Assembly (NCBI RefSeq): GCF_002850255.1
Contig: NZ_CP022522.1
Span: 2,417,125 to 2,481,124 of the forward strand
DNA length: 64,000 bases
Direction: 5' to 3'
Source of the DNA: Pseudoalteromonas sp. NC201
GTDB taxonomy: Bacteria > Pseudomonadota > Gammaproteobacteria > Enterobacterales > Alteromonadaceae
Under the pieces are notes generated by a model. It saw only the letters and a list, made by a program, of their open reading frames with translations. It searched no databases and was not told where the DNA came from. Positions 1-64,000 of this stretch are shown in pieces. A program made the translations under genes and the position numbers. The first letter of the stretch is position 1. Each line of letters starts with the position of its first letter.

Positions 1-81
1 CGTCTCTTCGGCCTTAACTTGTTGATTCATGCCGATTAATACGGCAATTGAGAGCGCACTGAGTGGTAATTTATAGGTCAT
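1..81 (-). CDS. N-terminus of an exported protein (cut by window edge)
   Basis: Reading leftwards from an ATG at 79-81 there are 27 open codons to the window edge. The peptide starts MTYK and continues with a hydrophobic stretch (LSALSIAVLIG) and an alanine-containing cleavage-type end (QVKAEE), which is a Sec signal peptide. A purine-rich AAGGGG lies about 10 nt before the start. The product is periplasmic or outer-membrane, but too little is present to name a family. The start is well supported; the function is unknown. Confidence 0.55.
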   Translation of the reverse strand, partial: MTYKLPLSALSIAVLIGMNQQVKAEET

Positions 82-163
82 CCTGTTTCCCCTTAAGTTA
101 ATAATTACACTGTAGTTTTTTTAATAATCCAGCCATTATTAGCATACCAAAGCAACTTTAACA

Positions 164-340
164 ATGCATTTATTTAACATTAAGTTTCCATTTTGGGGGT
201 CTAATAGCAGAAATTCGCGACGAAAGAATATCGTTATTTATCAGTATGAATTATTGTTGAAATTGGGATTACAGGGAGGAGAAGCGTTTTACAAACAGCT
301 TCAAAAAGTTGATAAGACGCCTAAAATCTTTACTGAATAA
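164..340 (+). CDS. Possible small basic protein, 58 aa
   Basis: An ATG at 164-166 opens 58 codons ending in TAA at 338-340. The peptide is basic in its N-terminal half (NSRNSRRKN) and has a helical-looking hydrophobic stretch (YELLLKLGLQGG). There is no clear ribosome-binding site and no signal peptide, and I recognise no family. It fills most of the otherwise empty stretch between the exported protein at the left edge and the convergent gene ending at 398. It may be a real small gene, a remnant, or chance. Confidence 0.3.
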   Translation: MHLFNIKFPFWGSNSRNSRRKNIVIYQYELLLKLGLQGGEAFYKQLQKVDKTPKIFTE

Positions 341-397
341 GAGCGGTTTCTTAGCCTAAAGTTTAAAGACGTCAATGATCGTGTTGTAACTACTTAA

Positions 398-1051
398 CTA
401 TAATGCCAACCAAGGTTGCACTGACTTCACATTTGCAGAGTCGGCAAAGTGAGTATTGTCGTTTGACCACGTCTTCGGGACACTGATTCGACAGACTTGC
501 GACTCACACTTCACTGTAGCATCTGTGACGTTTTGACTTCTGCCAAAGGTCACGATGACTCCCTGTTGCTCAGGCAGCAAAAATGACAACAGGTTTTTAA
601 TAAAGAAGCCTGATAGATCAGCCAGCAACTCTTCAAACTCCTGTTGCATTTTATACAGATCAGACTTGCTTAGAGATCTCGTATTAAATAACTCGGCCTC
701 AATCTGCATTTTTAGCTGGCAGTCCGAGCTTTCGCCCTTCGTTTCAATTACCACTTTAGCTTTGTCTTTGTCCAATTCTTTGTCAAATGGTAGCAATAAT
801 TGCGCTTCATTGGTGTACGACAATGGAAAGCTCGCTTCCTCGGTCACAATATTACCCGCCGTGATTTTACACGCCTGCATGCTAAGTGTATCGACAAGGT
901 AAAATCCCACACGTGCAAACTCAAACTCGCCTTTATTTACCACTTTCAGTCTGTCGTAAAAGCTGTCGTATGCAAAGGTGACCGTTTTAGCGGACGCTAT
1001 CGCACTCCAAAGTGTCATTATCAGGACAAGTACAATCTTATTCTTCATCAA
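398..1051 (-). CDS. Exported protein of unknown function, 217 aa
   Basis: The product begins with a clear Sec signal peptide (MMKNKIVLVLIMTLWSAIASA, cleavage expected before KTVTF), so it should be periplasmic. Four cysteines remain in the mature part (in MQACK, SSDCQLK, KCESQ and QVCRI), which could form disulfides. No known domain is recognised. The start overlaps the end of the upstream Bax-like gene (stop near 1038) by 14 nt, so the two are probably co-transcribed and translationally coupled. A link to peptidoglycan work is possible from this neighbour but not shown by the sequence. Confidence 0.75.
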   Translation of the reverse strand: MMKNKIVLVLIMTLWSAIASAKTVTFAYDSFYDRLKVVNKGEFEFARVGFYLVDTLSMQACKITAGNIVTEEASFPLSYTNEAQLLLPFDKELDKDKAKVVIETKGESSDCQLKMQIEAELFNTRSLSKSDLYKMQQEFEELLADLSGFFIKNLLSFLLPEQQGVIVTFGRSQNVTDATVKCESQVCRISVPKTWSNDNTHFADSANVKSVQPWLAL

Positions 1052-1859
1052 AATACGCTCGGTTATGCCTTATCATATCGTTAAGTTCATTTACGTAGTC
1101 TTCACCACGCTCTGAATAACTCAAAAGGCCACTTGTTAATACTGTAGCGTCAATCGGTGCTTTTTGAGCTCGCAGCTCTGCTCGTACCGCGCGCAAGTCT
1201 TTGTATGCATCATTAGTATTGATATTCCTAAAGTACGATTTGACCGCGGCTCTTACCGACTGAAAGGCTCTTACTTCGTGATCGGCCGCATCTTCTCGCC
1301 GTTTCGGCACCATACCGCAGCCTTTGGTGTAACACCATTGACCAAAAAAGTTTAACCCAATTCGCGCAAATCGTGACGTACCCCAAGCAGATTCATTAGC
1401 GGCCTGCATCAACGCCAGCTCTTTAGGAATAATATCCACGCGGCGTAAAGCACGTTTAAGCGAAGATTCATTGATGGCTTCACCTTTTAAATCATACTTT
1501 GTGAAAATCAATGCAACCTTTTCTATTTGTTTGCGTGTCAGGGTTTCATCAAATTGCAGCATCATTAGGGCGATTTCAAGTGTTGCCCGCTGCTCTAAGA
1601 TCTGTTTATTTTCGGCTTCTACGTGCGGTTTAATAAAGTCGAAAAATGCCGTTTTCTTCTCCTTGATATCACGAATGGCTGCAAAATTAGGTAGTTTTAC
1701 GCTATGGAGTGGCTTTTCGGGCACCTTAGGTACAACCTCCGCCCCCGTATCCTCTTGATCTAATACGGTGTCTTGCGGACTTTTATCTTGGATAAAAGGG
1801 AATAAGAGTGCCCAAATAGTCACTAGGGCAACAAAGAGTTTAATCAGTTTAGCTTGCAT
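1038..1859 (-). CDS. Bax-like glucosaminidase-domain protein
   Basis: A 273-aa protein with an N-terminal hydrophobic anchor or signal (LIKLFVALVTIWALLFPFI, residues about 5-23), a charged spacer, and a C-terminal mannosyl-glycoprotein endo-beta-N-acetylglucosaminidase-like domain (about 120-270). The stretch ALMQAANESAWGTSRFA, followed by NFFGQWCYTKGCGMVP, is typical of E. coli Bax and FlgJ-type glucosaminidases; the Glu of NESAW is the likely catalytic acid. It probably cleaves peptidoglycan glycan strands from the periplasmic side of the inner membrane. The exported protein at 398-1051 follows with a 14-nt overlap. A 21-bp palindrome at 1939-1959 lies about 80 bp upstream. Confidence 0.82.
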   Translation of the reverse strand: MQAKLIKLFVALVTIWALLFPFIQDKSPQDTVLDQEDTGAEVVPKVPEKPLHSVKLPNFAAIRDIKEKKTAFFDFIKPHVEAENKQILEQRATLEIALMMLQFDETLTRKQIEKVALIFTKYDLKGEAINESSLKRALRRVDIIPKELALMQAANESAWGTSRFARIGLNFFGQWCYTKGCGMVPKRREDAADHEVRAFQSVRAAVKSYFRNINTNDAYKDLRAVRAELRAQKAPIDATVLTSGLLSYSERGEDYVNELNDMIRHNRAYFDEE

Positions 1860-1938
1860 ACTTCTCCTCGCAGCGGCGGTGTTCTGGAAACGGAGTCTCT
1901 TTCCTTAAGTCTCTAAGAACTTTTATCAAGCCCACTCT

Positions 1939-1959
1939 GTAACAGAATTATTCTGTTAC
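1939..1959. promoter_or_regulatory. Perfect 21-bp palindrome, candidate operator
   Basis: Arms GTAACAGAAT (1939-1948) and ATTCTGTTAC (1950-1959) are exact inverted repeats around one central T. The site lies in the divergent intergenic region between the Bax-like gene (start 1859) and the dGTPase gene (start 2115). A T-run terminator is not expected between two divergent starts, so a protein-binding site is more likely. The cognate regulator is not identifiable. Confidence 0.5.
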
Positions 1960-2114
1960 TATAGTTTGATAGAGCGTTGATAAATTACGCCAAAATAACA
2001 GTATTCAAAAATAGCGGCTGATAATATCAAAAGCCGCAATTAAACGCGAATTTTCGTTCAGTTATCGTACATAGTTTAGACGAGTTTAAGATATAAAGAA
2101 AAAGGAACAGAAGT

Positions 2115-3410
2115 ATGACGTCTAACGCTTGGCAGCAGCGTCTGCTATCGCAGCAAAAAAACCGCCCTAACGACAATCGTTCAGCATGGCAAATAGACCG
2201 CTCTAGGATCATACATGCCGCGGCTTTTAGACGCTTGCAAGCCAAAACCCAAATTATGGCAATCGGCGTTAACGACTTTTATCGGACTCGCCTAACTCAC
2301 TCTTTGGAAGTATCGCAAATAGGCAGCGGTCTACTGCGCCATTTAAGAAAACAACACCCTGAGTTTGAACACTTTCCTTCGACTAGTCTTATTGAAACTT
2401 TATGTCTAGCGCATGATATCGGCCACCCGCCCTTTGGCCATGGAGGAGAAATAGCGCTTAATTACCTTATGCGTGATCATGGAGGGTTTGAAGGAAACGC
2501 TCAAACCTTGCGCATTGTCACCAAATTGGAACCATACACTAAAGGTTATGGCATGAACTTAACACGCCGTACCTTACTAGGTTTTATTAAATATCCTGCA
2601 TTAATCGACACACTTTGGTATCACCAACCAACGCAAACACAAAGTCGAAAATACATTTTATCTAGTGATTGGCTGCCAGCAAAAGGTATTTATCAATGCG
2701 ACCAATCGGTATTTGATTGGATCCTCTCGCCATTTTCTCAAAACGACCGAATAAAGCTGCAAGAAACCGAGGTTAAAGACACCTTCCGTCGCAAGACTAA
2801 GTTTAAATCGTTAGATTGCGCCATTATGGAATATGCCGATGATATCGCCTATGCAGTTCATGATTTAGAAGATGCGATTGCAACCGAGACCCTTAACGAG
2901 GCAGCATGGCATGATTTCGCTCTACCTGAATTACAAAAGTTAGACTCACCTTGGTTAAAGCACAACTTACAACGCGTGAGCGAGAGTTTATTTTCAGAAG
3001 ATGAATCTAATCGTAAAGATACCATAGGTGAGCTCGTGAACCTGTTTATTGTGCACTGTAAACTCACCGTTCAAGACTCAGATTATGACTCCGCCCTACT
3101 TCATTTTACCGTTGAGATGGCACCCGAATTTCAGGAAATCCTGCAAGTGTTAAAAGTGTTCGTATATCGAAGATTAATTCGTGAACCTAAAATGCAGCAA
3201 ATTGAGTTTAGTGGTCAAAACCTGCTTATTGATTTATTTGAAGTTTTTGCCAGTGATCCCATGCGATTATTGCCGTATACAACCCAAACACTGTACCAGC
3301 AAGCAACCGATGAAACGCAGCAAATGCGCGTGTTAGCGGACTATCTTGGTGGCATGTCTGATGAGTATGCGCGAAAAACGCATCGACGCTTATTTACCGG
3401 GGAACTGTAA
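2115..3410 (+). CDS. dgt: dGTP triphosphohydrolase-like protein (HD domain)
   Basis: A 431-aa cytosolic HD-superfamily phosphohydrolase expected to cleave dGTP to deoxyguanosine and triphosphate. The N-terminal signature RSRIIHAAAFRRLQAKTQ is characteristic of dGTPases. Metal ligands are visible: His62 (RLTHSLE), His100-Asp101 (LAHDIGHPPFGHGGE), and a later Asp in EYADDIAYAVHDLEDA. The length matches the shorter (about 430-440 aa) dGTPase class rather than E. coli Dgt (about 505 aa). An SD-like AAAGGAACAG precedes the ATG. The short class contains dGTPases reported to defend Shewanella against phage by depleting dGTP; whether this one does is inference. It stands alone, with no defence neighbours. 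Confidence 0.88.
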   Translation: MTSNAWQQRLLSQQKNRPNDNRSAWQIDRSRIIHAAAFRRLQAKTQIMAIGVNDFYRTRLTHSLEVSQIGSGLLRHLRKQHPEFEHFPSTSLIETLCLAHDIGHPPFGHGGEIALNYLMRDHGGFEGNAQTLRIVTKLEPYTKGYGMNLTRRTLLGFIKYPALIDTLWYHQPTQTQSRKYILSSDWLPAKGIYQCDQSVFDWILSPFSQNDRIKLQETEVKDTFRRKTKFKSLDCAIMEYADDIAYAVHDLEDAIATETLNEAAWHDFALPELQKLDSPWLKHNLQRVSESLFSEDESNRKDTIGELVNLFIVHCKLTVQDSDYDSALLHFTVEMAPEFQEILQVLKVFVYRRLIREPKMQQIEFSGQNLLIDLFEVFASDPMRLLPYTTQTLYQQATDETQQMRVLADYLGGMSDEYARKTHRRLFTGEL

Positions 3411-3484
3411 ACTCTGCTCGTAGAGGTAAAAATTAATCATGAAAAATTCGCATACATTGGCGATTAACTCATTCTTTAATTTTT

Positions 3485-3501
3485 CTTAAGCCTTTCTTAA
3501 G
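3485..3501 (+). promoter_or_regulatory. PmrA-type box before the Omp85 gene
   Basis: The sequence CTTAAGCCTTTCTTAAG is an exact CTTAAG-N5-CTTAAG direct repeat, the classical binding pattern of PmrA/BasR-type response regulators. A weaker third half-site (CTTTAA) sits 11 bp upstream. A possible -10 (CATATA) begins six bases after the box, so the box would replace the -35. It ends 52 bp before the start at 3554. The regulator is encoded at 6606-7283. Confidence 0.72.
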
Positions 3502-3553
3502 TATTGGCATATATGTTTTCAACGTAGCTTGATATTTTTCAGTTGGAGCATAT

Positions 3554-5212
3554 ATGCCAGCCAAAACCGTTGCGGTATTCGTGTTAGTCACTTCAATCAC
3601 TCCTGCATTTGCTGGTGACCCATTTAGCATCGACTCCCTTTGCAATAATAACGCTGAACATAGTACTAAAATGGCTCGACAGACGGATAAAGCGAGCCAA
3701 GAGAAAAACATCAAGATTGAGTCTATCGAAATAAACTCAAACCCTATTTTTAATCCGGACGACCCAGAAACGACCTCTTTCCATGACTTCGTAAACTGGC
3801 TGCATATAGAAACCCGAGATGCGACTATCGCTTCTCAACTCCCTTTTCAGGCTGGTGACCTAGTTAGCGAGGCCGATATTTTAGAGGCTGAGCGGATCTT
3901 GCGTGCTAAAAAATACATCAGAGAGGCGAAAATTAACTATGCCAAACCATGCAGTAGTGCCGAGCCACAGAAAATATCAGTGCAAACGTGGGACACCTGG
4001 AGTTTGCTACCCAGTGTCAACTTTGGCCGAAGTAGTGGAAACAATAAGTTAAGTTTGGGGTTTAAAGAAGAAAACTTGTTAGGGTATGGCGTTAGGGCAT
4101 CCGTAAAATACAAATCTGATCATGAACGTTCCGGTTACCATACTGTGTTGCAAATGCCTGCGCCATGGCAACCACATGCCATGATAACAGTGCAAGCAGA
4201 TGATTATGATGACGGTCAAATATTTATGACTGACATTTATCAACCTTTCTATCAGCGCTCCAGCTCTTTGTTATATAGAGCTTATATTAATGCACAAGAC
4301 CAAACGACTTCTATCTATCATAACGGTCAAACAGAAAGTCAGTTTCGATATAATGGTACATCTGCGCAGTTTGCTTATGGCCGTTTATGGCAGCAAACCA
4401 ACACCACCACACTTAGGTGGATAGCTGGTGTCGATTACCAAGATGTCAGCTATGACGAGCCAAACTTAGCCATAAGGGATAACCTTTATGACTTCAAATT
4501 GTTAGCGCCTTGGATAAGTCTTCAATATATCGAAGATAATTATATCGTGCTGCAGGACGTAGACTTAATCAATCACAGTGAAGATTTCAACCTCGGATGG
4601 TCACTTGCGGCCAAAACAGGTATTGATACCGAAGCGGATGGAGTTGGCTCAATTTGGGAGTTTTCAGCCAATAAAGCATGGCTATTTAATGATGATGTCT
4701 TATACCGATTTAAAGCATCAACCAATGCCCAAATCGGCACGCAGCAAGGTGATAGAGTATGGTCTACTCTCGCTGCAAAGGTAAATTATCGCTGGAGCGA
4801 TAGTTTTGCTTTTTATGCTGATGTCATTGCTGCGTGGCAAAACAAGGAATTTGCCGAGCGTCCTCTTGCACTCGGTGGAGAAGAAGGGATCCGTGGCTTC
4901 CCACAAAGCTATCAACAAGGTACGCAAACGGTCAAATCTTCATTCGAGCTCCGTATGTACCCTAACATTAATATTTATCAGCTTGTTGATTTAGGATTCG
5001 TTGGCTTTGTTGATATGGGAAAAGCATCCGAGAATATACAACATCCTAATATAAGCAATAAAATGCTAGGTAGTGTAGGGCTCGGAGTTCGTTTATATTC
5101 CGCCCGTTCAAGTAATGAAAACGTAGTGCATATAGACTTTACTAAACCATTAAGTAACTACCCTGAAGTTGACAGCTGGGAACTTGGTTTATCAGTGGAA
5201 ACTCACTTTTAA
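3554..5212 (+). CDS. Omp85/BamA-superfamily outer-membrane protein
   Basis: A 552-aa protein with a signal peptide ([16 protein letters not shown], cleaved before GDPF), then one POTRA-like segment (about residues 55-135, with [26 protein letters not shown]), then a beta-barrel of roughly 400 residues ending in phenylalanine (VETHF). The loop-6 hallmark of the family appears as GGEEGIRGF, corresponding to the (V/I)RG(F/Y) motif. It is shorter than BamA (five POTRAs) or TamA (three), so it may be a dedicated translocator, assembly factor or permeability protein. A GGAG precedes the ATG. It is preceded by an exact PmrA-type box and ends 8 bp from the convergent end of the sensor kinase gene. 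Confidence 0.82.
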
Positions 5213-5220
5213 ATAGCGCT

Positions 5221-6609
5221 TCAAAGGGTAAATGTAAAGGTGATGGTACTCGCTTCCAACGCAACAGTGAGTTCCGCGTCAATGGCTTCAGCAAAGGCCC
5301 TAGCAATAGGCAAGCCCAAGCCAAAGCAATCATTCGCGCTTCTCGATTGGTCGCTTTGCCATAGTGGTTCAAATAATTGTGCTAAATTCACGTTTTCGAG
5401 CTCGCCGGAAACCTGATTGCTCACTCGAACATTTATCCCATTTGTCGCCCCCTTTTCAACAACGATAAGTGCTTCAGAACCCAGTACTCGGTGGCGCTTG
5501 GCATTTTTCAGTAAGTTACCAATGATGCTCTCGACTGCCATTAAGTTGGTCTGAATTGGACATTCAGAGCAAGTTGTCTGAATCTCAACATTATCAAATG
5601 CTATCTCACCAATCGAACGGTTGATGACTTGCAATACATCAACAACATCGTCTTTAGGTAGCTTTATCTGCTCGTATTTATGTAACAACATGACGTTGGT
5701 GACGATGTTTTTCATCCGCTGACTTATTCTTAATACTTCTGGCACAAAGTCATCCGCCAGTTCATTGTCTTCCGGGAAGCGTGAAATAACTTCCGCCAAA
5801 TTAATAAGCTCCGTAATGGGCGTTTTTAATTCATGCGAAATATCTGAGGTTAGGCGCTTTTCTCGCAAGTACAATTGTCTGTTTTCAACAATAAAACGGT
5901 TTAGGCTTTGCTCAACGGGTAATAGCTCAGAGACAGGCTTTTCTAATATTATGGTGTCTGAATCTTTAGAGAAATTTAGTTTGGCTATCTGAGCGTTCAT
6001 GCTATTCAACGGCGCGAGACCAACATCGACCGTTTTGCGCACAAAGACACGAATAAACACCACAACACATACAATAGTCACGATAAAAACGATATCAATG
6101 AGCCAAAGAATAAAGTCCAATCCCTCCGACGAGGCCGCATAGGCAATAACAAGTTCGTCGTCAAAAGATTTTTTTTCCCCTTTTAGGGTATGGATCTGCG
6201 GAATAAAACGGGTATATATGATCCGTCCCGCACGACCATCTGGCAGGGTTTCATTTACCACTTTGCTCTCGCCAAGTGATAACGACAAATAAGGTAACTC
6301 GTGTTGCGAAAAAAGATCTAAGCTGTCAGAGCGTGCAAAAACTCGGTCGTTCAACCAGATTTGATAATATTCGGGCTCGATATTGCCAGTAAATTCAGGT
6401 AAAAACTCACCGGAAAAGTGCAGTTCAAGATGATCTTCATCTTCAGAGACTAACGTCATCAGCATGCCAACTTTTGTATGCATCGCTTTGTCGAATTGTG
6501 AGTCAATCCAAGAGTCAACAGCCAAATCTGTAGCGAGTAAAATGGCGACTACAACACCTGTGATGGTAATTGATAATGTGCTAACTAAGTTCCCTCGGAT
6601 CGACTTCAT
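5221..6609 (-). CDS. PmrB/QseC-like sensor histidine kinase
   Basis: A 462-aa inner-membrane kinase. Two membrane segments (about 8-30 and 166-190) enclose a periplasmic sensor domain of about 135 residues. Then come a HAMP-like linker, the H-box (TSDISHELKTP, phosphoacceptor His259), an N-box (IIGNLLKNAKRH) and the glycine-rich FGLGLPIA lid region. The usual D-x-G-x-G segment is weak (RVSNQVSGEL). The periplasmic domain carries clustered acids (SEDEDHLE, about 55-62), as might suit sensing of Fe3+ or cationic peptides, which is inference. The start overlaps the response-regulator stop by four bases (ATGA), so the pair is one operon. Confidence 0.86.
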   Translation of the reverse strand: MKSIRGNLVSTLSITITGVVVAILLATDLAVDSWIDSQFDKAMHTKVGMLMTLVSEDEDHLELHFSGEFLPEFTGNIEPEYYQIWLNDRVFARSDSLDLFSQHELPYLSLSLGESKVVNETLPDGRAGRIIYTRFIPQIHTLKGEKKSFDDELVIAYAASSEGLDFILWLIDIVFIVTIVCVVVFIRVFVRKTVDVGLAPLNSMNAQIAKLNFSKDSDTIILEKPVSELLPVEQSLNRFIVENRQLYLREKRLTSDISHELKTPITELINLAEVISRFPEDNELADDFVPEVLRISQRMKNIVTNVMLLHKYEQIKLPKDDVVDVLQVINRSIGEIAFDNVEIQTTCSECPIQTNLMAVESIIGNLLKNAKRHRVLGSEALIVVEKGATNGINVRVSNQVSGELENVNLAQLFEPLWQSDQSRSANDCFGLGLPIARAFAEAIDAELTVALEASTITFTFTL

Positions 6610-7283
6610 AGTAGTTGCTCAACATAATATCCAAACCCGCGTTTAGTTTTAACTGGCAAGCATTGACCCAACGCTTTGACCTTTTTACGTAGCGAAGAAA
6701 GGTGAGCTTCGATGGCATTTTTCGATACGCTATCGAAATTGCCGGTAATATAAGTGCTCAATTTTTCTGGTGTAATAATCTTATTTTGATTAGTAAACAA
6801 ACATTCCAAAATTTTATACTCATTGGGTGTTAAGTCTATTTGCTGCCCTGCAATTAACGCCGACTTTAGCTGCAAGTCAATGGTCAAAAAGCCATGCACG
6901 ATTTCATCACCATCTTGTTTAAATGCCCCTCTTCTCATTAGCGTTAATAGCCGTGCATGCAGCTCATCAAACGAAAAGGGCTTGGCGAGATAGTCGTCTG
7001 CACCACTTAATAAACCCAGCACTCGGTCTTCAGGTTGTGACTTTGCTGACAACACCAACACTCGAGTGTCATTCTTCTGCTGTCTTAGCGCTTTAAGCAC
7101 ACTTATGCCATCCAAACTGGGCAACATAATATCTAAAATAATTACATCATAGTGATCCATCAGCGCCATACTCAAACCGCTAGAACCATCCGCCGTATCA
7201 TCTACCGTAAAACCCAGTTTAGAGAGCCCTAAGGTTAAGCTGCGACGCAGGGATTCAGAATCTTCAATCAGTAACACATTCAT
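6606..7283 (-). CDS. PmrA-like response regulator (OmpR family)
   Basis: A 225-aa protein with an N-terminal receiver domain (acidic pocket E7-D8, phosphoacceptor Asp51 in ILDIMLP, conserved Lys in YLAKPF) and a C-terminal winged-helix DNA-binding domain (about 130-222; LTPNEYKILECL, then the KTKRGFGYYV wing). It is the first gene of a regulator-kinase operon. A box reading CTTAAG-N5-CTAAAG lies 50 bp upstream, and the same pattern precedes the Omp85, sulfatase and eptA genes. The simplest reading is that this regulator binds all four and controls its own synthesis. I refrain from naming it pmrA because paralogous OmpR regulators cannot be separated without a tree. Confidence 0.88.
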   Translation of the reverse strand: MNVLLIEDSESLRRSLTLGLSKLGFTVDDTADGSSGLSMALMDHYDVIILDIMLPSLDGISVLKALRQQKNDTRVLVLSAKSQPEDRVLGLLSGADDYLAKPFSFDELHARLLTLMRRGAFKQDGDEIVHGFLTIDLQLKSALIAGQQIDLTPNEYKILECLFTNQNKIITPEKLSTYITGNFDSVSKNAIEAHLSSLRKKVKALGQCLPVKTKRGFGYYVEQLL

Positions 7284-7332
7284 AAATAGACCTTTGGCTA
7301 GTGCTTAATATCACATAGCTTAGTTGCTCAAA

Positions 7333-7349
7333 CTTAAGATTCGCTAAAG
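7333..7349 (-). promoter_or_regulatory. PmrA-type box, candidate autoregulatory site
   Basis: On the plus strand this is CTTAAG-ATTCG-CTAAAG; on the minus strand it is CTTTAG-CGAAT-CTTAAG. One half matches exactly and the other has one mismatch. It ends 50 bp before the regulator start at 7283, the same distance seen at the other three targets. CTTAAG is itself palindromic, so orientation is assigned from gene position. Confidence 0.55.
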
Positions 7350-7382
7350 AGAACTTCAACTTTCATCAATTCCGAAGGATTT

Positions 7383-7399
7383 CCTAAGCTTTTCTTAAG
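7383..7399 (+). promoter_or_regulatory. PmrA-type box before the sulfatase-fold transferase
   Basis: CCTAAG-CTTTT-CTTAAG, one mismatch in the first half-site, ending 46 bp before the ATG at 7446. A -10-like GATAGT follows about eight bases after the box. It lies in the same divergent region as the regulator box at 7333-7349, 33 bp away. Confidence 0.65.
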
Positions 7400-7445
7400 T
7401 TTCGTCGGATAGTCTTGTGATAAATGCAACTATTCTTAACATTCT

Positions 7446-9389
7446 ATGAACAAAGTACACTTTTCAACTCCTTATGCACAACCTTTCATGGTGTTTTTCT
7501 TGTCCTTGTTGGTGATTTTGACGCTTAGCCGTTTAGGACTATCAGCTTGGATGTTAGAGAGAATGGCAGGCTCTGATCCTTTGACCTTTGTGATATCAGG
7601 CTTGCGAGTTGATTTGAGTACTACCGCTTATCTCGCGATACCGCTCTTATTATTAATGGTCACACACTATTTTATGCCTAAACCATTGAAGCCTTTACTT
7701 ACGGCGCTAGTAACGGGGTATATTGCGTTGGGTATTGCATTTGTCCTACTACTCGAAGCTGCAACTCCTGCATTTATTTTGCAATACGACATCAGACCGA
7801 ACCGTTTATTTATTGAGTATCTAATTTACCCCAAAGAAGTCATTTCAATGTTGTTGAGTGGTCACTTGGTCACAGTGATATTGACCCTACTTTTATGTGC
7901 TTTAGCTTTAATAACCACCTTGAGATATTTTCCTCGCATTGACAACGATGTGCCATCAAAGCGGAATATGGCTATCTCTACTTTTTGTAGTCTTATCTGT
8001 TTAGCGCTGTTAGCAAGAGGCACTCTGGGTCATAGACCACTTAACCCTGCTACCGTCTATTTCTCACAAGATGCATTGGTTAATTCGCTGACCATCAACT
8101 CAGCCTATAGTGTTGCGTTCGCAGCAAAAAATATGGGCAGCGAAAAAAGTGCCAGTGCGCTTTATGGTTCGCTATCCAAAGAAAAGGTTTTTAATACAGT
8201 AAGAAGAGCAAGTTACAAACAAGGTTTTATCTCAAATACACTTCCTACCCTAGCCACTAATCCGGCATATCATCAGGGCAAAAAGAAAAACTTAGTAATT
8301 ATCTTAGAGGAAAGCTTAGGCGCGCGTTTTGTCAGCTCGCTAGGGGGAGCAAATCTAACCCCAGAGTTAGATAAACTGTATCAAGAAGGCTGGGGGCTGG
8401 AGAACCTCTACGCAACGGGCACCCGATCGGTCCGCGGAATTGAAGCCGTGATCACCGGCTTTATACCTTCACCGTCACGCTCCGTCGTTAAGCTTTCAAA
8501 GTCTCAGCAACAGTTTTGTACGTTGGCAGATATTTTAGCCAAAGAAAACTATACCACACAGTTTATTTACGGTGGCGAAAGCCACTTCGATAACATGAAA
8601 AGCTTCTTCTTAGGAAATGGCTTTCAACGTATCGTTGACTTTGATGATATTGAAAGCCCGGAATTTGTTGCGTCTTGGGGCGCCAGCGACGAAGATCTGT
8701 TTAATCAAGCGGATAAAGAACTAACTCAGCTGAGTGAAGAAGAAAAGCCATTTTTTAATTTGATCTTTACATCTAGCAATCACGACCCGTTTGAAATTCC
8801 TGACGGAAAAGTAATGTTACCAACAAATCATAAAAGTGATAAACCTGCGCGAGATCTCGCTATCAAGTACGCCGACTATGCACTCGGAAAGTTTATTGAT
8901 AAGGCCAAGCGAAGTCGTTATTGGCAGGATACTATCTTTTTAGTCGTTGCAGATCATGATGTCAGGGTGTATGGATCCGAGCCCGTCCCTATTAAGTCTT
9001 TTCATATTCCAGCCGTTATTTTGAATTCAGACTTTAATCAGAAACAAGATAAAAGATTGGTCAGTCAAATTGATTTACCTGTCACTTTGCTTTCTTTAAT
9101 AGGGGTTGAACGCCCAACGCCTATGCTTGGTTTTGACTTAACCAAACAATATCCAGTGCAAAGAGCGATGATGCAATATTACGATAATTTTGCCTACATT
9201 GAAGATGACAAAGCCGCCATTTTGATGCCAGGCAACAAAGTGAGTTATTGGCAATATGACACGGCGACTAAGATGCAAAAACCATTGCTGAATACAACGC
9301 ACACCATTGATTTGAAAGAAAAAGCACTATCTCATGTATTATTTAGTAATTTGGCCTATCAGGAGCAAATTTATCGATTAAAAGAGTAA
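7446..9389 (+). CDS. LTA-synthase-family sulfatase-fold transferase
   Basis: A 647-aa inner-membrane protein with five or so N-terminal membrane helices (residues about 10-205) and a periplasmic sulfatase-fold domain (about 280-590). Family features: NLVIILEESLGARFV near a metal site, ATGTRSVRGIEA carrying the presumed nucleophile, SSNHDPFEIP, and VVADHDVRV with metal-binding Asp-His. Relatives (LtaS, OpgB) move glycerol-phosphate from phosphatidylglycerol onto a glycan or lipid and release diacylglycerol. The residue expected at the nucleophile position reads Ser rather than Thr. It precedes eptA-dgkA, and both it and eptA have PmrA-type boxes. The acceptor is unknown. Confidence 0.82.
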   Translation: MNKVHFSTPYAQPFMVFFLSLLVILTLSRLGLSAWMLERMAGSDPLTFVISGLRVDLSTTAYLAIPLLLLMVTHYFMPKPLKPLLTALVTGYIALGIAFVLLLEAATPAFILQYDIRPNRLFIEYLIYPKEVISMLLSGHLVTVILTLLLCALALITTLRYFPRIDNDVPSKRNMAISTFCSLICLALLARGTLGHRPLNPATVYFSQDALVNSLTINSAYSVAFAAKNMGSEKSASALYGSLSKEKVFNTVRRASYKQGFISNTLPTLATNPAYHQGKKKNLVIILEESLGARFVSSLGGANLTPELDKLYQEGWGLENLYATGTRSVRGIEAVITGFIPSPSRSVVKLSKSQQQFCTLADILAKENYTTQFIYGGESHFDNMKSFFLGNGFQRIVDFDDIESPEFVASWGASDEDLFNQADKELTQLSEEEKPFFNLIFTSSNHDPFEIPDGKVMLPTNHKSDKPARDLAIKYADYALGKFIDKAKRSRYWQDTIFLVVADHDVRVYGSEPVPIKSFHIPAVILNSDFNQKQDKRLVSQIDLPVTLLSLIGVERPTPMLGFDLTKQYPVQRAMMQYYDNFAYIEDDKAAILMPGNKVSYWQYDTATKMQKPLLNTTHTIDLKEKALSHVLFSNLAYQEQIYRLKE

Positions 9390-9391
9390 AG

Positions 9392-9408
9392 CATAAGGTT
9401 CTCTTAAG
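9392..9408 (+). promoter_or_regulatory. PmrA-type box before eptA
   Basis: CATAAG-GTTCT-CTTAAG, with one mismatch in the first half-site, lies directly after the sulfatase stop and ends 56 bp before the chosen eptA start. A -10-like TATAGA begins six bases after the box, the same geometry as at the Omp85 promoter. eptA-dgkA can therefore be transcribed independently of the upstream gene. Confidence 0.65.
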
Positions 9409-9464
9409 TATTTCTATAGAAAATAAAGATAACTTAGTTTTTATTTTCTCGTCAGGAGTTGGAT

Positions 9465-11108
9465 ATGTTTAAATTTTTAAAACATATCTCCCCATCAGGC
9501 TATACCAGCCTGATGGTTCTCGCCACCCTTTATTGTACCTTTGCTTTTAATAGCCTATTTTTTATCAAAGCCTTTAATGTTGCTACAATACAGGAGTGGT
9601 CCGATTGGCTATTTTTAGCGTCTGTCCCTATTCTTTTATTTTTCCTGACACTGTTACTATTTAGTTGGCTTTCTTTAATCACCTTCGTACGGCCTTTTCT
9701 ATTCTTTACCATTGTGTTATCTAGTGTGTTGCTATACGCATCAATAAACTACGGCGTCATATTTGATAAAAACATGATGCAAAACGTTATTGAAACAGAC
9801 ACAGGTGAAGCATTTTCATATTTAAATATAAATCTAGTTCTTTTCGTACTAACTTTGGGTTTAATTCCTGCTTATTTAATGACAAAAAACAAAATCAGGC
9901 AGCCACTAAAGCAAAGACTAAAATCCTTTATTCTCATTAATTTTGTTTCAATAACCTTCATCTCTTTGATAGCATTTAGCTTTTATCAAAACTATGCTTC
10001 CATTGGTAGAAACAATAAAGAAGTCGCAAGCTATATCACGCCATTTTCATTTTATATTGCAGGATATAAATACCTGAGAGATAACTATTTTTATCCTCCA
10101 TTACCATTTCGATTACTAGATAAAACACCTGCTTTAGCTTCCAAGTCAGGTGCTAATATTACCGTTGTCGTTGTTGGTGAAACTGCACGTGCAAGCAACT
10201 TTTCATATGGAGGCTATAAAATAGATACTAACGAATACACTAAACAGGACGGCATCAAATATTTCAGTAACATGTCATCTTGTGGCACAGCGACAGCAAT
10301 TTCAGTACCCTGTATGTTTTCACGGCTAGATAGAGCACATTACAATAGCCGTCTTGCTCAGAGCCAAGATAACGTGCTTGATGTGATCCACAGGGCTGGC
10401 GCCGAAGTGTTTTGGATAGACAATAATAGTAGTTGTAAAGGTGTATGTAATCGGGTTGAGAATTATCGGATTGATACTAACAAGGATAACCCGCTGTGCG
10501 ACGGTAAGTATTGCTTTGATGAGGTACTAATCCCATCACTTATGACTACCATAAACAACGCGCAAACAAGCAATATTGTTGTTGTCTTACATATGATTGG
10601 CTCGCATGGCCCAACTTATTACCGCCGCTACCCTAAAACGCAGCAAAAATTCCTCCCAGATTGCCAGCGTAGCGATATCCAAAATTGTACGCCTCAAGAA
10701 TTAGTGAACACCTATGACAATACCATCGCTTACACAGATTTAGTGTTGCACAAAATCATTACACAACTGTCTTCATTAGACGCAGAAACAGTCAACATGC
10801 TCTATGTTTCCGATCATGGCGAATCACTCGGTGAAACCGGATTATATTTACATGGCTTTCCATATCGTCTAGCACCTAAAGAGCAAACCCAGATCCCGAT
10901 GATTTATTGGAGTAATCGCCTAACAAATAAAAGCTACAGTGGTTGCATTGACATCGTAAAACAGCAACCCCTTTCTCATGACAATATCTACGATACGTTA
11001 CTTGGCTTAACCCAAGTTAATTCGAAAACCTATCAGTCCAAAAATGACATATTCGCAACCTGTCGAACTCAATTACTCGCAACTAATGGAGAAACTAATG
11101 CATTTTGA
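9465..11108 (+). CDS. eptA: EptA/MCR-like lipid A phosphoethanolamine transferase
   Basis: An inner-membrane enzyme with five N-terminal helices (to about residue 200) and a periplasmic alkaline-phosphatase-fold domain. Catalytic features of EptA/MCR are visible: VVVGETARA (metal-binding Glu), SCGTATAISVPCMF with nucleophile Thr275, and YVSDHGESLGE (Asp-His). Paired cysteines (SCG/VPC, CKGVC, CDGKYC, DCQ/QNC) match the conserved disulfides. It transfers phosphoethanolamine from PE to lipid A, lowering surface charge and polymyxin binding. The start is placed at ATG 9465, six bases after AGGAG (9454-9458); a TTG at 9459 would abut the SD. The end overlaps dgkA by 11 nt, giving one operon. Confidence 0.9.
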   Translation: MFKFLKHISPSGYTSLMVLATLYCTFAFNSLFFIKAFNVATIQEWSDWLFLASVPILLFFLTLLLFSWLSLITFVRPFLFFTIVLSSVLLYASINYGVIFDKNMMQNVIETDTGEAFSYLNINLVLFVLTLGLIPAYLMTKNKIRQPLKQRLKSFILINFVSITFISLIAFSFYQNYASIGRNNKEVASYITPFSFYIAGYKYLRDNYFYPPLPFRLLDKTPALASKSGANITVVVVGETARASNFSYGGYKIDTNEYTKQDGIKYFSNMSSCGTATAISVPCMFSRLDRAHYNSRLAQSQDNVLDVIHRAGAEVFWIDNNSSCKGVCNRVENYRIDTNKDNPLCDGKYCFDEVLIPSLMTTINNAQTSNIVVVLHMIGSHGPTYYRRYPKTQQKFLPDCQRSDIQNCTPQELVNTYDNTIAYTDLVLHKIITQLSSLDAETVNMLYVSDHGESLGETGLYLHGFPYRLAPKEQTQIPMIYWSNRLTNKSYSGCIDIVKQQPLSHDNIYDTLLGLTQVNSKTYQSKNDIFATCRTQLLATNGETNAF

Positions 11109-11478
11109 TAACACCAATAAGCCAACTGGAGCAAAACGACTATTGCTGGCGCTTGGACACTCATTTAGAGCGTTTAATTGGCTCACAAAAAATGAATCCG
11201 CCTTTCGGCAAGAGCTTATTCTACTGCTGGTTACTATCATTTTGCTGTTTACACTTGAACTTTCACTCTATGAGCGCGTTATGTTGTTTTGTGCAACGCT
11301 GTTTGTGATGTTTGCTGAGATAGTGAATACCGCTATTGAAGCAACAATTGATAGAGTCGGTTTAGAAATCCATCCACTGTCGGGGCTTGCCAAGGACTTG
11401 GGCTCTGCAGGCGTATTGATCGCACTTATCGTTTTTATCTGCATCTGGGGCAGCTGTTTATATCAAAACCTCTACTAG
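11098..11478 (+). CDS. dgkA: Diacylglycerol kinase
   Basis: A 126-aa integral membrane kinase, close to E. coli DgkA (122 aa). Hallmarks are NESAFRQE near the N-terminus, the acidic active-site helix AEIVNTAIEATIDR, and LAKDLGSAGVLIAL. It phosphorylates diacylglycerol to phosphatidic acid in the inner membrane. The start ATG 11098 has TGGAGA six bases upstream and overlaps eptA; an earlier ATG at 11044 would add 18 residues absent from the family. Its position fits recycling of diacylglycerol left by EptA and, presumably, by the LTA-synthase-like enzyme. Confidence 0.93.
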   Translation: MHFDNTNKPTGAKRLLLALGHSFRAFNWLTKNESAFRQELILLLVTIILLFTLELSLYERVMLFCATLFVMFAEIVNTAIEATIDRVGLEIHPLSGLAKDLGSAGVLIALIVFICIWGSCLYQNLY

Positions 11479-11496
11479 CAAATAATGGCCAATAAT

Positions 11497-11536
11497 AAAG
11501 CTTATGTTTGGATGAGAGAAGCCAAACATAAGCTTT
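11497..11536. terminator. Hairpin between dgkA and rhlE
   Basis: A perfect 15-bp stem (arms 11497-11511 and 11522-11536, beginning AAAGCTTATG) with a 10-nt loop sits between the convergent genes. On the minus strand it is followed by a short T-rich stretch (TTATTATT), so it probably terminates rhlE and may block read-through from dgkA. Confidence 0.6.
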
Positions 11537-11548
11537 GGCGCTAACCCA

Positions 11549-12784
11549 TTACTTCCTTTTACGTTTGGTTCTTGTTCCTAAAATACGCTTTTTGTCTCTT
11601 TGCTTCTTAGATTTACCAGAATTACGGCGAGTGTCTTTAGGCTCTTTGGTTAAATCAGGTTCATAGCCTGGCAGCCATTGCGGCGCAAATCGCTCATCTA
11701 AGAAAATTTCTATTTCTTCTAGTAGCCACTGCTCATCAATACTCACAAGCGAAATGGCTTGGCCGTTTTGTCCAGCACGACCACTACGGCCGATACGGTG
11801 CACATAGTCTTCAGCAACATAGGGTAACTCAGCATTGAAGACATAGTTTAGCGAGTTAATGTCAATGCCACGAGCTGCTACATCCGTTGCGACCAAGACG
11901 CGAATTTCACCTGATTTGAATTGAGATAGCGCTTTGTCACGCGCGCCTTGAGACTTATCACCGTGGATCGCTGCGGTTTTAAGGCCATCCTTATTCAATT
12001 CTTTTGCGTAGCTATCAGCACTATTTTTTGTGCGAGTAAACACCAGTACCTGATGCCAATTATTTTTGCCAATCAAGTGGGAGATCAATTCACGTTTGCG
12101 GTCTTCGTCTACCGAATAGAACGTTTGCGTAACTGTACTTGCGGTGCTGTTCTGGGATTCAACACCTACTCGCTTAGGGTCGTTCAACCAAGGCTTTACT
12201 TGGGATAACACAGCATCGTCAACCGTAGCTGAAAATAGCAACGTTTGACGCTTAAGCGGCATAGTGCGCATGATCCGCTTAATTTCCCCCATAAACCCCA
12301 TATCTAACATGCGATCTGCTTCATCGAAGACCAAGTGTTGAATATTTTTGAGTGTTAATGTGCCTTTGATTAGGTGGTCAAGTAAACGCCCAGGTGTCGC
12401 AACCACTACGTCTACACCCGCTCTTAAGCGCTTTTCTTGCGGGCCAATATTTGCACCGCCATATAAGCACACGACATTTAAGTTAGTGTTCATCACTAAC
12501 TTTTCAGTATGCTCTGCAACCTGCTGTGCCAGCTCACGAGTCGGCGTTAATATCAATGCCCTAACCGATTTCTCACCTTGCGTGGCGCCTATCAGCATGG
12601 AGTGCAAAATCGGCAGCATGAAGGCGGCAGTCTTACCGGTTCCAGTTTGGGCACTTGCAATTAAATCACAACCACTGAGCAGAAGTGGAATACTCTTTTC
12701 TTGAATTGGTGTGGGTGACTCAAACCCAAGCTCAGTAATTGCGCTTAGTAGTTCAGGGTGAAGTTGTAACTCGCTAAATGTCAT
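11549..12784 (-). CDS. rhlE: DEAD-box ATP-dependent RNA helicase, RhlE type
   Basis: A 411-aa cytosolic helicase with all core motifs in order: Q-motif (FESPTPIQEKSIP), motif I ASAQTGTGKT, PTRELAQQ, TPGRLLDHL, DEAD (VFDEADRMLDMGF), SAT, then domain 2 with VLVATDVAARGIDI and YVHRIGRSGRAG. The basic C-terminal tail (KSKKQRDKKRILGTRTKRKRK) suits RNA binding. RhlE-type proteins remodel rRNA during ribosome assembly, especially in the cold. Monocistronic, with a hairpin 12 bp beyond its stop. Confidence 0.92.
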   Translation of the reverse strand: MTFSELQLHPELLSAITELGFESPTPIQEKSIPLLLSGCDLIASAQTGTGKTAAFMLPILHSMLIGATQGEKSVRALILTPTRELAQQVAEHTEKLVMNTNLNVVCLYGGANIGPQEKRLRAGVDVVVATPGRLLDHLIKGTLTLKNIQHLVFDEADRMLDMGFMGEIKRIMRTMPLKRQTLLFSATVDDAVLSQVKPWLNDPKRVGVESQNSTASTVTQTFYSVDEDRKRELISHLIGKNNWHQVLVFTRTKNSADSYAKELNKDGLKTAAIHGDKSQGARDKALSQFKSGEIRVLVATDVAARGIDINSLNYVFNAELPYVAEDYVHRIGRSGRAGQNGQAISLVSIDEQWLLEEIEIFLDERFAPQWLPGYEPDLTKEPKDTRRNSGKSKKQRDKKRILGTRTKRKRK

Positions 12785-13065
12785 TGGAGATCAGTGTCTA
12801 TTACCAAAATTGAGCGGATTATAGCAAAGGATTGTAAGGAAAAAACTGGGAGATAGTTTTATTAAGCTAAACAAGTAAAGGTAATTAACTGATACTATTT
12901 TAAGAATCTAATTAAAGCAAACAACTCATTATTAGATAAAAAAGAACAAAACTATTTATAGCTCAGACTTGACAAACACCCAAATTGAAACAAAATTGTA
13001 AACCAGGTTAACTAAAGGTTCTCCTGCTTAAATATTACGATTATTAATTTAAAAAAGGATTTAAT

Positions 13066-13878
13066 ATGAAATATCTGTTTTCAACTGTCATTATGGCAGC
13101 ATTTTTGTTCTCTAGTTTTACCTTTGCTATGAATGATAATACTACAATTTATCTCACTGAAAACGGGATTAAAGGAGTTATCCAGGCTCAACATAGCGTT
13201 AAAACAGAGTCGTTTGATCAGAAAGGGATGCATTCTCCAATCGAGTTTTCAGTATCCAATGACTTGCTTGATACTATTTCCGCATCTATCAAATATCAGG
13301 GCAATCACTATGCTTTGTTACTCAATCAAGTTAAAAAACAAGTTAAGATAACTGGTACTGATATCAATAATAAACCTCTTATTAATACCCCAGCACTTCG
13401 TGCCGACATAAAGAATATGCTACACGACGTAGAGCTTAATAGTGGTTTGATTATGAAAAGCCAATCAACTCTAGATAAGGAGTCGAAACTTGCACTCTTA
13501 AAATTCTTCGAATTTTTATCTACCTATCCATTAGGTGAAGCAATTGATCAGCAAATAGAGAGCAAAATCAGTGCACAAGATTGGACTGATCTCTGTGCGT
13601 ATATGGGTAAATCAAAGACTGCTGTTTGGGATATTACCAACTCGTCTGTAAAGACAAAAAATTATATCGTCGGTGGTCATGGCTTTTGTGCAGCTAGATG
13701 TGGTGCGGGTTGTCCAATGTTTGGTGATGGTCAATATACCCAAGATTGCTTGAATCACGATGCCTGTGCCGATGTTGAAGGTGAGCAACTAGGTGTATGT
13801 GGTGACGAATGGACTTCAGCCTCAGACGACTTTTGGTTTTCTCCTGACTGTACAACTCCACCACCCTCATTACGTTAA
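13066..13878 (+). CDS. Secreted phospholipase-A2-like protein
   Basis: A 270-aa protein with a signal peptide (residues 1-21, ending FTFA). Residues about 22-200 have no recognised domain. The C-terminal part (about 205-260) is cysteine-rich: FCAARCGAGCPMFGDG followed by DCLNHDACAD. This resembles the Ca2+-loop and C-x-x-H-D-x-C active site of secreted phospholipases A2, with His231-Asp232 as the candidate catalytic pair. It is probably exported to the periplasm or outside. I infer phospholipase-like fold, not proven activity. AAAGGA lies eight bases before the ATG. No operon partner is evident. Confidence 0.62.
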   Translation: MKYLFSTVIMAAFLFSSFTFAMNDNTTIYLTENGIKGVIQAQHSVKTESFDQKGMHSPIEFSVSNDLLDTISASIKYQGNHYALLLNQVKKQVKITGTDINNKPLINTPALRADIKNMLHDVELNSGLIMKSQSTLDKESKLALLKFFEFLSTYPLGEAIDQQIESKISAQDWTDLCAYMGKSKTAVWDITNSSVKTKNYIVGGHGFCAARCGAGCPMFGDGQYTQDCLNHDACADVEGEQLGVCGDEWTSASDDFWFSPDCTTPPPSLR

Positions 13879-14027
13879 AATAATAATTTTTGGCTGGTAT
13901 GCTGTTTTGCAAGCGAGATCACTACATCCATATAGGCATTGAGCATGACTAAGTGAAATCGGTATTATCAGCCTAGGTTAATCTATCGGGGGCACAATCA
14001 CCTGAAATGACTAATAAGGAAATGTTC

Positions 14028-14312
14028 ATGTCACGACAAAGATTGAAGCTATTAACGATAGGTCTTTGCTTAATAGCCTTTACACCTTTGCTTGGTTTAC
14101 TTCTTGCGGAGCTTATCGCTGAAATTCTTCACTGCCATGTTGCAGAAAGTGCTAGCTCAGATTGTATTGTCGCCGGCTATGATTTTGGTATGCCACTAGC
14201 AATTTTATACACAGGTGGTTGGGTAAGTATGATTACGGTCCCTGTTGCGGGCTTGGCAGCTTTAGTTTGTTACATCAAATACCGTGATGCAAAACTAAAT
14301 AACAACCAATAA
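14028..14312 (+). CDS. Small inner-membrane protein of unknown function, 94 aa
   Basis: After a basic start (MSRQRLK) the protein has a first hydrophobic segment (about 8-35), a short loop with two cysteines (HCHVAESASSDC), and a second segment (about 57-82) ending in charged residues. It is most likely a two-helix inner-membrane protein with both ends in the cytoplasm and a possibly disulfide-bonded periplasmic loop. The start at 14028 is preferred because AAGGA (14016-14020) lies seven bases upstream; ATGs at 14007 and 14022 are too far upstream or too close to it. No family recognised. Confidence 0.68.
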   Translation: MSRQRLKLLTIGLCLIAFTPLLGLLLAELIAEILHCHVAESASSDCIVAGYDFGMPLAILYTGGWVSMITVPVAGLAALVCYIKYRDAKLNNNQ

Positions 14313-14314
14313 AA

Positions 14315-14333
14315 AAGGGGCTTAACGCCCCTT
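14315..14333. terminator. Bidirectional terminator hairpin
   Basis: Arms AAGGGGC (14315-14321) and GCCCCTT (14327-14333) form a GC-rich stem with a 5-nt loop, flanked by A-run on the left and T-rich sequence on the right. It separates the small membrane protein from the convergent DUF3718-type gene and can serve both. Confidence 0.8.
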
Positions 14334-14351
14334 CTATTCACATCAACTTGA

Positions 14352-14786
14352 TTAAATTGCTGCGTTTCTGAATTCTCTTACAAATTGCTTAACAGGCATA
14401 TCGTTACAACGTAAGTTGCGAACCTGTTGGTTATTCAAACGTAGGTGATTAACGCCGTGACGTACTGCATCTAAGCATAACTCAGTTGCTGTATCTGACT
14501 TTTCAGCAATTAGCTCCACTTTCTTTTCTTGCTTTTGCGAGCGCTTCGCTGCTTTTGCAAACTCACGAATATCTTCACCATTACAGTGGATGCTTGGTGA
14601 GAAGCGAGAAATAAATAGGCCTAGTGATGCAGCTTCTTTACGTGCTGCACTGAAACCTTGCTCTGCTGCAACAGCACATACTTTTGTCGCTGGTGATGCG
14701 TCAGCTTGAGTGAACTCAACCTGTGAAGCGAAAGCTGTTGTAGAAACCAAAGAAACAAGACCAAAGAAAGAGAGAGATTTAAGCAT
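14352..14786 (-). CDS. Exported DUF3718-type protein with two repeats
   Basis: A 144-aa protein with signal peptide MLKSLSFFGLVSLVSTTAFA. The mature part holds two related units: residues about 33-82 (ATKVCAVAAEQG ... IHCNGEDIREFAK) and about 97-143 (ATELCLDAVRHG ... LRCNDMPVKQFVREF). Each has a helix beginning A-T-x-x-C and ends in C-N-x-x-x-x-x-F. This matches the DUF3718 pattern, for which no function is known. Each unit's two cysteines could form a disulfide in the periplasm. Monocistronic. Confidence 0.75.
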   Translation of the reverse strand: MLKSLSFFGLVSLVSTTAFASQVEFTQADASPATKVCAVAAEQGFSAARKEAASLGLFISRFSPSIHCNGEDIREFAKAAKRSQKQEKKVELIAEKSDTATELCLDAVRHGVNHLRLNNQQVRNLRCNDMPVKQFVREFRNAAI

Positions 14787-15051
14787 AATATACCCCGATT
14801 GAACGATTCGGCGCGGATTATAATTACAACGACGAATAAGTAAACAGCTAAATCATGCAATTTTGGTTATTTAATGATCTATTTACACTAAGCTAAAATC
14901 CTCGTTATCCTCTCGCTAAACTTGTGCAAAATTTAACAACTGCCAACATGCTTGTCAGCTGACTAAATAAGTAATTTCACCCAAGCGCTGACCCTCTCGT
15001 TTTTAAGTGATAAACTTTGCCAAATAACAGCAAGAATCTAAAGAGAGCGCT

Positions 15052-15861
15052 ATGAAAATTGTTTCGTTTAATATAAACGGCCTCAGAGCTAGACTACATC
15101 AATTACAGGCATTGATTGAAAAACACCAACCTGATGTCATTGGACTGCAAGAAATTAAAGTCCATGACGAAGCTTTTCCTATCGACGATGTAGAAGCACT
15201 TGGCTACCATGTTTACTTCCATGGTCAAAAGGCGCATTACGGTGTGGCACTACTCTCCAAGAAACCTGCAAAAGCTATCCAAAAAGGCTTCGCTACGGAT
15301 ACTGATGAATCACAACGTCGCATGATCAGCGGTACGTTTGAAAGTGATTCAGGTAACGAAGTTACCGTTATGAATGGTTACTTCCCTCAAGGTGATAACA
15401 TCAGCCATGAAACAAAATTTCCGTATAAAAGACAATTTTATGCAGATCTCATGACCCACTTAAATGATTTTGCCGATCCTCAATCTAACCTTGTAGTCAT
15501 GGGCGATATTAATATTTCTCCATTGGATGCGGATATTGGTATTGGTGAGCAAAACCGCAAGCGTTGGTTAAAGACGGGTAAGTGCTCGTTCCAACCAGAA
15601 GAGCGCGAGTGGTTAAAAACACTGCTAGATTGGGGCTTTAAAGATACATTTAGAGTGCTGACACCTGATGCAACCGAAAAGTATTCGTGGTTTGACTACC
15701 GCTCAAAAGGGTTTGATGATAACCGAGGTCTGCGCATAGATGTGGTTTTAGCAACCGCTCCATTAACTGCGAAATGTATTGAAAGTGACATAGATTACGA
15801 ATTGAGAGGAATTGATAAGCCCTCTGATCACGCACCAATTTGGGCAACTTTCGACATTTAA
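15052..15861 (+). CDS. xthA: Exodeoxyribonuclease III
   Basis: A 269-aa AP endonuclease and 3'-5' exonuclease of base-excision repair. Conserved sites: FNINGLRAR (Asn7), DVIGLQEIK (metal Glu), [19 protein letters not shown] (Asp/Asn pair), RIDVVLAT, and KPSDHAPIW with the catalytic Asp-His at the end. Length equals E. coli XthA. A GAGAG precedes the ATG. Monocistronic. Confidence 0.95.
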
Positions 15862-15942
15862 TCATCTGCTTTTTCCGCCGAGACTGTAAATACAGTGCTC
15901 GGCATAGAGCAAAATCACCAATTTTAAAAACTGGATAGAAAC

Positions 15943-16566
15943 GTGACGTTTATCGCTGCCCTTGGGTTATTTTTACTCAGTTTTCATCGCAAAGAATACC
16001 TGCAATTACTACAAGTACCAGCCAGACAAACCGGCGTATTAAGTTGTGCGGTTATCCTCACGTTACTGTGGCAAATAAAAGCAGGCATTTTACCTGAGCT
16101 GAACATTCATATTCTTGGAATAACAGCAGTAACGTTAATTTTAGGTTGGCGACTGGGTGCGTTGAGTGCAACTTTGGCCTGCCTCGTCCATAGTTACTTT
16201 AGTGCTTTTACCTTGGTGGAGTTTGGTAATTTTTGGCTGTTTACTGCACTGATACCTGTCTACTTAAGCTATGGACTTTTTGCCCTTTGCTATCATCATT
16301 TACCGCGGCACTTTTTCGTTTATATTTTTGTTTGTGCATTTATTTTCGCAGGTACGGTGGGCTGTTTAAAGATACTTCTAAGCGCATTCTATTATTATGC
16401 AATCGATGCCTATACTTGGTATCAGTTGGCAGACAATTATCTCCATTTTGCCGTCATAATGTGGTTCCCAGAAGCCATGTTAAACGGCATGGCCATCACC
16501 TTACTCATTACATATCGCCCACATTGGGTAAAAACTTTTTTTGATAGGGAATACTTAGACAAATGA
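15943..16566 (+). CDS. ECF-type transporter permease-like membrane protein
   Basis: A 207-aa protein that is nearly all membrane helices (six or seven), similar in pattern to CbiM-like or energy-coupling-factor permease components. GTG 15943 is the most likely start: in the same frame a TAA lies only six codons upstream. It overlaps rlmA by four bases (ATGA), so the two genes are co-transcribed. No ATPase or binding partner lies nearby, so the substrate cannot be stated. Cobalt or other metal uptake would be a guess. Confidence 0.65.
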   Translation: MTFIAALGLFLLSFHRKEYLQLLQVPARQTGVLSCAVILTLLWQIKAGILPELNIHILGITAVTLILGWRLGALSATLACLVHSYFSAFTLVEFGNFWLFTALIPVYLSYGLFALCYHHLPRHFFVYIFVCAFIFAGTVGCLKILLSAFYYYAIDAYTWYQLADNYLHFAVIMWFPEAMLNGMAITLLITYRPHWVKTFFDREYLDK

Positions 16567-17363
16567 TCTCCCACTACCGCTGTCCACTGTGTAAACTGCC
16601 TTTATATCAAGGTGGTGCAAGCTACAGCTGCAATAATAATCATCAATTTGATATTGCCAAAGAAGGCTATGTCAACTTACTACCCGTGCAAAATAAAAAA
16701 TCAAAACAGCCGGGCGACAACCAAGAAATGGTTGCGGCGCGTCGGGCATTCTTCGAAACCGATCATTATCATTTTCTACGTGATAGGCTTGCACAAATCG
16801 TCTCTGAAAAAGCGCCGGCTACCCTGCTGGACTTAGGGTGTGGTGAAGGCTTTTACACCCATGAAATCGCAAATCGCTGCGAGAATGCCAAAGTCTACGG
16901 GGTCGATATCGCAAAACCTGCTGTCCGCTATGCCGCTAAACGCTATCCTCAAGTAGAATTTAGCGTAGCCTCCATCAAAGAGGCTCCTTTTGAAAATGAA
17001 TTTGCAGATGTGATTGTGAGCATTTTTGCGCCAGTGTTCGCCGAAGAACTCGCCCGTCTATGCAAACCATCAGGCAGTTTGTATGTCGTCTCACCCGGCG
17101 AGCACCATCTATTCGAACTCAAGTCTCTGATTTATGACAATGTAAAGCTACACAAGGCACCAGAAACACCACAAGGGTTTGAGTTGGTTGAACGGACTAA
17201 ATTACAACAAACACACAGAATGGAATTTGAGTGTGTTGAACACTTAATCATGATGACGCCATTTGCATGGAAATTTAAGCAACAACACATGGACAGATTA
17301 CAAAAGATGGACCATATCGAAATCACGCTCTCGTTTTTGATAAACCAATATCAGCGCATGTAA
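16563..17363 (+). CDS. rlmA: 23S rRNA (guanine-N1)-methyltransferase, RlmA type
   Basis: A 266-aa protein with an N-terminal zinc ribbon (CPLCKLPL ... SCNNNHQF, Cys4/Cys3His-like) and an SAM-dependent methyltransferase fold starting LLDLGCGEGFYTHEIA. The order zinc ribbon then Rossmann fold, with the linking segment GYVNLLPVQNKKSKQPGDN, is diagnostic of RlmA, which methylates G745 of 23S rRNA at N1. The start overlaps the permease gene by four bases. Confidence 0.9.
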   Translation: MISHYRCPLCKLPLYQGGASYSCNNNHQFDIAKEGYVNLLPVQNKKSKQPGDNQEMVAARRAFFETDHYHFLRDRLAQIVSEKAPATLLDLGCGEGFYTHEIANRCENAKVYGVDIAKPAVRYAAKRYPQVEFSVASIKEAPFENEFADVIVSIFAPVFAEELARLCKPSGSLYVVSPGEHHLFELKSLIYDNVKLHKAPETPQGFELVERTKLQQTHRMEFECVEHLIMMTPFAWKFKQQHMDRLQKMDHIEITLSFLINQYQRM

Positions 17364-17396
17364 CCCAACATCAGATCACCCATTATGAGCAAATCG

Positions 17397-17419
17397 CTGC
17401 CTACTTGCTTGGTAGGCAG
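17397..17419. terminator. Bidirectional hairpin between rlmA and yfbV
   Basis: An 8-bp stem (CTGCCTAC at 17397-17404 with GTAGGCAG at 17412-17419) and a 7-nt loop lies between the convergent ends of rlmA and yfbV. The T-run is weak on both sides, so termination is probable but not certain. Confidence 0.5.
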
Positions 17420-17430
17420 GCAAACAGAAA

Positions 17431-17880
17431 CTACAGATTTTCTTGCGTAAACGCTTTGTCCATTTTATCGAACATATCTTTTAGCAATCGCGCTAAGTCT
17501 CTATATCTAGGCTTTCTTGAGGACAGGGGTGCATCGTAGCCATTGGCAACCATCTTTTGATGCAGTTCTGTATACCAAGAATACAAAGTCGGATTTAACG
17601 GCGTTTCAGCTCTTTTACCAAGCCATAATAACCCTTGGACAGGAAGCGATAAAAAGAATAAAGCAATCGCAATGGCTTGCGGCAGATATTGAAAACCCAA
17701 TTGGCTGGTCTGCAAAAACAGAGTAAACACCGCCAGCATAGGCATTGTATTTAAAGCAAGTTCTGTCGCCTTGATCACCCTAAATTCGGGGAACAACGGT
17801 GCTAATTCCTTGCGCATAGGCCACTCTTTCGAGTATTGACGTCCAAGTTGCACTTGCGAAATAAGACTTTTTTGCATCAT
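17431..17880 (-). CDS. yfbV: YfbV-family (DUF412) inner-membrane protein
   Basis: A 149-aa protein with two central membrane helices (about 40-60 and 66-88) and the conserved LGRQYSKEWPMRKELAPLFPEFRVIKAT start of UPF0208/YfbV. The cytosolic C-terminal half is charged and helical. As in E. coli, it lies divergently next to ackA-pta. E. coli YfbV has been linked to chromosome organisation near the terminus; no function follows from this sequence. Confidence 0.88.
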   Translation of the reverse strand: MMQKSLISQVQLGRQYSKEWPMRKELAPLFPEFRVIKATELALNTMPMLAVFTLFLQTSQLGFQYLPQAIAIALFFLSLPVQGLLWLGKRAETPLNPTLYSWYTELHQKMVANGYDAPLSSRKPRYRDLARLLKDMFDKMDKAFTQENL

Positions 17881-18029
17881 AACTCCTAGGTGCTAACTTT
17901 TATATAAAAAATGAGGTAAAATCGACGTCTTTACTGTCAACTATACCTTAGTCTAAATGCGTAGCTTATATGCGCTATAGCTTTAAGCTTAATACGCAAT
18001 AACTGTTATTGTCAAAACGGAAAGTCATT

Positions 18030-19229
18030 ATGTCATCTCAGCATGTTTTGGTTCTTAATTGTGGAAGCTCCAGTCTTAAGTTTGCAATCATCGATAACGC
18101 AACGGGAGAGGAGATATTATCAGGTCTGGCTGAACGCCTAGCTGAACAATCACCACAAATTAAATATAAGTTCCAAGGCAACAAGGAAATCGTGCCCCTC
18201 AATAGTGGTGATGCGCACCAAGTTGCGATCACAACGCTTGTAAAACTCATCAAAGATCTCGCGTTAGACGCAAATCTTGTCGCTGTCGGCCACCGCGTTG
18301 TACACGGCGGTGAGCGCTTTACACAATCTGTCATTATCGATGACTCCGTTCTCACAGCTATCCAAGAAACGGCTAGCCTGGCGCCTTTACATAATCCAGC
18401 TAACCTACTTGGGATCCGCGCAGCTCAAGCCGCATTTGCACATTTACCGCAAATTGCTGTCTTTGATACGGCTTTCCATCAAAGTATGGATCAAACAGCG
18501 TACCTTTATGCCCTACCTTATTCGCTATATCGTGAGCATGGTGTTAGACGTTACGGTTTCCACGGTACCAGCCATGCTTATGTATCGGCGCAGGCCATCG
18601 AGATTTTAGGCCTAAAAGGTAAACCATCGCGTATTATTACCGCACACTTAGGCAATGGTTGTTCCGTTACCGCGATTAAAGACGGTAAATCGGTGGACAC
18701 CAGCATGGGCTTAACTCCATTAGAGGGTCTAGTGATGGGCACCCGAAGTGGTGATATTGATCCGGGCTTATTCTCGTTTTTAGTTAATCACCTTAACTAT
18801 TCAACACAGCAAATTGACACCTTGTTGAATAAACAAAGTGGCCTTTTAGGTATTAGTGAGCTTTCTAACGATTGCCGAACGATTGAAGAAGCAGCGCAGG
18901 AAAACCACCCTCAAGCAACACTGGCGCTTGATATTTTCTGTTATCGTTTAGCCAAACAAATTGCTAGCTTCTTGGTACCACTAAACGGTTTAGATGCACT
19001 TGTATTTACCGGTGGAATTGGCGAGAACTCTGATGTTATCCGTGAAAAAGTAGTGAACCAGCTTAACTTCCTTGGCATGCATATCAATAAAGCGCGTAAC
19101 CTCAACGCACGCTTTGGTAATCAAGGTGTGATCACTGATGAGTCTCACTCTCCTGTCGCTATAGTCATCCCAACCAACGAAGAGTGGGTGATTGCCAACG
19201 ACGCAGCTACGCTTGCTGAAGGAGTGTAA
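18030..19229 (+). CDS. ackA: Acetate kinase
   Basis: A 399-aa enzyme converting acetyl-phosphate and ADP to acetate and ATP in overflow metabolism. Family motifs: [12 protein letters not shown] at the start, [50 protein letters not shown]. The start is placed at ATG 18030, preceded by GGAAAG; a TTG at 18009 would add seven residues. The stop codon overlaps the pta start by one base. Confidence 0.96.
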
Positions 19230-21379
19230 TGATGGGTCGTCGTATTATGCTTATTCCTATTTCAACGGGCGTTGGTTTGACGTCGGTGTCTGTAGGAATA
19301 GTCCGAGCACTGGAACAAAAAGCGGTAAAAGTAAACTTCTTCAAGCCAATTGCACAACCTCGTAAAGATGAAGTCGGCCCCGAGAAGTCAACACTCATCG
19401 TTCAGCAAGGTTCTACCATTGCCCCACCCACGCCGTTTGAGCTGAGCTACGCTGAGCAAATGATAGGTGATGGTAAAGGCGATGATTTGTTAGAAGAAAT
19501 TGTGGAGCGCTTTGAAGGCACAGTACAAGACGATGAAGTTGCCATCATTGAAGGAATGGTTCCTACCCGTCGTCAACCTTACGCTGGCCGTGTAAACCGC
19601 GAGATTGCGCAAACACTAGGTGCAGATATCGTGTTTGTCTTAACGCCGGGTAATGACTCTATCGACGAGCTTGAAGACCGCTTAGAGATTGCTGCTGGCA
19701 ATTATGGCGGTGTAAACCACCCTCGCGTATTGGGGTGTATTTTCAATAAAGTGAATGCACCGCTGGATGAAGATGGCAGAGCGCGCGCCGATCTGGTTGA
19801 TCAATACAAACCAGAAGAACTTGAAAACGAGATGAATCGTTTGGCATCGCTACCTATTTTCAGAAAACACCCATTTCAACTTTTAGGTGCCATACCATGG
19901 GACTTTGACTTAGTAGCGCCGCGAGTTATCGACTTAAGCAATTATTTAAAAGCCGAAATCATCAATGCGGGTGATATGGAGCACCGTCGTCTGCGCCGTG
20001 TTACTTTTTGTGCAAGAACGGTATCGAACATTCTTAACCACTTTACGCCAGGTGCCCTGTTAGTTACTCCTGGCGATCGTTCAGATATCTTAGTCGCTGC
20101 GTGTTTATCGGCCATGAATGGCACCAAGATTGGCGCTATCTTGTTAACTGGTGGATTCAAACCAGAAGAGAAGATCATGACCTTATGTGAGCAAGCGATG
20201 GATACCGGTCTACCTATCCTTGCTACTGAGGCTGATACTTGGCGCACTTCTTTGCTATTACACAATTTCAATATGGAAGTACCCAGCGATGACGAGCAGC
20301 GCATCGAGCGCGTAAAGCAGCACAACGCCCGTCACATCGATAGCGAGTGGCTGGAAAGTTTGGCCAAAGGGGTAGCAAAAACCCGCAAACTCTCCCCTCC
20401 TGCGTTTCGTTACCTGCTGACTGATTTAGCTAGGCGTGCGAGCAAAACCATTGTGCTGCCTGAAGGTAATGAGCCGAGAACAATTAAAGCGGCTGCTATC
20501 TGTGGTGCGCGAAATATCGCTAAAACCGTACTGCTTGGAGATAGAGAAGAGATTGAACGTATCGCACAGCAACAAGGTGTTGAGCTTAATGAAAACGTGA
20601 CTATCTTATCTCCTGAAGAAGAGCTGCAAAAGTACATTGCGCCTATGGTTGAGCTACGTAAAAACAAAGGCCTAACCGAGGTCGTTGCGGCAGAGCAACT
20701 GCAAGATAACGTCGTGCTCGGCACCATGATGTTAGCCGAAGGCCAAGTTGATGGCTTAGTATCTGGTGCGGTAAATACCACCGCCAATACTATTCGCCCA
20801 CCCCTGCAGTTAATCAAAACGGCACCAGGCGCGTCGTTGGTAAGCTCAGTATTTTTCATGTTGCTACCGGACCAAGTGCTAGTATACGGTGACTGTGCAA
20901 TTAACCCAGATCCAACGGCAGAACAGTTAGCAGATATCGCAATTCAATCTGCAGATTCCGCTGCAGCATTCGGCATTGAACCTCGCGTTGCCATGATCAG
21001 CTACAGCACAGGAACATCTGGACAAGGTGCAGATGTAGAAAAAGTGCGTGAAGCCACCGAGATCGCACAAAAGAAACGCCCTGATCTCGATATTGACGGG
21101 CCGCTGCAATATGATGCCGCCATTATGGAAAATGTCGCACGTAAAAAAGCGCCAAACAGCAAAGTCGCTGGTAAAGCAACGGTATTTGTCTTCCCAGATT
21201 TAAATACAGGTAACACCACATACAAGGCGGTGCAGCGAAGTGCTGAACTTGTTAGCATCGGACCTATGTTACAAGGTATGCGTAAGCCTGTTAACGACCT
21301 AAGCCGCGGGGCTTTGGTTGATGACATAGTATACACCATTGCCTTGACTGCTATTCAGGCAACACAAATCGAAGAATAA
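19229..21379 (+). CDS. pta: Phosphate acetyltransferase
   Basis: A 716-aa, three-domain enzyme of the E. coli type. It has an N-terminal BioD-like domain ([20 protein letters not shown], residues about 5-200), a central DRTGG domain (about 215-330), and a C-terminal catalytic phosphotransacetylase domain (about 395-715). It converts acetyl-CoA and phosphate to acetyl-phosphate, the substrate of AckA. The start overlaps the ackA stop (TAATG), with GGAG just upstream, so the genes are coupled. A strong terminator follows. Confidence 0.96.
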
Positions 21380-21389
21380 TCTTTATACC

Positions 21390-21420
21390 AAGGGCTCAAT
21401 GCATGAGCCCTTTTCTTTTT
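21390..21420 (+). terminator. Intrinsic terminator after pta
   Basis: Stem AAGGGCTCA/TGAGCCCTT (21390-21398 with 21404-21412), 5-nt loop, followed by TTCTTTTT. A textbook terminator 10 bp after the pta stop. Confidence 0.92.
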
Positions 21421-21536
21421 CATCTCACTAATCCTTTCTTTTGCCTAGAATTCAGGCGAACGCTCTGGTCTTTAAATTGACTTCGCTATACTATGAATTA
21501 TACCAATTGGTATTTTTCCAAAAACAAGGGTTGGTA

Positions 21537-21917
21537 ATGTCAAAGCAAACGCTGCAATTGCTCAAACAAGAATTTACGATACATAGCTTGGATTGCGATG
21601 ACGCTGTTCCACAAGCAGTGTTAAACAGTGAAATCTTTTTTATTGCCAAAACTGAGGATGAACTCTCTATAGTTTGCGCGTCAGATATCGCAGTCAGTAG
21701 CCTCGCGGCTGAAAGTCATTGGAGAGCATTGGAAGTCGTGGGCCCGCTGGGGTTTTCGCTTACGGGAATTATGGCCAATATTTCTGGTGTGCTAGCAAAG
21801 TCCAACGTCTCTATTTTTACGTTATCAACGTACGATACCGATTACATTCTGGTAAAAGAAAGCCAAATCCAGCAAGCGATGCAAGCACTTAAAAAAGATG
21901 GATATTTATTACTTTGA
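21537..21917 (+). CDS. ACT-domain protein, 126 aa
   Basis: A small cytosolic protein with an N-terminal half of the kind found in CASTOR-like ACT proteins and a C-terminal ACT-type fold (about residues 60-125; VVGPLGFSLTGIMANISGVLAKSNVSIFTLSTYDTDYILV). It probably binds an amino acid and acts as a sensor, but the ligand is unknown. ATG 21537 is chosen over the ATG-less upstream extension because GGTTGG and the change in composition support it. The end overlaps the next ORF by four bases, suggesting an operon with the EIIA-like gene, yffB and dapE. Confidence 0.72.
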   Translation: MSKQTLQLLKQEFTIHSLDCDDAVPQAVLNSEIFFIAKTEDELSIVCASDIAVSSLAAESHWRALEVVGPLGFSLTGIMANISGVLAKSNVSIFTLSTYDTDYILVKESQIQQAMQALKKDGYLLL

Positions 21918-22426
21918 TTGAACTCTCACCACCAATCCAATATCGGCCAATATCCCAAATCGCAAACCCTATTGCCCATATTCCAAGTCCCTTTTCTGGT
22001 AAAGTCTTACCGCTAAGTGCGCACCCAAACGCGGCGATTGCGTCAGGTATGTTAGGGATTGGTGTTTGTGTACAAATGCGCGTGCCTTTGCTGCTATCTC
22101 CTTGTAACGGAAAACTAATCCAGATCAGAAAAAATAACTGCGAATACATTTTACACGCCAATAACGGCTTAAAAATGTTACTGAGCTTAGAAATCGGCAA
22201 TGAGTTTGCCAAACCCGAATATCTCAAAGCAAACAGCTTTGGCAAAACCACGGTAAAGCTTGGAGAGCCGCTATGCTTTTTTGATATTCCACTCAGTGAA
22301 GCAAAAACCATGGCCGCCATTGTGCTACTCAATGCACAAAAGCTTGGTGCGTGTTATTATCCTTTAAAACAAGTATCTGCGGCCAAAGAGCCGATAATCA
22401 CAATTGCAAGGGCGTGTGCTTTATGA
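21914..22426 (+). CDS. EIIA-Glc-like protein lacking active-site histidines
   Basis: A 170-aa protein matching the glucose-specific PTS EIIA fold (SPFSGKVLPLSAHPNAAIASGMLGIGVCV, then SPCNGKLIQI, then VKLGEPLCFFDI). When aligned on the conserved glycine before strand LKMLL, the positions of E. coli His75 and phosphoacceptor His90 are occupied by Cys76 and Ser91. It therefore should not accept phosphate from HPr in the usual way and may be a regulatory relic. The only possible start is TTG 21914, overlapping the ACT gene; coupling would replace a strong SD. No PTS genes are nearby. Confidence 0.7.
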   Translation: MIELSPPIQYRPISQIANPIAHIPSPFSGKVLPLSAHPNAAIASGMLGIGVCVQMRVPLLLSPCNGKLIQIRKNNCEYILHANNGLKMLLSLEIGNEFAKPEYLKANSFGKTTVKLGEPLCFFDIPLSEAKTMAAIVLLNAQKLGACYYPLKQVSAAKEPIITIARACAL

Positions 22427-22770
22427 CAATCACAATGTATGGGATCAGCAACTGCGATACCATTAAAAAAGCCAAAAAATATCTTCAAGACAACAATATC
22501 GAATTCACCTTTCACGACTACCGCAAAGATGGATTAGACGAAGCTCTACTCACCGCTTTTATTGACCAACTTGGCTGGGAAAACGTGTTAAACAAACGCG
22601 GGACCACATACCGAGCTCTTAGTGAAGAACAAAAACAAAATCTCGATGCGCAGTCAGCGAAACAACACCTTTTGGCGACACCAGCCATGATAAAACGTCC
22701 TATTTTGCAGTACCAAGGTCAATATCACTTGGGTTTTAAAGCTGCACAGTATGATGAGATTTTTGCCTAA
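22423..22770 (+). CDS. ArsC/Spx-family protein, YffB type
   Basis: A 115-aa thioredoxin-fold protein beginning [22 protein letters not shown] single N-terminal Cys (SNCDT) stands where ArsC has its catalytic Cys, and the motif [10 protein letters not shown] with a conserved Arg follows. YffB-type proteins usually lie directly before dapE, as here. They bind glutathione in some reports but have no settled function. The start overlaps the upstream stop by four bases (ATGA), and the stop overlaps the dapE start by one (TAATG). Confidence 0.82.
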
Positions 22771-23897
22771 TGAGCGAAGTAGTTAAGCTCGCTCAAGCTC
22801 TGATCCAAAGGGCTTCTGTTACACCTGATGATGCTGGTTGCCAACAATTAATAAATGAACGCTTGGCAAAGTTTGGCTTTACCATCGAAGAACACTTCTT
22901 TGTTGATACGCTCAACACGTGGGCACGAAAAGGCGACAGCGGACCACATTTTTGCTTTGCTGGACACACAGATGTAGTACCGGTTGGTGACGAGAGTCAA
23001 TGGCAGCACCCGCCATTTGCTGCAGAGATTGAAAATGACATGTTACATGGCCGCGGAGCCGCTGACATGAAAGGCTCACTTGCAGCTATGGTCGTGGCAA
23101 CGGAAAGGTTTATCGAAAAACACCCCAACCACAAAGGGTCATTGTCTTTTTTGATAACCTCTGATGAGGAAGGTCCTTTCGTGAACGGCACAACTCGAGT
23201 TGTAGATTTATTAGAAGCCCGAAACGAAAAAATTGATATGTGCTTGGTTGGTGAACCTTCATCACGTCATGAGCTTGGCGACGTAGTAAAAAATGGTCGT
23301 CGCGGTTCACTCACCGGACACCTAAAAGTGATTGGAAAACAAGGTCACGTAGCCTACCCTCATCTCGCTAAAAACCCCATTCACTTGTCTGCGGCGGCGA
23401 TTGCTGAACTCAGTCAAACCGAGTGGGATCAAGGGAATGCATTTTTCCCCGCAACAAGCTTCCAAGTTTCCAATATCAATGGCGGAACTGGAGCTGGCAA
23501 TGTGATACCGGGCTCTTTGCAAGTACAGTTTAACTTTCGCTTTAGCACTGAAGTTACAGCCGATGAGCTCAAACAACGTGTTATTGCAATTTTAGACAAG
23601 CATCAACTTGATTATGAGCTTAATTGGATACTGAATGGGCTACCGTTTTTAACAGAGCCAGGCCCATTGCTCGATGTGACGATTGCAGCCATCAAAGAAG
23701 TGACTGGAATGCAAACCACACCGGAAACTTCAGGTGGCACATCTGATGGCCGATTTATTGCCCAAACGGGATGTAAAGTAATTGAGCTCGGTCCAATTAA
23801 TGCCACAATCCATCAAGTCGATGAATGCGTGAGTTGCAAAGACTTAGATCAATTGGCCTTAGTCTATGAAAAGATCTTGGAGAAGTTACTTGCCTAG
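22770..23897 (+). CDS. dapE: Succinyl-diaminopimelate desuccinylase
   Basis: A 375-aa M20-family dizinc hydrolase cleaving N-succinyl-LL-diaminopimelate in lysine and peptidoglycan-precursor synthesis. Metal ligands and catalytic residues are visible in order: [31 protein letters not shown] (catalytic Glu), VGEPSS, and the final [11 protein letters not shown] (His). The length equals the family norm. It is coupled to yffB upstream and to an M15 peptidase downstream. Confidence 0.95.
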
Positions 23898-24582
23898 CCG
23901 CTATATGCTTACAAGCGCTGAATGCAGCGCTTGTGGCGTTAATGAATCACATCTGGTTTTTTACCATGGCCGCCATGTGCATAGCGCAATCGTTTCCGAT
24001 CTCAACGCCCTCTCACAAGCTGCAAAAAAGGCAGGTTTTGAATTCTACATGGCGTCCGCATATCGAGGGTTTGAAAGGCAAAAAGCGATTTGGAATAGCA
24101 AGTTTGCGATGCGCCGTCCTGTTTTTGATATCTCTAACCAAGAGGTAGAACTGAGCAACCTCTCAGACATCGACAAAGTAAAAGCAATTATGTTGTTCTC
24201 CGCCCTACCTAGTGCTAGCCGCCACCATTTGGGTACTGATCTGGATGTGTTCGCCAAAAACCTTGTACCGACAGGACAATCACTACAACTAGAACCATGG
24301 GAATACCAGCAAGATGGACATCAGCACGAATTTTCACTGTGGCTTGATGCGCATTTAGCAACTTTTGGTTTCTACCGGCCTTATGATTGCTATCGAGGGG
24401 GAGTTGCTGCGGAGCCTTGGCATATTAGCCACCAGCTAACGGCATCAAAACTTGCCACGTTGCAGTCCGTTGATGCGATTGATGCCGTGCTGAAACGCAG
24501 CGATATCAAAGGTAAAGGCGCAATATTGGCGAATCTCAGCGCACTACATCAGCAATTTATCACCAATGTAGCGCAGCCATAA
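23890..24582 (+). CDS. M15-family D-alanyl-D-alanine carboxypeptidase
   Basis: About 230 aa of the VanY/DacB M15B peptidase type. Zinc-binding motifs are [11 protein letters not shown] (His...Asp) and EPWHISH (catalytic Glu with His). It should trim peptide stems or recycle muropeptides. There is no obvious signal peptide, suggesting cytosolic recycling. The start is uncertain: TTG 23890 has GGAG seven bases upstream and overlaps dapE by eight bases; ATG 23866 and ATG 23905 are alternatives without a good SD. It follows dapE in one operon, which fits peptidoglycan metabolism. Confidence 0.78.
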
Positions 24583-24612
24583 CGACTGATCCGAGCTTAA
24601 GTTACTTAGACT

Positions 24613-24876
24613 AGGGCCTGTTGATCTTTCAAGTTTGTTTTTGCAGCAGTTTGATTGGTATTTATACAAGGCAGAGCCAGCGTAGCATAGTCATTCTATG
24701 TAAGTCTGGCTATAACACAGTAGAAATGCTAATCAAGCGCTGCCCTTTGGGTTCATCTGAGTGCGCTTTGTTCATTGTTGCTCAACTTTTGCCTAGATTA
24801 CTAGGCGGCAAGTCGAGCGTCGCGACCAAAACACACTCAGAAGAACAAAAATCAAACAGCAAAGGTCAACAGGCCC
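24613..24876 (+). mobile_element. MITE-like element, copy 1 (264 bp, intergenic)
   Basis: The ends are inverted repeats: AGGGCCTGTTGATCTTT at the left and AAAGGTCAACAGGCCCT at the right. If the element is taken as GGGCC...GGCCC (24614-24875) it is flanked by TA on both sides, the expected TA target duplication. It carries no coding sequence of its own; open frames crossing it are incidental. Internal short inverted repeat GCCTAG/CTAGGC lies near 24794-24809. A second copy is at 36716-37030 in the opposite orientation. The transposase that moves it is not in this window. Confidence 0.75.
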
Positions 24877-24889
24877 TAGAAACGAAAGG

Positions 24890-25777
24890 TTATTTGTTTT
24901 TGTCGTGGATAGCGTCAAGCCTAGCCAGTAGACTTGAGGTATCAAAACGGTTGCCGCCAAGCGCTTGAACATCCGCATAATATTGATCCACTAAAGCTGT
25001 AAGCGCCAAATTTGCGCCGTTACTTCTTGACTCGTCTAGTGCAATGCCTAAATCTTTTCTCATCCAATCGACTGCAAAACCAAAGTCATATTCGCCTGCC
25101 AACATGGTTTTATAACGATTCTCCATTTGCCAAGAGCCAGCTGCACCCTTAGCAATCGTTTCAATTACCTTTTCACCATCAAGACCCGCCTTTTTAGCAA
25201 AGTGTAAGCCTTCTGCGAGCCCCTGTACCACACCTGCGATACAAATCTGATTGACCATTTTACAAAGCTGCCCAGCCCCCACTTCTCCAATTAATTGGCT
25301 AAAGCGAGCAAACGCGGCCATGATTGGTTGTGCTTTTTCAAACGTACTTTCGCCTCCTCCAACCATCACCGTTAACACGCCATTTTCTGCACCAGCCTGA
25401 CCACCAGATACAGGGGCATCTAAGAATTCAACTTGTAATTTTCTGGCTTCTTGCGCTATTTCACGGGCAACTTTTGCAGATGTTGTCGTATGGTCAACTA
25501 TCACCGCTCCCGGCTTTACCCCCGCTAACACACCACTCTCGCCATATACGACTGAGCGTAAATCGTCATCATTGCCAACACACATAAACACAAAATCACA
25601 GTCAGTCGCTGCATCTTTAGGTGTAACTGCAAAGTTGCCAGTATACTCAGCGGCCCATTTTTCGGCTTTGCTGGTGGTACGATTGTATACCGTGACTTGG
25701 TAACCCGCCTTTTGCAAATGCCCAGCCATTGGATACCCCATGACGCCTAATCCTATAAATGCGACTTTCACTGACAT
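24890..25777 (-). CDS. Beta-hydroxyacid dehydrogenase (3-hydroxyisobutyrate dehydrogenase family)
   Basis: A 295-aa NAD(P)-dependent enzyme. It has an N-terminal Rossmann fold (VAFIGLGVMGYPMAGHL, with YNRTTSKAEKW suggesting NADP preference through Arg), a substrate-binding signature FLDAPVSGGQAGAENG, and the catalytic lysine region GAGQLCKMVNQI. Relatives reduce tartronate semialdehyde, succinic semialdehyde or 3-hydroxyisobutyrate; which one cannot be told. Monocistronic; the MITE copy ends 14 bp beyond its stop. Confidence 0.85.
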   Translation of the reverse strand: MSVKVAFIGLGVMGYPMAGHLQKAGYQVTVYNRTTSKAEKWAAEYTGNFAVTPKDAATDCDFVFMCVGNDDDLRSVVYGESGVLAGVKPGAVIVDHTTTSAKVAREIAQEARKLQVEFLDAPVSGGQAGAENGVLTVMVGGGESTFEKAQPIMAAFARFSQLIGEVGAGQLCKMVNQICIAGVVQGLAEGLHFAKKAGLDGEKVIETIAKGAAGSWQMENRYKTMLAGEYDFGFAVDWMRKDLGIALDESRSNGANLALTALVDQYYADVQALGGNRFDTSSLLARLDAIHDKNK

Positions 25778-25905
25778 ATTTCTGTCCTATTTCGTTGTTA
25801 TCTTAATAAGAATGGAGTTTTTATACCCGACCACCTCTGTCATAGCAAATGAAAAAACCGCTTTGATACCGAATAACATGAATAAATCACACGGAGCCTG
25901 AAAGG

Positions 25906-26421
25906 ATGGAGAATATTTATCGTTTTAGTGCACAGCTTATTGATGGCCAAGTTTTGCCATTACAGTCCTTAGCGGGAAGACCGCTATTGATCGTTAACAT
26001 TGCGAGCAAATGTAGCTTTGCTCCGCAACTGTCTGCACTTGAAAAGCTATACAGCAAATACAAACCTTTTGGATTTGAGGTATTGGCCTTTCCTTGTAAT
26101 CAGTTCGGTCGCAATGAACCACTTGAAGATGAAATGCTTAAAGAGTTTTACAATACACATTTCAATTTAAGCTTTAAGATCTGTACTAAAACACAAGTCA
26201 ACGGACCTGATGCACATCCATTATTTAGCTATTTAAAATCTCACACCCGTGGTATCGCGCAAAACCGCGCAATTAAATGGAATTTTACCAAGTTTCTAAT
26301 AAACTCTGAAGGCATGCTAGTATCAAGATATGCCCCAAGAACAAAACCAGAAACGCTTAAGTCAGTGATAGAGAGCCACATTAATCATGAGAATCGCCCT
26401 ATTCAGTTCGCAAAACTATGA
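25906..26421 (+). CDS. Glutathione peroxidase-family protein (BtuE-like)
   Basis: A 171-aa thiol peroxidase of the Cys (non-selenium) type. Motifs are NIASKCSFAPQ with the peroxidatic Cys, FPCNQFGRNEP with the second Cys and Gln, and IKWNFTKFLI with the catalytic Trp-Asn. It probably reduces hydroperoxides with thioredoxin. The 3' end overlaps the ldhA start by 35 bp in another frame, so the two are likely co-transcribed. The C-terminal tail (NHENRPIQFAKL) is a longer end than usual and coincides with that overlap. Confidence 0.85.
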   Translation: MENIYRFSAQLIDGQVLPLQSLAGRPLLIVNIASKCSFAPQLSALEKLYSKYKPFGFEVLAFPCNQFGRNEPLEDEMLKEFYNTHFNLSFKICTKTQVNGPDAHPLFSYLKSHTRGIAQNRAIKWNFTKFLINSEGMLVSRYAPRTKPETLKSVIESHINHENRPIQFAKL

Positions 26422-27367
26422 AGTGCCGTTTTTTGAGCAAGCCGTAAATACCTACTCAGAACTTGAAATAAGTTTTATTAGTGAGTCACTCAATGAAAAA
26501 ACGGTTTCGCTGTGTCAGCACTATGACGCGGTTTGTGTATTTGTAAACGATACTGTAAATGCACAAGTGATTGATAAACTGGCTGACTATGGCGTTAAAA
26601 CCATCGCCCTACGCTGCGCAGGTTTCAATAACGTTGATATTCAACAGGCAAAACAGCGTGACATAAAGGTTGTCCGTGTTCCAGCCTACAGCCCAGAAGC
26701 GGTTGCAGAACACTGTATCGCGTTGATGCTAACGCTCAGCCGCAAGACACATAAGGCCTACAATCGAGTTCGAGAAGATAATTTTGATCTCAACGGCTTA
26801 CTCGGTTTTAATATTTACAATAAAACGGTTGGTATCATCGGCTGTGGCAAAATTGGCCAAGCCTTAGTCAGTATCTTAAACGGCTTTGGTGCCAATGTCC
26901 TAGTTTATGACCCAAACATAGGGGAAGGTCCTTATACCTTGGTCTCTCTAGATATCTTACTGGCGCAATCGGATATTATTAGCCTACACTGTCCGCTTAA
27001 TGAACATACCCATCATATTATTGATGATGCTGCGTTTGCCAAAATGAAAGCGGGTGTCATGCTTATTAACACTAGTAGAGGCGCCCTGTTAGATAGCAAA
27101 GCCTGTATCGCCGCGCTTAAGTCTAAACGACTCGGTTACCTCGGCTTAGATGTATATGAGCAAGAGTCAGAGCTATTTTTTAAAAACCACAGTGAAGAAA
27201 TAATTCAAGACGATGTTTTCTCGCGTTTGGTTAGCTTCCCCAATGTGCTAGTTACTGGACATCAAGGTTTTTTTACCAAAGAAGCACTAAAACAGATTGC
27301 AACAATAACCTGTGAAAACCTCGACGCAGCAAGACTTGAAAGGCCACTGACAAACCAAGTAGTCTGA
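26387..27367 (+). CDS. ldhA: D-lactate dehydrogenase, fermentative
   Basis: A 326-aa 2-hydroxyacid dehydrogenase reducing pyruvate to D-lactate with NADH. Nearly the whole length follows the E. coli LdhA pattern: VFVNDTVN, IALRCAGFNNVD, VRVPAYSPEAVAEH, VGIIGCGKIGQAL, LHCPLNEHTHHI, MLINTSRGALLDS and VTGHQGFFTKEAL (catalytic His). It starts inside the peroxidase gene. A strong hairpin terminator follows. Confidence 0.93.
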   Translation: MRIALFSSQNYEVPFFEQAVNTYSELEISFISESLNEKTVSLCQHYDAVCVFVNDTVNAQVIDKLADYGVKTIALRCAGFNNVDIQQAKQRDIKVVRVPAYSPEAVAEHCIALMLTLSRKTHKAYNRVREDNFDLNGLLGFNIYNKTVGIIGCGKIGQALVSILNGFGANVLVYDPNIGEGPYTLVSLDILLAQSDIISLHCPLNEHTHHIIDDAAFAKMKAGVMLINTSRGALLDSKACIAALKSKRLGYLGLDVYEQESELFFKNHSEEIIQDDVFSRLVSFPNVLVTGHQGFFTKEALKQIATITCENLDAARLERPLTNQVV

Positions 27368-27381
27368 TTTCAGAAACCAAA

Positions 27382-27413
27382 AAAAGAGCATATCAGCCAT
27401 GATGTGCTCTTTT
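27382..27413. terminator. Bidirectional terminator after ldhA
   Basis: AAAAGAGCA (27382-27390) pairs with TGCTCTTTT (27405-27413), and the stem continues inward through ATCA/TGAT to a 4-nt loop. A-run on the left and T-run on the right make it usable by ldhA and by the convergent MlaC-like gene. Confidence 0.88.
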
Positions 27414-27446
27414 GGTTACTTCAAAGTCGGGGGGAAGTAATTTGAT

Positions 27447-28034
27447 TTATGCTTTACTCTTCAATTCAGCCGTAACCTGAGCCAAACCTACTTCTGAGAT
27501 TCTCATCGTGATTTCTTTTTGCTTAGCACTCAATAAAGAAATACCCTCAGCAACCATGTCATACACTTTCCAGTCTCCACCTTTGCTTTGACGAAACTTA
27601 AAATGCATGTCTATATCTGGTTTTGATTGCTCTCTTATTACCACCTTTACCGTCGCAAAATCAGCACCATCAGAAACTGGTAACTCTTCAAACAATACGT
27701 CTTGGCCTTTGTACTGTAAAAGTGCATTAGCGTAGGTAGATACAAGATAGTTATCAACCGCACCAATAAACTCGATGGCTTCGTCTCTTTTTAGCCCTTT
27801 AATATGTTTACCAAGCAATTTAAAAGATACAAACTTCACATCGATGTGTGGCATCAAGCGACTACGTACTATGCCCTTCATCTGAGTTTCAGTTGCTTTG
27901 CCATCTTGATTAACCGTTTTTATATCAGCAAATAGCTTATCGCCAACTTGGTTAATTAATTCATAAGGTGTGTCATTCGCAAACGCGACACCTGAGAAGA
28001 TGAGAAAACTGAAAATAACAAGTAACTTTTTCAT
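27447..28034 (-). CDS. MlaC/Ttg2D-family periplasmic lipid-binding protein
   Basis: A 195-aa protein with signal peptide MKKLLVIFSFLIFSGVAFA. The mature part follows the MlaC pattern (YELINQVGDKLFADI, RLMPHIDVKFVSFKLLGKHIKGLKRDEAIEFIGAVDNYLVSTYANAL, then DWKVYDMVAEGISLL). MlaC shuttles phospholipids between the outer and inner membrane. Here it is alone, without mlaFED or mlaB, so it may be a paralogue of a complete set elsewhere, or a tested-by-location stand-alone gene. Confidence 0.85.
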   Translation of the reverse strand: MKKLLVIFSFLIFSGVAFANDTPYELINQVGDKLFADIKTVNQDGKATETQMKGIVRSRLMPHIDVKFVSFKLLGKHIKGLKRDEAIEFIGAVDNYLVSTYANALLQYKGQDVLFEELPVSDGADFATVKVVIREQSKPDIDMHFKFRQSKGGDWKVYDMVAEGISLLSAKQKEITMRISEVGLAQVTAELKSKA

Positions 28035-28356
28035 TGTTTAATCCTTATTAAACTGATGACACTAGTCTATCCAATTTGACGAGTGCAAATAAACATATCA
28101 ATTCGCACCAAATTGATGCCCCTCCGACATCAATTAACGCAATGTAAAATTTCGCCTTACGATGACAATGACTATTTATGAAGTCGTAAAGGAAATGCGT
28201 ATTCCCTTCATGGCGAGGCCTGGAGGGAAGTATACGGTGTTCAAGCGGTGAAAAATGTCAGAAATTGTATCAATTTATTTGGACGCTGAGCCCAGCGAAT
28301 ATTGCCAGGCTCAGTATTGTTGCGTGAAGAGGATAAATTATCGCTACTGATGGGGG
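28035..28356. other. Intergenic stretch, nothing certain
   Basis: This 322-bp stretch lies upstream of the MlaC-like gene and downstream of the MDR oxidoreductase. It holds a 29-codon ORF (28162-28251, starting MTMTIYEVV) without a ribosome-binding site, which I do not accept as a gene, and an inverted repeat CTGAGCC/GGCTCAG (28286-28292 with 28308-28314) that could be a weak terminator of the oxidoreductase gene. Confidence 0.4.
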
Positions 28357-29337
28357 CTACAGATTCATATCTGCCGCAAAAAACGTGATGTTATCGTTGT
28401 TTTCTAGCTTTTTCAGCGTTTCAATTATCGCATCATGCTGCGGTGAAATTGATTCAAGTTGCTGCAAAGTAATTTCATTTTTTTCAAGCTTTTCAGCCAG
28501 AGTATTTCCGATGAATGCCATTCTCTGCTGCGCACAAACACTATTGGAAAGCCAACTACCACACAAAGAAACAATGCCTATGTTTGGCGCTTTCTTCATT
28601 AAGAGGTGTTGCTCAATAGCAGGTAATCCCGCTAAGCAACTTACTCGACCACAAAATATCAAATGCGCAATCAATTGTTGGGTATGTGTACCTGTTAAAT
28701 CTAGTGCGCCTTGCACCTCTGCTGCGCCAAAATGAAGCTGCAGAGCATCGGCTAAGCCGGCAAAGTCAGACTGGGTATACACGAGATCTGCACCTAGCTT
28801 TTCAAGCAGCTTTTTATATTTAGACTCGGAACATGCCGCCACCCCAAGCCCCACCTGTTTGGCAAATTGTATTGCCATTTGGCCAACTGGATGATGAGCT
28901 GATTCGATTAAAATCGTATCACCTGTATTCAGTTGAAGCTTAAATAGCGCAATCAATGCACACATAGCAGGTGCGATTGCCGCTGAGGCGAGCTTACCAT
29001 CAACATTTTCTGGTAGTACAGTAAGTGCGTGACTTGGCACCAAGGCAAATTCACTCATCGTGCCTTGCTCTCGAATGTCTCCATGCCAAAAAACCCGCGT
29101 ACCTGGTTCTGGAAATCCCGTTTTACATGCTTTTTCCACAACACCCACAGCATCCACACCAAACACTCTATTCGGTGTTTCTTCACAGGGACAATTGGCC
29201 ACTTTGGTATCGATAAAGCTTAAACCAACGTATTCAACTTTGACCAAGACTTGATCATCGGTTGCCTCAGGTAAGTTAATTTCTCCCTGCTCGAAGGTAA
29301 GTCCATTTGTGTGATTGAATCGGACTGCTTTCATCAT
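28357..29337 (-). CDS. MDR-family zinc-independent oxidoreductase
   Basis: A 326-aa medium-chain dehydrogenase/reductase of the quinone-oxidoreductase type. GroES-like N-terminal domain (YVGLSFIDTKVA), then a nucleotide-binding domain with ILIESAHHPVGQMAIQFAKQVG in place of the usual G-A-x-G-x-V-G. Zinc ligands of alcohol dehydrogenases are not evident. It lies divergently from a LysR gene, with 155 bp between them, so it is the likely regulatory target. The substrate is unknown. Confidence 0.82.
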   Translation of the reverse strand: MMKAVRFNHTNGLTFEQGEINLPEATDDQVLVKVEYVGLSFIDTKVANCPCEETPNRVFGVDAVGVVEKACKTGFPEPGTRVFWHGDIREQGTMSEFALVPSHALTVLPENVDGKLASAAIAPAMCALIALFKLQLNTGDTILIESAHHPVGQMAIQFAKQVGLGVAACSESKYKKLLEKLGADLVYTQSDFAGLADALQLHFGAAEVQGALDLTGTHTQQLIAHLIFCGRVSCLAGLPAIEQHLLMKKAPNIGIVSLCGSWLSNSVCAQQRMAFIGNTLAEKLEKNEITLQQLESISPQHDAIIETLKKLENNDNITFFAADMNL

Positions 29338-29492
29338 ATGCCTTTGCGTTAGGTTAAAAATAAAGTAGTGAGACTAAATTCATTAAACCATTGTTAGCAT
29401 GTTGCCACAACTTTATTAGTGTAAATATGCCCCTCGCAATTCCAATTGTTTAGTGTCACAATGGCATCAGTCTTAGTGAACTTTCTCGCATT

Positions 29493-30464
29493 ATGGATAT
29501 TAGCAGCAGATTATTAATCTTTTTAGACGTTGTGGAACGTGGTTCCTTTGCCAGTGCCGCACAACTGAGAAATATCGATCGCTCTGTCATTTCTAAGCAG
29601 ATGACCAAGCTGGAAGAAGAACTCGGTGTAAGATTAATGAATCGTACGACTCGTTCCTTTTCGCTCACCTCTGCAGGTTCCGAGATGGTAAAAAAAGCAG
29701 AAGAGCTAAGGCTGCTACTAAACGACACTCAGCGCATCGCACAGAATTATCACACCGAGCCTAAAGGTTTGCTTAAAATTGCCAGCTCTACTGTGGTAGG
29801 TCGACGCTACGTACAACCTGTTATCAATGACTTTCAAAAACGTTTTCCTCATGTTGAGGTTGAACTTAGGCTTGAAGACAGACTCGTGGACTTAGTGGGT
29901 GAAGGCTTTGATTTAGCTTTTCGTGTCGGCGAGCCGAAAGATTCATCACTTATCGCCCGCAGAATTGCACGCAATCGATTGCTCATATTAGCAAGCCCGA
30001 CGTTCTTAAAAACTCATGGCACGCCAAACTCGCTTGAGGAGCTCAGCGAATTACCTGCAGCAACCTACGCCAGTGATGCGTTAAGGTTTACCAGTATCAC
30101 CTATCAAGACGAGCAAGGCATCGAGCAGCAAATGCCTGTAAAGAGTATCTTCAGAACCAACGACGGAGATACATTGATGGAAAGTGTGCTGTCTGGTACC
30201 TGTTATATTGTTGCACCAGCCTTTCTAGTCGGTAAAGAAATTACTGAAGGCAAATTACAACCGATTTTAACTAACACAAAACTGGTCGATTTTGCTGCGA
30301 TGTATGCGCTCTATCCTCATCGTGATTTACCAGTCAGAACTAGGCTGTTTCTTGATGCATTCCGTGCATATATCGGTGAAGAAACCCCAATATGGGAAAC
30401 AGAGATCCCTGGATTTGAACAAATGTACGGTTTTATCCCACCTAAGCCGATGTTAACTTTCTAG
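29493..30464 (+). CDS. LysR-family transcriptional regulator
   Basis: A 323-aa regulator with an N-terminal winged HTH (FLDVVERGSFASAAQLRNIDRSVISKQMTKLEEELGVRLMNRTTRSFSLTSAG) and a LysR substrate-binding domain of the CrgA/YhjC class (about 90-295). It is divergent from the MDR oxidoreductase gene and probably controls it. The ligand is not deducible. No clear SD precedes the ATG at 29493. Confidence 0.88.
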   Translation: MDISSRLLIFLDVVERGSFASAAQLRNIDRSVISKQMTKLEEELGVRLMNRTTRSFSLTSAGSEMVKKAEELRLLLNDTQRIAQNYHTEPKGLLKIASSTVVGRRYVQPVINDFQKRFPHVEVELRLEDRLVDLVGEGFDLAFRVGEPKDSSLIARRIARNRLLILASPTFLKTHGTPNSLEELSELPAATYASDALRFTSITYQDEQGIEQQMPVKSIFRTNDGDTLMESVLSGTCYIVAPAFLVGKEITEGKLQPILTNTKLVDFAAMYALYPHRDLPVRTRLFLDAFRAYIGEETPIWETEIPGFEQMYGFIPPKPMLTF

Positions 30465-30525
30465 TCGACAGCAATTTATTCGTATATCTGGATATCAAGC
30501 TTTTTGCAGAGAGAGGTTATAGACC

Positions 30526-32214
30526 TCATCCGTCTAACCTTTTCATTGCGCCTTTCACCATATTCTGGGAATTAATCCACTTTACGCATTCGCTTAGCGA
30601 AAGTGGTTCACATATCTGAAAGCCCTGAATATACGGACAATTCAAGCTATACAAATACTGCAAACAAGCATCGCTTTCAACACCCTCAGCAACAATACTG
30701 CAGTTCAATTTACGTGCTAAAAACATACTGGTTTCTACTATGGCTTGATCTTTTTCACTTTCATGACTTAGCCTTACAAACGAACCGTCTATTTTGATCT
30801 GCGAAATTGGTAACTCTTTTAAAATAGAAAATGAAGAAAAACCAGTGCCGAAGTCATCAATACTCACTGCAAATCCCATATCTATTAATGTTTCAATTAG
30901 GCTTCTCGCTTTTTCCACTTCTTCCATTACGGTGCTTTCTGTAAGCTCAAATACTATATGAGTTGGGTCTACTCGGTGAGTATCCAGTAGCATGGCAAGG
31001 GTATTAATTAGATTCTGTTCAGCAAAATCTTGGCAGGAAAGGTTGATATGCACAACTAACTTGTCATCTATTTCAATCAATATTGCAAGGTCTTGGAATA
31101 CACGGTTAATCACAAATGCACTCAGCTGCCGGATAAGATTATTACGCTCCGCTAACTCAATAAACTGATCTGGCATTATCATTGTACCGTCGGGCTGAGG
31201 CCACCTTAATAGCGCTTCTACTCCATGAATATCACCACTTTGAGAACACACTATCGGTTGATAATAGAGCGCCAATTCACCTCGAGCGAGCGCAACTTTG
31301 AGATTAGCTAAAAGTTGGAACTCGGCCTCAATTCCCTCATGAAGCTCTTCATCAAAGATGACGATGCTTTGACGGCTATGCTTGGCCGAATACATGGCGA
31401 TATCAGCTTGCTTCAAAAGGTCAAACACATCAAGTTGGCGCGATTTAGTCCATAAGCTTGCTCCTGCGCTATAGGTCACATCCAGTTGTAACTCCTCAAT
31501 TTCTATCCCAGACTTTAACTCGCTCAGTAGTGCATTGTTTTGAGAGTAAATACAGTTTACGTCTGTAACGTCCATCAGGATAATGAATTCATCGCCGCCC
31601 ATGCGATATAACTTGCTACGAGGAAGCAGTGCTGCACGCATTTTGTGTGCAAGTTCCACCAACAATTTATCACCAAAGAAGTGCCCTTTTGCATCGTTGA
31701 TCTGCTTAAAATTATTCAGATCAACCAAGATAACACTAAAGTCGAGCTGCTGATGCTTACGTTCATTAATGGCGTCAATGCAGCGCTGGCGATTCTCTAA
31801 ATCCGTTAAAAAATCATGTTCAGCGTTATATTTGGCCTGCGTTGCAATTTCATTTAATTCTTGCAGACTTGTTAGACTTAGACAATTCACCACAAAAACA
31901 AAAATGGAGCCAAGAAACAGGATTAAACTTAAGCCTTGCTCAATGAAACTAGCGCTATTGTGATCGTACAGAAAGTAGGCAAAGCTCAAGTATCCGAGTT
32001 CAAACAGAGCCATAAGAATTAACAACACTCGCCACCCGACCGAAGAGGTTAATCGACATATTTTAAAGGCCGGTGAAAAAGCTAATCCCATGATAAAGCT
32101 GCCAGCTAATACTAATATAAGTGCAATCAAAGGAGTCGTCGTGCATGGAATACAATGGTTAGAGTATAGATTATAAATCTGCCCTTGCTCGGGACAGGCT
32201 AAATTATTCAACAA
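30526..32214 (-). CDS. GGDEF-EAL cyclic-di-GMP signalling protein
   Basis: A 562-aa membrane protein. A short N-terminus with three cysteines (ACPEQ ... NHCIPC) is followed by three membrane helices (about 28-115), a GGDEF domain (about 135-285) with intact RMGGDEFIILMD, and an EAL domain (about 300-550) with EALLRW, FELTEST, IDDFGTGFSS, IKIDGSFVR, VAEGVES and QGFQICEPL. Both active sites look complete, so it may make and degrade c-di-GMP. No PAS or other known sensor domain is seen; the Cys cluster could sense redox or metal. Confidence 0.87.
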   Translation of the reverse strand: MLNNLACPEQGQIYNLYSNHCIPCTTTPLIALILVLAGSFIMGLAFSPAFKICRLTSSVGWRVLLILMALFELGYLSFAYFLYDHNSASFIEQGLSLILFLGSIFVFVVNCLSLTSLQELNEIATQAKYNAEHDFLTDLENRQRCIDAINERKHQQLDFSVILVDLNNFKQINDAKGHFFGDKLLVELAHKMRAALLPRSKLYRMGGDEFIILMDVTDVNCIYSQNNALLSELKSGIEIEELQLDVTYSAGASLWTKSRQLDVFDLLKQADIAMYSAKHSRQSIVIFDEELHEGIEAEFQLLANLKVALARGELALYYQPIVCSQSGDIHGVEALLRWPQPDGTMIMPDQFIELAERNNLIRQLSAFVINRVFQDLAILIEIDDKLVVHINLSCQDFAEQNLINTLAMLLDTHRVDPTHIVFELTESTVMEEVEKARSLIETLIDMGFAVSIDDFGTGFSSFSILKELPISQIKIDGSFVRLSHESEKDQAIVETSMFLARKLNCSIVAEGVESDACLQYLYSLNCPYIQGFQICEPLSLSECVKWINSQNMVKGAMKRLDG

Positions 32215-32280
32215 TTGGTGGGGAATTTAGTAGCGGACTTGGCAGCCCGCTCACATAGACCAGTTGGCCTTGATTAAAAG

Positions 32281-32523
32281 TTAGTCCGCACTTTTTAAAA
32301 TTCGGTAAAGTTGATCTTTTAACCACAGTCTCTTTTTCTTCAGTGACTCAAGATACTCATCACTTGAGTGCTCTACACCGTCTTCAATTCGAATAACTTC
32401 ATTGTCTACTTCATGATAATCTTTAAAAAGTTTTGAGAAATGTCCATCAGACAGTTTTAATTCATGAATTCTGTCTTTAAACTCTGGCAGTTCTTTAGCT
32501 AGGCTGTGGCGTTCAATATTCAT
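32281..32523 (-). CDS. DUF465/YdcH-family small protein, 80 aa
   Basis: An all-helical, highly charged protein with the pattern HSLAKELPEFKDRIHELKLSDGHFSKLFKDYHEVDNEVIRIE, typical of YdcH/DUF465 proteins, which form a short antiparallel coiled coil. Function unknown. It lies alone with a 9-bp inverted repeat about 26 bp upstream (32549-32579). Confidence 0.82.
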   Translation of the reverse strand: MNIERHSLAKELPEFKDRIHELKLSDGHFSKLFKDYHEVDNEVIRIEDGVEHSSDEYLESLKKKRLWLKDQLYRILKSAD

Positions 32524-32548
32524 CGTTTTATTCCCATAAATAGCTAGG

Positions 32549-32579
32549 TAATCTGAGTTTGAGTATAAATCTCAGATTA
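32549..32579. promoter_or_regulatory. 9-bp inverted repeat upstream of the YdcH-like gene
   Basis: TAATCTGAG (32549-32557) and CTCAGATTA (32571-32579) are exact inverted repeats with a 13-nt spacer. The site lies 26 bp before the start of the gene on the minus strand and is A+T-rich inside. It could be an operator or an RNA hairpin in the 5' leader. Confidence 0.4.
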
Positions 32580-32610
32580 AGGCTGAAAATGCATTTGAGT
32601 TTAGGGTAGA

Positions 32611-32676
32611 CCCAATCAATGCGCCGTTAGTGACAGTGATTTCGAATACATTTTTTGAAGTTACTGTCTGATTGGG
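32611..32676. other. Two-tier inverted repeat in the purM upstream region
   Basis: CCCAATCA (32611-32618) pairs with TGATTGGG (32669-32676), and GACAGT (32632-32637) pairs with ACTGTC (32663-32668), leaving a 13-nt bulge on the left. The structure is about 235 bp before purM and about 90 bp before the YdcH-like gene, within a 385-bp stretch that otherwise has no gene. It could be a small structured RNA or a repeat remnant. Confidence 0.35.
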
Positions 32677-32908
32677 CCTGTTTCCATAGTACGCTGCCAC
32701 CTTCTTTGAGTATTGATCTAACGCAAATCACATTCAGTTATAAACAATCAAGTTTTTGTCGTTTCTTTATACTGTTCGAGATACAAAATCGAGGACCTTT
32801 GACCACATTCTTAGGGTTTCTCGCAAAGTCGCTAGCCGCCTAGATGCAATTGTTGTAAAATGTCGGCGTTTCTAAGCAAATCTATCTAGCAACTTTTGAG
32901 GAAAACCT

Positions 32909-33961
32909 GTGAGCGAACAAAAACAGTCTCTTAGTTATAAAGACGCTGGCGTTGACATCGATGCGGGCAACGCATTGGTCGAAAGAATTAAAGGCGTAGT
33001 GAAAAAAACTCGTCGCCCAGAAGTAATGGGTGGCATTGGTGGTTTTGGTGCACTATGCGAACTCCCAACCGGATATAAAGAGCCTGTTTTGGTTGCTGGC
33101 ACTGACGGTGTTGGTACTAAGCTACGCTTAGCTATCGATTTGAAAAAGCATGACACAGTAGGTATTGACCTAGTTGCTATGTGTGTTAACGATCTTATTG
33201 TCCAAGGCGCTGAACCCCTATTTTTCTTGGACTACTATGCTACAGGCAAGTTAGACGTTGATGTTGCGGCAGATGTAGTATCTGGTATTGGCAAAGGATG
33301 CGAGCTTTCTGGTTGTGCGCTTATCGGTGGTGAAACGGCTGAAATGCCAGGCATGTACGAAGGCGATGACTACGATATGGCTGGCTTTTGTACTGGTGTG
33401 GTAGAAAAGTCTAAAATCATTGATGGAACTAAAGTTGCGGCTGGCAATCAGCTAATTGCACTAGGTTCAAGCGGTCCGCACTCAAACGGCTACTCTCTAA
33501 TCCGTAAAGTACTAGAAGTATCTGGCGCAGACACTAACGCAGAGTTCGAAGGCAAAACCCTAGGCGAGCACCTGCTAGAACCAACGCGTATCTACGTGAA
33601 GCAAATCTTAGCGCTATTAAAAGAAGTTGATGTTCACGCACTTTCTCATATCACTGGCGGTGGTTTTTGGGAAAACATCCCTCGTGTGCTACCTGAGTCA
33701 GCAAAAGCGGTGATTAAAGGTGATAGCTGGCAATGGCCTGCAATCTTCAACTGGTTACAAGAAAACGGTAACATTGCAACGCACGAAATGTACCGCACAT
33801 TCAACTGTGGTGTTGGCATGATCTTAGTTGTTCCTGCTGATAAGCTTGAACAAAGCCTTGAAATCCTGAAAGCACAAGGCGAAAACGCTTGGCACATCGG
33901 TGAAATTCAAGACGCTCAGGCTGGTGAAGAGCAAGTTGAGATCTTAGGTGGTGCCGAGTAA
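32909..33961 (+). CDS. purM: Phosphoribosylaminoimidazole synthetase (AIR synthase)
   Basis: A 350-aa enzyme closing the imidazole ring in step five of purine synthesis. Motifs: [92 protein letters not shown]. The start is GTG 32909 with GAGGAAA about eight bases upstream. The stop overlaps the purN start (TAATG). Confidence 0.96.
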
Positions 33962-34611
33962 TGGCACCCACTCGCCTTGTTGTTCTGATCTCTGGTAGTG
34001 GTTCAAATTTGCAAGCAATCATTGATGCTTGCAAATCTGGCTATATTCAAGGTGAAATTGCAGCCGTTGTTAGTAATAAAGCGGACGCATACGGCCTAAC
34101 CAGAGCGCAAGAGGCTGGTATAGCGACTTCTGTTTTAGACCATAAGCAATACGCATCTCGTGAAGAGTATGACGTTGCGCTTGGTCAACTAATTGATAGC
34201 TTTACACCAGATTTGGTTGTATTAGCTGGATTTATGCGTATTCTAACTCCAAACTTGGTGCAAAAATTTAGAGGAAAAATGTTGAACATTCATCCTTCTT
34301 TGTTGCCTAAGTATCAAGGGCTGAACACCCACCAAAGAGCAATCGATGCAAACGATGCAGAACATGGTGCTAGCGTTCACTTTGTCACAGAAGAGTTAGA
34401 TGGTGGTCCTGTGGTCTGTCAGGCCAAGGTCGCTGTTCTTCCAGATGATACGGCAGAGTCACTGGCGCAACGTGTGCATAAGCAAGAACACATTCTTTAT
34501 CCTTTGGTGGTCAAATGGTTCAGCGAACAAAGACTAACAATGGAAGCAGACTATGCTGTTTTTGATAACAAAACCTTACCAGTTCAAGGTGCGCCGTACC
34601 CAGAAAAATAA
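33961..34611 (+). CDS. purN: Phosphoribosylglycinamide formyltransferase
   Basis: A 216-aa folate-dependent GAR transformylase. Motifs include LISGSGSNLQAIIDAC, VVLAGFMRILTP, MLNIHPSLLPKYQGLNTHQRAIDAN with the catalytic Asn-His pair, and ASVHFVTEELDGGP with the catalytic Asp. It is translationally coupled to purM, as in E. coli. Confidence 0.96.
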   Translation: MAPTRLVVLISGSGSNLQAIIDACKSGYIQGEIAAVVSNKADAYGLTRAQEAGIATSVLDHKQYASREEYDVALGQLIDSFTPDLVVLAGFMRILTPNLVQKFRGKMLNIHPSLLPKYQGLNTHQRAIDANDAEHGASVHFVTEELDGGPVVCQAKVAVLPDDTAESLAQRVHKQEHILYPLVVKWFSEQRLTMEADYAVFDNKTLPVQGAPYPEK

Positions 34612-35320
34612 AAAATGGAGCGCTGTGCTAATTGGTATTAGCGCTCTACTTTCCACTTCGACATTTGCGAACTCTCTCACTGAATATCACGCCGAATACC
34701 AAGTTTCACGCAAAGGTAAGGTTCATGGTAGTGCCACGCGAGACCTCACAAAAATAGCGGATGCAACATACGCTGTACGTTACAAAAGCGATATCGAATG
34801 GATGATTTTTTCAGATGTAAGAACTGAAGAATCATTGTTTAAAGTCGCTGAACATACCGTCAGCCCACTACATTACAGTATGACCCGTGAAGGGACTGGT
34901 CCAGATAAAAGCTACAAAATTAAGTTTGATCATCAAAACCAAGCAATTACCTCCAGTGAAGAAAAGTATCCACTGAAAGTGAAGTGGCTTGAGAATCAGC
35001 AAGATTTAATTAGTTATCAAGTACAGCTGCGAGAGGATTTAAAGGCGGGAAAGACCAAGTTTAGCTATCCTATCATAGACAAAAAAGGCGACCAGCGAAG
35101 CTATGATTTTGAGGTGGCTGGCGAGGAAATGATCACTCTACCTTTTGGCAACGTCAAAACCATCAAAGTTAAACGCGTTTATGATGATAGCGATCGTCAA
35201 GCCATTGCTTGGTTTGCACCAAGTTATGATCATATGCTGGTTAAAATGTACAAAGGTAAAGATGGTATGGAGCAGTTTCAGATAGAGCTTAAAACCTACC
35301 AACCCAAATCAGAGAGTTGA
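34589..35320 (+). CDS. Exported DUF3108-family protein
   Basis: About 243 aa with a positively charged start (RRTQKNKKWS), hydrophobic core (AVLIGISALLS) and cleavage-like TFA-NS, so it is exported. The mature part is beta-rich (YHAEYQVSRKGKVHGSATRDL ... YDDSDRQAIAWFAPSYDHMLVKMYKG), matching the DUF3108 pattern. Function unknown; a lipid- or cell-wall-related periplasmic role is only a guess. GTG 34589 gives the best signal peptide; ATG 34553, deeper inside purN, and GTG 34625 are alternatives. It overlaps the purN end and probably shares its transcript. Confidence 0.72.
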   Translation: MRRTQKNKKWSAVLIGISALLSTSTFANSLTEYHAEYQVSRKGKVHGSATRDLTKIADATYAVRYKSDIEWMIFSDVRTEESLFKVAEHTVSPLHYSMTREGTGPDKSYKIKFDHQNQAITSSEEKYPLKVKWLENQQDLISYQVQLREDLKAGKTKFSYPIIDKKGDQRSYDFEVAGEEMITLPFGNVKTIKVKRVYDDSDRQAIAWFAPSYDHMLVKMYKGKDGMEQFQIELKTYQPKSES

Positions 35321-35341
35321 TAGCTACATCGTTAATTCATC

Positions 35342-35365
35342 AAGGCGGCTCAACTAGGCCGCCTT
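35342..35365. terminator. Bidirectional GC-rich terminator
   Basis: AAGGCGGC (35342-35349) pairs with GCCGCCTT (35358-35365) around an 8-nt loop. It lies between the convergent DUF3108 and amidotransferase genes. Confidence 0.78.
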
Positions 35366-35384
35366 TGCTTACAAAAACTCAGAA

Positions 35385-36149
35385 CTACACCTTCTCACCT
35401 AATTTGAATAAAGCAAACTCGCCGGGCTCAAGTTTCTGCCACTGTTCATCGTTGGTCAGCGGTCGAGTCGCAATAACAGTGACAACATCATCTGGTGTGG
35501 TTTCCTTTTGAAAATCCACCACCATATCCGCATCAATTAAGGTAGCCTTACCAAATGGGGCTCTACGGGTTATCCAATGTAGATTATTGGTGCAATACGC
35601 CAACACATAAATACCATCGGTTATCAACATGTTGAATACCCCTTTGTCTCTCAATGTGTGCGCTAGCTTTGCGATATACCTGAAAACTGAGACCATGTTT
35701 GACGGACGACTTGGGTATTTTTCTCGTACTTTGTCCAAAATCCAACAAAAAGCAAGTTCACTGTCTGTATTCCCAACTGGTCGGTAGAAATCAGTTTTTA
35801 AGTCTTTATAGTCCGAAAGCTGGCCATTGTGGGCGTACGTGATCTCCCGACCCCATAATTCTCGAGTGAATGGGTGGGTATTTTCAAGACAAGTTCGTCC
35901 CCTATTTCCCTGTCGAATATGGCTTATTACAGACACGCTTTTAATCGGATATGCTTTGACTAGTTTAGCAATTTCAGACTGACAGCTAGGCTCTGGATCT
36001 TTAAAGGTTCTACATCCTTTCCCCTCGTAAAAGGTGATACCCCAGCCATCTTTATGAGGACCCGTATTGCCACCGCGCTCCAACAAACCAGAAAAGCTAA
36101 AACAAATATCTGTCGGTACGTTCGCCGACATCCCCAAAAGCTCACACAT
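35385..36149 (-). CDS. Class II glutamine amidotransferase (YafJ type)
   Basis: A 254-aa N-terminal-nucleophile glutaminase-fold protein. After removal of Met, Cys2 (MCELLGMSANVP) is the nucleophile. Further landmarks are GNTGPHKDGWGITFY, SHIRQGNRGRTCLENTHPF, YAHNGQLSDY and GNTDSELAFCWIL. There is no synthetase partner domain, so it resembles YafJ/DUG3-like glutaminases. The substrate is unknown. Monocistronic. Confidence 0.88.
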   Translation of the reverse strand: MCELLGMSANVPTDICFSFSGLLERGGNTGPHKDGWGITFYEGKGCRTFKDPEPSCQSEIAKLVKAYPIKSVSVISHIRQGNRGRTCLENTHPFTRELWGREITYAHNGQLSDYKDLKTDFYRPVGNTDSELAFCWILDKVREKYPSRPSNMVSVFRYIAKLAHTLRDKGVFNMLITDGIYVLAYCTNNLHWITRRAPFGKATLIDADMVVDFQKETTPDDVVTVIATRPLTNDEQWQKLEPGEFALFKLGEKV

Positions 36150-36481
36150 AAATCACTTAAACCCTAAATATCATAAAGTTATGATTAAAATACACATCAC
36201 AAATATCAAAAGGTCACACGTTTGGTCACACTTATGACTAGTAGCTCGATTATCTTAGATAGTCATACTACTGAATTATTGGCGGTAAGTTTATCATGTA
36301 TCTCTGTGTCTTTACTTTTTTAAATTCAACTACCTTGAGAGCGGTATTAATACGATTATTTTGAATGACTATCGGGCTGTTCTCATCTAGAAAGCACTTT
36401 ATTGGTTGAAAACCTTAATGACCACCCCTAGTTGACTGATAGATGGATCACATAGACACAAGGTCGATTACGAACTGAGGA
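36150..36481. other. Gene-free stretch with a short direct repeat
   Basis: No ORF with coding character is visible. GGTCACAC occurs at 36212-36219 and again at 36224-36231, a 12-bp spaced direct repeat about 63 bp upstream of the amidotransferase start, a possible regulator site. Confidence 0.35.
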
Positions 36482-37279
36482 TTACTTCGCAATATCTAAC
36501 CAAGTGCCACCCGTAAGCGTATCTAGATCATGCGCTTTTAACTCAAAAACCGAGTTGGGCGTGCCTGCAGCAGCCCAAATACGATCGTATTGCTTTAAAT
36601 CTTTATCAATTATCGTCAACACAGAGTCAGTGTGCGCCACAGGAGGCACACCGCCAATGGCAAAACCGGTTTTTTCCCGTACAAAGTTTGCGTTCGCTTT
36701 TTCGAGCTTTACATCAGGGCCTGTAGACCTTTGCTGTTTGATTTTTGTTCTTCTGAGTGTGTTTTGGTCGCGACGCTCGACTTGCCGCCTAGTAATCTAG
36801 GCAAAAGTTGAGCAACAATGAACAAAGCGCACTCAGGTGAACCCGAAGGGCAGCGCTTTATTGGCATTTCTTCTGTGTTGCCCCACAAGGATGTGGGGTA
36901 AGGTGACTTTGCGGGAGCACAAAGTCTTTATCGCCTGACTCACATAGAATGACTATACTACGCCGGCTCTGACTTGTATAAATACCAATCAAACTGCCGC
37001 AAAAACAAACTTGAAAGATCAACAGGCCCTAATTGCTGCTTCCACTTTTTTCACGGACACTTGGTTGCTACCAGAAGCAATTATCAAGACCGCCTTTTCA
37101 GTATTGCTATCTTTAAATATCAGAGACTTGGCGATTTGAGACTCAGTGCAACCAATCGCATTTGCAGCATCTTTCGCGGTACGAGTAGAGTCTGCAAGCT
37201 CTGTAACGGTGAAGTTATGCCCATGACTGGCTAGGAACTCTTGAACACGTATTGATGAGGATTTTAACGGCTGTGACAT
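36482..37279 (-). pseudogene. YbaK/EbsC-type tRNA deacylase gene split by a MITE
   Basis: The N-terminal half starts at ATG 37277-37279 (MSQPLKSSSIRVQEFLASHGHNF ... SLIFKDSNTEKAVLIIASGSNQVSVKKVEAAI). It runs into the element at 37031 and stops three codons later. The C-terminal half resumes at 36715 (DVKLEKANANFVREKTGFAIGGVPPVAH ... IWAAAGTPNSVFEL) and ends at TAA 36482-36484. Together they make a 160-aa YbaK-domain protein, the usual length for this family, which deacylates mischarged tRNA (Cys-tRNAPro or similar). Deleting 36716-37030, exactly 315 nt, rejoins the frame. As it stands the gene should be inactive. Confidence 0.88.
36716..37030 (-). mobile_element. MITE-like element, copy 2 (inserted in the YbaK-type gene)
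   Basis: The same ends as copy 1 (AGGGCCTGTAGACCTTTG and, at the other end, AAAGATCAACAGGCCCT), in opposite orientation. Its 315 bp consist of a 313-bp GGGCC...GGCCC core and a 2-bp target-site allowance. It is about 50 bp longer than copy 1 because of an extra segment with two small hairpins: CCCCACA/TGTGGGG near 36881-36899 and GACTTTG/CAAAGTC near 36905-36926. Flanks are CA on the left and TA on the right, a one-base-degenerate TA duplication. No transposase. Confidence 0.82.
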
Positions 37280-37403
37280 TCAATTGCTCTTCCATGCTAT
37301 GGTAGTTAAAACCAATCTAACAGCTAGTGAGCGGATTTTAAACATCATGTATGTTTTATACTATTTGTGATATCAGGCTAACCCTATCTCGGGGGTAGCA
37401 TTG

Positions 37404-37440
37404 AAAAATATCCGAGTATCCCATTAAGAGAAACTCGGAT
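37404..37440 (-). terminator. Hairpin after the small membrane protein
   Basis: On the minus strand ATCCGAGT pairs with ACTCGGAT (37433-37440 with 37410-37417), and the second arm is followed by ATTTTT. It lies about 45 bp past the stop of the 94-aa gene. Confidence 0.55.
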
Positions 37441-37483
37441 CATGGCTGTATATAAACACTCAAGATATTAAGTTCAGTAAAGT

Positions 37484-37768
37484 CTATATTGTTACCACAT
37501 GCCATTGATACGCAAGGCTAGCGCCAGCCAATGAGCATGCTAATAAAAAGTTCATTACCTCTTTTGAGCTAAGTGAACGAGACTCCCGAGAAAAATGCTT
37601 AGCATGTAATCTCATACCTAGTGGTTGCAATTCTTTTTCATGTTTTGGCAATGCTATCAATCCAGCAAGTAGCATGACTAAACAAAGCATATAACTACCT
37701 TGCACGATAAAGAATAGAGTAAGTGAAAATGCGGTGACAGAAAAAATCCAAGAAATGAATTTGAACAT
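37484..37768 (-). CDS. Small inner-membrane protein, 94 aa
   Basis: Two hydrophobic segments at the N-terminus (about 3-20 and 24-42), a charged cytosolic stretch (KHEKELQPLG ... HFSRESRSL), and a third hydrophobic segment near the end (about 70-88). GGAG precedes the ATG by five bases. No family recognised and no operon partner. Confidence 0.68.
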   Translation of the reverse strand: MFKFISWIFSVTAFSLTLFFIVQGSYMLCLVMLLAGLIALPKHEKELQPLGMRLHAKHFSRESRSLSSKEVMNFLLACSLAGASLAYQWHVVTI

Positions 37769-37887
37769 AGCAGCTCCGTTTGCTATCAGTGTTACCAGTT
37801 CGATTTTACAATCATCAAGCTGGCTAGTTTCTAATTTTAATACGGAGTTTAGAGTTATTAGTTTAAAAGCACAAGCAGACTAAAGTA

Positions 37888-38775
37888 TTAGCCCTTATTT
37901 TCGAACAATGCCCTCATAAATTCATAGAATGCCTCTGCCTTGCGTGTCTTCAGCGAGTGCTGAGGCCTGACAAACCAAATAGGTGCGTCGTCACTTTCGA
38001 GACAACCTGGAATTATAGGCACTAACTCACCTCTTTTTAGGTTATCTCTGATGGCAATGTGAGATTTAACTGCAATACCATGCCCAGCTAGGGCAGCAGA
38101 AGTCATATTGTCTGAGTTTGAAATCGTAAAACGAGTTTTTGCGTTAAAGTGTACAATTCTACCGTTTGGTTCTTTTAACTTAAATTCTCGTTGCCAAGGT
38201 AAGCATACAAAAAAGTGGTTTTGTAATTCGCTGATATTATCAGGCATGCCATAGCGGTCAATATAGCTCGGCGCTGCACATAATATCCGATGGTTATCGC
38301 ATAGTTTTCTCGCCAACAACCCAGAATCAGCCAATTGTCCAACGCGTATCGCTACATCTTGAGCACCTTCAACTATGTTTACAAACTGATCGTTGATCAG
38401 GAAATCGAGTGCTAATTGCGGATGCGCTTGCTCAAATTGACTTAGATTTGGCATCACAAATTGTGAAAACACCCAAGGCGGCATAGTGACACGAAGTAAC
38501 CCGCTCACCGCTGAGCCCCTTGCACCTATTTCGTGCTCAGCATCATAAAGCGCCTCTAATATATGCTCCACCCGCTCTCTAAAAGTACTTCCGGCTGGGG
38601 ACAATGTAAGCGTACGACTATCTCTAAACAGCAAAGTCATGCCTAAATGTTGCTCTAACTTGTTAAGACGATGACTAACTGTCGCAGGCGAGAGTCTTAA
38701 TTGCTTCGCAGCATTAACCACTCCTTGATGTTTAATAATAGCTAAGAATGTTTCGAGTTCAGCGATTGAATACAT
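37888..38775 (-). CDS. LysR-family transcriptional regulator
   Basis: A 295-aa regulator with HTH FLAIIKHQGVVNAAKQLRLSPATVSHRLNKLEQHLGMTLLFRDSRTLTLSPAG and a LysR effector domain. It is divergent from the exported haloacid-dehalogenase gene (102 bp apart) and likely regulates it. The intergenic region carries TTCGAAT twice, at 38790-38796 and 38803-38809, 13 bp apart, a candidate binding site. Confidence 0.88.
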   Translation of the reverse strand: MYSIAELETFLAIIKHQGVVNAAKQLRLSPATVSHRLNKLEQHLGMTLLFRDSRTLTLSPAGSTFRERVEHILEALYDAEHEIGARGSAVSGLLRVTMPPWVFSQFVMPNLSQFEQAHPQLALDFLINDQFVNIVEGAQDVAIRVGQLADSGLLARKLCDNHRILCAAPSYIDRYGMPDNISELQNHFFVCLPWQREFKLKEPNGRIVHFNAKTRFTISNSDNMTSAALAGHGIAVKSHIAIRDNLKRGELVPIIPGCLESDDAPIWFVRPQHSLKTRKAEAFYEFMRALFENKG

Positions 38776-38877
38776 GTCGATTTAGTTTTTTCGAATCTTG
38801 CTTTCGAATATGCGCGCTTTGTTTAAATTTATCAAATAAATATACTGCTTCTCATCGCAACTAAATTGGAATTATCA

Positions 38878-39639
38878 ATGAAACGCACCTTAATTAGTCT
38901 ATTCGTTATGTTAGGAGGCCTAATGCCGAATATTAGCCAAGCCAACTCAAAGGTTGAACGCCCGGAAGTTATTTTCTTCGATGTCAATGAAACCTTACTT
39001 GATTTAGAGTCAATGAATAAGCCGGTTAGCCAAGTTTTAGGTGGCGATGAGTCCCTATTAGCCCTTTGGTTTTCCACTATGCTACATCACTCGTTAGTGA
39101 CTACAGTAAGTGGTGATTATCAAGATTTTGGCAAGATAGGCGTTGCCGCGCTACAAATGGTTGCAAAAAACAAAGGCCTAACGATAACTGACGCACAAGC
39201 TAAACAAGCAATCGTGCCCGCCCTGCTCTCTTTGCCCCCGTATAAAGACGTCATTCCCGCGCTAAAACGGCTCAAGCAAGCTGGGTTTAAACTCGTGAGT
39301 TTAACCAATTCATCGAATGCGGGGGTTAAAGCGCAGTTTGAAAATGCCGGTCTAATTACCTATTTTGACCAACGCTTGAGTATTGAAGACATCAAAGTGT
39401 ATAAGCCCGACCTTAGAGCCTACGAATGGGCGTTACAGCAATTAAATATTCGTCCAGACCAAGCGCTAATGGTGGCGGCTCACGGCTGGGATGTTGCCGG
39501 CGCAAAAGCCGCGGGCATGCACACAGCATTTATTGCAAGACCACAAAAGCAGCTCTACCCACTGGCAAAGACACCAGATTACGTGCTACCTGACTTAACA
39601 AGTTTGGCTGACGAGCTCATCACTTCTGGAAACGAGTAA
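38878..39639 (+). CDS. Exported haloacid-dehalogenase-like (HAD type II) protein
   Basis: A 253-aa protein with a signal peptide (MKRTLISLFVMLGGLMPNISQANS) and a HAD domain of the L-2-haloacid dehalogenase type: VIFFDVNETLLDL with nucleophile Asp, SLTNSS, KVYKPDLRAYEWAL with catalytic Lys, and VAAHGWDVAGAKAAG. It should hydrolyse 2-haloacids or a related substrate, but in the periplasm. ATG 38878 is chosen over a TTG 12 bases upstream because GGAA precedes it. Divergent from a LysR gene. Confidence 0.83.
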   Translation: MKRTLISLFVMLGGLMPNISQANSKVERPEVIFFDVNETLLDLESMNKPVSQVLGGDESLLALWFSTMLHHSLVTTVSGDYQDFGKIGVAALQMVAKNKGLTITDAQAKQAIVPALLSLPPYKDVIPALKRLKQAGFKLVSLTNSSNAGVKAQFENAGLITYFDQRLSIEDIKVYKPDLRAYEWALQQLNIRPDQALMVAAHGWDVAGAKAAGMHTAFIARPQKQLYPLAKTPDYVLPDLTSLADELITSGNE

Positions 39640-39649
39640 CATTGGAAAG

Positions 39650-39679
39650 TATCAGCTGGCACCTTGATACCAGCTGATA
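39650..39679. terminator. 10-bp hairpin after the HAD gene
   Basis: TATCAGCTGG (39650-39659) and CCAGCTGATA (39670-39679) form a perfect stem with a 10-nt loop. It is followed by A-rich, not T-rich, sequence, so it may act as a barrier rather than a classic terminator. Confidence 0.4.
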
Positions 39680-39752
39680 AAAATGCTCAGCATGCTTTAT
39701 CTACATAATAAATGTACTAGATTTAAGGAGGTGAATCGAAGGAATAGCCTCC

Positions 39753-41396
39753 ATGAATATAAATAAAAACACCCACATTGTGATCTGGATAATCATAGGT
39801 GTCAGCTTAACTATCCACGGCGCATCCCTTTTACTGAGCAATACGCTTCTTAATAATATAACTTGGCCGCTGATAGAAGCGCATGCAGTGGCTGAAACCT
39901 TCGGCTCCGCTGTCGCCCTTTTCATTGCATTGGCGTTGTTATTTTTTGAAAAGTACAACACCGGTACAAGTTTTAATATCGAAATCGCCACGGCGCTGCT
40001 GGTAATGGGGATCTTAGATGGATTCCATGCCGCCGTAAATGTTGGCCAAACCTTCGTTTGGCTTCACAGTATCGCGACTTTCTTTGGTGGTCTCACTTTT
40101 ATCACCCTGCTTGCTCACAGCCGATTTACTTGGTTTAAAAACCGCTATTGGCTGATCAGCGCATGCACAGCCGCTATCATCATCGGCACCATGAGCCTAG
40201 CTTACCCTACGGATTTACCACACATGGTTGAGCAAGGTCACTTTACTGGTACGGCGATGGCGCTCAACGTCATTGGCGGTACTATGTTTTTTGTCGCCGC
40301 AGTTAAAATTCTCCTTGTATATCGCGACTCTCATAATGTGAGCGATTTGCTCTTTTGCTTACATTGTTTCCTATTTGGCGCAGCCGCTATTATGTTCGAG
40401 CAATCCAAGTTGTGGGATACCGCTTGGTGGGGCTGGCATATTTTAAGGTTAATGGCCTATATCGTCGCTTTAGGGTTTTTACTAGTTGAAGGAATGCAAA
40501 TCTTACAAGAGTTAAAACAACATAAAGAGCAGTTAGAAGAGTTAGTGAGTGAGCGCACTCGCTCACTAGTCGAGACCAATCAAAAGCTAGAAGAAACCGT
40601 TGCCTATCTCAACCGTACTCATACGCAATTACTTGAACGAGAGAAAATGGCATCGCTTGGCGATTTGGTTGCGGGTGTTGCACACGAAATCAACACCCCC
40701 ATCGGGATTGGCATCACTTCCACCACTTATCTACAGCAGCACTTAGACGACCTCACCATGAAGTACCAAACCAAAGTGCTCTCTACCGGAGTATTGGAGG
40801 ACTTTATTTCAGATTCAACTGGCGCTTGCAAATTGCTATTAAAAAACCTCCAACGCACCGCGAATTTAATTAATAGCTTTAAGCAAGTCGCTGTCGATCA
40901 ATCTTGCGAGCAAGTGAGGGCCTTTAATGTCCATGATTATGTTCAAGAGATCATCGCGGCGCTCAATCCAGAGATTAAAAAGCATGACCATAAAATCAAG
41001 TTTCATTGCGATCCCGGCCTTATCGCCACGACCTATCCCGGTGTTATTTTTCAGATCATTTCGAATTTAGTCGCAAATTCCATTGCACATGGCTTTAAAG
41101 AGTCGGAACAAGGTGAGATCACCATTGAATTCTTTAAACATGATGAACACATTGAGCTTATTTATAAAGACAATGGTAAAGGCATGTCGGAGCTTGAATT
41201 AAGTAAGTTATTCGAGCCATTTTATACCACCAAAAGAGGAAGTGGCGGTATGGGACTTGGCGCTTATATTATCTATAACTTGGTGACTCAAGGGTTAGAT
41301 GGAGATGTACACACCGTCAGCGAGCCCGGCAAAGGACTCGAATATAGGATAGCATTTGCTAATAAACAAGCGACGCCATTAAAAGTCGTTTCTTAA
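39753..41396 (+). CDS. Orphan multi-pass sensor histidine kinase
   Basis: A 547-aa kinase with about seven membrane helices (residues about 8-250), a coiled-coil linker (HKEQLEELVSERTRSLVETNQKLEETVAYL), an HWE-unlike HisKA segment GVAHEINTP (His311), and an ATPase domain with ISNLVANSIAHG, LIYKDNGKGMS and GGMGLGAYIIYNLV. The N-terminal region resembles no sensor domain I can name; His-rich helices (GFHAAVNVGQTFVWLHS) could bind a cofactor or metal. No response regulator is adjacent. An SD (AAGGA, 39739-39743) lies nine bases before ATG 39753. Confidence 0.85.
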   Translation: MNINKNTHIVIWIIIGVSLTIHGASLLLSNTLLNNITWPLIEAHAVAETFGSAVALFIALALLFFEKYNTGTSFNIEIATALLVMGILDGFHAAVNVGQTFVWLHSIATFFGGLTFITLLAHSRFTWFKNRYWLISACTAAIIIGTMSLAYPTDLPHMVEQGHFTGTAMALNVIGGTMFFVAAVKILLVYRDSHNVSDLLFCLHCFLFGAAAIMFEQSKLWDTAWWGWHILRLMAYIVALGFLLVEGMQILQELKQHKEQLEELVSERTRSLVETNQKLEETVAYLNRTHTQLLEREKMASLGDLVAGVAHEINTPIGIGITSTTYLQQHLDDLTMKYQTKVLSTGVLEDFISDSTGACKLLLKNLQRTANLINSFKQVAVDQSCEQVRAFNVHDYVQEIIAALNPEIKKHDHKIKFHCDPGLIATTYPGVIFQIISNLVANSIAHGFKESEQGEITIEFFKHDEHIELIYKDNGKGMSELELSKLFEPFYTTKRGSGGMGLGAYIIYNLVTQGLDGDVHTVSEPGKGLEYRIAFANKQATPLKVVS

Positions 41397-41408
41397 CCGG
41401 GTGACTGG

Positions 41409-41438
41409 TTGAGTACTGTCACAATGGTCAGTACTCAA
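41409..41438. terminator. 10-bp hairpin between convergent genes
   Basis: TTGAGTACTG (41409-41418) and CAGTACTCAA (41429-41438) pair perfectly around a 10-nt loop, between the sensor kinase and the convergent aldehyde dehydrogenase gene. T-rich tails are weak on both sides. Confidence 0.5.
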
Positions 41439-41457
41439 TACTTCTATAATAATTAAA

Positions 41458-42978
41458 TTAGAAAAAGCCTAAAGGACTGGTGCTATAGCTCACCAAGAGG
41501 TTCTTGGTTTGTTGGTAATGATCCAGCGCTTTTTTGTGAGTTTCTCTGCCAATACCTGATTTTTTATAACCACCAAATGCCGCGTGTGCAGGATACATAT
41601 GATAACAGTTAGTCCACACGCGACCCGCTTCGATTTGGCGACCAAATTGATATGCGCGATTCATATCTCTAGTCCACACCCCAGCACCTAAACCAAACTC
41701 AGAGCTATTCGCCAATTCCAACGCCTCCGCTTCATCTTTAAAAGTACATAAAGAGATCACCGGACCAAATATTTCCTCTTGGAATACCCGCATTTGGTTA
41801 TGCCCTTTTAACAGCGTCGGCTGAATATAAAAGCCTTTATGATAACCCTCGCCAAGCTCTGCGACTTCGCCACCGATTAACACTTCAGCCCCTTCCTTCT
41901 TGCCAATATCAATATAGCTAAGAATTTTATCAAATTGAGCTTGTGAGGCTTGTGCACCAACCATGGTTTCTGTATCAAGCGGATTGCCGCGTTTAATCGC
42001 CTTAGTGCGTTCGATGACTTTGGCTATAAAGTCATCGTATATATCTTCTTGCACGAGCAATCGCGATGGACAAGTACATACTTCTCCTTGGTTAAAGTAG
42101 GCCAGCACCGCGCCTTCAATACACTTACTTAGGTAATCATCGTCAGCTTGCATCACATCACTAAAGTAGATATTGGGCGATTTCCCCCCTAGCTCCACCG
42201 TTGAGGGAATGATATTTTCAGCAGCACATTTTAGAATGTGAGAGCCCACAGGAGTCGAGCCTGTAAACGCAATTTTTGCGATACGTGTGCTCGTAGCAAG
42301 CGCTTCACCCGCCTCTTTCCCGAAACCATTTACGATATTAACCACGCCACTTGGTAATAAATCAGCGATTAGTTCCATCAACAACAAGATAGACGCAGGC
42401 GTTTGCTCCGCAGGTTTTAGCACTACGCAATTCCCAGCAGCGAGAGCGGGTGCCAGTTTCCAAGCGGCCATAAGTAATGGGAAGTTCCATGGGATGATCT
42501 GCCCCACAACGCCCAGAGGTTCATGAAAATGATAGGCCACGGTTGACTCATCAATTTCACCAATGGCTCCTTCTTGAGCACGGATACAACCTGCAAAATA
42601 GCGGAAATGATCAGCAGCAAGCGGAACATCAGCGGCTAGCGTTTCACGTACAGCTTTACCATTATCCCACGTTTCGGCTACCGCTAGGCATTCAAGGTTT
42701 GCTTCTATTCGGTCTGCGATTTTGAGTAATATATTGCTTCGTTCAGTGACCGAAGTTTTACCCCACGCCGTCTTTGCAGCATGGGCGGCGTCAAGTGCCA
42801 GTTTAATGTCTGCATCATTTGAACGCGGGATCTGACAAAACACTTCGCCATTAACAGGACTAATATTGTCGAAGTACTGGCCGTCAACGGGTGGCGTCCA
42901 CTCACCACCAATAAAATTTTGATATTGCGACTTAAAGTTGACGACTGCACCTTCAGTATTTGGATTTGCGTATATCAT
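41458..42978 (-). CDS. NAD-dependent aldehyde dehydrogenase (ExaC/AldB type)
   Basis: A 506-aa tetramer-type ALDH with Rossmann and catalytic domains: [42 protein letters not shown] (active-site Glu) and [12 protein letters not shown] with the nucleophile Cys. The end sequence [26 protein letters not shown] is that of acetaldehyde/aldehyde dehydrogenases of the ExaC group. It oxidises aldehydes to acids with NAD. Divergent from an AraC gene, the probable activator. Confidence 0.9.
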
Positions 42979-43042
42979 TTTTACCTCTGCAACTTGTGTT
43001 ATTTATTTGGGCTTCATTCGTCCCAGTTTTGTTTTTACTAAT

Positions 43043-43060
43043 ATTTGACATTAGTCAAAT
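43043..43060. promoter_or_regulatory. 18-bp palindrome between aldehyde dehydrogenase and AraC genes
   Basis: ATTTGAC (43043-43049) and GTCAAAT (43054-43060) are exact inverted repeats around ATTA. The site lies about 65 bp before the dehydrogenase start and 77 bp before the regulator start, a good position for an operator used by the divergent AraC protein or another regulator. Confidence 0.5.
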
Positions 43061-43136
43061 TCACCTTTAAAAACTTAACTTAGGGTCTCGGAATGTATAC
43101 GCACAGTCCAAAAGTAACCGAGAAGGAGTGCATTGT

Positions 43137-44048
43137 TTGCAGATCTCTAAACATCGCAGTCGTATCGAACGCTTAGTTGAAAACAAAATAAGTTTTGCCG
43201 CCAATCAGGTAGAGCTTAGCGTCTATGACACATACGAAAGTACCAATAGAGTCAAACTCGCCTCTAATGAAGTGTTGTTTTGTGCGATGATCACTGGTAA
43301 AAAAGTGATGCACGTAGACAGTTGCGACTATCACCAACCCTTTTTACCTCATCAAAGCTTCGTATTGGCACCAGAACAAACCGTATTTATAGACTTTCCC
43401 GACGCCAGCTTATCCGCTCCCACCACCTGTTTAGCAATTGAGATCAGTCGAGAGAAAATTAATACCGTGAGCGAGAAGTTAGCGCTTTCGCTTCCTAGTG
43501 ATTTTAATTATCAAAAGCAGCTGGTGCACACTGAGCATAACTGGCAAACCCAGCACTGTTTGGGGCGATTGCTCCATCTGTTCAGTGAGAATGAGGCTGA
43601 GCGGGGGTACTTTATCGATTTGGCAATGGACGAACTAATTGCAAGACTACTACAGCAACAAAGCCGAGATCTGCTGTTAGGCGCAGTAAAACAAACGCCT
43701 GATCATAACGGTTTGTATCAAGCGATGCATTATTTGGAGACTCATTTAGACGAACCACTAGATGTAGAGAAGCTTTGTAAACTTAGCTGCATGAGTAGAA
43801 GTCGCTTTTTCAATCAATTTAAAAAGTCATTTTCGACGACGCCACAGCAGTGGCTCCAAGCACGGAGACTAACTGAAGCAAAGGCAAAACTAAAAGCAGG
43901 AATTCAGATCACCGCAATTAGTTTTGCACTCGGCTTTAAGCATCCAAGTCAATTCAGTCGAGCGTTTAAACAAGCCTTTAATATCACGCCGAAGGACTAT
44001 CAACTTCAGGCACTAAAAGCCGATAAAAACGACTGGTTACTCCGTTAG
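43137..44048 (+). CDS. AraC-family transcriptional regulator
   Basis: About 303 aa. The N-terminal part is an AraC-binding-like cupin region; the C-terminal part (about 205-300) holds two HTH motifs: LEKLCKLSCMSRSRFFNQFKKSF type and ITAISFALGFKHPSQFSRAFKQAFNITPKDYQ. The start is placed at TTG 43137 because GGAG ends at 43128, eight bases upstream; GTG 43128 overlaps that SD. The end overlaps the convergent trehalase end by 65 bp. The target is most likely the divergent aldehyde dehydrogenase. Confidence 0.82.
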   Translation: MQISKHRSRIERLVENKISFAANQVELSVYDTYESTNRVKLASNEVLFCAMITGKKVMHVDSCDYHQPFLPHQSFVLAPEQTVFIDFPDASLSAPTTCLAIEISREKINTVSEKLALSLPSDFNYQKQLVHTEHNWQTQHCLGRLLHLFSENEAERGYFIDLAMDELIARLLQQQSRDLLLGAVKQTPDHNGLYQAMHYLETHLDEPLDVEKLCKLSCMSRSRFFNQFKKSFSTTPQQWLQARRLTEAKAKLKAGIQITAISFALGFKHPSQFSRAFKQAFNITPKDYQLQALKADKNDWLLR

Positions 44049-45501
44049 TCCAGCCAAAACCCTGTTGCACCACGTATTCTCCGCCACTAGCCTGTTTATC
44101 CGGTTCAACCACATTGTACTTCTCAAGCAAACAGCCGGTTTGCTCAAAGCCGGTTTCAACAGCATAAAGCCATGCTTGCATAATCTTATTCGCGAGTTGA
44201 TTTTGACCATATGCCCTTAAACCTGACACCGCAAACCACTGAAGTGGTGCCCAGCCATTAGGACTGTCCCACTGCTGTGAAGTAGTGACTAAGGTACTAA
44301 CCAATCCACCTTGCTGCAAAAACTCTGCCTCGAGTTTTTTGCCAATATGCTCTGCCTGCTCAGGTGTAACCAGCTCTGCAAACATAGGCACAACGCCCGC
44401 TAGAGATTCAACGGAGGTACGCGCATAATCATTAAGATCTACATCGTAAAACCAGCCTTCTTTATCACACCAACAATATTTCTGTATCAGTGCACTGCGA
44501 TTTGACGCTAAATTGGCATAGTACTGCGCTTGCGTTAGCTCGTTTAATTTCTCAAAACAACGTGCGATTTGCGACTCAAGCAATACTAGTAGTGCATTTA
44601 AATCCACAGGGATAATGTCTGTTGTACGAATGCTCGCTAAATCGTCAGCGTTTGCTAACCAACGGCTACTAAAGTCCCACCCCGACTCACAAGCCGCACG
44701 AATGTGCTGATAAAACGTTTCGCTGTCCGTAACCGCTGCGGCTAATTCTATATCCTCAATAAAAGACTCTGGGCGCGGTGCTGCAAGCGGATCCCAGTAG
44801 CGATTCAGTTTGCCCCCACATGGCATGTTGACGACTCGGTAATGCGCTTTTTTATCCGTGCAACTCAAATCCTCTCCAGTCTGCCAAAACTGATGTTCTT
44901 TCAGTAATGCCTGAGTAACTCGTGACAGCCACTGCTTATCATGAGATTTTTCCTGCCACAGTAAATCAACCATTAATGCTGTTACAGGTGGCTGGGAGCG
45001 GCTTTGGTAATAATCTCGATTTCCGTTAGGTACATGTCCAATACGATCAATAAGACTCACAAAGTTATCTAACATTCCTTCAACGAGATCGCTTCTGTTC
45101 GCATCCAAAAGCCCGAGTGCCGTAAAGTAGCTATCCCAGTAATAAATCTCATTAAAACGTCCACCCGGTACAACATACGGATGGGGTAAAGGTAGCAAGG
45201 AGCCCTTAGCAACGGTGCTCGGCTTTCTAGATAAACGCGACCACAGCGCACTGATATACTGCTGCGCACTCGTAAAATCGGGTAAGGCATTTAATTCTTT
45301 GTTGGCAACAAAGTCAAAATGCGCATGCACAAATCTAAGTAATGCCTCTCCCGTCGGCTTTTGCATCACATACTGGTTTTCTATCTCTGCAAGCGGAATT
45401 TTTGCGATGGCATCTGCAAAAACCTTACTGTCTGAAAACAGGCCAGCGCTTTGCACCGCCTTAAAAATCTCTGTGGAATAAAAGTTTGATTGGTACTGCA
45501 T
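43984..45501 (-). CDS. Trehalase (GH37)
   Basis: A 505-aa glycoside hydrolase family 37 enzyme splitting trehalose into two glucoses. Both signature patterns are present: VPGGRFNEIYYWDSY and QQWDSPNGWAPLQW. There is no signal peptide, so it should act in the cytosol (TreF-like), after uptake by the neighbouring transporter. It follows the MFS gene with 8 bp between and is in the same operon. Its 3' end overlaps the convergent AraC gene. Confidence 0.93.
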   Translation of the reverse strand: MQYQSNFYSTEIFKAVQSAGLFSDSKVFADAIAKIPLAEIENQYVMQKPTGEALLRFVHAHFDFVANKELNALPDFTSAQQYISALWSRLSRKPSTVAKGSLLPLPHPYVVPGGRFNEIYYWDSYFTALGLLDANRSDLVEGMLDNFVSLIDRIGHVPNGNRDYYQSRSQPPVTALMVDLLWQEKSHDKQWLSRVTQALLKEHQFWQTGEDLSCTDKKAHYRVVNMPCGGKLNRYWDPLAAPRPESFIEDIELAAAVTDSETFYQHIRAACESGWDFSSRWLANADDLASIRTTDIIPVDLNALLVLLESQIARCFEKLNELTQAQYYANLASNRSALIQKYCWCDKEGWFYDVDLNDYARTSVESLAGVVPMFAELVTPEQAEHIGKKLEAEFLQQGGLVSTLVTTSQQWDSPNGWAPLQWFAVSGLRAYGQNQLANKIMQAWLYAVETGFEQTGCLLEKYNVVEPDKQASGGEYVVQQGFGWTNGVTSRFYRLLVPEVDSPSA

Positions 45502-45509
45502 GTAAAACC

Positions 45510-46772
45510 TCAGCTCACCTTTTGTTGACTTGGCGTGTGAGCATGATTTGATTGGCTAGACTCACTCATCGATTTAAAGAAATATAAACACACTGCAATC
45601 ACCAGCATGGGAATAAGTGCCCCATAAAACGCTTGTTGACCACCAAAATGTTGAAATACTAAACCTGTGATCATTGAACCCGTGCTACCACCCAGCGCTG
45701 AAAATACAACGATTAGCCCTGTCATCGACGCGTGCTGTGTAGTGGGTAAACTACTTAGCATTACCGAATTAATCACTGGATAAATAGGCGCCATAAAAAG
45801 ACCGATCAGCGGCATGAGAAAAGCCACAAGGGGTGCGTCAAATAACGAAGAAATAAGCGTTTTCTCAATACCCTCAGTCATCGGTAACGTTAAAATCACT
45901 AATCCTGCCATAGCGGCAAGGCAAACATTTAACACCACATACCAATGTACTTTGGTGAGCACAACGCCGGCACCGAGCCGACCGAGTGCTAAGCAAGCAG
46001 CAAAAACACTGGTAATTTGCACGCTAATATTCACCGGTAATGACAAGATCTCATTATTAAAAGTAGGCAGCCAAGTGCCTATACTCTGCTCTATCAATAC
46101 GTATAAAAATGCGGAAATCACAAATACCAGCACAAGGGGCTTAGCCACAAGCTTTAACATCGCTATAAATGCAGAGACACTAGACTCGGTGGCTTGCGTT
46201 GGCTCTGGCTTTGCAATTGGGGAGATCCAAACAATAAATGCGGTGAACGCGCTCAGCACAGCTAACACGAAATAGACGTTTAACCAGCCAAGAGAGTTAT
46301 CGCCGCTGTCAATAAACGCCGCAAAAATCCAATAACCGCCGAGGACCCCTAACATAAACACGCCCTCAATAAAATTAAGCAGGCTTGAATGTTGGTTGCT
46401 TCCTTCAGTGACTTGGCCAACGAGCGCATAAACCGACACTTTGACCACCGCAAATGCCGCACCCACGCAAGCAAATACTAGTTTAAGAATCCAAAACTCA
46501 GCGACCATAGGTGTGATACTGCAAATCAATGCCACGCCCGCGAGCACTGCGGTCAAAGCAATTTTAAATCCAACCCTGGGGATAACCGACGCAACCAGAA
46601 ATGAAACGATGGCGATGGGAAGATCTTTAAATGCCTCTAAGGTGGCGGCCTGCGCTTTTGTAATGCCAAAGCTATGAATAGACTGCAAGATGACCGTCCC
46701 TACGCTATTGAGCAAAATAGCAAATAGGAAGTAACTAACGGCCATGGCAAGTATGATACGTGCTCGATTCAT
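45510..46772 (-). CDS. MFS transporter, probable trehalose/sugar permease
   Basis: A 420-aa, 12-helix major-facilitator protein of sugar-porter pattern (hydrophobic segments spread throughout, a central loop near residue 200). It lies just before the trehalase gene and 58 bp downstream of a LacI-type operator (46831-46844). From context it imports trehalose, or a trehalose-containing sugar delivered by the TonB receptor at 48157-50409. Substrate is inferred from neighbours only. Confidence 0.8.
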   Translation of the reverse strand: MNRARIILAMAVSYFLFAILLNSVGTVILQSIHSFGITKAQAATLEAFKDLPIAIVSFLVASVIPRVGFKIALTAVLAGVALICSITPMVAEFWILKLVFACVGAAFAVVKVSVYALVGQVTEGSNQHSSLLNFIEGVFMLGVLGGYWIFAAFIDSGDNSLGWLNVYFVLAVLSAFTAFIVWISPIAKPEPTQATESSVSAFIAMLKLVAKPLVLVFVISAFLYVLIEQSIGTWLPTFNNEILSLPVNISVQITSVFAACLALGRLGAGVVLTKVHWYVVLNVCLAAMAGLVILTLPMTEGIEKTLISSLFDAPLVAFLMPLIGLFMAPIYPVINSVMLSSLPTTQHASMTGLIVVFSALGGSTGSMITGLVFQHFGGQQAFYGALIPMLVIAVCLYFFKSMSESSQSNHAHTPSQQKVS

Positions 46773-46830
46773 TGTTATTCTCGTTAAAACACTGTGATTC
46801 CTTTTTAGTCTAGACAGACTTTCTTATTTT

Positions 46831-46844
46831 TGCAATCGTTTGCA
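46831..46844 (-). promoter_or_regulatory. LacI-type operator before the transporter-trehalase operon
   Basis: TGCAATCGTTTGCA is a 14-bp palindrome with one mismatch, 58 bp upstream of the MFS start. It differs by one base from the perfect palindrome at 48073-48086. LacI/GalR-family proteins bind such centres (CG) with TGNAANCG half-sites. The adjacent LacI gene is the expected binder. Confidence 0.75.
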
Positions 46845-46901
46845 TTTCAAATCACATCAAAACAATTTAAGCTAATGATTGTTATCGCATATTGTGCTGC
46901 T

Positions 46902-47903
46902 TTAACTAGACTGTCTGATCACTAATAATGACGGCACCTCTTGAGACGCACATGTCTCACCACTTAGCTGAGAGAGCAGCTTTTCCACCAATAACTGTGC
47001 CGCTGCATTGGTGTCTTGTTTAATCGTAGATAGCGCAGGGAAGCTGATCTGTGCCATGGCTATGTCGTCAAATCCGACTATTCGTACGTCATTTGGTACG
47101 CTAACGTAACGCTCTTTTAGCGCTTTTAGTGCCCCAAGCGCGACCATATCACTACACGCAAAGATCCCATCAAAGGTTAATCCTTGTGCTCGCAACAAAG
47201 CGTTTATACTCGCGTAGGCAGCCTCTGAAGTAATGTCGATTTTAATCATTTGCGCTTCTACCTTGGCTTTTTCCACCGCATGGCAAAATCCGCGATAGCG
47301 CTCACCGAGTTCGGCATGGCCCGGATCGCCCAAAAATAGAAGTTTAGACGCTCCCTTGGCAATTAAGTGCTCCGTTGCGCTAAGGCCACCAATAAAATTG
47401 TCACTACCAACGATAGGATAATTTGCAGAAGTTTTAGGGTCGCCCCATACCACGATCGGCGTGCCAGCTCTTGCAGCACGTTCAATTCGTGCTTGCTCCT
47501 TGCCTTGCCCGACAACGATAACTCCATCGGCTCGACGGCCAGAAATAAAATAACCATGCCAGTCTTCCCCTGCCATATAAGAATTAGAGAGTAATAACTC
47601 GTACCCTTTTCGGTTCACCGCACGATTAATATCGCTCACTACTTTAAGTAAAAATGGGTCATCGACGGATTGTTTGGTTTCGGCTTCGAGATTGATAATA
47701 ACGGCAATGACTTTGGTTTTTTGCATCCGTAAGCGACTAGCCGCCGCGTTAACGCTAAAGTGATGCTCTTTTGCAAGCGCCTGAATGCGCTCTCGAGTTT
47801 CCTTTTTTATCAGAGGGTTATCATTGAGTGCACGGGAAGCTGTGGAGGTAGAGACTCCAGCTAGCCTTGCTAGATCCGATAGCTTTAATTGTGTTGTTCC
47901 CAT
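46902..47903 (-). CDS. LacI-family transcriptional regulator of trehalose use
   Basis: A 333-aa LacI/GalR-family repressor with HTH KLSDLARLAGVSTSTASRALNDNPLIKKETRERI, hinge helix AASRLRMQKTKVIAV, and a periplasmic-binding-protein-like effector domain (about 60-333). It lies between the transporter-trehalase operon and the TonB receptor gene, which carry matching operators. It likely represses both until trehalose or a derivative is present. The name TreR is not given because E. coli TreR orthology cannot be judged. Confidence 0.86.
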   Translation of the reverse strand: MGTTQLKLSDLARLAGVSTSTASRALNDNPLIKKETRERIQALAKEHHFSVNAAASRLRMQKTKVIAVIINLEAETKQSVDDPFLLKVVSDINRAVNRKGYELLLSNSYMAGEDWHGYFISGRRADGVIVVGQGKEQARIERAARAGTPIVVWGDPKTSANYPIVGSDNFIGGLSATEHLIAKGASKLLFLGDPGHAELGERYRGFCHAVEKAKVEAQMIKIDITSEAAYASINALLRAQGLTFDGIFACSDMVALGALKALKERYVSVPNDVRIVGFDDIAMAQISFPALSTIKQDTNAAAQLLVEKLLSQLSGETCASQEVPSLLVIRQSS

Positions 47904-48072
47904 CGCAAACCCCTTCTTAGCACACGTTATTACATCGCTATTCTTACAATTTTTTGATACTTAAACCATAACTAATTGAATCTCCTACCCTAACCAAGCA
48001 GAAAAGATAAGCAATCACAGTAAATTTGTAACGCCTTCCATCATTTTATGACAAATTTTTAAACAACATCAT

Positions 48073-48086
48073 TGCAAACGTTTGCA
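48073..48086 (+). promoter_or_regulatory. LacI-type operator before the TonB receptor
   Basis: TGCAAACGTTTGCA is a perfect 14-bp palindrome, 70 bp upstream of the receptor start at 48157 and 170 bp from the LacI start. It matches the operator at 46831-46844 at 13 of 14 bases, linking the receptor to the trehalase operon. Confidence 0.85.
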
Positions 48087-48156
48087 TTAAGATCTATTTT
48101 AAAAAATAGACAGTCGTTAAATACCAGTCTATGACAACAACAAGAGGGCTTTAGCC

Positions 48157-50409
48157 GTGATAAAAACTAACTCCTTAAGCTTGATCGCTGCAGCTATAAC
48201 GCTTGCGTTAAGCGCATCAGCTCAGGCTGAACAACAACCGAACAATAACAAAGAAAAAGTAGAAACCATCATTGTGTCAGGTACACCTGGTGGCGCAGGG
48301 ATCAGAAAAATTGATGCAAGCTTTGCTGTGACTAACATCGATGCCGTGCAAATTGATAAGCTCGCCCCCAAAAGTACCGCTGACTTGCTTAAAGCGGTGC
48401 CTGGGATCTGGGTTGAAAGTTCAGGAGGTGAATCCGGTGCCAACGTTTTTGTTCGCGGCTTTCCAGGCGGTGGGGATGCACCATTCTTAACGGTTAGTTT
48501 GCAAGGCAGTCCTATATATCCCGCGCCAACGCTCTCATTTTTAGAAAACACCTCGATTTTCAGACTCGATGAAACCATCAGTATGATGGAAGGCCTGCGT
48601 GGTGGACCAAACCCCGTGGTGTCTAATGGTCAGCCGGGCTTAACAACTAACTTTCAACTTAAACGCGGCCAAGCCGACACCGAAGGGACGTTTAAATATA
48701 CCACCACAGACTATGGTCTTAACCGCATTGACGGCGTGTTAAGTGGTGAGATCTCCAATGATCTTTACTACATGGTTGGCGGCTATATCAAACGCTCTTC
48801 TGGGATCCGTGATGCGGGCTTTACCTCAGAAAAAGGCCATCAATTTACCATAAACCTAACCAAAGAGTTTGCTGATGGTGAATTTAACCTTTATACCCGT
48901 CAAACTGATGACAGAGGCGCATGGTATCTGCCAACCCCACTTAATGTTGAGGGTGTGGATGCGGGCTTTACTCAGCTGGGAACGAATAATCGCAAAGCTA
49001 TTATTTATGTCGGTGATGCAAATGCACCGATGAGCGTAGATATGGGTGATGGTCGCGGCTGGAAAGGCCATGTTTCTGGAGGTAGCTTAAAAGTAGAATT
49101 CAAAAATGGTTGGCAGTTAAATGACCGCTTTAGCTTAACGCAAGGCGATGCAAATACACTAGGCCTTGTGCCTGCTGGCAGTGCCATGCGTTTAAGTGAA
49201 GTGGCGGACAATGGTGAAACCGCAACAGGTAGCGTCACGGGCGATGAATACGCGGGTGATACCATGGTACAACAATATGGTCGCTGGGTTGTATTAAAAG
49301 ATATCGAAGCTTTCACCAATGACTTAGCCTTAAGCAAAACCTTTGGTGATTGGTCAAGTGCCTTTGGTATTTATACAGCAACTACTTCTGCAAAAGACTG
49401 GTGGAGCTTAGGCAATACCGCCTACCACGTTTTGGAACAAGGTGGCGAAGCATTGAATGGTATCGCGTGTAATAGCGATGTTGCCGGTTGCGCCTTCAAC
49501 TACGACATTAACAGTTCTGGTGATGCCACGACATGGGCAGTTTATACCACTCATAGTTACCAAGCTACTGAAGCGCTTAAATTAGACTTAGGCCTGCGTA
49601 GTGAGCAGCACGAGGTAGAATACTCTGTAGATGAAGATTTAGACGGAGTGATCACAAAAGCGGTTGACTATGATGAGCGCAAGACTTCATGGACCTTAGG
49701 CGCTGACTATAGTTTGAGCTTAGATTCAGGTGTTTTTGTGCGTATGAACAAAGGCTACAAAATGCCTTATTTCGACGACTTCAGAGATAACTATAGCACC
49801 TATGAATCGGGCGAGTCGCTGATTAAAGAAGTCACACAAGCTGAGCTTGGCTATAAATATATGGGTGAAACCGGCGACCTCTTTGTTACTTTATTTACCA
49901 ACGAAGTAAAAGGCGACACGTTTGTAAGACGCCCAGGTATACCTGCGGAAATTCTAACCAATGAAGCAACCGGTGTAGAACTTGATTACAGCTACAACCA
50001 TGAATCGGGTTTATCGATAAACTTGAATGCCACTTGGCAAGACACTGAAATTACTGAAAGCCCAACAAATGAGGGAAATAAAGCACAGCGCCAACCAGAT
50101 TGGATGCTGCGCGTTACACCAAGCTACGACTTTGAAGTATCAGGTATGTATGCCACCTTGTATGGCACACTCTCAGCTGTAGATGACCGTTTTGGCGATA
50201 ATGAAAATACTGTCGTGTTAGAGGGCTACGAAAAGCTTGATATTGGTCTTATCGTAGAGCCAACAGAGGGCGTAAAATTACAACTAGCGGTAGATAATCT
50301 TACTGATAAACAAGGGATCACCGAGGGGGATCCACGTAACCCAGATTCACCTAACGGCCGCTATATCATGCCAAGGAGTGTAAAGTTTAGCGTTGCGTAT
50401 ACGTTCTAG
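48157..50409 (+). CDS. TonB-dependent receptor, probable sugar (trehalose) receptor
   Basis: A 750-aa outer-membrane receptor. Signal peptide MIKTNSLSLIAAAITLALSASAQA, then a TonB-box-like segment near VETIIVSG, a plug domain (about 30-165; LLKAVPGIWVESSGGESGANVFVRGFPGG), and a beta-barrel ending in aromatic F (YTF). Operator and position suggest uptake of trehalose or trehalose oligosaccharides, an inference. GTG 48157 is the start, preceded by AGAGGG. It is alone on its transcript. Confidence 0.87.
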   Translation: MIKTNSLSLIAAAITLALSASAQAEQQPNNNKEKVETIIVSGTPGGAGIRKIDASFAVTNIDAVQIDKLAPKSTADLLKAVPGIWVESSGGESGANVFVRGFPGGGDAPFLTVSLQGSPIYPAPTLSFLENTSIFRLDETISMMEGLRGGPNPVVSNGQPGLTTNFQLKRGQADTEGTFKYTTTDYGLNRIDGVLSGEISNDLYYMVGGYIKRSSGIRDAGFTSEKGHQFTINLTKEFADGEFNLYTRQTDDRGAWYLPTPLNVEGVDAGFTQLGTNNRKAIIYVGDANAPMSVDMGDGRGWKGHVSGGSLKVEFKNGWQLNDRFSLTQGDANTLGLVPAGSAMRLSEVADNGETATGSVTGDEYAGDTMVQQYGRWVVLKDIEAFTNDLALSKTFGDWSSAFGIYTATTSAKDWWSLGNTAYHVLEQGGEALNGIACNSDVAGCAFNYDINSSGDATTWAVYTTHSYQATEALKLDLGLRSEQHEVEYSVDEDLDGVITKAVDYDERKTSWTLGADYSLSLDSGVFVRMNKGYKMPYFDDFRDNYSTYESGESLIKEVTQAELGYKYMGETGDLFVTLFTNEVKGDTFVRRPGIPAEILTNEATGVELDYSYNHESGLSINLNATWQDTEITESPTNEGNKAQRQPDWMLRVTPSYDFEVSGMYATLYGTLSAVDDRFGDNENTVVLEGYEKLDIGLIVEPTEGVKLQLAVDNLTDKQGITEGDPRNPDSPNGRYIMPRSVKFSVAYTF

Positions 50410-50518
50410 TTGCTGTAACTAAGCGTTTAACATAGCGCTGCCCGCTTATATCAAATGCCTGAGGCTGGTAGCGCTAAAAAGACCTAATCAAATACACTTC
50501 AGAACACCGCCTGCTACC

Positions 50519-50923
50519 CTAAACCTTAGTTATTGTGCCAAGAGAAACCGCCACCAACTTTTCTTCGTCACCGCTTTGCGCATATACCTTACATTCGCAT
50601 GTCGCCTGACGTTTACCCGAATACAACACGGTTGACTTCGCAATTAGCTTATCGCCAATAGCGGGTCTAACATAATTCACTTTATACTCTGAGGTAACAC
50701 AGCTGCCCAGCACCGATGCACCAGCAAAAGTAATACAATTATCAGCTAGATAGCTAACCACGCCGCCATGTGCAAAACCATAGTTTTGTTTAAGATCATC
50801 CCGAATAGCGAGACTTAACTCAGCAACGCCAACCTCAAACACCTCCAACTCAGCGCCCAACAACAAACTAAAAGACTGCTGTGCTAGGATCTCCTTTCCT
50901 TCCTCTAACATAGTATTGCTCAA
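50519..50923 (-). CDS. Hotdog-fold thioesterase (PaaI family)
   Basis: A 134-aa hotdog-fold protein. The pattern NYGFAHGGVVSYLADNCITFAGASVLG is the PaaI/4HBT signature with catalytic Asp in the LADN helix. It hydrolyses acyl-CoA thioesters, with substrate unknown. TTG 50923 is used as start because AAGGAG (complement of 50930-50935) lies six bases upstream; the longer reading from TTG 50962 would ignore that site. Confidence 0.8.
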   Translation of the reverse strand: MSNTMLEEGKEILAQQSFSLLLGAELEVFEVGVAELSLAIRDDLKQNYGFAHGGVVSYLADNCITFAGASVLGSCVTSEYKVNYVRPAIGDKLIAKSTVLYSGKRQATCECKVYAQSGDEEKLVAVSLGTITKV

Positions 50924-51190
50924 CTTCTTCTCCTTAATTATATTTAAAATATCAACGCTCAAATAGACTCGACGTCGCGAATAGTCTTCACGTTATAGTA
51001 AACAATCATAGTTAATTAAAACCGCGATATGATTAGCTCAACACGACTAAAAACTGGGCTAGAAATACCGCCTATCACTAAACTCCCATAGGTCAACTAC
51101 AATGTAAACAAGCAGCTATATCAATTATTTTACGTATTCTGAATGAGTTTGAAATGTTGCCACATAATTTAGGACGGGGTAGCTACAATA
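50924..51190. other. Intergenic stretch, nothing recognisable
   Basis: I see no ORF of coding character or clear repeat in this part. It contains the promoter region of the thioesterase gene and ends in the terminator of the TonB receptor at 51191-51225. Confidence 0.35.
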
Positions 51191-51225
51191 AAAAAGCCGC
51201 TTAGCTAGAAACTAAACGGCTTTTT
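51191..51225 (-). terminator. Terminator of the second TonB receptor
   Basis: On the minus strand AAAAAGCCG pairs with CGGCTTTTT (51217-51225 with 51191-51199), with a partly paired TTAG/CTAA inside and a T-run at the end. It lies about 22 bp past the receptor stop. Confidence 0.85.
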
Positions 51226-51247
51226 CTATATTCAAGCTAGGGTTGGA

Positions 51248-53491
51248 TTAATCTAACCAGAACTCTTTTTTGAACTTAATACCAAACTCACTGCGGTCAT
51301 TGCTGCGCATGACACCAACAAAGCCACTTTGCTGTAGACGACCTACATCGTACACTTCGTTTAGCACGTTTTCACCGTATAGCGTTACTTCCATATCACC
51401 TTCAGCGTTGGTGTATGAGATGTTAAAGCCTAACAATTCGCGAGAATCAATATACTCGCTTGCTCGTGTTACAGACTGACCTTGCATGTCTGAGCGGTAC
51501 GAGTAGCTTGCGTTAACTGCAATCGTTGCACCATGCTCTAAGTCATGGAAGTAAGATGGTGCGACCATTACAGTCCATCGAGGTGTGAGTGCTGGCGCAT
51601 CGCCTTTACCAATACCAATAACACCTTCATCAACATGGGTAATTTCTGAGTCTAGGTAACCGATTGAGCTGCGTACTGAGAAATCATCAGTAATTGCGAT
51701 TGTCGTTTCAAGTTCAATACCTTGTGCTTTCGACTCACCTGCATTTTCCACGATAGTGACGAAACCACCGCCAGCAGTCGGGTCGTTGAAAGGTAACGCC
51801 AGATCGGTGTAATCCGTTACAAATGCAGCAACCATCATAGATACGTTGTCATGCACTTGGCCTTTGAAACCGATTTCGTAGTTAATCGCTTTAGTTTCAT
51901 CAAACGCAGCGAATTGATCTGGACCACCAAATGGACGTGGTGGGAAGCCGCCACTTTGGTACCCTTTTTGGACCTGCGCGTAAACATTGATGTCACGAGT
52001 TAACTGGTATGACGCATTCACGTCCCACGTCACTTCGTCAAAGTCTGCGCTTACATATTTACGAGCACCAAAGCTTGGGAATAGTGCGTTTGCCTCTTTT
52101 TTGTCTTCAGAGTAACGTAAACCACCACCTATGCTGAACAGCTCAGTCACGTCAAAGCTTGCATTTATGTAAGCCGCATAGGCATCGGTTTCTTGGTTGA
52201 TATCAAAGTAACCGTAGTCACCAAAAGAAGCAGTCTGACCATCGTTTAATAAGCCATTTGGCGTGTTCCACGGGCTAAATACGAACGGACCAGAGCTGGT
52301 AAAACCGTCTTCGTTAAAGTAATAAAGACCCGATACAAAATCCCAAGAGTCATAAGTACCGTTTAGTTGTAGTTCAAATGAGTACTGATCTGCACCGCCC
52401 TCTTCTGGGAATTCAGATAGATTAAGTGCTACCGCATCGTCATCTAGGCCACCGGTATATTCAGAACTACGCTTGCTTGCGATAAATTTAACAGAGTAAA
52501 CATCACTTGCTTGCCAATCAGCAGTCACTGACCCACCCCAACCAGAATAATCTGTGCTTTCAATGCCAGCAACCGTTGTTGCCAAATCATCAGGATTGTT
52601 TGGCAACATAGACTCATCTAGCAATGGGAAGTCACCATTGAAAGGGTCATTTGAGTCAAGTGGACCTGTTAATTCAATAGTATACGGTGATTGACCAGAC
52701 TCGTTCTCAACGCCGTCAAATGCAGCGGTGACAACTAAATCATTCGTTGCTTGCCATCTAAGTGCTAAACGGCCACTAAACTCTTGCTCTTCGCCGATTT
52801 CCTTTTCAGGATTTGCTAAGTTGATTGCTTTACCTACACCGTCGCGCTCTTTATAAGAAGCACTTGCAGAAAAGCTCAGTGTGTCTGTTAACGTCTGGCT
52901 TGTATACAGGTCAGTCGCTAAACGACCGCGAGAACCTATTTTAGCTTCAACGCGTGCAACTTCTTCAGCGCCAGGTTGTTTAGTGATCACATTTACCGCA
53001 CCGCCTAATGTGTTACGGCCGTACAGTGTACCTTGTGGACCACGTAGTACCTCTACGCGTTCAACATTGGGCAGTGAAAGGTTAGAACCCATCTGACGGC
53101 CAAGGTATACGCCATCAACGTAAACACCAACACCTGGGTCCGTTGTGATCACATGGTCTTGTAGACCAATACCACGGATAAATACAGAAGCATGTGCAGC
53201 GTTACCTACACCATAGCGAGTAATATTTAAGTTTGGAACGAACTTACCAATATCGTCTAGATTGCTGATATTGGCTTTATCAATATCACTAGCACCGATA
53301 GAAGTAATCGCAGTAGGCGTTTCGAACAAGCTTTCAGTACGTTTACGAGCAGTCACTTCTATTTTTTCAAAAACTTGTTTTTCTTGCTCTACATTAGCTT
53401 GTTCAGCCAATGCTGTACTAGGAAGGGCTACTGCTGCTAACACTGCAGCTGAAATCGCAGATAAACCAAGGCGAGGTAAAACTGTAATCAT
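51248..53491 (-). CDS. TonB-dependent receptor
   Basis: A 747-aa outer-membrane receptor. The signal peptide is VLPRLGLSAISAAVLAAVALPSTALA; the TonB-box-like VFEKIEVTARKR is followed by the plug (PTAITSIGASDIDKANISNLDDIGKFVPN ... RVEVLRGPQGTLYGRNTLGGAVNVITK, about 40-170) and a long barrel ending with F in KKEFWLD region. Such receptors import siderophores, vitamins or oligosaccharides; the substrate is not shown. Its leader contains an unusual early terminator. Confidence 0.88.
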   Translation of the reverse strand: MITVLPRLGLSAISAAVLAAVALPSTALAEQANVEQEKQVFEKIEVTARKRTESLFETPTAITSIGASDIDKANISNLDDIGKFVPNLNITRYGVGNAAHASVFIRGIGLQDHVITTDPGVGVYVDGVYLGRQMGSNLSLPNVERVEVLRGPQGTLYGRNTLGGAVNVITKQPGAEEVARVEAKIGSRGRLATDLYTSQTLTDTLSFSASASYKERDGVGKAINLANPEKEIGEEQEFSGRLALRWQATNDLVVTAAFDGVENESGQSPYTIELTGPLDSNDPFNGDFPLLDESMLPNNPDDLATTVAGIESTDYSGWGGSVTADWQASDVYSVKFIASKRSSEYTGGLDDDAVALNLSEFPEEGGADQYSFELQLNGTYDSWDFVSGLYYFNEDGFTSSGPFVFSPWNTPNGLLNDGQTASFGDYGYFDINQETDAYAAYINASFDVTELFSIGGGLRYSEDKKEANALFPSFGARKYVSADFDEVTWDVNASYQLTRDINVYAQVQKGYQSGGFPPRPFGGPDQFAAFDETKAINYEIGFKGQVHDNVSMMVAAFVTDYTDLALPFNDPTAGGGFVTIVENAGESKAQGIELETTIAITDDFSVRSSIGYLDSEITHVDEGVIGIGKGDAPALTPRWTVMVAPSYFHDLEHGATIAVNASYSYRSDMQGQSVTRASEYIDSRELLGFNISYTNAEGDMEVTLYGENVLNEVYDVGRLQQSGFVGVMRSNDRSEFGIKFKKEFWLD

Positions 53492-53628
53492 ATAATCTCC
53501 AAAGGAATCACCGTGTGTGTGCTAGTTGCGAGAGGTCACAACTAGAGAAGTAACAAGCTAAGTGTCATTACCTCTAGCCCAGTAATCCGTTAAATCTAAA
53601 TAGACTTAAACACTACAAATTTTGGGCA

Positions 53629-53654
53629 TAAAAAAAGATGCACTAGGGGCATCT
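53629..53654 (-). promoter_or_regulatory. Early intrinsic terminator in the receptor leader (attenuator candidate)
   Basis: On the minus strand AGATGC (complement of 53649-53654) pairs with GCATCT (complement of 53636-53641) around a 7-nt loop, followed by seven T (53630-53636 complement). It lies about 140 bp before the receptor ATG and only about 11-36 nt after the predicted transcription start. It could attenuate the transcript or end a short RNA. Confidence 0.6.
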
Positions 53655-53671
53655 CTTTCCTCTGGAGGGGT

Positions 53672-53700
53672 ATTATAGTCACAACCAGAGTAAATTGAAA
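53672..53700 (-). promoter_or_regulatory. Sigma-70-type promoter of the TonB receptor
   Basis: A perfect -10 (TATAAT, complement of 53672-53677) and a weaker -35 (TTTCAA, complement of 53695-53700) are separated by 17 bp. A start of transcription near 53665 is expected. The region upstream is very A+T-rich. Confidence 0.6.
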
Positions 53701-53947
53701 TATTTATTTAATAAAAATTACTTTTAGGGTTTTTGTAACCATAATAAAACCAATATTAGAAAATTAATTTTAATAAAAAATCGTTACAGAACAATTGATT
53801 ATACTAGATAGTAGGATTATATGTTACTAAAGTGAAACTTCAGCCTAGGTTTTTGCCGTGGTTTTAGTTTGCTTGAAATAGCTTCTATTAGCGAAGCTGT
53901 GAATGATAAGACTAATTGGTATTAGGCTTAGTGGCAAACGGCAGACG

Positions 53948-53976
53948 AAAAAAAACCAGCCTAAGCTGGTTTTTTT
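53948..53976 (-). terminator. Terminator after tRNA-Leu
   Basis: AAACCAGC (53953-53960) pairs with GCTGGTTT (53965-53972) around a 4-nt loop, with A/T runs on both sides. It closes the tRNA transcript just 3-4 bases past the CCA end, and can also stop transcription in the other direction. Confidence 0.88.
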
Positions 53977-53979
53977 ATT

Positions 53980-54064
53980 TGGTGCGAATGGGGGGACTTG
54001 AACCCCCACGGCCGAAGCCACCACCCCCTCAAGATGGCGTGTCTACCAATTCCACCACATTCGC
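53980..54064 (-). tRNA. tRNA-Leu (anticodon GAG)
   Basis: 85 nt including encoded CCA (53980-53982). The acceptor GCGAATG (complement of 54058-54064) pairs with CATTCGC; the D-region reads GGTGGAATTGGTAGACACG; the anticodon stem CCATC/GGTGG encloses TTGAGGG with anticodon GAG (54028-54030); a long class II variable arm and a T-arm GGGGGTTCAAGTCCCCC follow. The gene lies after secG, the usual place for tRNA-Leu(GAG) in gammaproteobacteria. Confidence 0.97.
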
Positions 54065-54087
54065 AAATTCGGTGTATTTCCTAATGA

Positions 54088-54435
54088 TTAATTAGGTACG
54101 TCAGAAGCTGGATTTTCTTCTGTCGCTGGCACATCATTTGTTGCTGGAACTGTTGTTGCAGCAGCTGGTGCCTCTAGGTTTTCCCACTCATTAGTCTTTT
54201 TAATCTGACCCGTAGTTAGGTTACCTAGAACAATACTTAGTACAAAGAATATCGTTGCTAAGATTGTTGTTGTCTTGGTCATAAAGTTACCTGCGCCTGA
54301 TGAGCCGAAAACTGTCGCCGATGCACCTGCACCAAACGAAGAGCCCATATCTGCGCCTTTACCTTGTTGAATTAACACCATACCAATTAATGCTAATGCC
54401 ACAATTAAGTAAACAACCATTAGAATTTCGTACAT
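54088..54435 (-). CDS. secG: Protein-export membrane protein SecG
   Basis: A 115-aa two-helix subunit of the SecYEG translocon. MYEILMVVYLIVALALIGMVLIQQGKGADMGSSFGAGASATVFGSSGAGNFMTKTTTILATIFFVLSIVLG matches SecG, and the C-terminus is an alanine- and threonine-rich tail. It follows tpiA by four bases and is probably in the same transcript with tRNA-Leu beyond. Confidence 0.95.
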   Translation of the reverse strand: MYEILMVVYLIVALALIGMVLIQQGKGADMGSSFGAGASATVFGSSGAGNFMTKTTTILATIFFVLSIVLGNLTTGQIKKTNEWENLEAPAAATTVPATNDVPATEENPASDVPN

Positions 54436-54439
54436 TTAC

Positions 54440-55180
54440 TTATCCTTTTGCACTTCTGCATATAGCTGCGAAACTCTCAGGTTTTAGGCTTGCGCCACCT
54501 ATAAGTCCACCGTCTATATCGTCTTGTGCGAATAACAATTCACTGTTCTGTTCATTAACACTGCCACCGTAAAGGAGCTGCAGTGATTGTGCAATTTGCT
54601 TGTCATTGTCTGAAAGCAAATCACGTATAAATTTGTGTACTGCTTGCGCTTGCTCAGGAGATGCTGTTTTACCAGTACCAATAGCCCAAACAGGTTCGTA
54701 TGCTATCACAGAGTTTGTTAGCGCTGCTACACCTAATTTGGTGATAACTGCGTTTATTTGCCTAGCAACCACTTGCTCTGTCTGCCCATTTTCTCTTTCT
54801 TCTTCGGTTTCACCAACACATAAGATTGGTGTCAAACCTTGTTCTTGAGCATGTGCAAATTTGTTCGCAACATCTTCATCGCTTTCGCCGTAAATAGCTC
54901 GCCGCTCTGAGTGACCAACTAAGGTATATGTTGCACCTAGCGATTTTGCTAGGGACGCCTGAATTTCTCCAGTATATGCGCCTTCTTTATATTCCGAAAC
55001 AGTTTGAGTTCCGACAGTAAGCCCTTTACTTGCTGCTTGCTCAATAAGCATAGCAGGAGGAAAAATAATAACATTTGCTTGAAATGCTTGATTGCTTACT
55101 GCTTCTGATATTTGGTCAACAAGGGCTTTTGAGCCATTCATTTTCCAGTTACCAGCAACAATTTGCTTTCTAGTTGTCAT
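54440..55180 (-). CDS. tpiA: Triose-phosphate isomerase
   Basis: A 246-aa TIM-barrel enzyme interconverting DHAP and glyceraldehyde-3-phosphate. Motifs are VAGNWKMNG (Lys), VGHSERR (His95-type), AYEPVWAIGTGKTA (catalytic Glu and loop 6) and LYGGSVNEQN. It lies between glmM and secG, the common gammaproteobacterial order. Confidence 0.97.
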   Translation of the reverse strand: MTTRKQIVAGNWKMNGSKALVDQISEAVSNQAFQANVIIFPPAMLIEQAASKGLTVGTQTVSEYKEGAYTGEIQASLAKSLGATYTLVGHSERRAIYGESDEDVANKFAHAQEQGLTPILCVGETEEERENGQTEQVVARQINAVITKLGVAALTNSVIAYEPVWAIGTGKTASPEQAQAVHKFIRDLLSDNDKQIAQSLQLLYGGSVNEQNSELLFAQDDIDGGLIGGASLKPESFAAICRSAKG

Positions 55181-55259
55181 ACGATACTCCGCAGTAGAAA
55201 GCGGGTGAGATACTAACTCTACTCACCCGAAGTTACAAGAAATAAATTTAACTTTTGGT

Positions 55260-56600
55260 TTAATTGCTCACAGATTCAACAACTTCAGCGATTTTTTGGG
55301 CAAAATCGATAACTTGCTTCTGTTGCTGAGCTTCAACCATGACGCGAACCACTGGCTCTGTACCAGATTTACGCAATAGCACTCTGCCCTTTCCGGCAAG
55401 CTGAGTTTCAACTTCAGCGACAACCGCTTTAACAGCGTCCTGCTCGGTTGGATCATCTTTAGTGCTATAGCGCACATTAATCATCTTCATTGGGTATTTG
55501 CTAAAACCTTCACCCAAATCTTTTAATGTTTTATTCTGCGCAACCATGGCAGCAAGCACTTGTAAGCTAGAGACAATGCCATCACCGGTGCTGATCAGAT
55601 CCAGATTTAAAACGTGACCTGAACTTTCGCCGCCGATTTTCCAGCCTTTCTCACCAAGAAGCTCCATTACATAGCGGTCACCGACCTTACTACGCTCAAA
55701 CGCAATTCCGCGTGATTTAAGGGCGTTTTCGAGCCCCATGTTAGACATTACCGTACCTACAACACCGCCACCTAATGTGCCATCGGCATGAGCTTGGCAA
55801 GCGATAATATAGACGATGTCATCACCATCAAATACATGACCGTCGTGATCGACCATCATGACTCGGTCACCATCACCATCATAAGCAATACCAACATCCG
55901 CTTGATGTTCAAGCACGGCTTTTTTCAACGCTTCGACATGCGTTGCACCGCATTTTTCGTTGATGTTGACACCATTAGGTTCACATGCGGTTGTGATCAC
56001 ATCCGCACCTAGTTCACGCATGACACTTGGTGCAATGTGATAAGTCGCGCCATTTGCGCAGTCCAGCACCACTTTCAACCCTTCAAGCGATAGCTCTTTA
56101 GGAAACTGGCCTTTACAAAATTCGATATAGCGACCATCCGCACTCTCTAGGCGCTTAGCTTTACCGAGTTTTTCAGACTCGACACACGTCATTGGTTCAT
56201 CCAGCTTTGCTTCTATTGCAAGTTCCACCTCGTCAGGGAGCTTTTTACCATCGCCACCAAAAAACTTGATGCCATTGTCATGGTATGGATTATGAGATGC
56301 ACTGATCACAATACCAGCCTCAGCTCTGAACGTTTGCGTCAAGTAAGCAACAGCAGGTGTCGGCATAGGCCCCAATAAAATCACATTGATCCCCGCGGCA
56401 ATTAACCCAGCCTCTAACGCGGTTTCAAGAAGGTAGCCAGAAATGCGGGTATCTTTGCCAATAATTACCTTTTTGGTACCACGCTCAGACAGCACTTTTC
56501 CAGCCGCCCAGCCTAGTTTCATTGCAAACTCAGGCGTAATTGGGAACTCGCCCACCATGCCCCTTACACCATCCGTACCGAAGTACTTTCTTGTTGTCAT
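55260..56600 (-). CDS. glmM: Phosphoglucosamine mutase
   Basis: A 446-aa alpha-D-phosphohexomutase converting glucosamine-6-phosphate to glucosamine-1-phosphate for UDP-GlcNAc. Active-site phosphoserine motif [17 protein letters not shown], metal loop [17 protein letters not shown]-like GESSGHVL and [12 protein letters not shown] are present. Its start overlaps the folP end by four bases, as is usual. Confidence 0.97.
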
Positions 56601-57442
56601 TGAGTAACTCCATTAACCGACGCTAGCCATACATTAAGCGCGTCGCTTGTTTCTTTTACGTCATGAACACGAATTATGTGCGCGCCTTTCTGTGCACATA
56701 CCAGCGCACCGGCTAGACTCGCAGCTACACGCTCATGCGTTTCCCGAGTGAGTAGATGTCCAAACATGGACTTTCTAGAGAGGCCTGTCAGAATAGGCAA
56801 ATTGAAAGCGTGAAACTTGTCCAACCCTCCTAATATCTGAAAGTTATGCTCTAGAGATTTACCGAAGCCAAAACCTGGATCTAAAATCAGCCGATTGGTA
56901 TCAATCCCAGCTTGCTTGCACGCACTGATCCTAGCTTCGAAAAACTGACTGATGTCTGAAAATAAGTCATCATAGTGAGGGTTATTTTGCATTGAGCGAG
57001 GTTGACCTTGCATATGCATTAAACAAATTGGTACATCACTGTACTGAGCTGCGACTTCAAGCGCGCCTGGCTCTTGCAACGCTCGAACATCATTAATGAT
57101 ATCAGCGCCAGCCTCTATTGCTTGTTTCATCACCTCAGCTTTACTGGTATCTACCGAAATCACACAGTTAGAGTGTGTGCGAATTGCTTTAATAATCGGT
57201 ATTACGCGCTGTAATTCTTCTTCTAATTGTACGTCTGGCGCGCCGGGACGAGTGGACTCTCCACCTATGTCTAAAATGGTAGCGCCTTGTGAAAGCATTA
57301 AATTTGCTTGCTCGATTGCGCTATCAAGGTGAGTAAAATGTCCACCATCAGAAAATGAGTCGGGAGTAACATTTAAAATCCCCATTACCTGAGGCTTATC
57401 TAAACTAAGGGTGCGCCCTTTGGGTAAACGTAACTCGTACAT
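56597..57442 (-). CDS. folP: Dihydropteroate synthase
   Basis: A 281-aa TIM-barrel enzyme joining p-aminobenzoate to dihydropterin in folate synthesis, the sulfonamide target. Motifs are [41 protein letters not shown] and [11 protein letters not shown], and the last part IRVHDVKET. It lies downstream of ftsH and overlaps glmM by four bases. Confidence 0.96.
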
Positions 57443-57545
57443 TCTATACCTATTTTCTGTAGTCTAAGTTTGGTGATAACGAAAGGCTTATAGCAGTTGA
57501 TTTAAGTTCTCGCATCGAATGTCATAAAACTTATATCAACTGATA

Positions 57546-57571
57546 CAAAAAAGCCCCGATTGCTCGGGGCT
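57546..57571 (-). terminator. Terminator after ftsH
   Basis: AGCCCCGA (57552-57559) pairs with TCGGGGCT (57564-57571) around a 4-nt loop; on the minus strand it is followed by a T-run (57546-57552). It lies between ftsH and folP, so folP may have its own promoter or depend on read-through. Confidence 0.87.
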
Positions 57572-57589
57572 GTCGTATTCTACCTAATC

Positions 57590-59551
57590 TTACGATTTGT
57601 CATCAAGCTCTGAGTTTGATGATGTGTCGTTTGACTGCTCTTCTGCTGGTTTTTCAGCTTTAGGCTCAGGTTTTATTTCTGTTACTTTCGCAGATTCTGC
57701 TTTTTTCTCTGGCTTAATGTCATGGGCATCCCTTGGTGGACGAACATCACGACGCTCCATTAGATCATCAATCTGCAATGCATCAATCGTTTCGTATTTC
57801 ATCAACGCATCTTTCATCGTGTGAAGAATATCCATATTATCTTTTAGGATTTGCTCCGCACGTTGGTAGTTGCGATCGATGAAATCTTTAATTTCAGCAT
57901 CAATAAGCTTAGCGGTTTCATCTGACATACCTGACATGCGGTGAGAACCACCACCCATGTACATCTCGCCTTGCTCTTCTAAGTACATCTGTGGACCAAG
58001 TTTCGGACTTAAGCCCCACTGAGTAACCATTTTCTTAGCAATATCGGTTGCGCGCTCAATATCATTGCTCGCGCCTGTCGTTACTTTGTCATCACCGTAA
58101 ATCAGCGCTTCAGCGATACGACCACCGTATAAACTCGAAAGCATAGATTCTAGGTGTTGCTTAGAGTGACTTACACGGTCTTGCTCCGGTAAGTACATTG
58201 TTACACCTAATGCGCGACCACGTGGAATAATCGACACTTTATATACTGGATCATGCTCAGGCACTAAACGACCAACAATCGCGTGACCAGCTTCGTGATA
58301 AGCCGTCATTTCTTTCTCTTGCTCGCTCATCACCATGGACTTACGCTCAGCACCCATCATGATTTTATCTTTCGCGGCGTCAAATTCCGCCATACTTACC
58401 TTACGCTTGTTGCCACGAGCGGCAAACAGTGCAGCTTCATTCACAAGGTTAGCTAAGTCAGCACCAGAAAAGCCCGGCGTACCACGTGCAATCACAGACG
58501 CTTCAACATTATCGTCTAAAGGCACTTTACGCATGTGAACGTTTAAGATTTGTTCACGGCCACGAATATCTGGAAGACCAACCACGACTTGGCGATCGAA
58601 ACGACCAGGACGTAATAATGCAGGGTCTAGTACATCAGGACGGTTAGTAGCAGCAATAACGATAATACCTTCGTTACCCTCAAAGCCATCCATTTCTACA
58701 AGCATTTGGTTAAGTGTTTGCTCACGCTCGTCGTGACCACCGCCCATACCTGCGCCACGTTTACGGCCTACCGCGTCGATTTCATCGATAAAGATGATAC
58801 AAGGCGCAGCTTTCTTTGCCTGTTCAAACATGTCACGAACACGAGATGCACCAACACCAACAAACATTTCTACGAAGTCAGAACCGGAAATGGTAAAGAA
58901 TGGTACTTTTGCTTCACCAGCAACGGCTTTAGCAAGTAAGGTTTTACCCGTACCTGGAGGACCAACCATCAACACGCCTTTCGGAATGCTACCGCCCAAC
59001 TTTTGGAACTTTGACGGGTCACGCAAAAAGTCGACTAGCTCAGTAACATCTTCTTTCGCTTCGTCACAACCAGCGACGTCTGCAAATGTTGTCTTAACTT
59101 GGTCTTCGCTCATTAATCGAGCTTTACTTTTACCAAACGACATTGCGCCTTTGCCGCCACCGCCTTGCATTTGACGCATGAAGAAAATCCATACCCCAAT
59201 AAGCAAAAGCATTGGGAACCAAGAAATAAAGATGTTTGCAAGGAAAGATTGCTCTTCAGGTGCAACGCCTTTGATGTTTACGTCGTTCTTAAGTAAGTCA
59301 TTAACCAAATCCAAATCAGTTAATGGAATTACTGTTTGAAAACGATCGCCACTTGAACGAACGCCGCTAATTACGCCAGTTTGACGATCAATACTGACTT
59401 CTCTTACAGAGCCATTGCGCACATCCTTTACAAATTGTGTGTAACTCGTTTGGCGATCATATTGTTCGCCACCGTTAAAGCTCTGGAACACAGTCATTAG
59501 CACTACTGCAATCACTAACCAGAGTATTAGATTTTTAGCCATATCGCTCAA
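57590..59551 (-). CDS. ftsH: ATP-dependent zinc metalloprotease FtsH
   Basis: A 653-aa inner-membrane AAA+ protease. Two N-terminal helices (about 5-23 and 104-122) flank a small periplasmic domain; then AAA+ with [15 protein letters not shown] (Walker A), [15 protein letters not shown] (Walker B), the SRH region, and the peptidase motif HEAGHAIVG. It degrades LpxC, misfolded membrane proteins and others. The C-terminal acidic, Lys/Ser-rich tail is a low-complexity extension. It is downstream of rlmE with 58 bp between. Confidence 0.97.
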
Positions 59552-59609
59552 GGAGTTAACCTCTTGTATCCAAAAAAATTCAAATTCAACTTGATGCTTT
59601 CCAACTGTA

Positions 59610-60239
59610 CTACAGTTTGTAGCCCGTCGCCACTACATATACTTCGCGTGAACGAGGACGAGACGCTTTTGGTTTACGGATCTTTACGACCTTAAAACAA
59701 TTACGTACCTCTTGTACAAATTGATCAAAGCCTTCTCCTTGGAAAACTTTAACCGCAAATGCACCGTTGGGTTTTAGCACTTGATGGCACATATCTAATG
59801 CTAGCTCGACCAGATACATACTGCCAGATTGATCGGTTGACATATTTCCGCTCATATTTGGTGCCATATCAGAAAAAACTACATCAACATTCTTGCCGTT
59901 TATTCTATCCAATAATGCATTTAATACCGCTTCTTCTCTGAAGTCTCCCTGAAGGAAATCGACACCCGCTAATGAGTCCATCGGTAAGATATCACAAGCA
60001 ATAACTTGTCCGCCAATATCTACCTGCTCTGCGAGATACTGCGACCAGCTCCCCGGAGCAGCCCCTAAATCAACTACCGTCATTCCTTTACGAATCAATT
60101 TATCCTTTTGCTGGACTTCTTCCAGCTTAAAAACCGCTCGTGAACGATAGCCACGTTTTTGGGCTTCATGCACATACGGGTCTTCTACGTGTTCTTTTAA
60201 CCAACGTTTCGAACTGGCGGAATGTTTTTTATTTGCCAT
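59610..60239 (-). CDS. rlmE: 23S rRNA 2'-O-ribose methyltransferase RlmE (RrmJ/FtsJ)
   Basis: A 209-aa SAM-dependent enzyme methylating U2552 of 23S rRNA. Motifs are [27 protein letters not shown] (SAM site), [12 protein letters not shown] and the catalytic K-D-K-E-type residues in [14 protein letters not shown]. Divergent from yhbY and upstream of ftsH, the standard gammaproteobacterial arrangement. Confidence 0.97.
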
Positions 60240-60325
60240 ATTAACTACAACTCATTAGTAATATTGTCTAGATGGCGTTAGAATATCGATAATTCAAGCC
60301 TTTTAATAAATAAGATTGTATCAAT

Positions 60326-60622
60326 ATGACCTTATCAAATAAACAAAAGCAGTTCCTAAAAGGGCTAGCTCATTCTTTAAACCCAGTTGTTCTTCTAGGC
60401 GCAAACGGCCTGACCGAAGGCGTCATGGCTGAAATTGAGCAAAACCTGAACATTCACGAACTTATCAAGGTAAAAGTACCAACCAATGATCGTGAAACTA
60501 AGAAACTGATTTTTGAAGCAATTGTTCGTGAAACAAATGCACATAAAGTACAAACCATTGGCCATATCATTGTGTTGTACCGCCAAAGCGAAGACAAAAA
60601 GATCCAGTTACCTCGTAACTAA
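60326..60622 (+). CDS. yhbY: YhbY-family RNA-binding protein (CRM domain)
   Basis: A 98-aa CRM-domain protein associated with pre-50S ribosomes. MTLSNKQKQFLKGLAHSLNPVVLLGANGLTEGVMAEIEQNLNIHELIKVKVP contains the family G-x-x-G-L-like loop. Divergent from rlmE. Its stop overlaps the convergent serine hydrolase stop by four bases. Confidence 0.93.
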   Translation: MTLSNKQKQFLKGLAHSLNPVVLLGANGLTEGVMAEIEQNLNIHELIKVKVPTNDRETKKLIFEAIVRETNAHKVQTIGHIIVLYRQSEDKKIQLPRN

Positions 60623-61866
60623 CCTTTGTTGTCTGCGACGTTTTCACCAGAAGACGTCGCAATCTCTTGTAATAAACTCGCTTCTTCTGCTTTTACTTTC
60701 TTAATTTCCTGCTCACTCACCTGAGGCAGTAATTTCTTCTCAAGCGCCAATGCGTCAACAATAAAGTCGTTTGTTAACTGATTAATAATGCCACTCTCTG
60801 CATTTAACAGTAGGCTAAACCCAATACCAAGCTCTGGAATAATCACCACATCGGTACGATAACCTTGCACCCAGCCACTATGATAATAGAGCAATTTGCC
60901 ATCGTAACGATAAATTCGCCAGCCAAGTCCATAATAGGCTTCTTCTACATGACCACGCCAAACGCGTCTGCGTAGCTCTCGTTTCGTCAACGTATACGGC
61001 ACTGATTGCTTACTCAGAGCATCCGGTGATAGGACACTTGGATACAGACCTAATTGTGCTTTTAACCACTGCGCCATATCAGCAGCACTAGCGTTTACAC
61101 CAGCTGCGGGGAGTACTTTATAGTAATGCGGCTTTAATTTAGCGGTATGCCAACGCTTTCGCCCTCTGACATGCGGCCATGCAAAATTATCATTTTTTGT
61201 CATTTGCTCGTAGCCAAGGCCGGCGTCATGCATATTAAGTGGCGCGAAAACAAACTCTTCCATCCAAGTTTTGTAACTGATATTCGTCGCCTGCTCGATA
61301 ACATCTCCAATCAAGCTAAACATGACATTTTGATAACCATAACACTCACCGGGCTGACATAACGCTTTGACTTGCAGTAAGCGCTCAACAATTTGTGGGT
61401 AGTCCATGCGAGACTCGATTAAATTATCGTAGGCATTGGGCACTAAGCCACTCGAGTGACTTAACAAATGATAGAGCTTAAGTTGGCTATAATCACCTTT
61501 GGCGACTTGCGGCAAGTAGCTGGCCACTCGATCGTCAATATTAAAATACCCTTCGCTCGCTAATTTAGCCGTTAGACTTCCTGCAAACGTTTTTGAAACC
61601 GATGCCAAGCGAAAGCGAGTTTGTTCGTTGACCACACTTCCTTGTCGACTTTTTGTCTTGCCAAAACCTTCTGCGTAGCTGCCGTGCTCGACATGCACGA
61701 CGGATAAAGCAGCACCGGGCACCGATTTTTCTTTTAGTTTGCGCTCGACTTGCTTAGAATAGCTCTTTAAAAATTGTGACCATTGCTGGTTTGGGGTTTT
61801 TGCAATCGTTATTTTTGGATAACTAATGCAAAAAAAACAAACTAATGTGAGAATTAGCGACTTCAT
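60619..61866 (-). CDS. Class-C-type serine hydrolase (beta-lactamase family)
   Basis: A 415-aa exported protein (signal peptide MKSLILTLVCFFCISYPKITIA). Active-site motifs of class C beta-lactamase-like hydrolases are present: SVSKTF (nucleophile Ser, SxxK), YGYQN (Tyr, YxN) and YYHSGWVQG near the C-terminus (HxG in place of KTG). It may be a peptidase or esterase; beta-lactamase activity is not implied. No partner gene. Confidence 0.86.
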   Translation of the reverse strand: MKSLILTLVCFFCISYPKITIAKTPNQQWSQFLKSYSKQVERKLKEKSVPGAALSVVHVEHGSYAEGFGKTKSRQGSVVNEQTRFRLASVSKTFAGSLTAKLASEGYFNIDDRVASYLPQVAKGDYSQLKLYHLLSHSSGLVPNAYDNLIESRMDYPQIVERLLQVKALCQPGECYGYQNVMFSLIGDVIEQATNISYKTWMEEFVFAPLNMHDAGLGYEQMTKNDNFAWPHVRGRKRWHTAKLKPHYYKVLPAAGVNASAADMAQWLKAQLGLYPSVLSPDALSKQSVPYTLTKRELRRRVWRGHVEEAYYGLGWRIYRYDGKLLYYHSGWVQGYRTDVVIIPELGIGFSLLLNAESGIINQLTNDFIVDALALEKKLLPQVSEQEIKKVKAEEASLLQEIATSSGENVADNKG

Positions 61867-61964
61867 AATGACTCATTTCATTAACACTCGCCCGCCATAC
61901 TAACATGATGAATTGGCGGAACTCACTAAATATAAGAAAATAACTGTTTAATTGAGGTATTTTA

Positions 61965-62768
61965 ATGCGTTTAGTGCTAGCAGCTCTATGTACAAGTCTA
62001 CTTTTTGGATGTGTCACCACAGCGCCATTAGCGCCAAAGTTAGATGTACCTAAGAAGCCACTACTAAAAAAGTCTGTTTATCAAATCAGCTATAGTACCG
62101 AACTTAATTCTGCACGAATTAAATCAGTGCAATTGCCCGCTCACCCACTTGCTCAAGGTGACACAGTCTACATCAATGCCGATAAGGTAAGCTTGACTGA
62201 TACACTGAGAAAGCAGATTGTTGCTTTACTTGAGAAAAAAGGCCTGAAAGTTGTTGCAGCTAAAAACGCAAACTACACGCTAACAATTCATCAACTTGAT
62301 TTGGAATTTGCAGCCAATAAAACGTACGCACTGGATAGGCCAAGAAACCCACATCCACATATTGCTGAACTTGCTCAAAATTCGCCAGCATTTCAATGCA
62401 CTAATATTGTGGCTTCAGTCAGTATGCGCCTAGCACACCAAGCTTCGTCAGATGTTGTCTGGTTTGCCAAATCATCAGTAGATAGCGCTGGATTTCAAGG
62501 GATCCCTTTACAATTCACATTTACTGAAGTGGAAAAAATAGAAAACGAGCACGATGTACTGTCGTTTATTGTGGCCCAAAATACCGACGAGGCGCGCCGT
62601 CAACGTGGCGAAAAGCCCGTTGATATTCCTCCTTACAAGGTAACTAAAACGGTTTCGCCGCTCGAGAAAACCGCTGGTGCATGTACCCAAACCGAAGTAT
62701 CAGCGCTAACAGCGGATATGCAAAAACACTTGGCCGAGAGTTTAATTGAAAAGCTAAACGTTAAGTAA
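61965..62768 (+). CDS. Putative lipoprotein of unknown function
   Basis: A 267-aa protein with lipobox LFGC (residues about 13-16; MRLVLAALCTSLLFGCVTT), so it should be lipid-anchored. A proline/lysine-rich segment follows, then a domain with DTLRKQIVALLEKKGLKVVAAKNANYTLTIHQLDLEF, a pattern found in outer-membrane lipoproteins with a small mixed fold. I recognise no family name. It lies before the RstA-like gene but has no evident functional link. Confidence 0.72.
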   Translation: MRLVLAALCTSLLFGCVTTAPLAPKLDVPKKPLLKKSVYQISYSTELNSARIKSVQLPAHPLAQGDTVYINADKVSLTDTLRKQIVALLEKKGLKVVAAKNANYTLTIHQLDLEFAANKTYALDRPRNPHPHIAELAQNSPAFQCTNIVASVSMRLAHQASSDVVWFAKSSVDSAGFQGIPLQFTFTEVEKIENEHDVLSFIVAQNTDEARRQRGEKPVDIPPYKVTKTVSPLEKTAGACTQTEVSALTADMQKHLAESLIEKLNVK

Positions 62769-62887
62769 CATAAGTACTCGCCAGTTTGACAGAGGTCAAC
62801 TGCTGGCTGGCGCTACACTTATTTACAGACAATGACTCTTTTAGAATTATACTCGACGCAGAAAAATAAAAAGTTCGGAGTAAAGAC

Positions 62888-63595
62888 ATGGAGCAATACG
62901 GCACAATCTTATTGGTTGAAGATGACACTTCATTAGCGCAATGGGTCGCTGAATATCTTGATAATCAAGGTTACAAAACACATTGCTGCTACCGCGGTGA
63001 TGAAGTCGTTGAACGTGTTAAGTCACTAGACCCCGACCTTGTTTTACTTGACCTTATGCTCCCCGGTAAGGACGGTATCAGCGTATGCCGTGACTTACGT
63101 CAGTTTTATAGCAAGCCTGTTATTATGCTCACAGCCAAAGATGAAGAAATGGATGAAGTCATCGGTTTGGAAGTTGGCGCTAGCGATTATGTAATCAAGC
63201 CTGTGCGTCCTCGCGCCTTACTCGCTCGTATAAAAGCGAATGTTCGCGCTGCACAAGAAAAACCACAAGATCATCAAGCTGCCAATCACGAACTCGTGGT
63301 GGGACATTTATGTATCGACACTCAAGCTCGCAAAGTCAGTGTTGCAGGTCAAGAAGTCATCGTCTCTAGTGCCGAATACCTACTACTGCAATTTTTAGCC
63401 AGTCACGCTGGTGAAGTTGTCTCTCGCGATGCGGTTTTTAAAGCGACAAAAGGGAGAGAATATGACGGCCTCGACAGAAGCGTCGATGTGCTCATTTCTG
63501 CCCTACGTAAAAAGTTTAATGATGATCCTCAAAACCCAGAAAAAATTAAAACGGTGTGGGGTAAAGGGTATCTACTCGTACCATCAGCTTGGTAA
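62888..63595 (+). CDS. rstA: RstA-like response regulator (OmpR family)
   Basis: A 235-aa protein with receiver (LLVEDDTSLA, phosphoacceptor Asp55 in LLDLMLPGKDG, Lys in YVIKPVRPRALL) and a winged-helix domain ending VWGKGYLLVPSAW. The linking composition (QDHQAANHELVVGHLCIDTQ) and the wing sequence resemble RstA. It is followed 21 bp later by a kinase with RstB-like N-terminus. Name assigned with moderate confidence. Confidence 0.83.
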   Translation: MEQYGTILLVEDDTSLAQWVAEYLDNQGYKTHCCYRGDEVVERVKSLDPDLVLLDLMLPGKDGISVCRDLRQFYSKPVIMLTAKDEEMDEVIGLEVGASDYVIKPVRPRALLARIKANVRAAQEKPQDHQAANHELVVGHLCIDTQARKVSVAGQEVIVSSAEYLLLQFLASHAGEVVSRDAVFKATKGREYDGLDRSVDVLISALRKKFNDDPQNPEKIKTVWGKGYLLVPSAW

Positions 63596-63616
63596 TGAAG
63601 GTCGCAAGCTAATATC

Positions 63617-64000
63617 GTGAAAAAACTCTATATCTACTTACTCGCTGGTGCGTTAATTTCGATCTTCGCTCTGGGTTGGGTGATCGACACCTATAATCAG
63701 CAAACCGCTCCCTTAGAAGATAGTTTTGAGTGGCAAAGCAAACTGATTACAGGTCTTGCCAAGCAAGTTGCAGATATTGAACAGGGAAAACGAGAAGACG
63801 CAACGGCTTTGATTGCCAAACAATTTGACATCAATATTAGCTATAAAGATGGCGAAACGCTAGCCATGCCGCTCGAGTTAAAGCAACAGATGTTACAACC
63901 TGATGGGTTAGTAATAGAAAACGAGAATGTATACCTTCTAAAAACAACCCCTAAAATGGCGCCTGACTACGTTGAACTTGAATGGCAACCTCAGGTTGAA
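63617..64000 (+). CDS. RstB-like sensor kinase, N-terminal part (cut by window edge)
   Basis: GTG 63617 opens 128 codons to the edge. After VKKLYIYLLAGALISIFALGWVID (a membrane segment), a periplasmic domain continues (NQQTAPLEDSFEWQSKLITGLAKQV), as in RstB-type kinases. The kinase core is outside the window. It belongs with the regulator just upstream. Confidence 0.8.
   Translation, partial: MKKLYIYLLAGALISIFALGWVIDTYNQQTAPLEDSFEWQSKLITGLAKQVADIEQGKREDATALIAKQFDINISYKDGETLAMPLELKQQMLQPDGLVIENENVYLLKTTPKMAPDYVELEWQPQVE

Follow-up and report, generated by a model that had tools for sequence, protein, structure and literature searches.

Does the region around a two-component system of Pseudoalteromonas sp. 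NC201 form one regulon behind a common operator, and which regulator would read it? In the window (the whole analysed stretch of 64,000 nucleotides from contig NZ_CP022522.1), the initial annotation had placed four PmrA-type boxes 46-56 bp before the starts of genes for an Omp85 protein, a response regulator, a sulfatase-type enzyme and EptA.

Four boxes and their rarity

All four boxes are found at the annotated positions and with the annotated sequences, and the measured distances fall in the annotated range. On the plus strand, the omp85 box (CTTAAG-N5-CTTAAG, 3485..3501) is followed by a predicted -10 element, TATGTT (3512-3517), lies 52 bp from the ATG at 3554 and has a weak third half-site, CTTTAA, at 3474-3479. 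The box of the regulator-kinase operon at 7333..7349, which reads CTTTAG-N5-CTTAAG on the minus strand, is followed by TAAGCT (7317-7322) and is separated by 49 bp from the ATG at 7283. Back on the plus strand, CCTAAG-N5-CTTAAG (7383..7399) precedes the sulfatase-type transferase gene, with TAGTCT at 7410-7415 and 46 bp to the ATG at 7446. The eptA-dgkA box, CATAAG-N5-CTTAAG (9392..9408, plus strand), lies 56 bp from the ATG at 9465, or 50 bp from an alternative TTG at 9459. A -10-like hexamer had been described six bases past two of the boxes. This applies to eptA only (TATAGA, 9415-9420), which has no TAnnnT at 10 bp; the other three boxes carry TAnnnT at 10 bp.

The published PmrA consensus is YTTAAK-N5-YTTAAK (PMC10729948), and PmrA binds its half-sites head to tail (PMC3973317). 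In half-site, tandem arrangement and N5 spacing the sequences of our boxes agree with the PmrA type, as proposed. The omp85 site fits exactly, and the other three boxes each carry one off-consensus base, always in the gene-distal half-site.

Such boxes are rare. With up to two mismatches, the window contains 12 matches compared to 3.9 +/- 1.9 in shuffled sequences, none of 100 shuffles reaching 12; with zero or one mismatch only the four boxes are found. The genome-wide search suggested at the outset returned 20 places in 5.38 Mb that deviate at no more than one position (5 for the reversed pattern), and the window holds 4 of these 20. Among the other 16, 13 lie within ORFs, 1 falls where two convergent genes end and another 2 (L055 and L065) are ahead of a gene, so that just two promoter-like places would be available for a wider regulon in this genome.

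Conservation of the box and its -10 spacing

Next, we examined 361 upstream regions from 82 related loci, which were chosen by their regulator protein and not by the box. CTTAAG-N5-CTTAAG (at most one mismatch) is found in 106 of the 361. Among control palindromes in the same regions, the runner-up reaches 16, with an average of 0.46 over the 63 others. For spacer lengths between 0 and 15 other than N5 the count is 0-16, and for N16, which corresponds to a triple repeat, it is 63.

Aligning 42 nonredundant sites from these regions reveals a composite pattern: in 30 of the 42, CTTMAG-N5-CTTAAG in head-to-tail orientation is followed 10 bp on by TAnnnT, which is absent at that distance from the remaining 12. 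No conserved -35 hexamer is found 17 bp before the -10 in the aligned sites. In relatives, the box lies anywhere between 39 and 175 bp from the (estimated) start codon, the longest distances belonging to boxes common to a divergent gene. A fixed start-codon distance is thus rejected as the invariant, and in the aligned sequences the distance from the box to the predicted -10 is the better-kept one. The initial annotation had taken a constant distance to the gene start as its argument against chance.

The box is also retained despite operon reshuffling: some loci have the regulator gene divergent from sulfatase-eptA-dgkA, others a single box before eptA-dgkA-sulfatase-regulator-kinase. In four plasmid loci of named marine bacteria, each of the 11 composite sites is located 42-69 bp upstream of an annotated start, while five control hexamers give 0. 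Boxes (at most one mismatch) are missing from 36 of 73 upstream regions of eptA orthologs, 21 of 51 for the sulfatase gene and 49 of 82 for the regulator gene, partly because such genes lie inside operons; for dgkA, a box is present in 1 of 62 upstream regions. We also inspected 20 visually selected stretches with composite sites from other genomes: of their 22 sites, 13 precede homologs of eptA, the sulfatase gene or dgkA and 9 do not. Boxes of the same type are found in the sequences of the E. coli eptA, arnB and qseB promoters; arnB has TAAAAT 10 bp past the box, and eptA has GAGCAT there and no TAnnnT.

In this genome the exact composite pattern has three matches, all at this locus. With one mismatch, 29 places are found compared to 13 for the reversed control, so that weak sites elsewhere in the genome are indistinguishable from chance. 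These one-mismatch matches include the eptA box and a site ahead of a thermostable-haemolysin gene, and allowing YTTAAG for CTTAAG adds a fourth exact match, at C1:1260617.

Single copies of CTTAAG do occur at random, and ORFs contain 13 of the genome's 20 one-mismatch places. Nonetheless, the shuffles, the reversed pattern, the 63 other palindromes, the alternative spacers from 0 to 16 and the five control hexamers all stand against a chance or compositional origin of the boxes, which is refuted at the sequence level and has a probability close to nil. Taken together, the footprints in loci chosen by regulator, the plasmid loci and the boxed omp85 genes away from the regulator (see below) strongly support the proposal that the Omp85, regulator, sulfatase and eptA genes form one putative regulon.

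Candidate regulators of the boxes

The local regulator (6606..7283, minus strand) belongs to the OmpR/PhoB family and branches apart, next to PmrA/QseB and PhoP. It is followed by a sensor histidine kinase gene (5221..6609, minus strand) whose product has a periplasmic domain of about 130 residues. Both had been called PmrA/PmrB-like, an identity that does not hold. In a tree of OmpR-family regulators (53 rows), the local regulator falls into its own 28-row clade (100/99), and BasR clusters with QseB and a single paralog (98/97); how these groups and PhoP branch relative to one another is not fixed by this tree. The local regulator shares 34% identity with E. coli BasR and 36% with QseB, outside whose group it lies. 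It scores 156.4 bits with the NCBIfam PmrA model (cut-off 330) and 144.5 with the QseB model (cut-off 345), and the kinase scores 42 bits with the PmrB model (cut-off 314); all three scores are below threshold, those for PmrA and PmrB far below it. Given the separate clade and the NCBIfam score, we reject PmrA orthology for the local regulator. Relative to the PmrA DNA-recognition residues, whose contacts were defined by docking, N188 and H193 are kept and K153, T187 and H195 are replaced by N, K and S, respectively.

ExxE is the iron-binding motif of the PmrB periplasmic domain. None is found in periplasmic residues 30-162 of the local kinase, leaving PmrB-like iron sensing unsupported; among the 79 orthologous kinases that we examined, 37 show an ExxE somewhere in residues 31-165.

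A further regulator, of the PmrA/QseB type, is encoded on a second contig (L299:6920-7582). It is 46% identical to BasR, has a PmrA/QseB-type recognition helix (SNAIEVHIHHLRKK), and its operon begins with CTTAAG-N5-CTTAAT-N10-TAAAGT. One may thus ask whether this protein is the main reader of the boxes, the local regulator having a fine-tuning or other role. Genomes of the genus that have the PmrA/QseB-type regulator and lack the local one agree with this: 17 of 25 have composite sites, nine inspected genomes (G016, G020, G050, G077, G084, G093, G115, G118 and G123) have boxes before eptA or sulfatase homologs, and G077 retains the sulfatase box although regulator, kinase and omp85 are absent between dgt and the sulfatase gene. 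Conversely, all nine genomes with the local regulator and without the other type (E 1e-60) keep composite sites, and the gene for the local-type regulator is itself boxed in many loci, including 3 of the 4 plasmid loci. Fourteen genomes have matches and neither regulator; of five inspected (G002, G007, G045, G083 and G111), only the G002 site precedes a sulfatase gene. We regard a leading role of the second-contig protein as unlikely, if a serious contender, and the two regulators may share the regulon.

It is also conceivable that each regulator controls its own copies without cross-regulation, the common box being a convergence and flanking bases discriminating. The spacer, third half-site and -10 context do vary from site to site, and one regulator subclade pairs with ACTAAG or ATTCAG distal half-sites. 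The proximal half-sites, however, are identical between sites, and the E. coli arn promoter carries the PmrA consensus yet is shifted by phosphorylated QseB, for which the same paper gives a different consensus (PMC10729948). We consider such strict separation improbable. That the boxes are instead repressor sites covering the promoter, as their overlap with the place of the -35 element might suggest, is very unlikely given that no -35 hexamer is conserved and that E. coli arnB has the same 10 bp spacing.

The best explanation, which we hold to be quite probable on the strength of the sequences, has the local regulator as the main binder. The boxes would be activator sites at which the phosphorylated regulator binds CTTMAG-N5-CTTAAG head to tail, with the weaker third half-site 11 bp upstream taking part. 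Once bound, it would recruit RNA polymerase to the -10 located 10 bp downstream, replacing the -35 element in a PmrA-like, class II-like placement, and would activate its own operon as well; both the direction of regulation and its signal are putative. The second-contig regulator probably reads the same boxes in this genome. Points that weigh against the model are the lack of TAnnnT at 10 bp in the eptA promoter and in 12 aligned sites, the many ortholog regions free of a box, the boxed eptA or sulfatase genes in genomes that lack the local regulator, and the three replaced recognition residues. A PmrA-polymerase structure paper was not found in our literature search.

Predicted output and comparison with known systems

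The product of eptA (9465..11108, plus strand; PF08019 and PF00884) is a predicted lipid A phosphoethanolamine transferase scoring 582.5 bits with the EptA/MCR-type domain model NF028537 (cut-off 500) and 518 with the narrower equivalog NF008619, below its cut-off of 660. It would transfer phosphoethanolamine onto lipid A. The overlapping dgkA (11101..11478, plus strand), probably in one transcription unit with eptA, encodes a diacylglycerol kinase predicted to recycle the diacylglycerol by-product. The 647-aa membrane sulfatase-fold transferase of the LtaS/MdoB kind (7446..9389, plus strand) may perform a second, phospholipid-derived envelope modification. Judged from its genes, the set probably alters the outer membrane as a defence against antimicrobial peptides.

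The fourth putative target (3554..5212, plus strand) is a 552-aa outer membrane protein that combines a single POTRA-like domain with a BamA/TamA-like barrel, which places it in the Omp85 superfamily. Searches against Pfam, NCBIfam, PDB and known folds, within the families that these cover, gave no function more specific than the superfamily. To our knowledge, Omp85-type outer-membrane assembly proteins are not usually tied to the antimicrobial-peptide response. We count it as a regulon member because every one of the 16 homologs detected in the genus at 53% identity or higher is preceded by a box, including 11 that do not neighbour the local regulator; in several lineages omp85 shares an operon with eptA. 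The protein might aid outer-membrane assembly or export in the modified state. If true, this would tie surface-charge remodelling to outer-membrane assembly.

Compared to the PmrA/BasR regulon of Enterobacteriaceae, the half-site, N5 spacing and head-to-tail repeat are alike, as are the boxed E. coli eptA and the arnB -10 spacing. The regulator is of another clade, the kinase sensor part differs, and the targets here include an LtaS/MdoB-like enzyme, DgkA and Omp85. CarRS of Vibrio vulnificus likewise places dgkA, eptA and a phosphoglycerol-transferase-type gene under two-component control: CarR activates dgkA-eptA-mdoB, and the three genes are jointly needed for full polymyxin resistance (PMC10433830). 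The CarR motif is, however, reported as GACA-N6-TACA, and the available part of that report does not mention Omp85 (PMC10433830). In Vibrio harveyi, deletion of the RstAB regulator reduces dgkA/eptA expression and colistin resistance; the gene set is another one, and no box is mentioned in the available part of the report (PMC12064563). As for QseBC, the E. coli qseB promoter sequence has CTTAAC-N5-CTTAAG and our second-contig regulator is of the PmrA/QseB type, whereas the local regulator is not in the QseB group and the published QseB consensus is not this box (PMC10729948).

We found no published description of such a regulon in the literature on Omp85/TamA, the PmrA box, eptA/dgkA, polymyxin and Pseudoalteromonas (titles and abstract openings among the matches listed, with few subscription journals). 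Tentatively, it could be an apparently undescribed regulon of the polymyxin-response type in marine Alteromonadales, in which two regulators of different clades use one operator and a dedicated one-POTRA Omp85 protein is a core output, coupling lipid A modification to a specialised insertase or exporter of the outer membrane. An operator possibly common to two regulators would offer a natural case of paralogous two-component systems separating or cooperating. The predicted sites precisely define how operator and promoter are arranged for lipid A modification in a group of marine bacteria, and the eptA genes of this group resemble the mobile colistin-resistance (MCR) families.

Distribution of the box in the genome and in related loci

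The source genome comprises two contigs (5.38 Mb). Its locus contains dgt, omp85, a kinase and a regulator (both on the minus strand), a sulfatase-type transferase gene, eptA, and dgkA, which overlaps eptA. dgt (window 2115-3410, upstream of omp85) scores 568.5 bits against the NCBIfam anti-phage dGTPase model (cut-off 400), and the sulfatase-type transferase (7446-9389) has a close homolog of solved structure, 'Uncharacterized protein VP1736' (3lxq, 544.7 bits).

Four PmrA-type boxes (CTTAAG-N5-CTTAAG) between 3485 and 9408 precede omp85, the regulator, the sulfatase gene and eptA. Their positions and sequences are as the initial annotation reported, and no other site in the window comes within one mismatch of the pattern. 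Genome-wide, sites with up to one mismatch occur at 20 places compared to 5 for the reversed pattern. Among the 16 places outside the locus, 13 are within ORFs, one is between convergent gene ends, and the remaining two are placed ahead of a gene. The first overlaps the preceding gene and stands 128 bp from the transporter-like gene that follows; the second, on the second contig, is 39 bp before a thermostable-haemolysin-type gene.

Related loci were selected via the regulator protein (OmpR/PhoB family, window 6606..7283, minus strand) and not via the box. At E 1e-60, 46 of 108 genus genomes encode this regulator, at 49 places in all; at E 1e-58, so do 33 of 394 genomes sampled from the order. 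All those places plus two named loci give 82 loci, window included, with two of them (L066 and L207) apparently one contig. We extracted 361 upstream regions of 220 bp, excluding matches starting beyond query residue 40 and regions shorter than 200 bases; distant omp85 genes are absent because this filter removes them. The box (at most one mismatch) is present in 106 of the 361 regions compared to 16 for the runner-up palindrome and a mean of 0.46 for 63 other palindromes, with the caveat that one physical box between divergent genes can count twice, once per side. After removal of near-duplicates, 45 of 174 regions carry it (control mean 0.11). By gene, boxes are found upstream of eptA (37/73), the sulfatase gene (30/51), the regulator (33/82) and omp85 (5/5, all from close relatives of the window), compared to 1/62 for dgkA, 0/81 for the kinase and 0/7 for dgt. 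This is the pattern expected for heads of transcription units. At the sequence level, the proposal that a single regulon lies behind the boxes is right, with stronger support than the initial annotation claimed.

Promoter architecture on chromosomes and plasmids

Alignment of 42 nonredundant sites shows a nearly invariant proximal half-site, CTTAAG, and a CTTMAG-like distal one. A weak third half-site is visible 11 bp further upstream (31 of the 42 have A at -7, 32 have G at -6). TAnnnT starts exactly 10 bp past the box in 30/42 sites; at other offsets from 0 to 20 it never occurs in more than 3 sites, and at offset 21 in 7. Part of the 12 remaining sites are boxes read from the side of the divergent gene. 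Three of the four window promoters (omp85, regulator, sulfatase) follow this rule; in that of eptA, TATAGA stands at offset 6. The geometry quoted initially is to be replaced by box-N10-TAnnnT. The non-palindromic half-site variants TTCAG and CTTCAG share one orientation, so a head-to-tail repeat is probable, the arrangement published for Klebsiella PmrA binding (PMC3973317). E. coli arnB reads CTTAAG-N5-GTTAAT-N10-TAAAAT, whereas the boxes of E. coli eptA and qseB lack TAnnnT at 10 bp.

Searched with no mismatch, the composite pattern CHWHAG-N5-CTTAAG-N10-TANNNT has 3 matches in the source genome, all at this locus (reversed control 0), and is present in 74 of 107 genus genomes, with 129 matches in total compared to 8 for the reversed control. 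The YTTAAG form adds a fourth exact match in the source genome, and allowing one mismatch gives 29 matches there versus 13 in the control; looser forms are unspecific within a single genome.

Regulator orthologs (E 1e-50) are also found in seven plasmid records. We examined four of them (Alteromonas stellipolaris, Glaciecola sp., Salinimonas iocasae and Alteromonas macleodii; 90,664 bases) for composites with at most two mismatches and TAnnnT at 10 bp, a limit chosen after viewing chromosomal loci of the same subclade. All 11 sites found lie 42-69 bp upstream of an annotated start and on the correct strand, and five control hexamers give 0 sites; because the four loci form related pairs, the 11 sites do not count as independent events. 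The targets are the regulator (3 loci; no such site was found before that of the Glaciecola plasmid), PAP2-eptA, eptA-dgkA, an ArnC/VTT/ArnT-like operon, one short hypothetical gene and an Omp85 homolog (32% identity over 303 residues). The boxed ArnC-like/VTT/ArnT-like operon adjoins boxed eptA-dgkA in marine plasmids (L348:6943-10111, L349:6941-10109).

Omp85 as an unexpected member

Some Omp85 match occurs in 106 of 107 genus genomes. Homologs with at least 53% identity are found in 16 genomes, and inspection of all 16 places a box directly upstream in 14; in the other two (G123 and G062) omp85 follows eptA and the box precedes eptA. Five share the gene arrangement of the window. The other 11 are away from the local regulator gene, which is elsewhere in the genome in nine (about 178 kb from omp85 in G001, on a different contig in several others), while G119 and G123 have the omp85 homolog without this regulator. 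Among more distant omp85 loci (about 29-32% identity), 3 of 14 examined carry a box; each of these three belongs to a regulator locus ordered RR-HK ... box-omp85-eptA-dgkA. Two close relatives, G014 and G096, lack both omp85 and its box.

Judged from these promoters, Omp85 belongs to the regulon, a membership that was unexpected. Structure prediction (mean pLDDT 82) gives a barrel with one POTRA domain, and this aligns with POTRA5 plus barrel of BamA. The recurrent shared operon with eptA suggests a role for Omp85 in the modified outer membrane.

Stop codons interrupt omp85 in two close relatives, G075 (L319) and G055 (L322), where the box is intact.

Candidate readers of the box and proposed mechanism

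The description of the regulator and kinase as PmrA/PmrB fails in the strict sense: the local regulator falls in a separate clade (28 of 53 tree rows, support 100/99) beside BasR+QseB and PhoP, which belong with it to one 96/91 group that has no firm branching order inside. The source genome also encodes, on its second contig, a PmrA/QseB-type regulator (L299:6920-7582) with 46% identity to BasR and, by sequence, a PmrA/QseB recognition helix; it lies within an apparent operon whose start carries a box. That operon (L299:2611-8913; G000:C2:736610 on) runs from the thermostable-haemolysin-type gene (PF12261) to the regulator and a kinase and opens with CTTAAG-N5-CTTAAT-N10-TAAAGT. Boxes also stand before apparent counterparts of this first gene near PmrA/QseB-type regulators in G011 and G084.

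With genomes classed at E 1e-60 for both regulator types, composite matches occur in 34/36 genomes with both, 9/9 with the local regulator only, 17/25 with the second-contig type only and 14/37 with neither. G077 lacks regulator, kinase and omp85 between dgt and the sulfatase gene but retains the sulfatase box; its regulator of the second-contig type shows 95% identity. Because of these counts and the box retained in G077, both regulators are plausible readers in the source genome. Nonetheless, inspection of five of the 14 genomes with matches but neither regulator at E 1e-60 shows a boxed sulfatase gene in G002, and the published QseB consensus differs from the box.

In the mechanism we propose, a membrane signal would activate the kinase, and the regulator would dimerise and bind the tandem half-sites across the -35 region, with polymerase initiating at the -10 element located 10 bp downstream; we infer the signal, the regulator's binding and the direction of control. 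The output enzymes would alter lipid A and phospholipid-derived groups, and DgkA would recycle diacylglycerol, as stated for MCR/EptA (PMC12064563). The nearest tested precedent we found is Vibrio vulnificus CarR, which controls dgkA-eptA-mdoB through a different operator (PMC10433830).

Finally, G007 (L279, minus-strand scan position 4357) carries a composite box with the same sequence as that before eptA in G008. Among ORFs up to 400 bp downstream, the largest encodes a 292-aa protein unlike eptA; this box is possibly a remnant promoter. Another regulator locus (L310:7560-10755) has a PAP2-eptA-DUF3108 unit behind an ACTAAG-N5-CTTAAG box.
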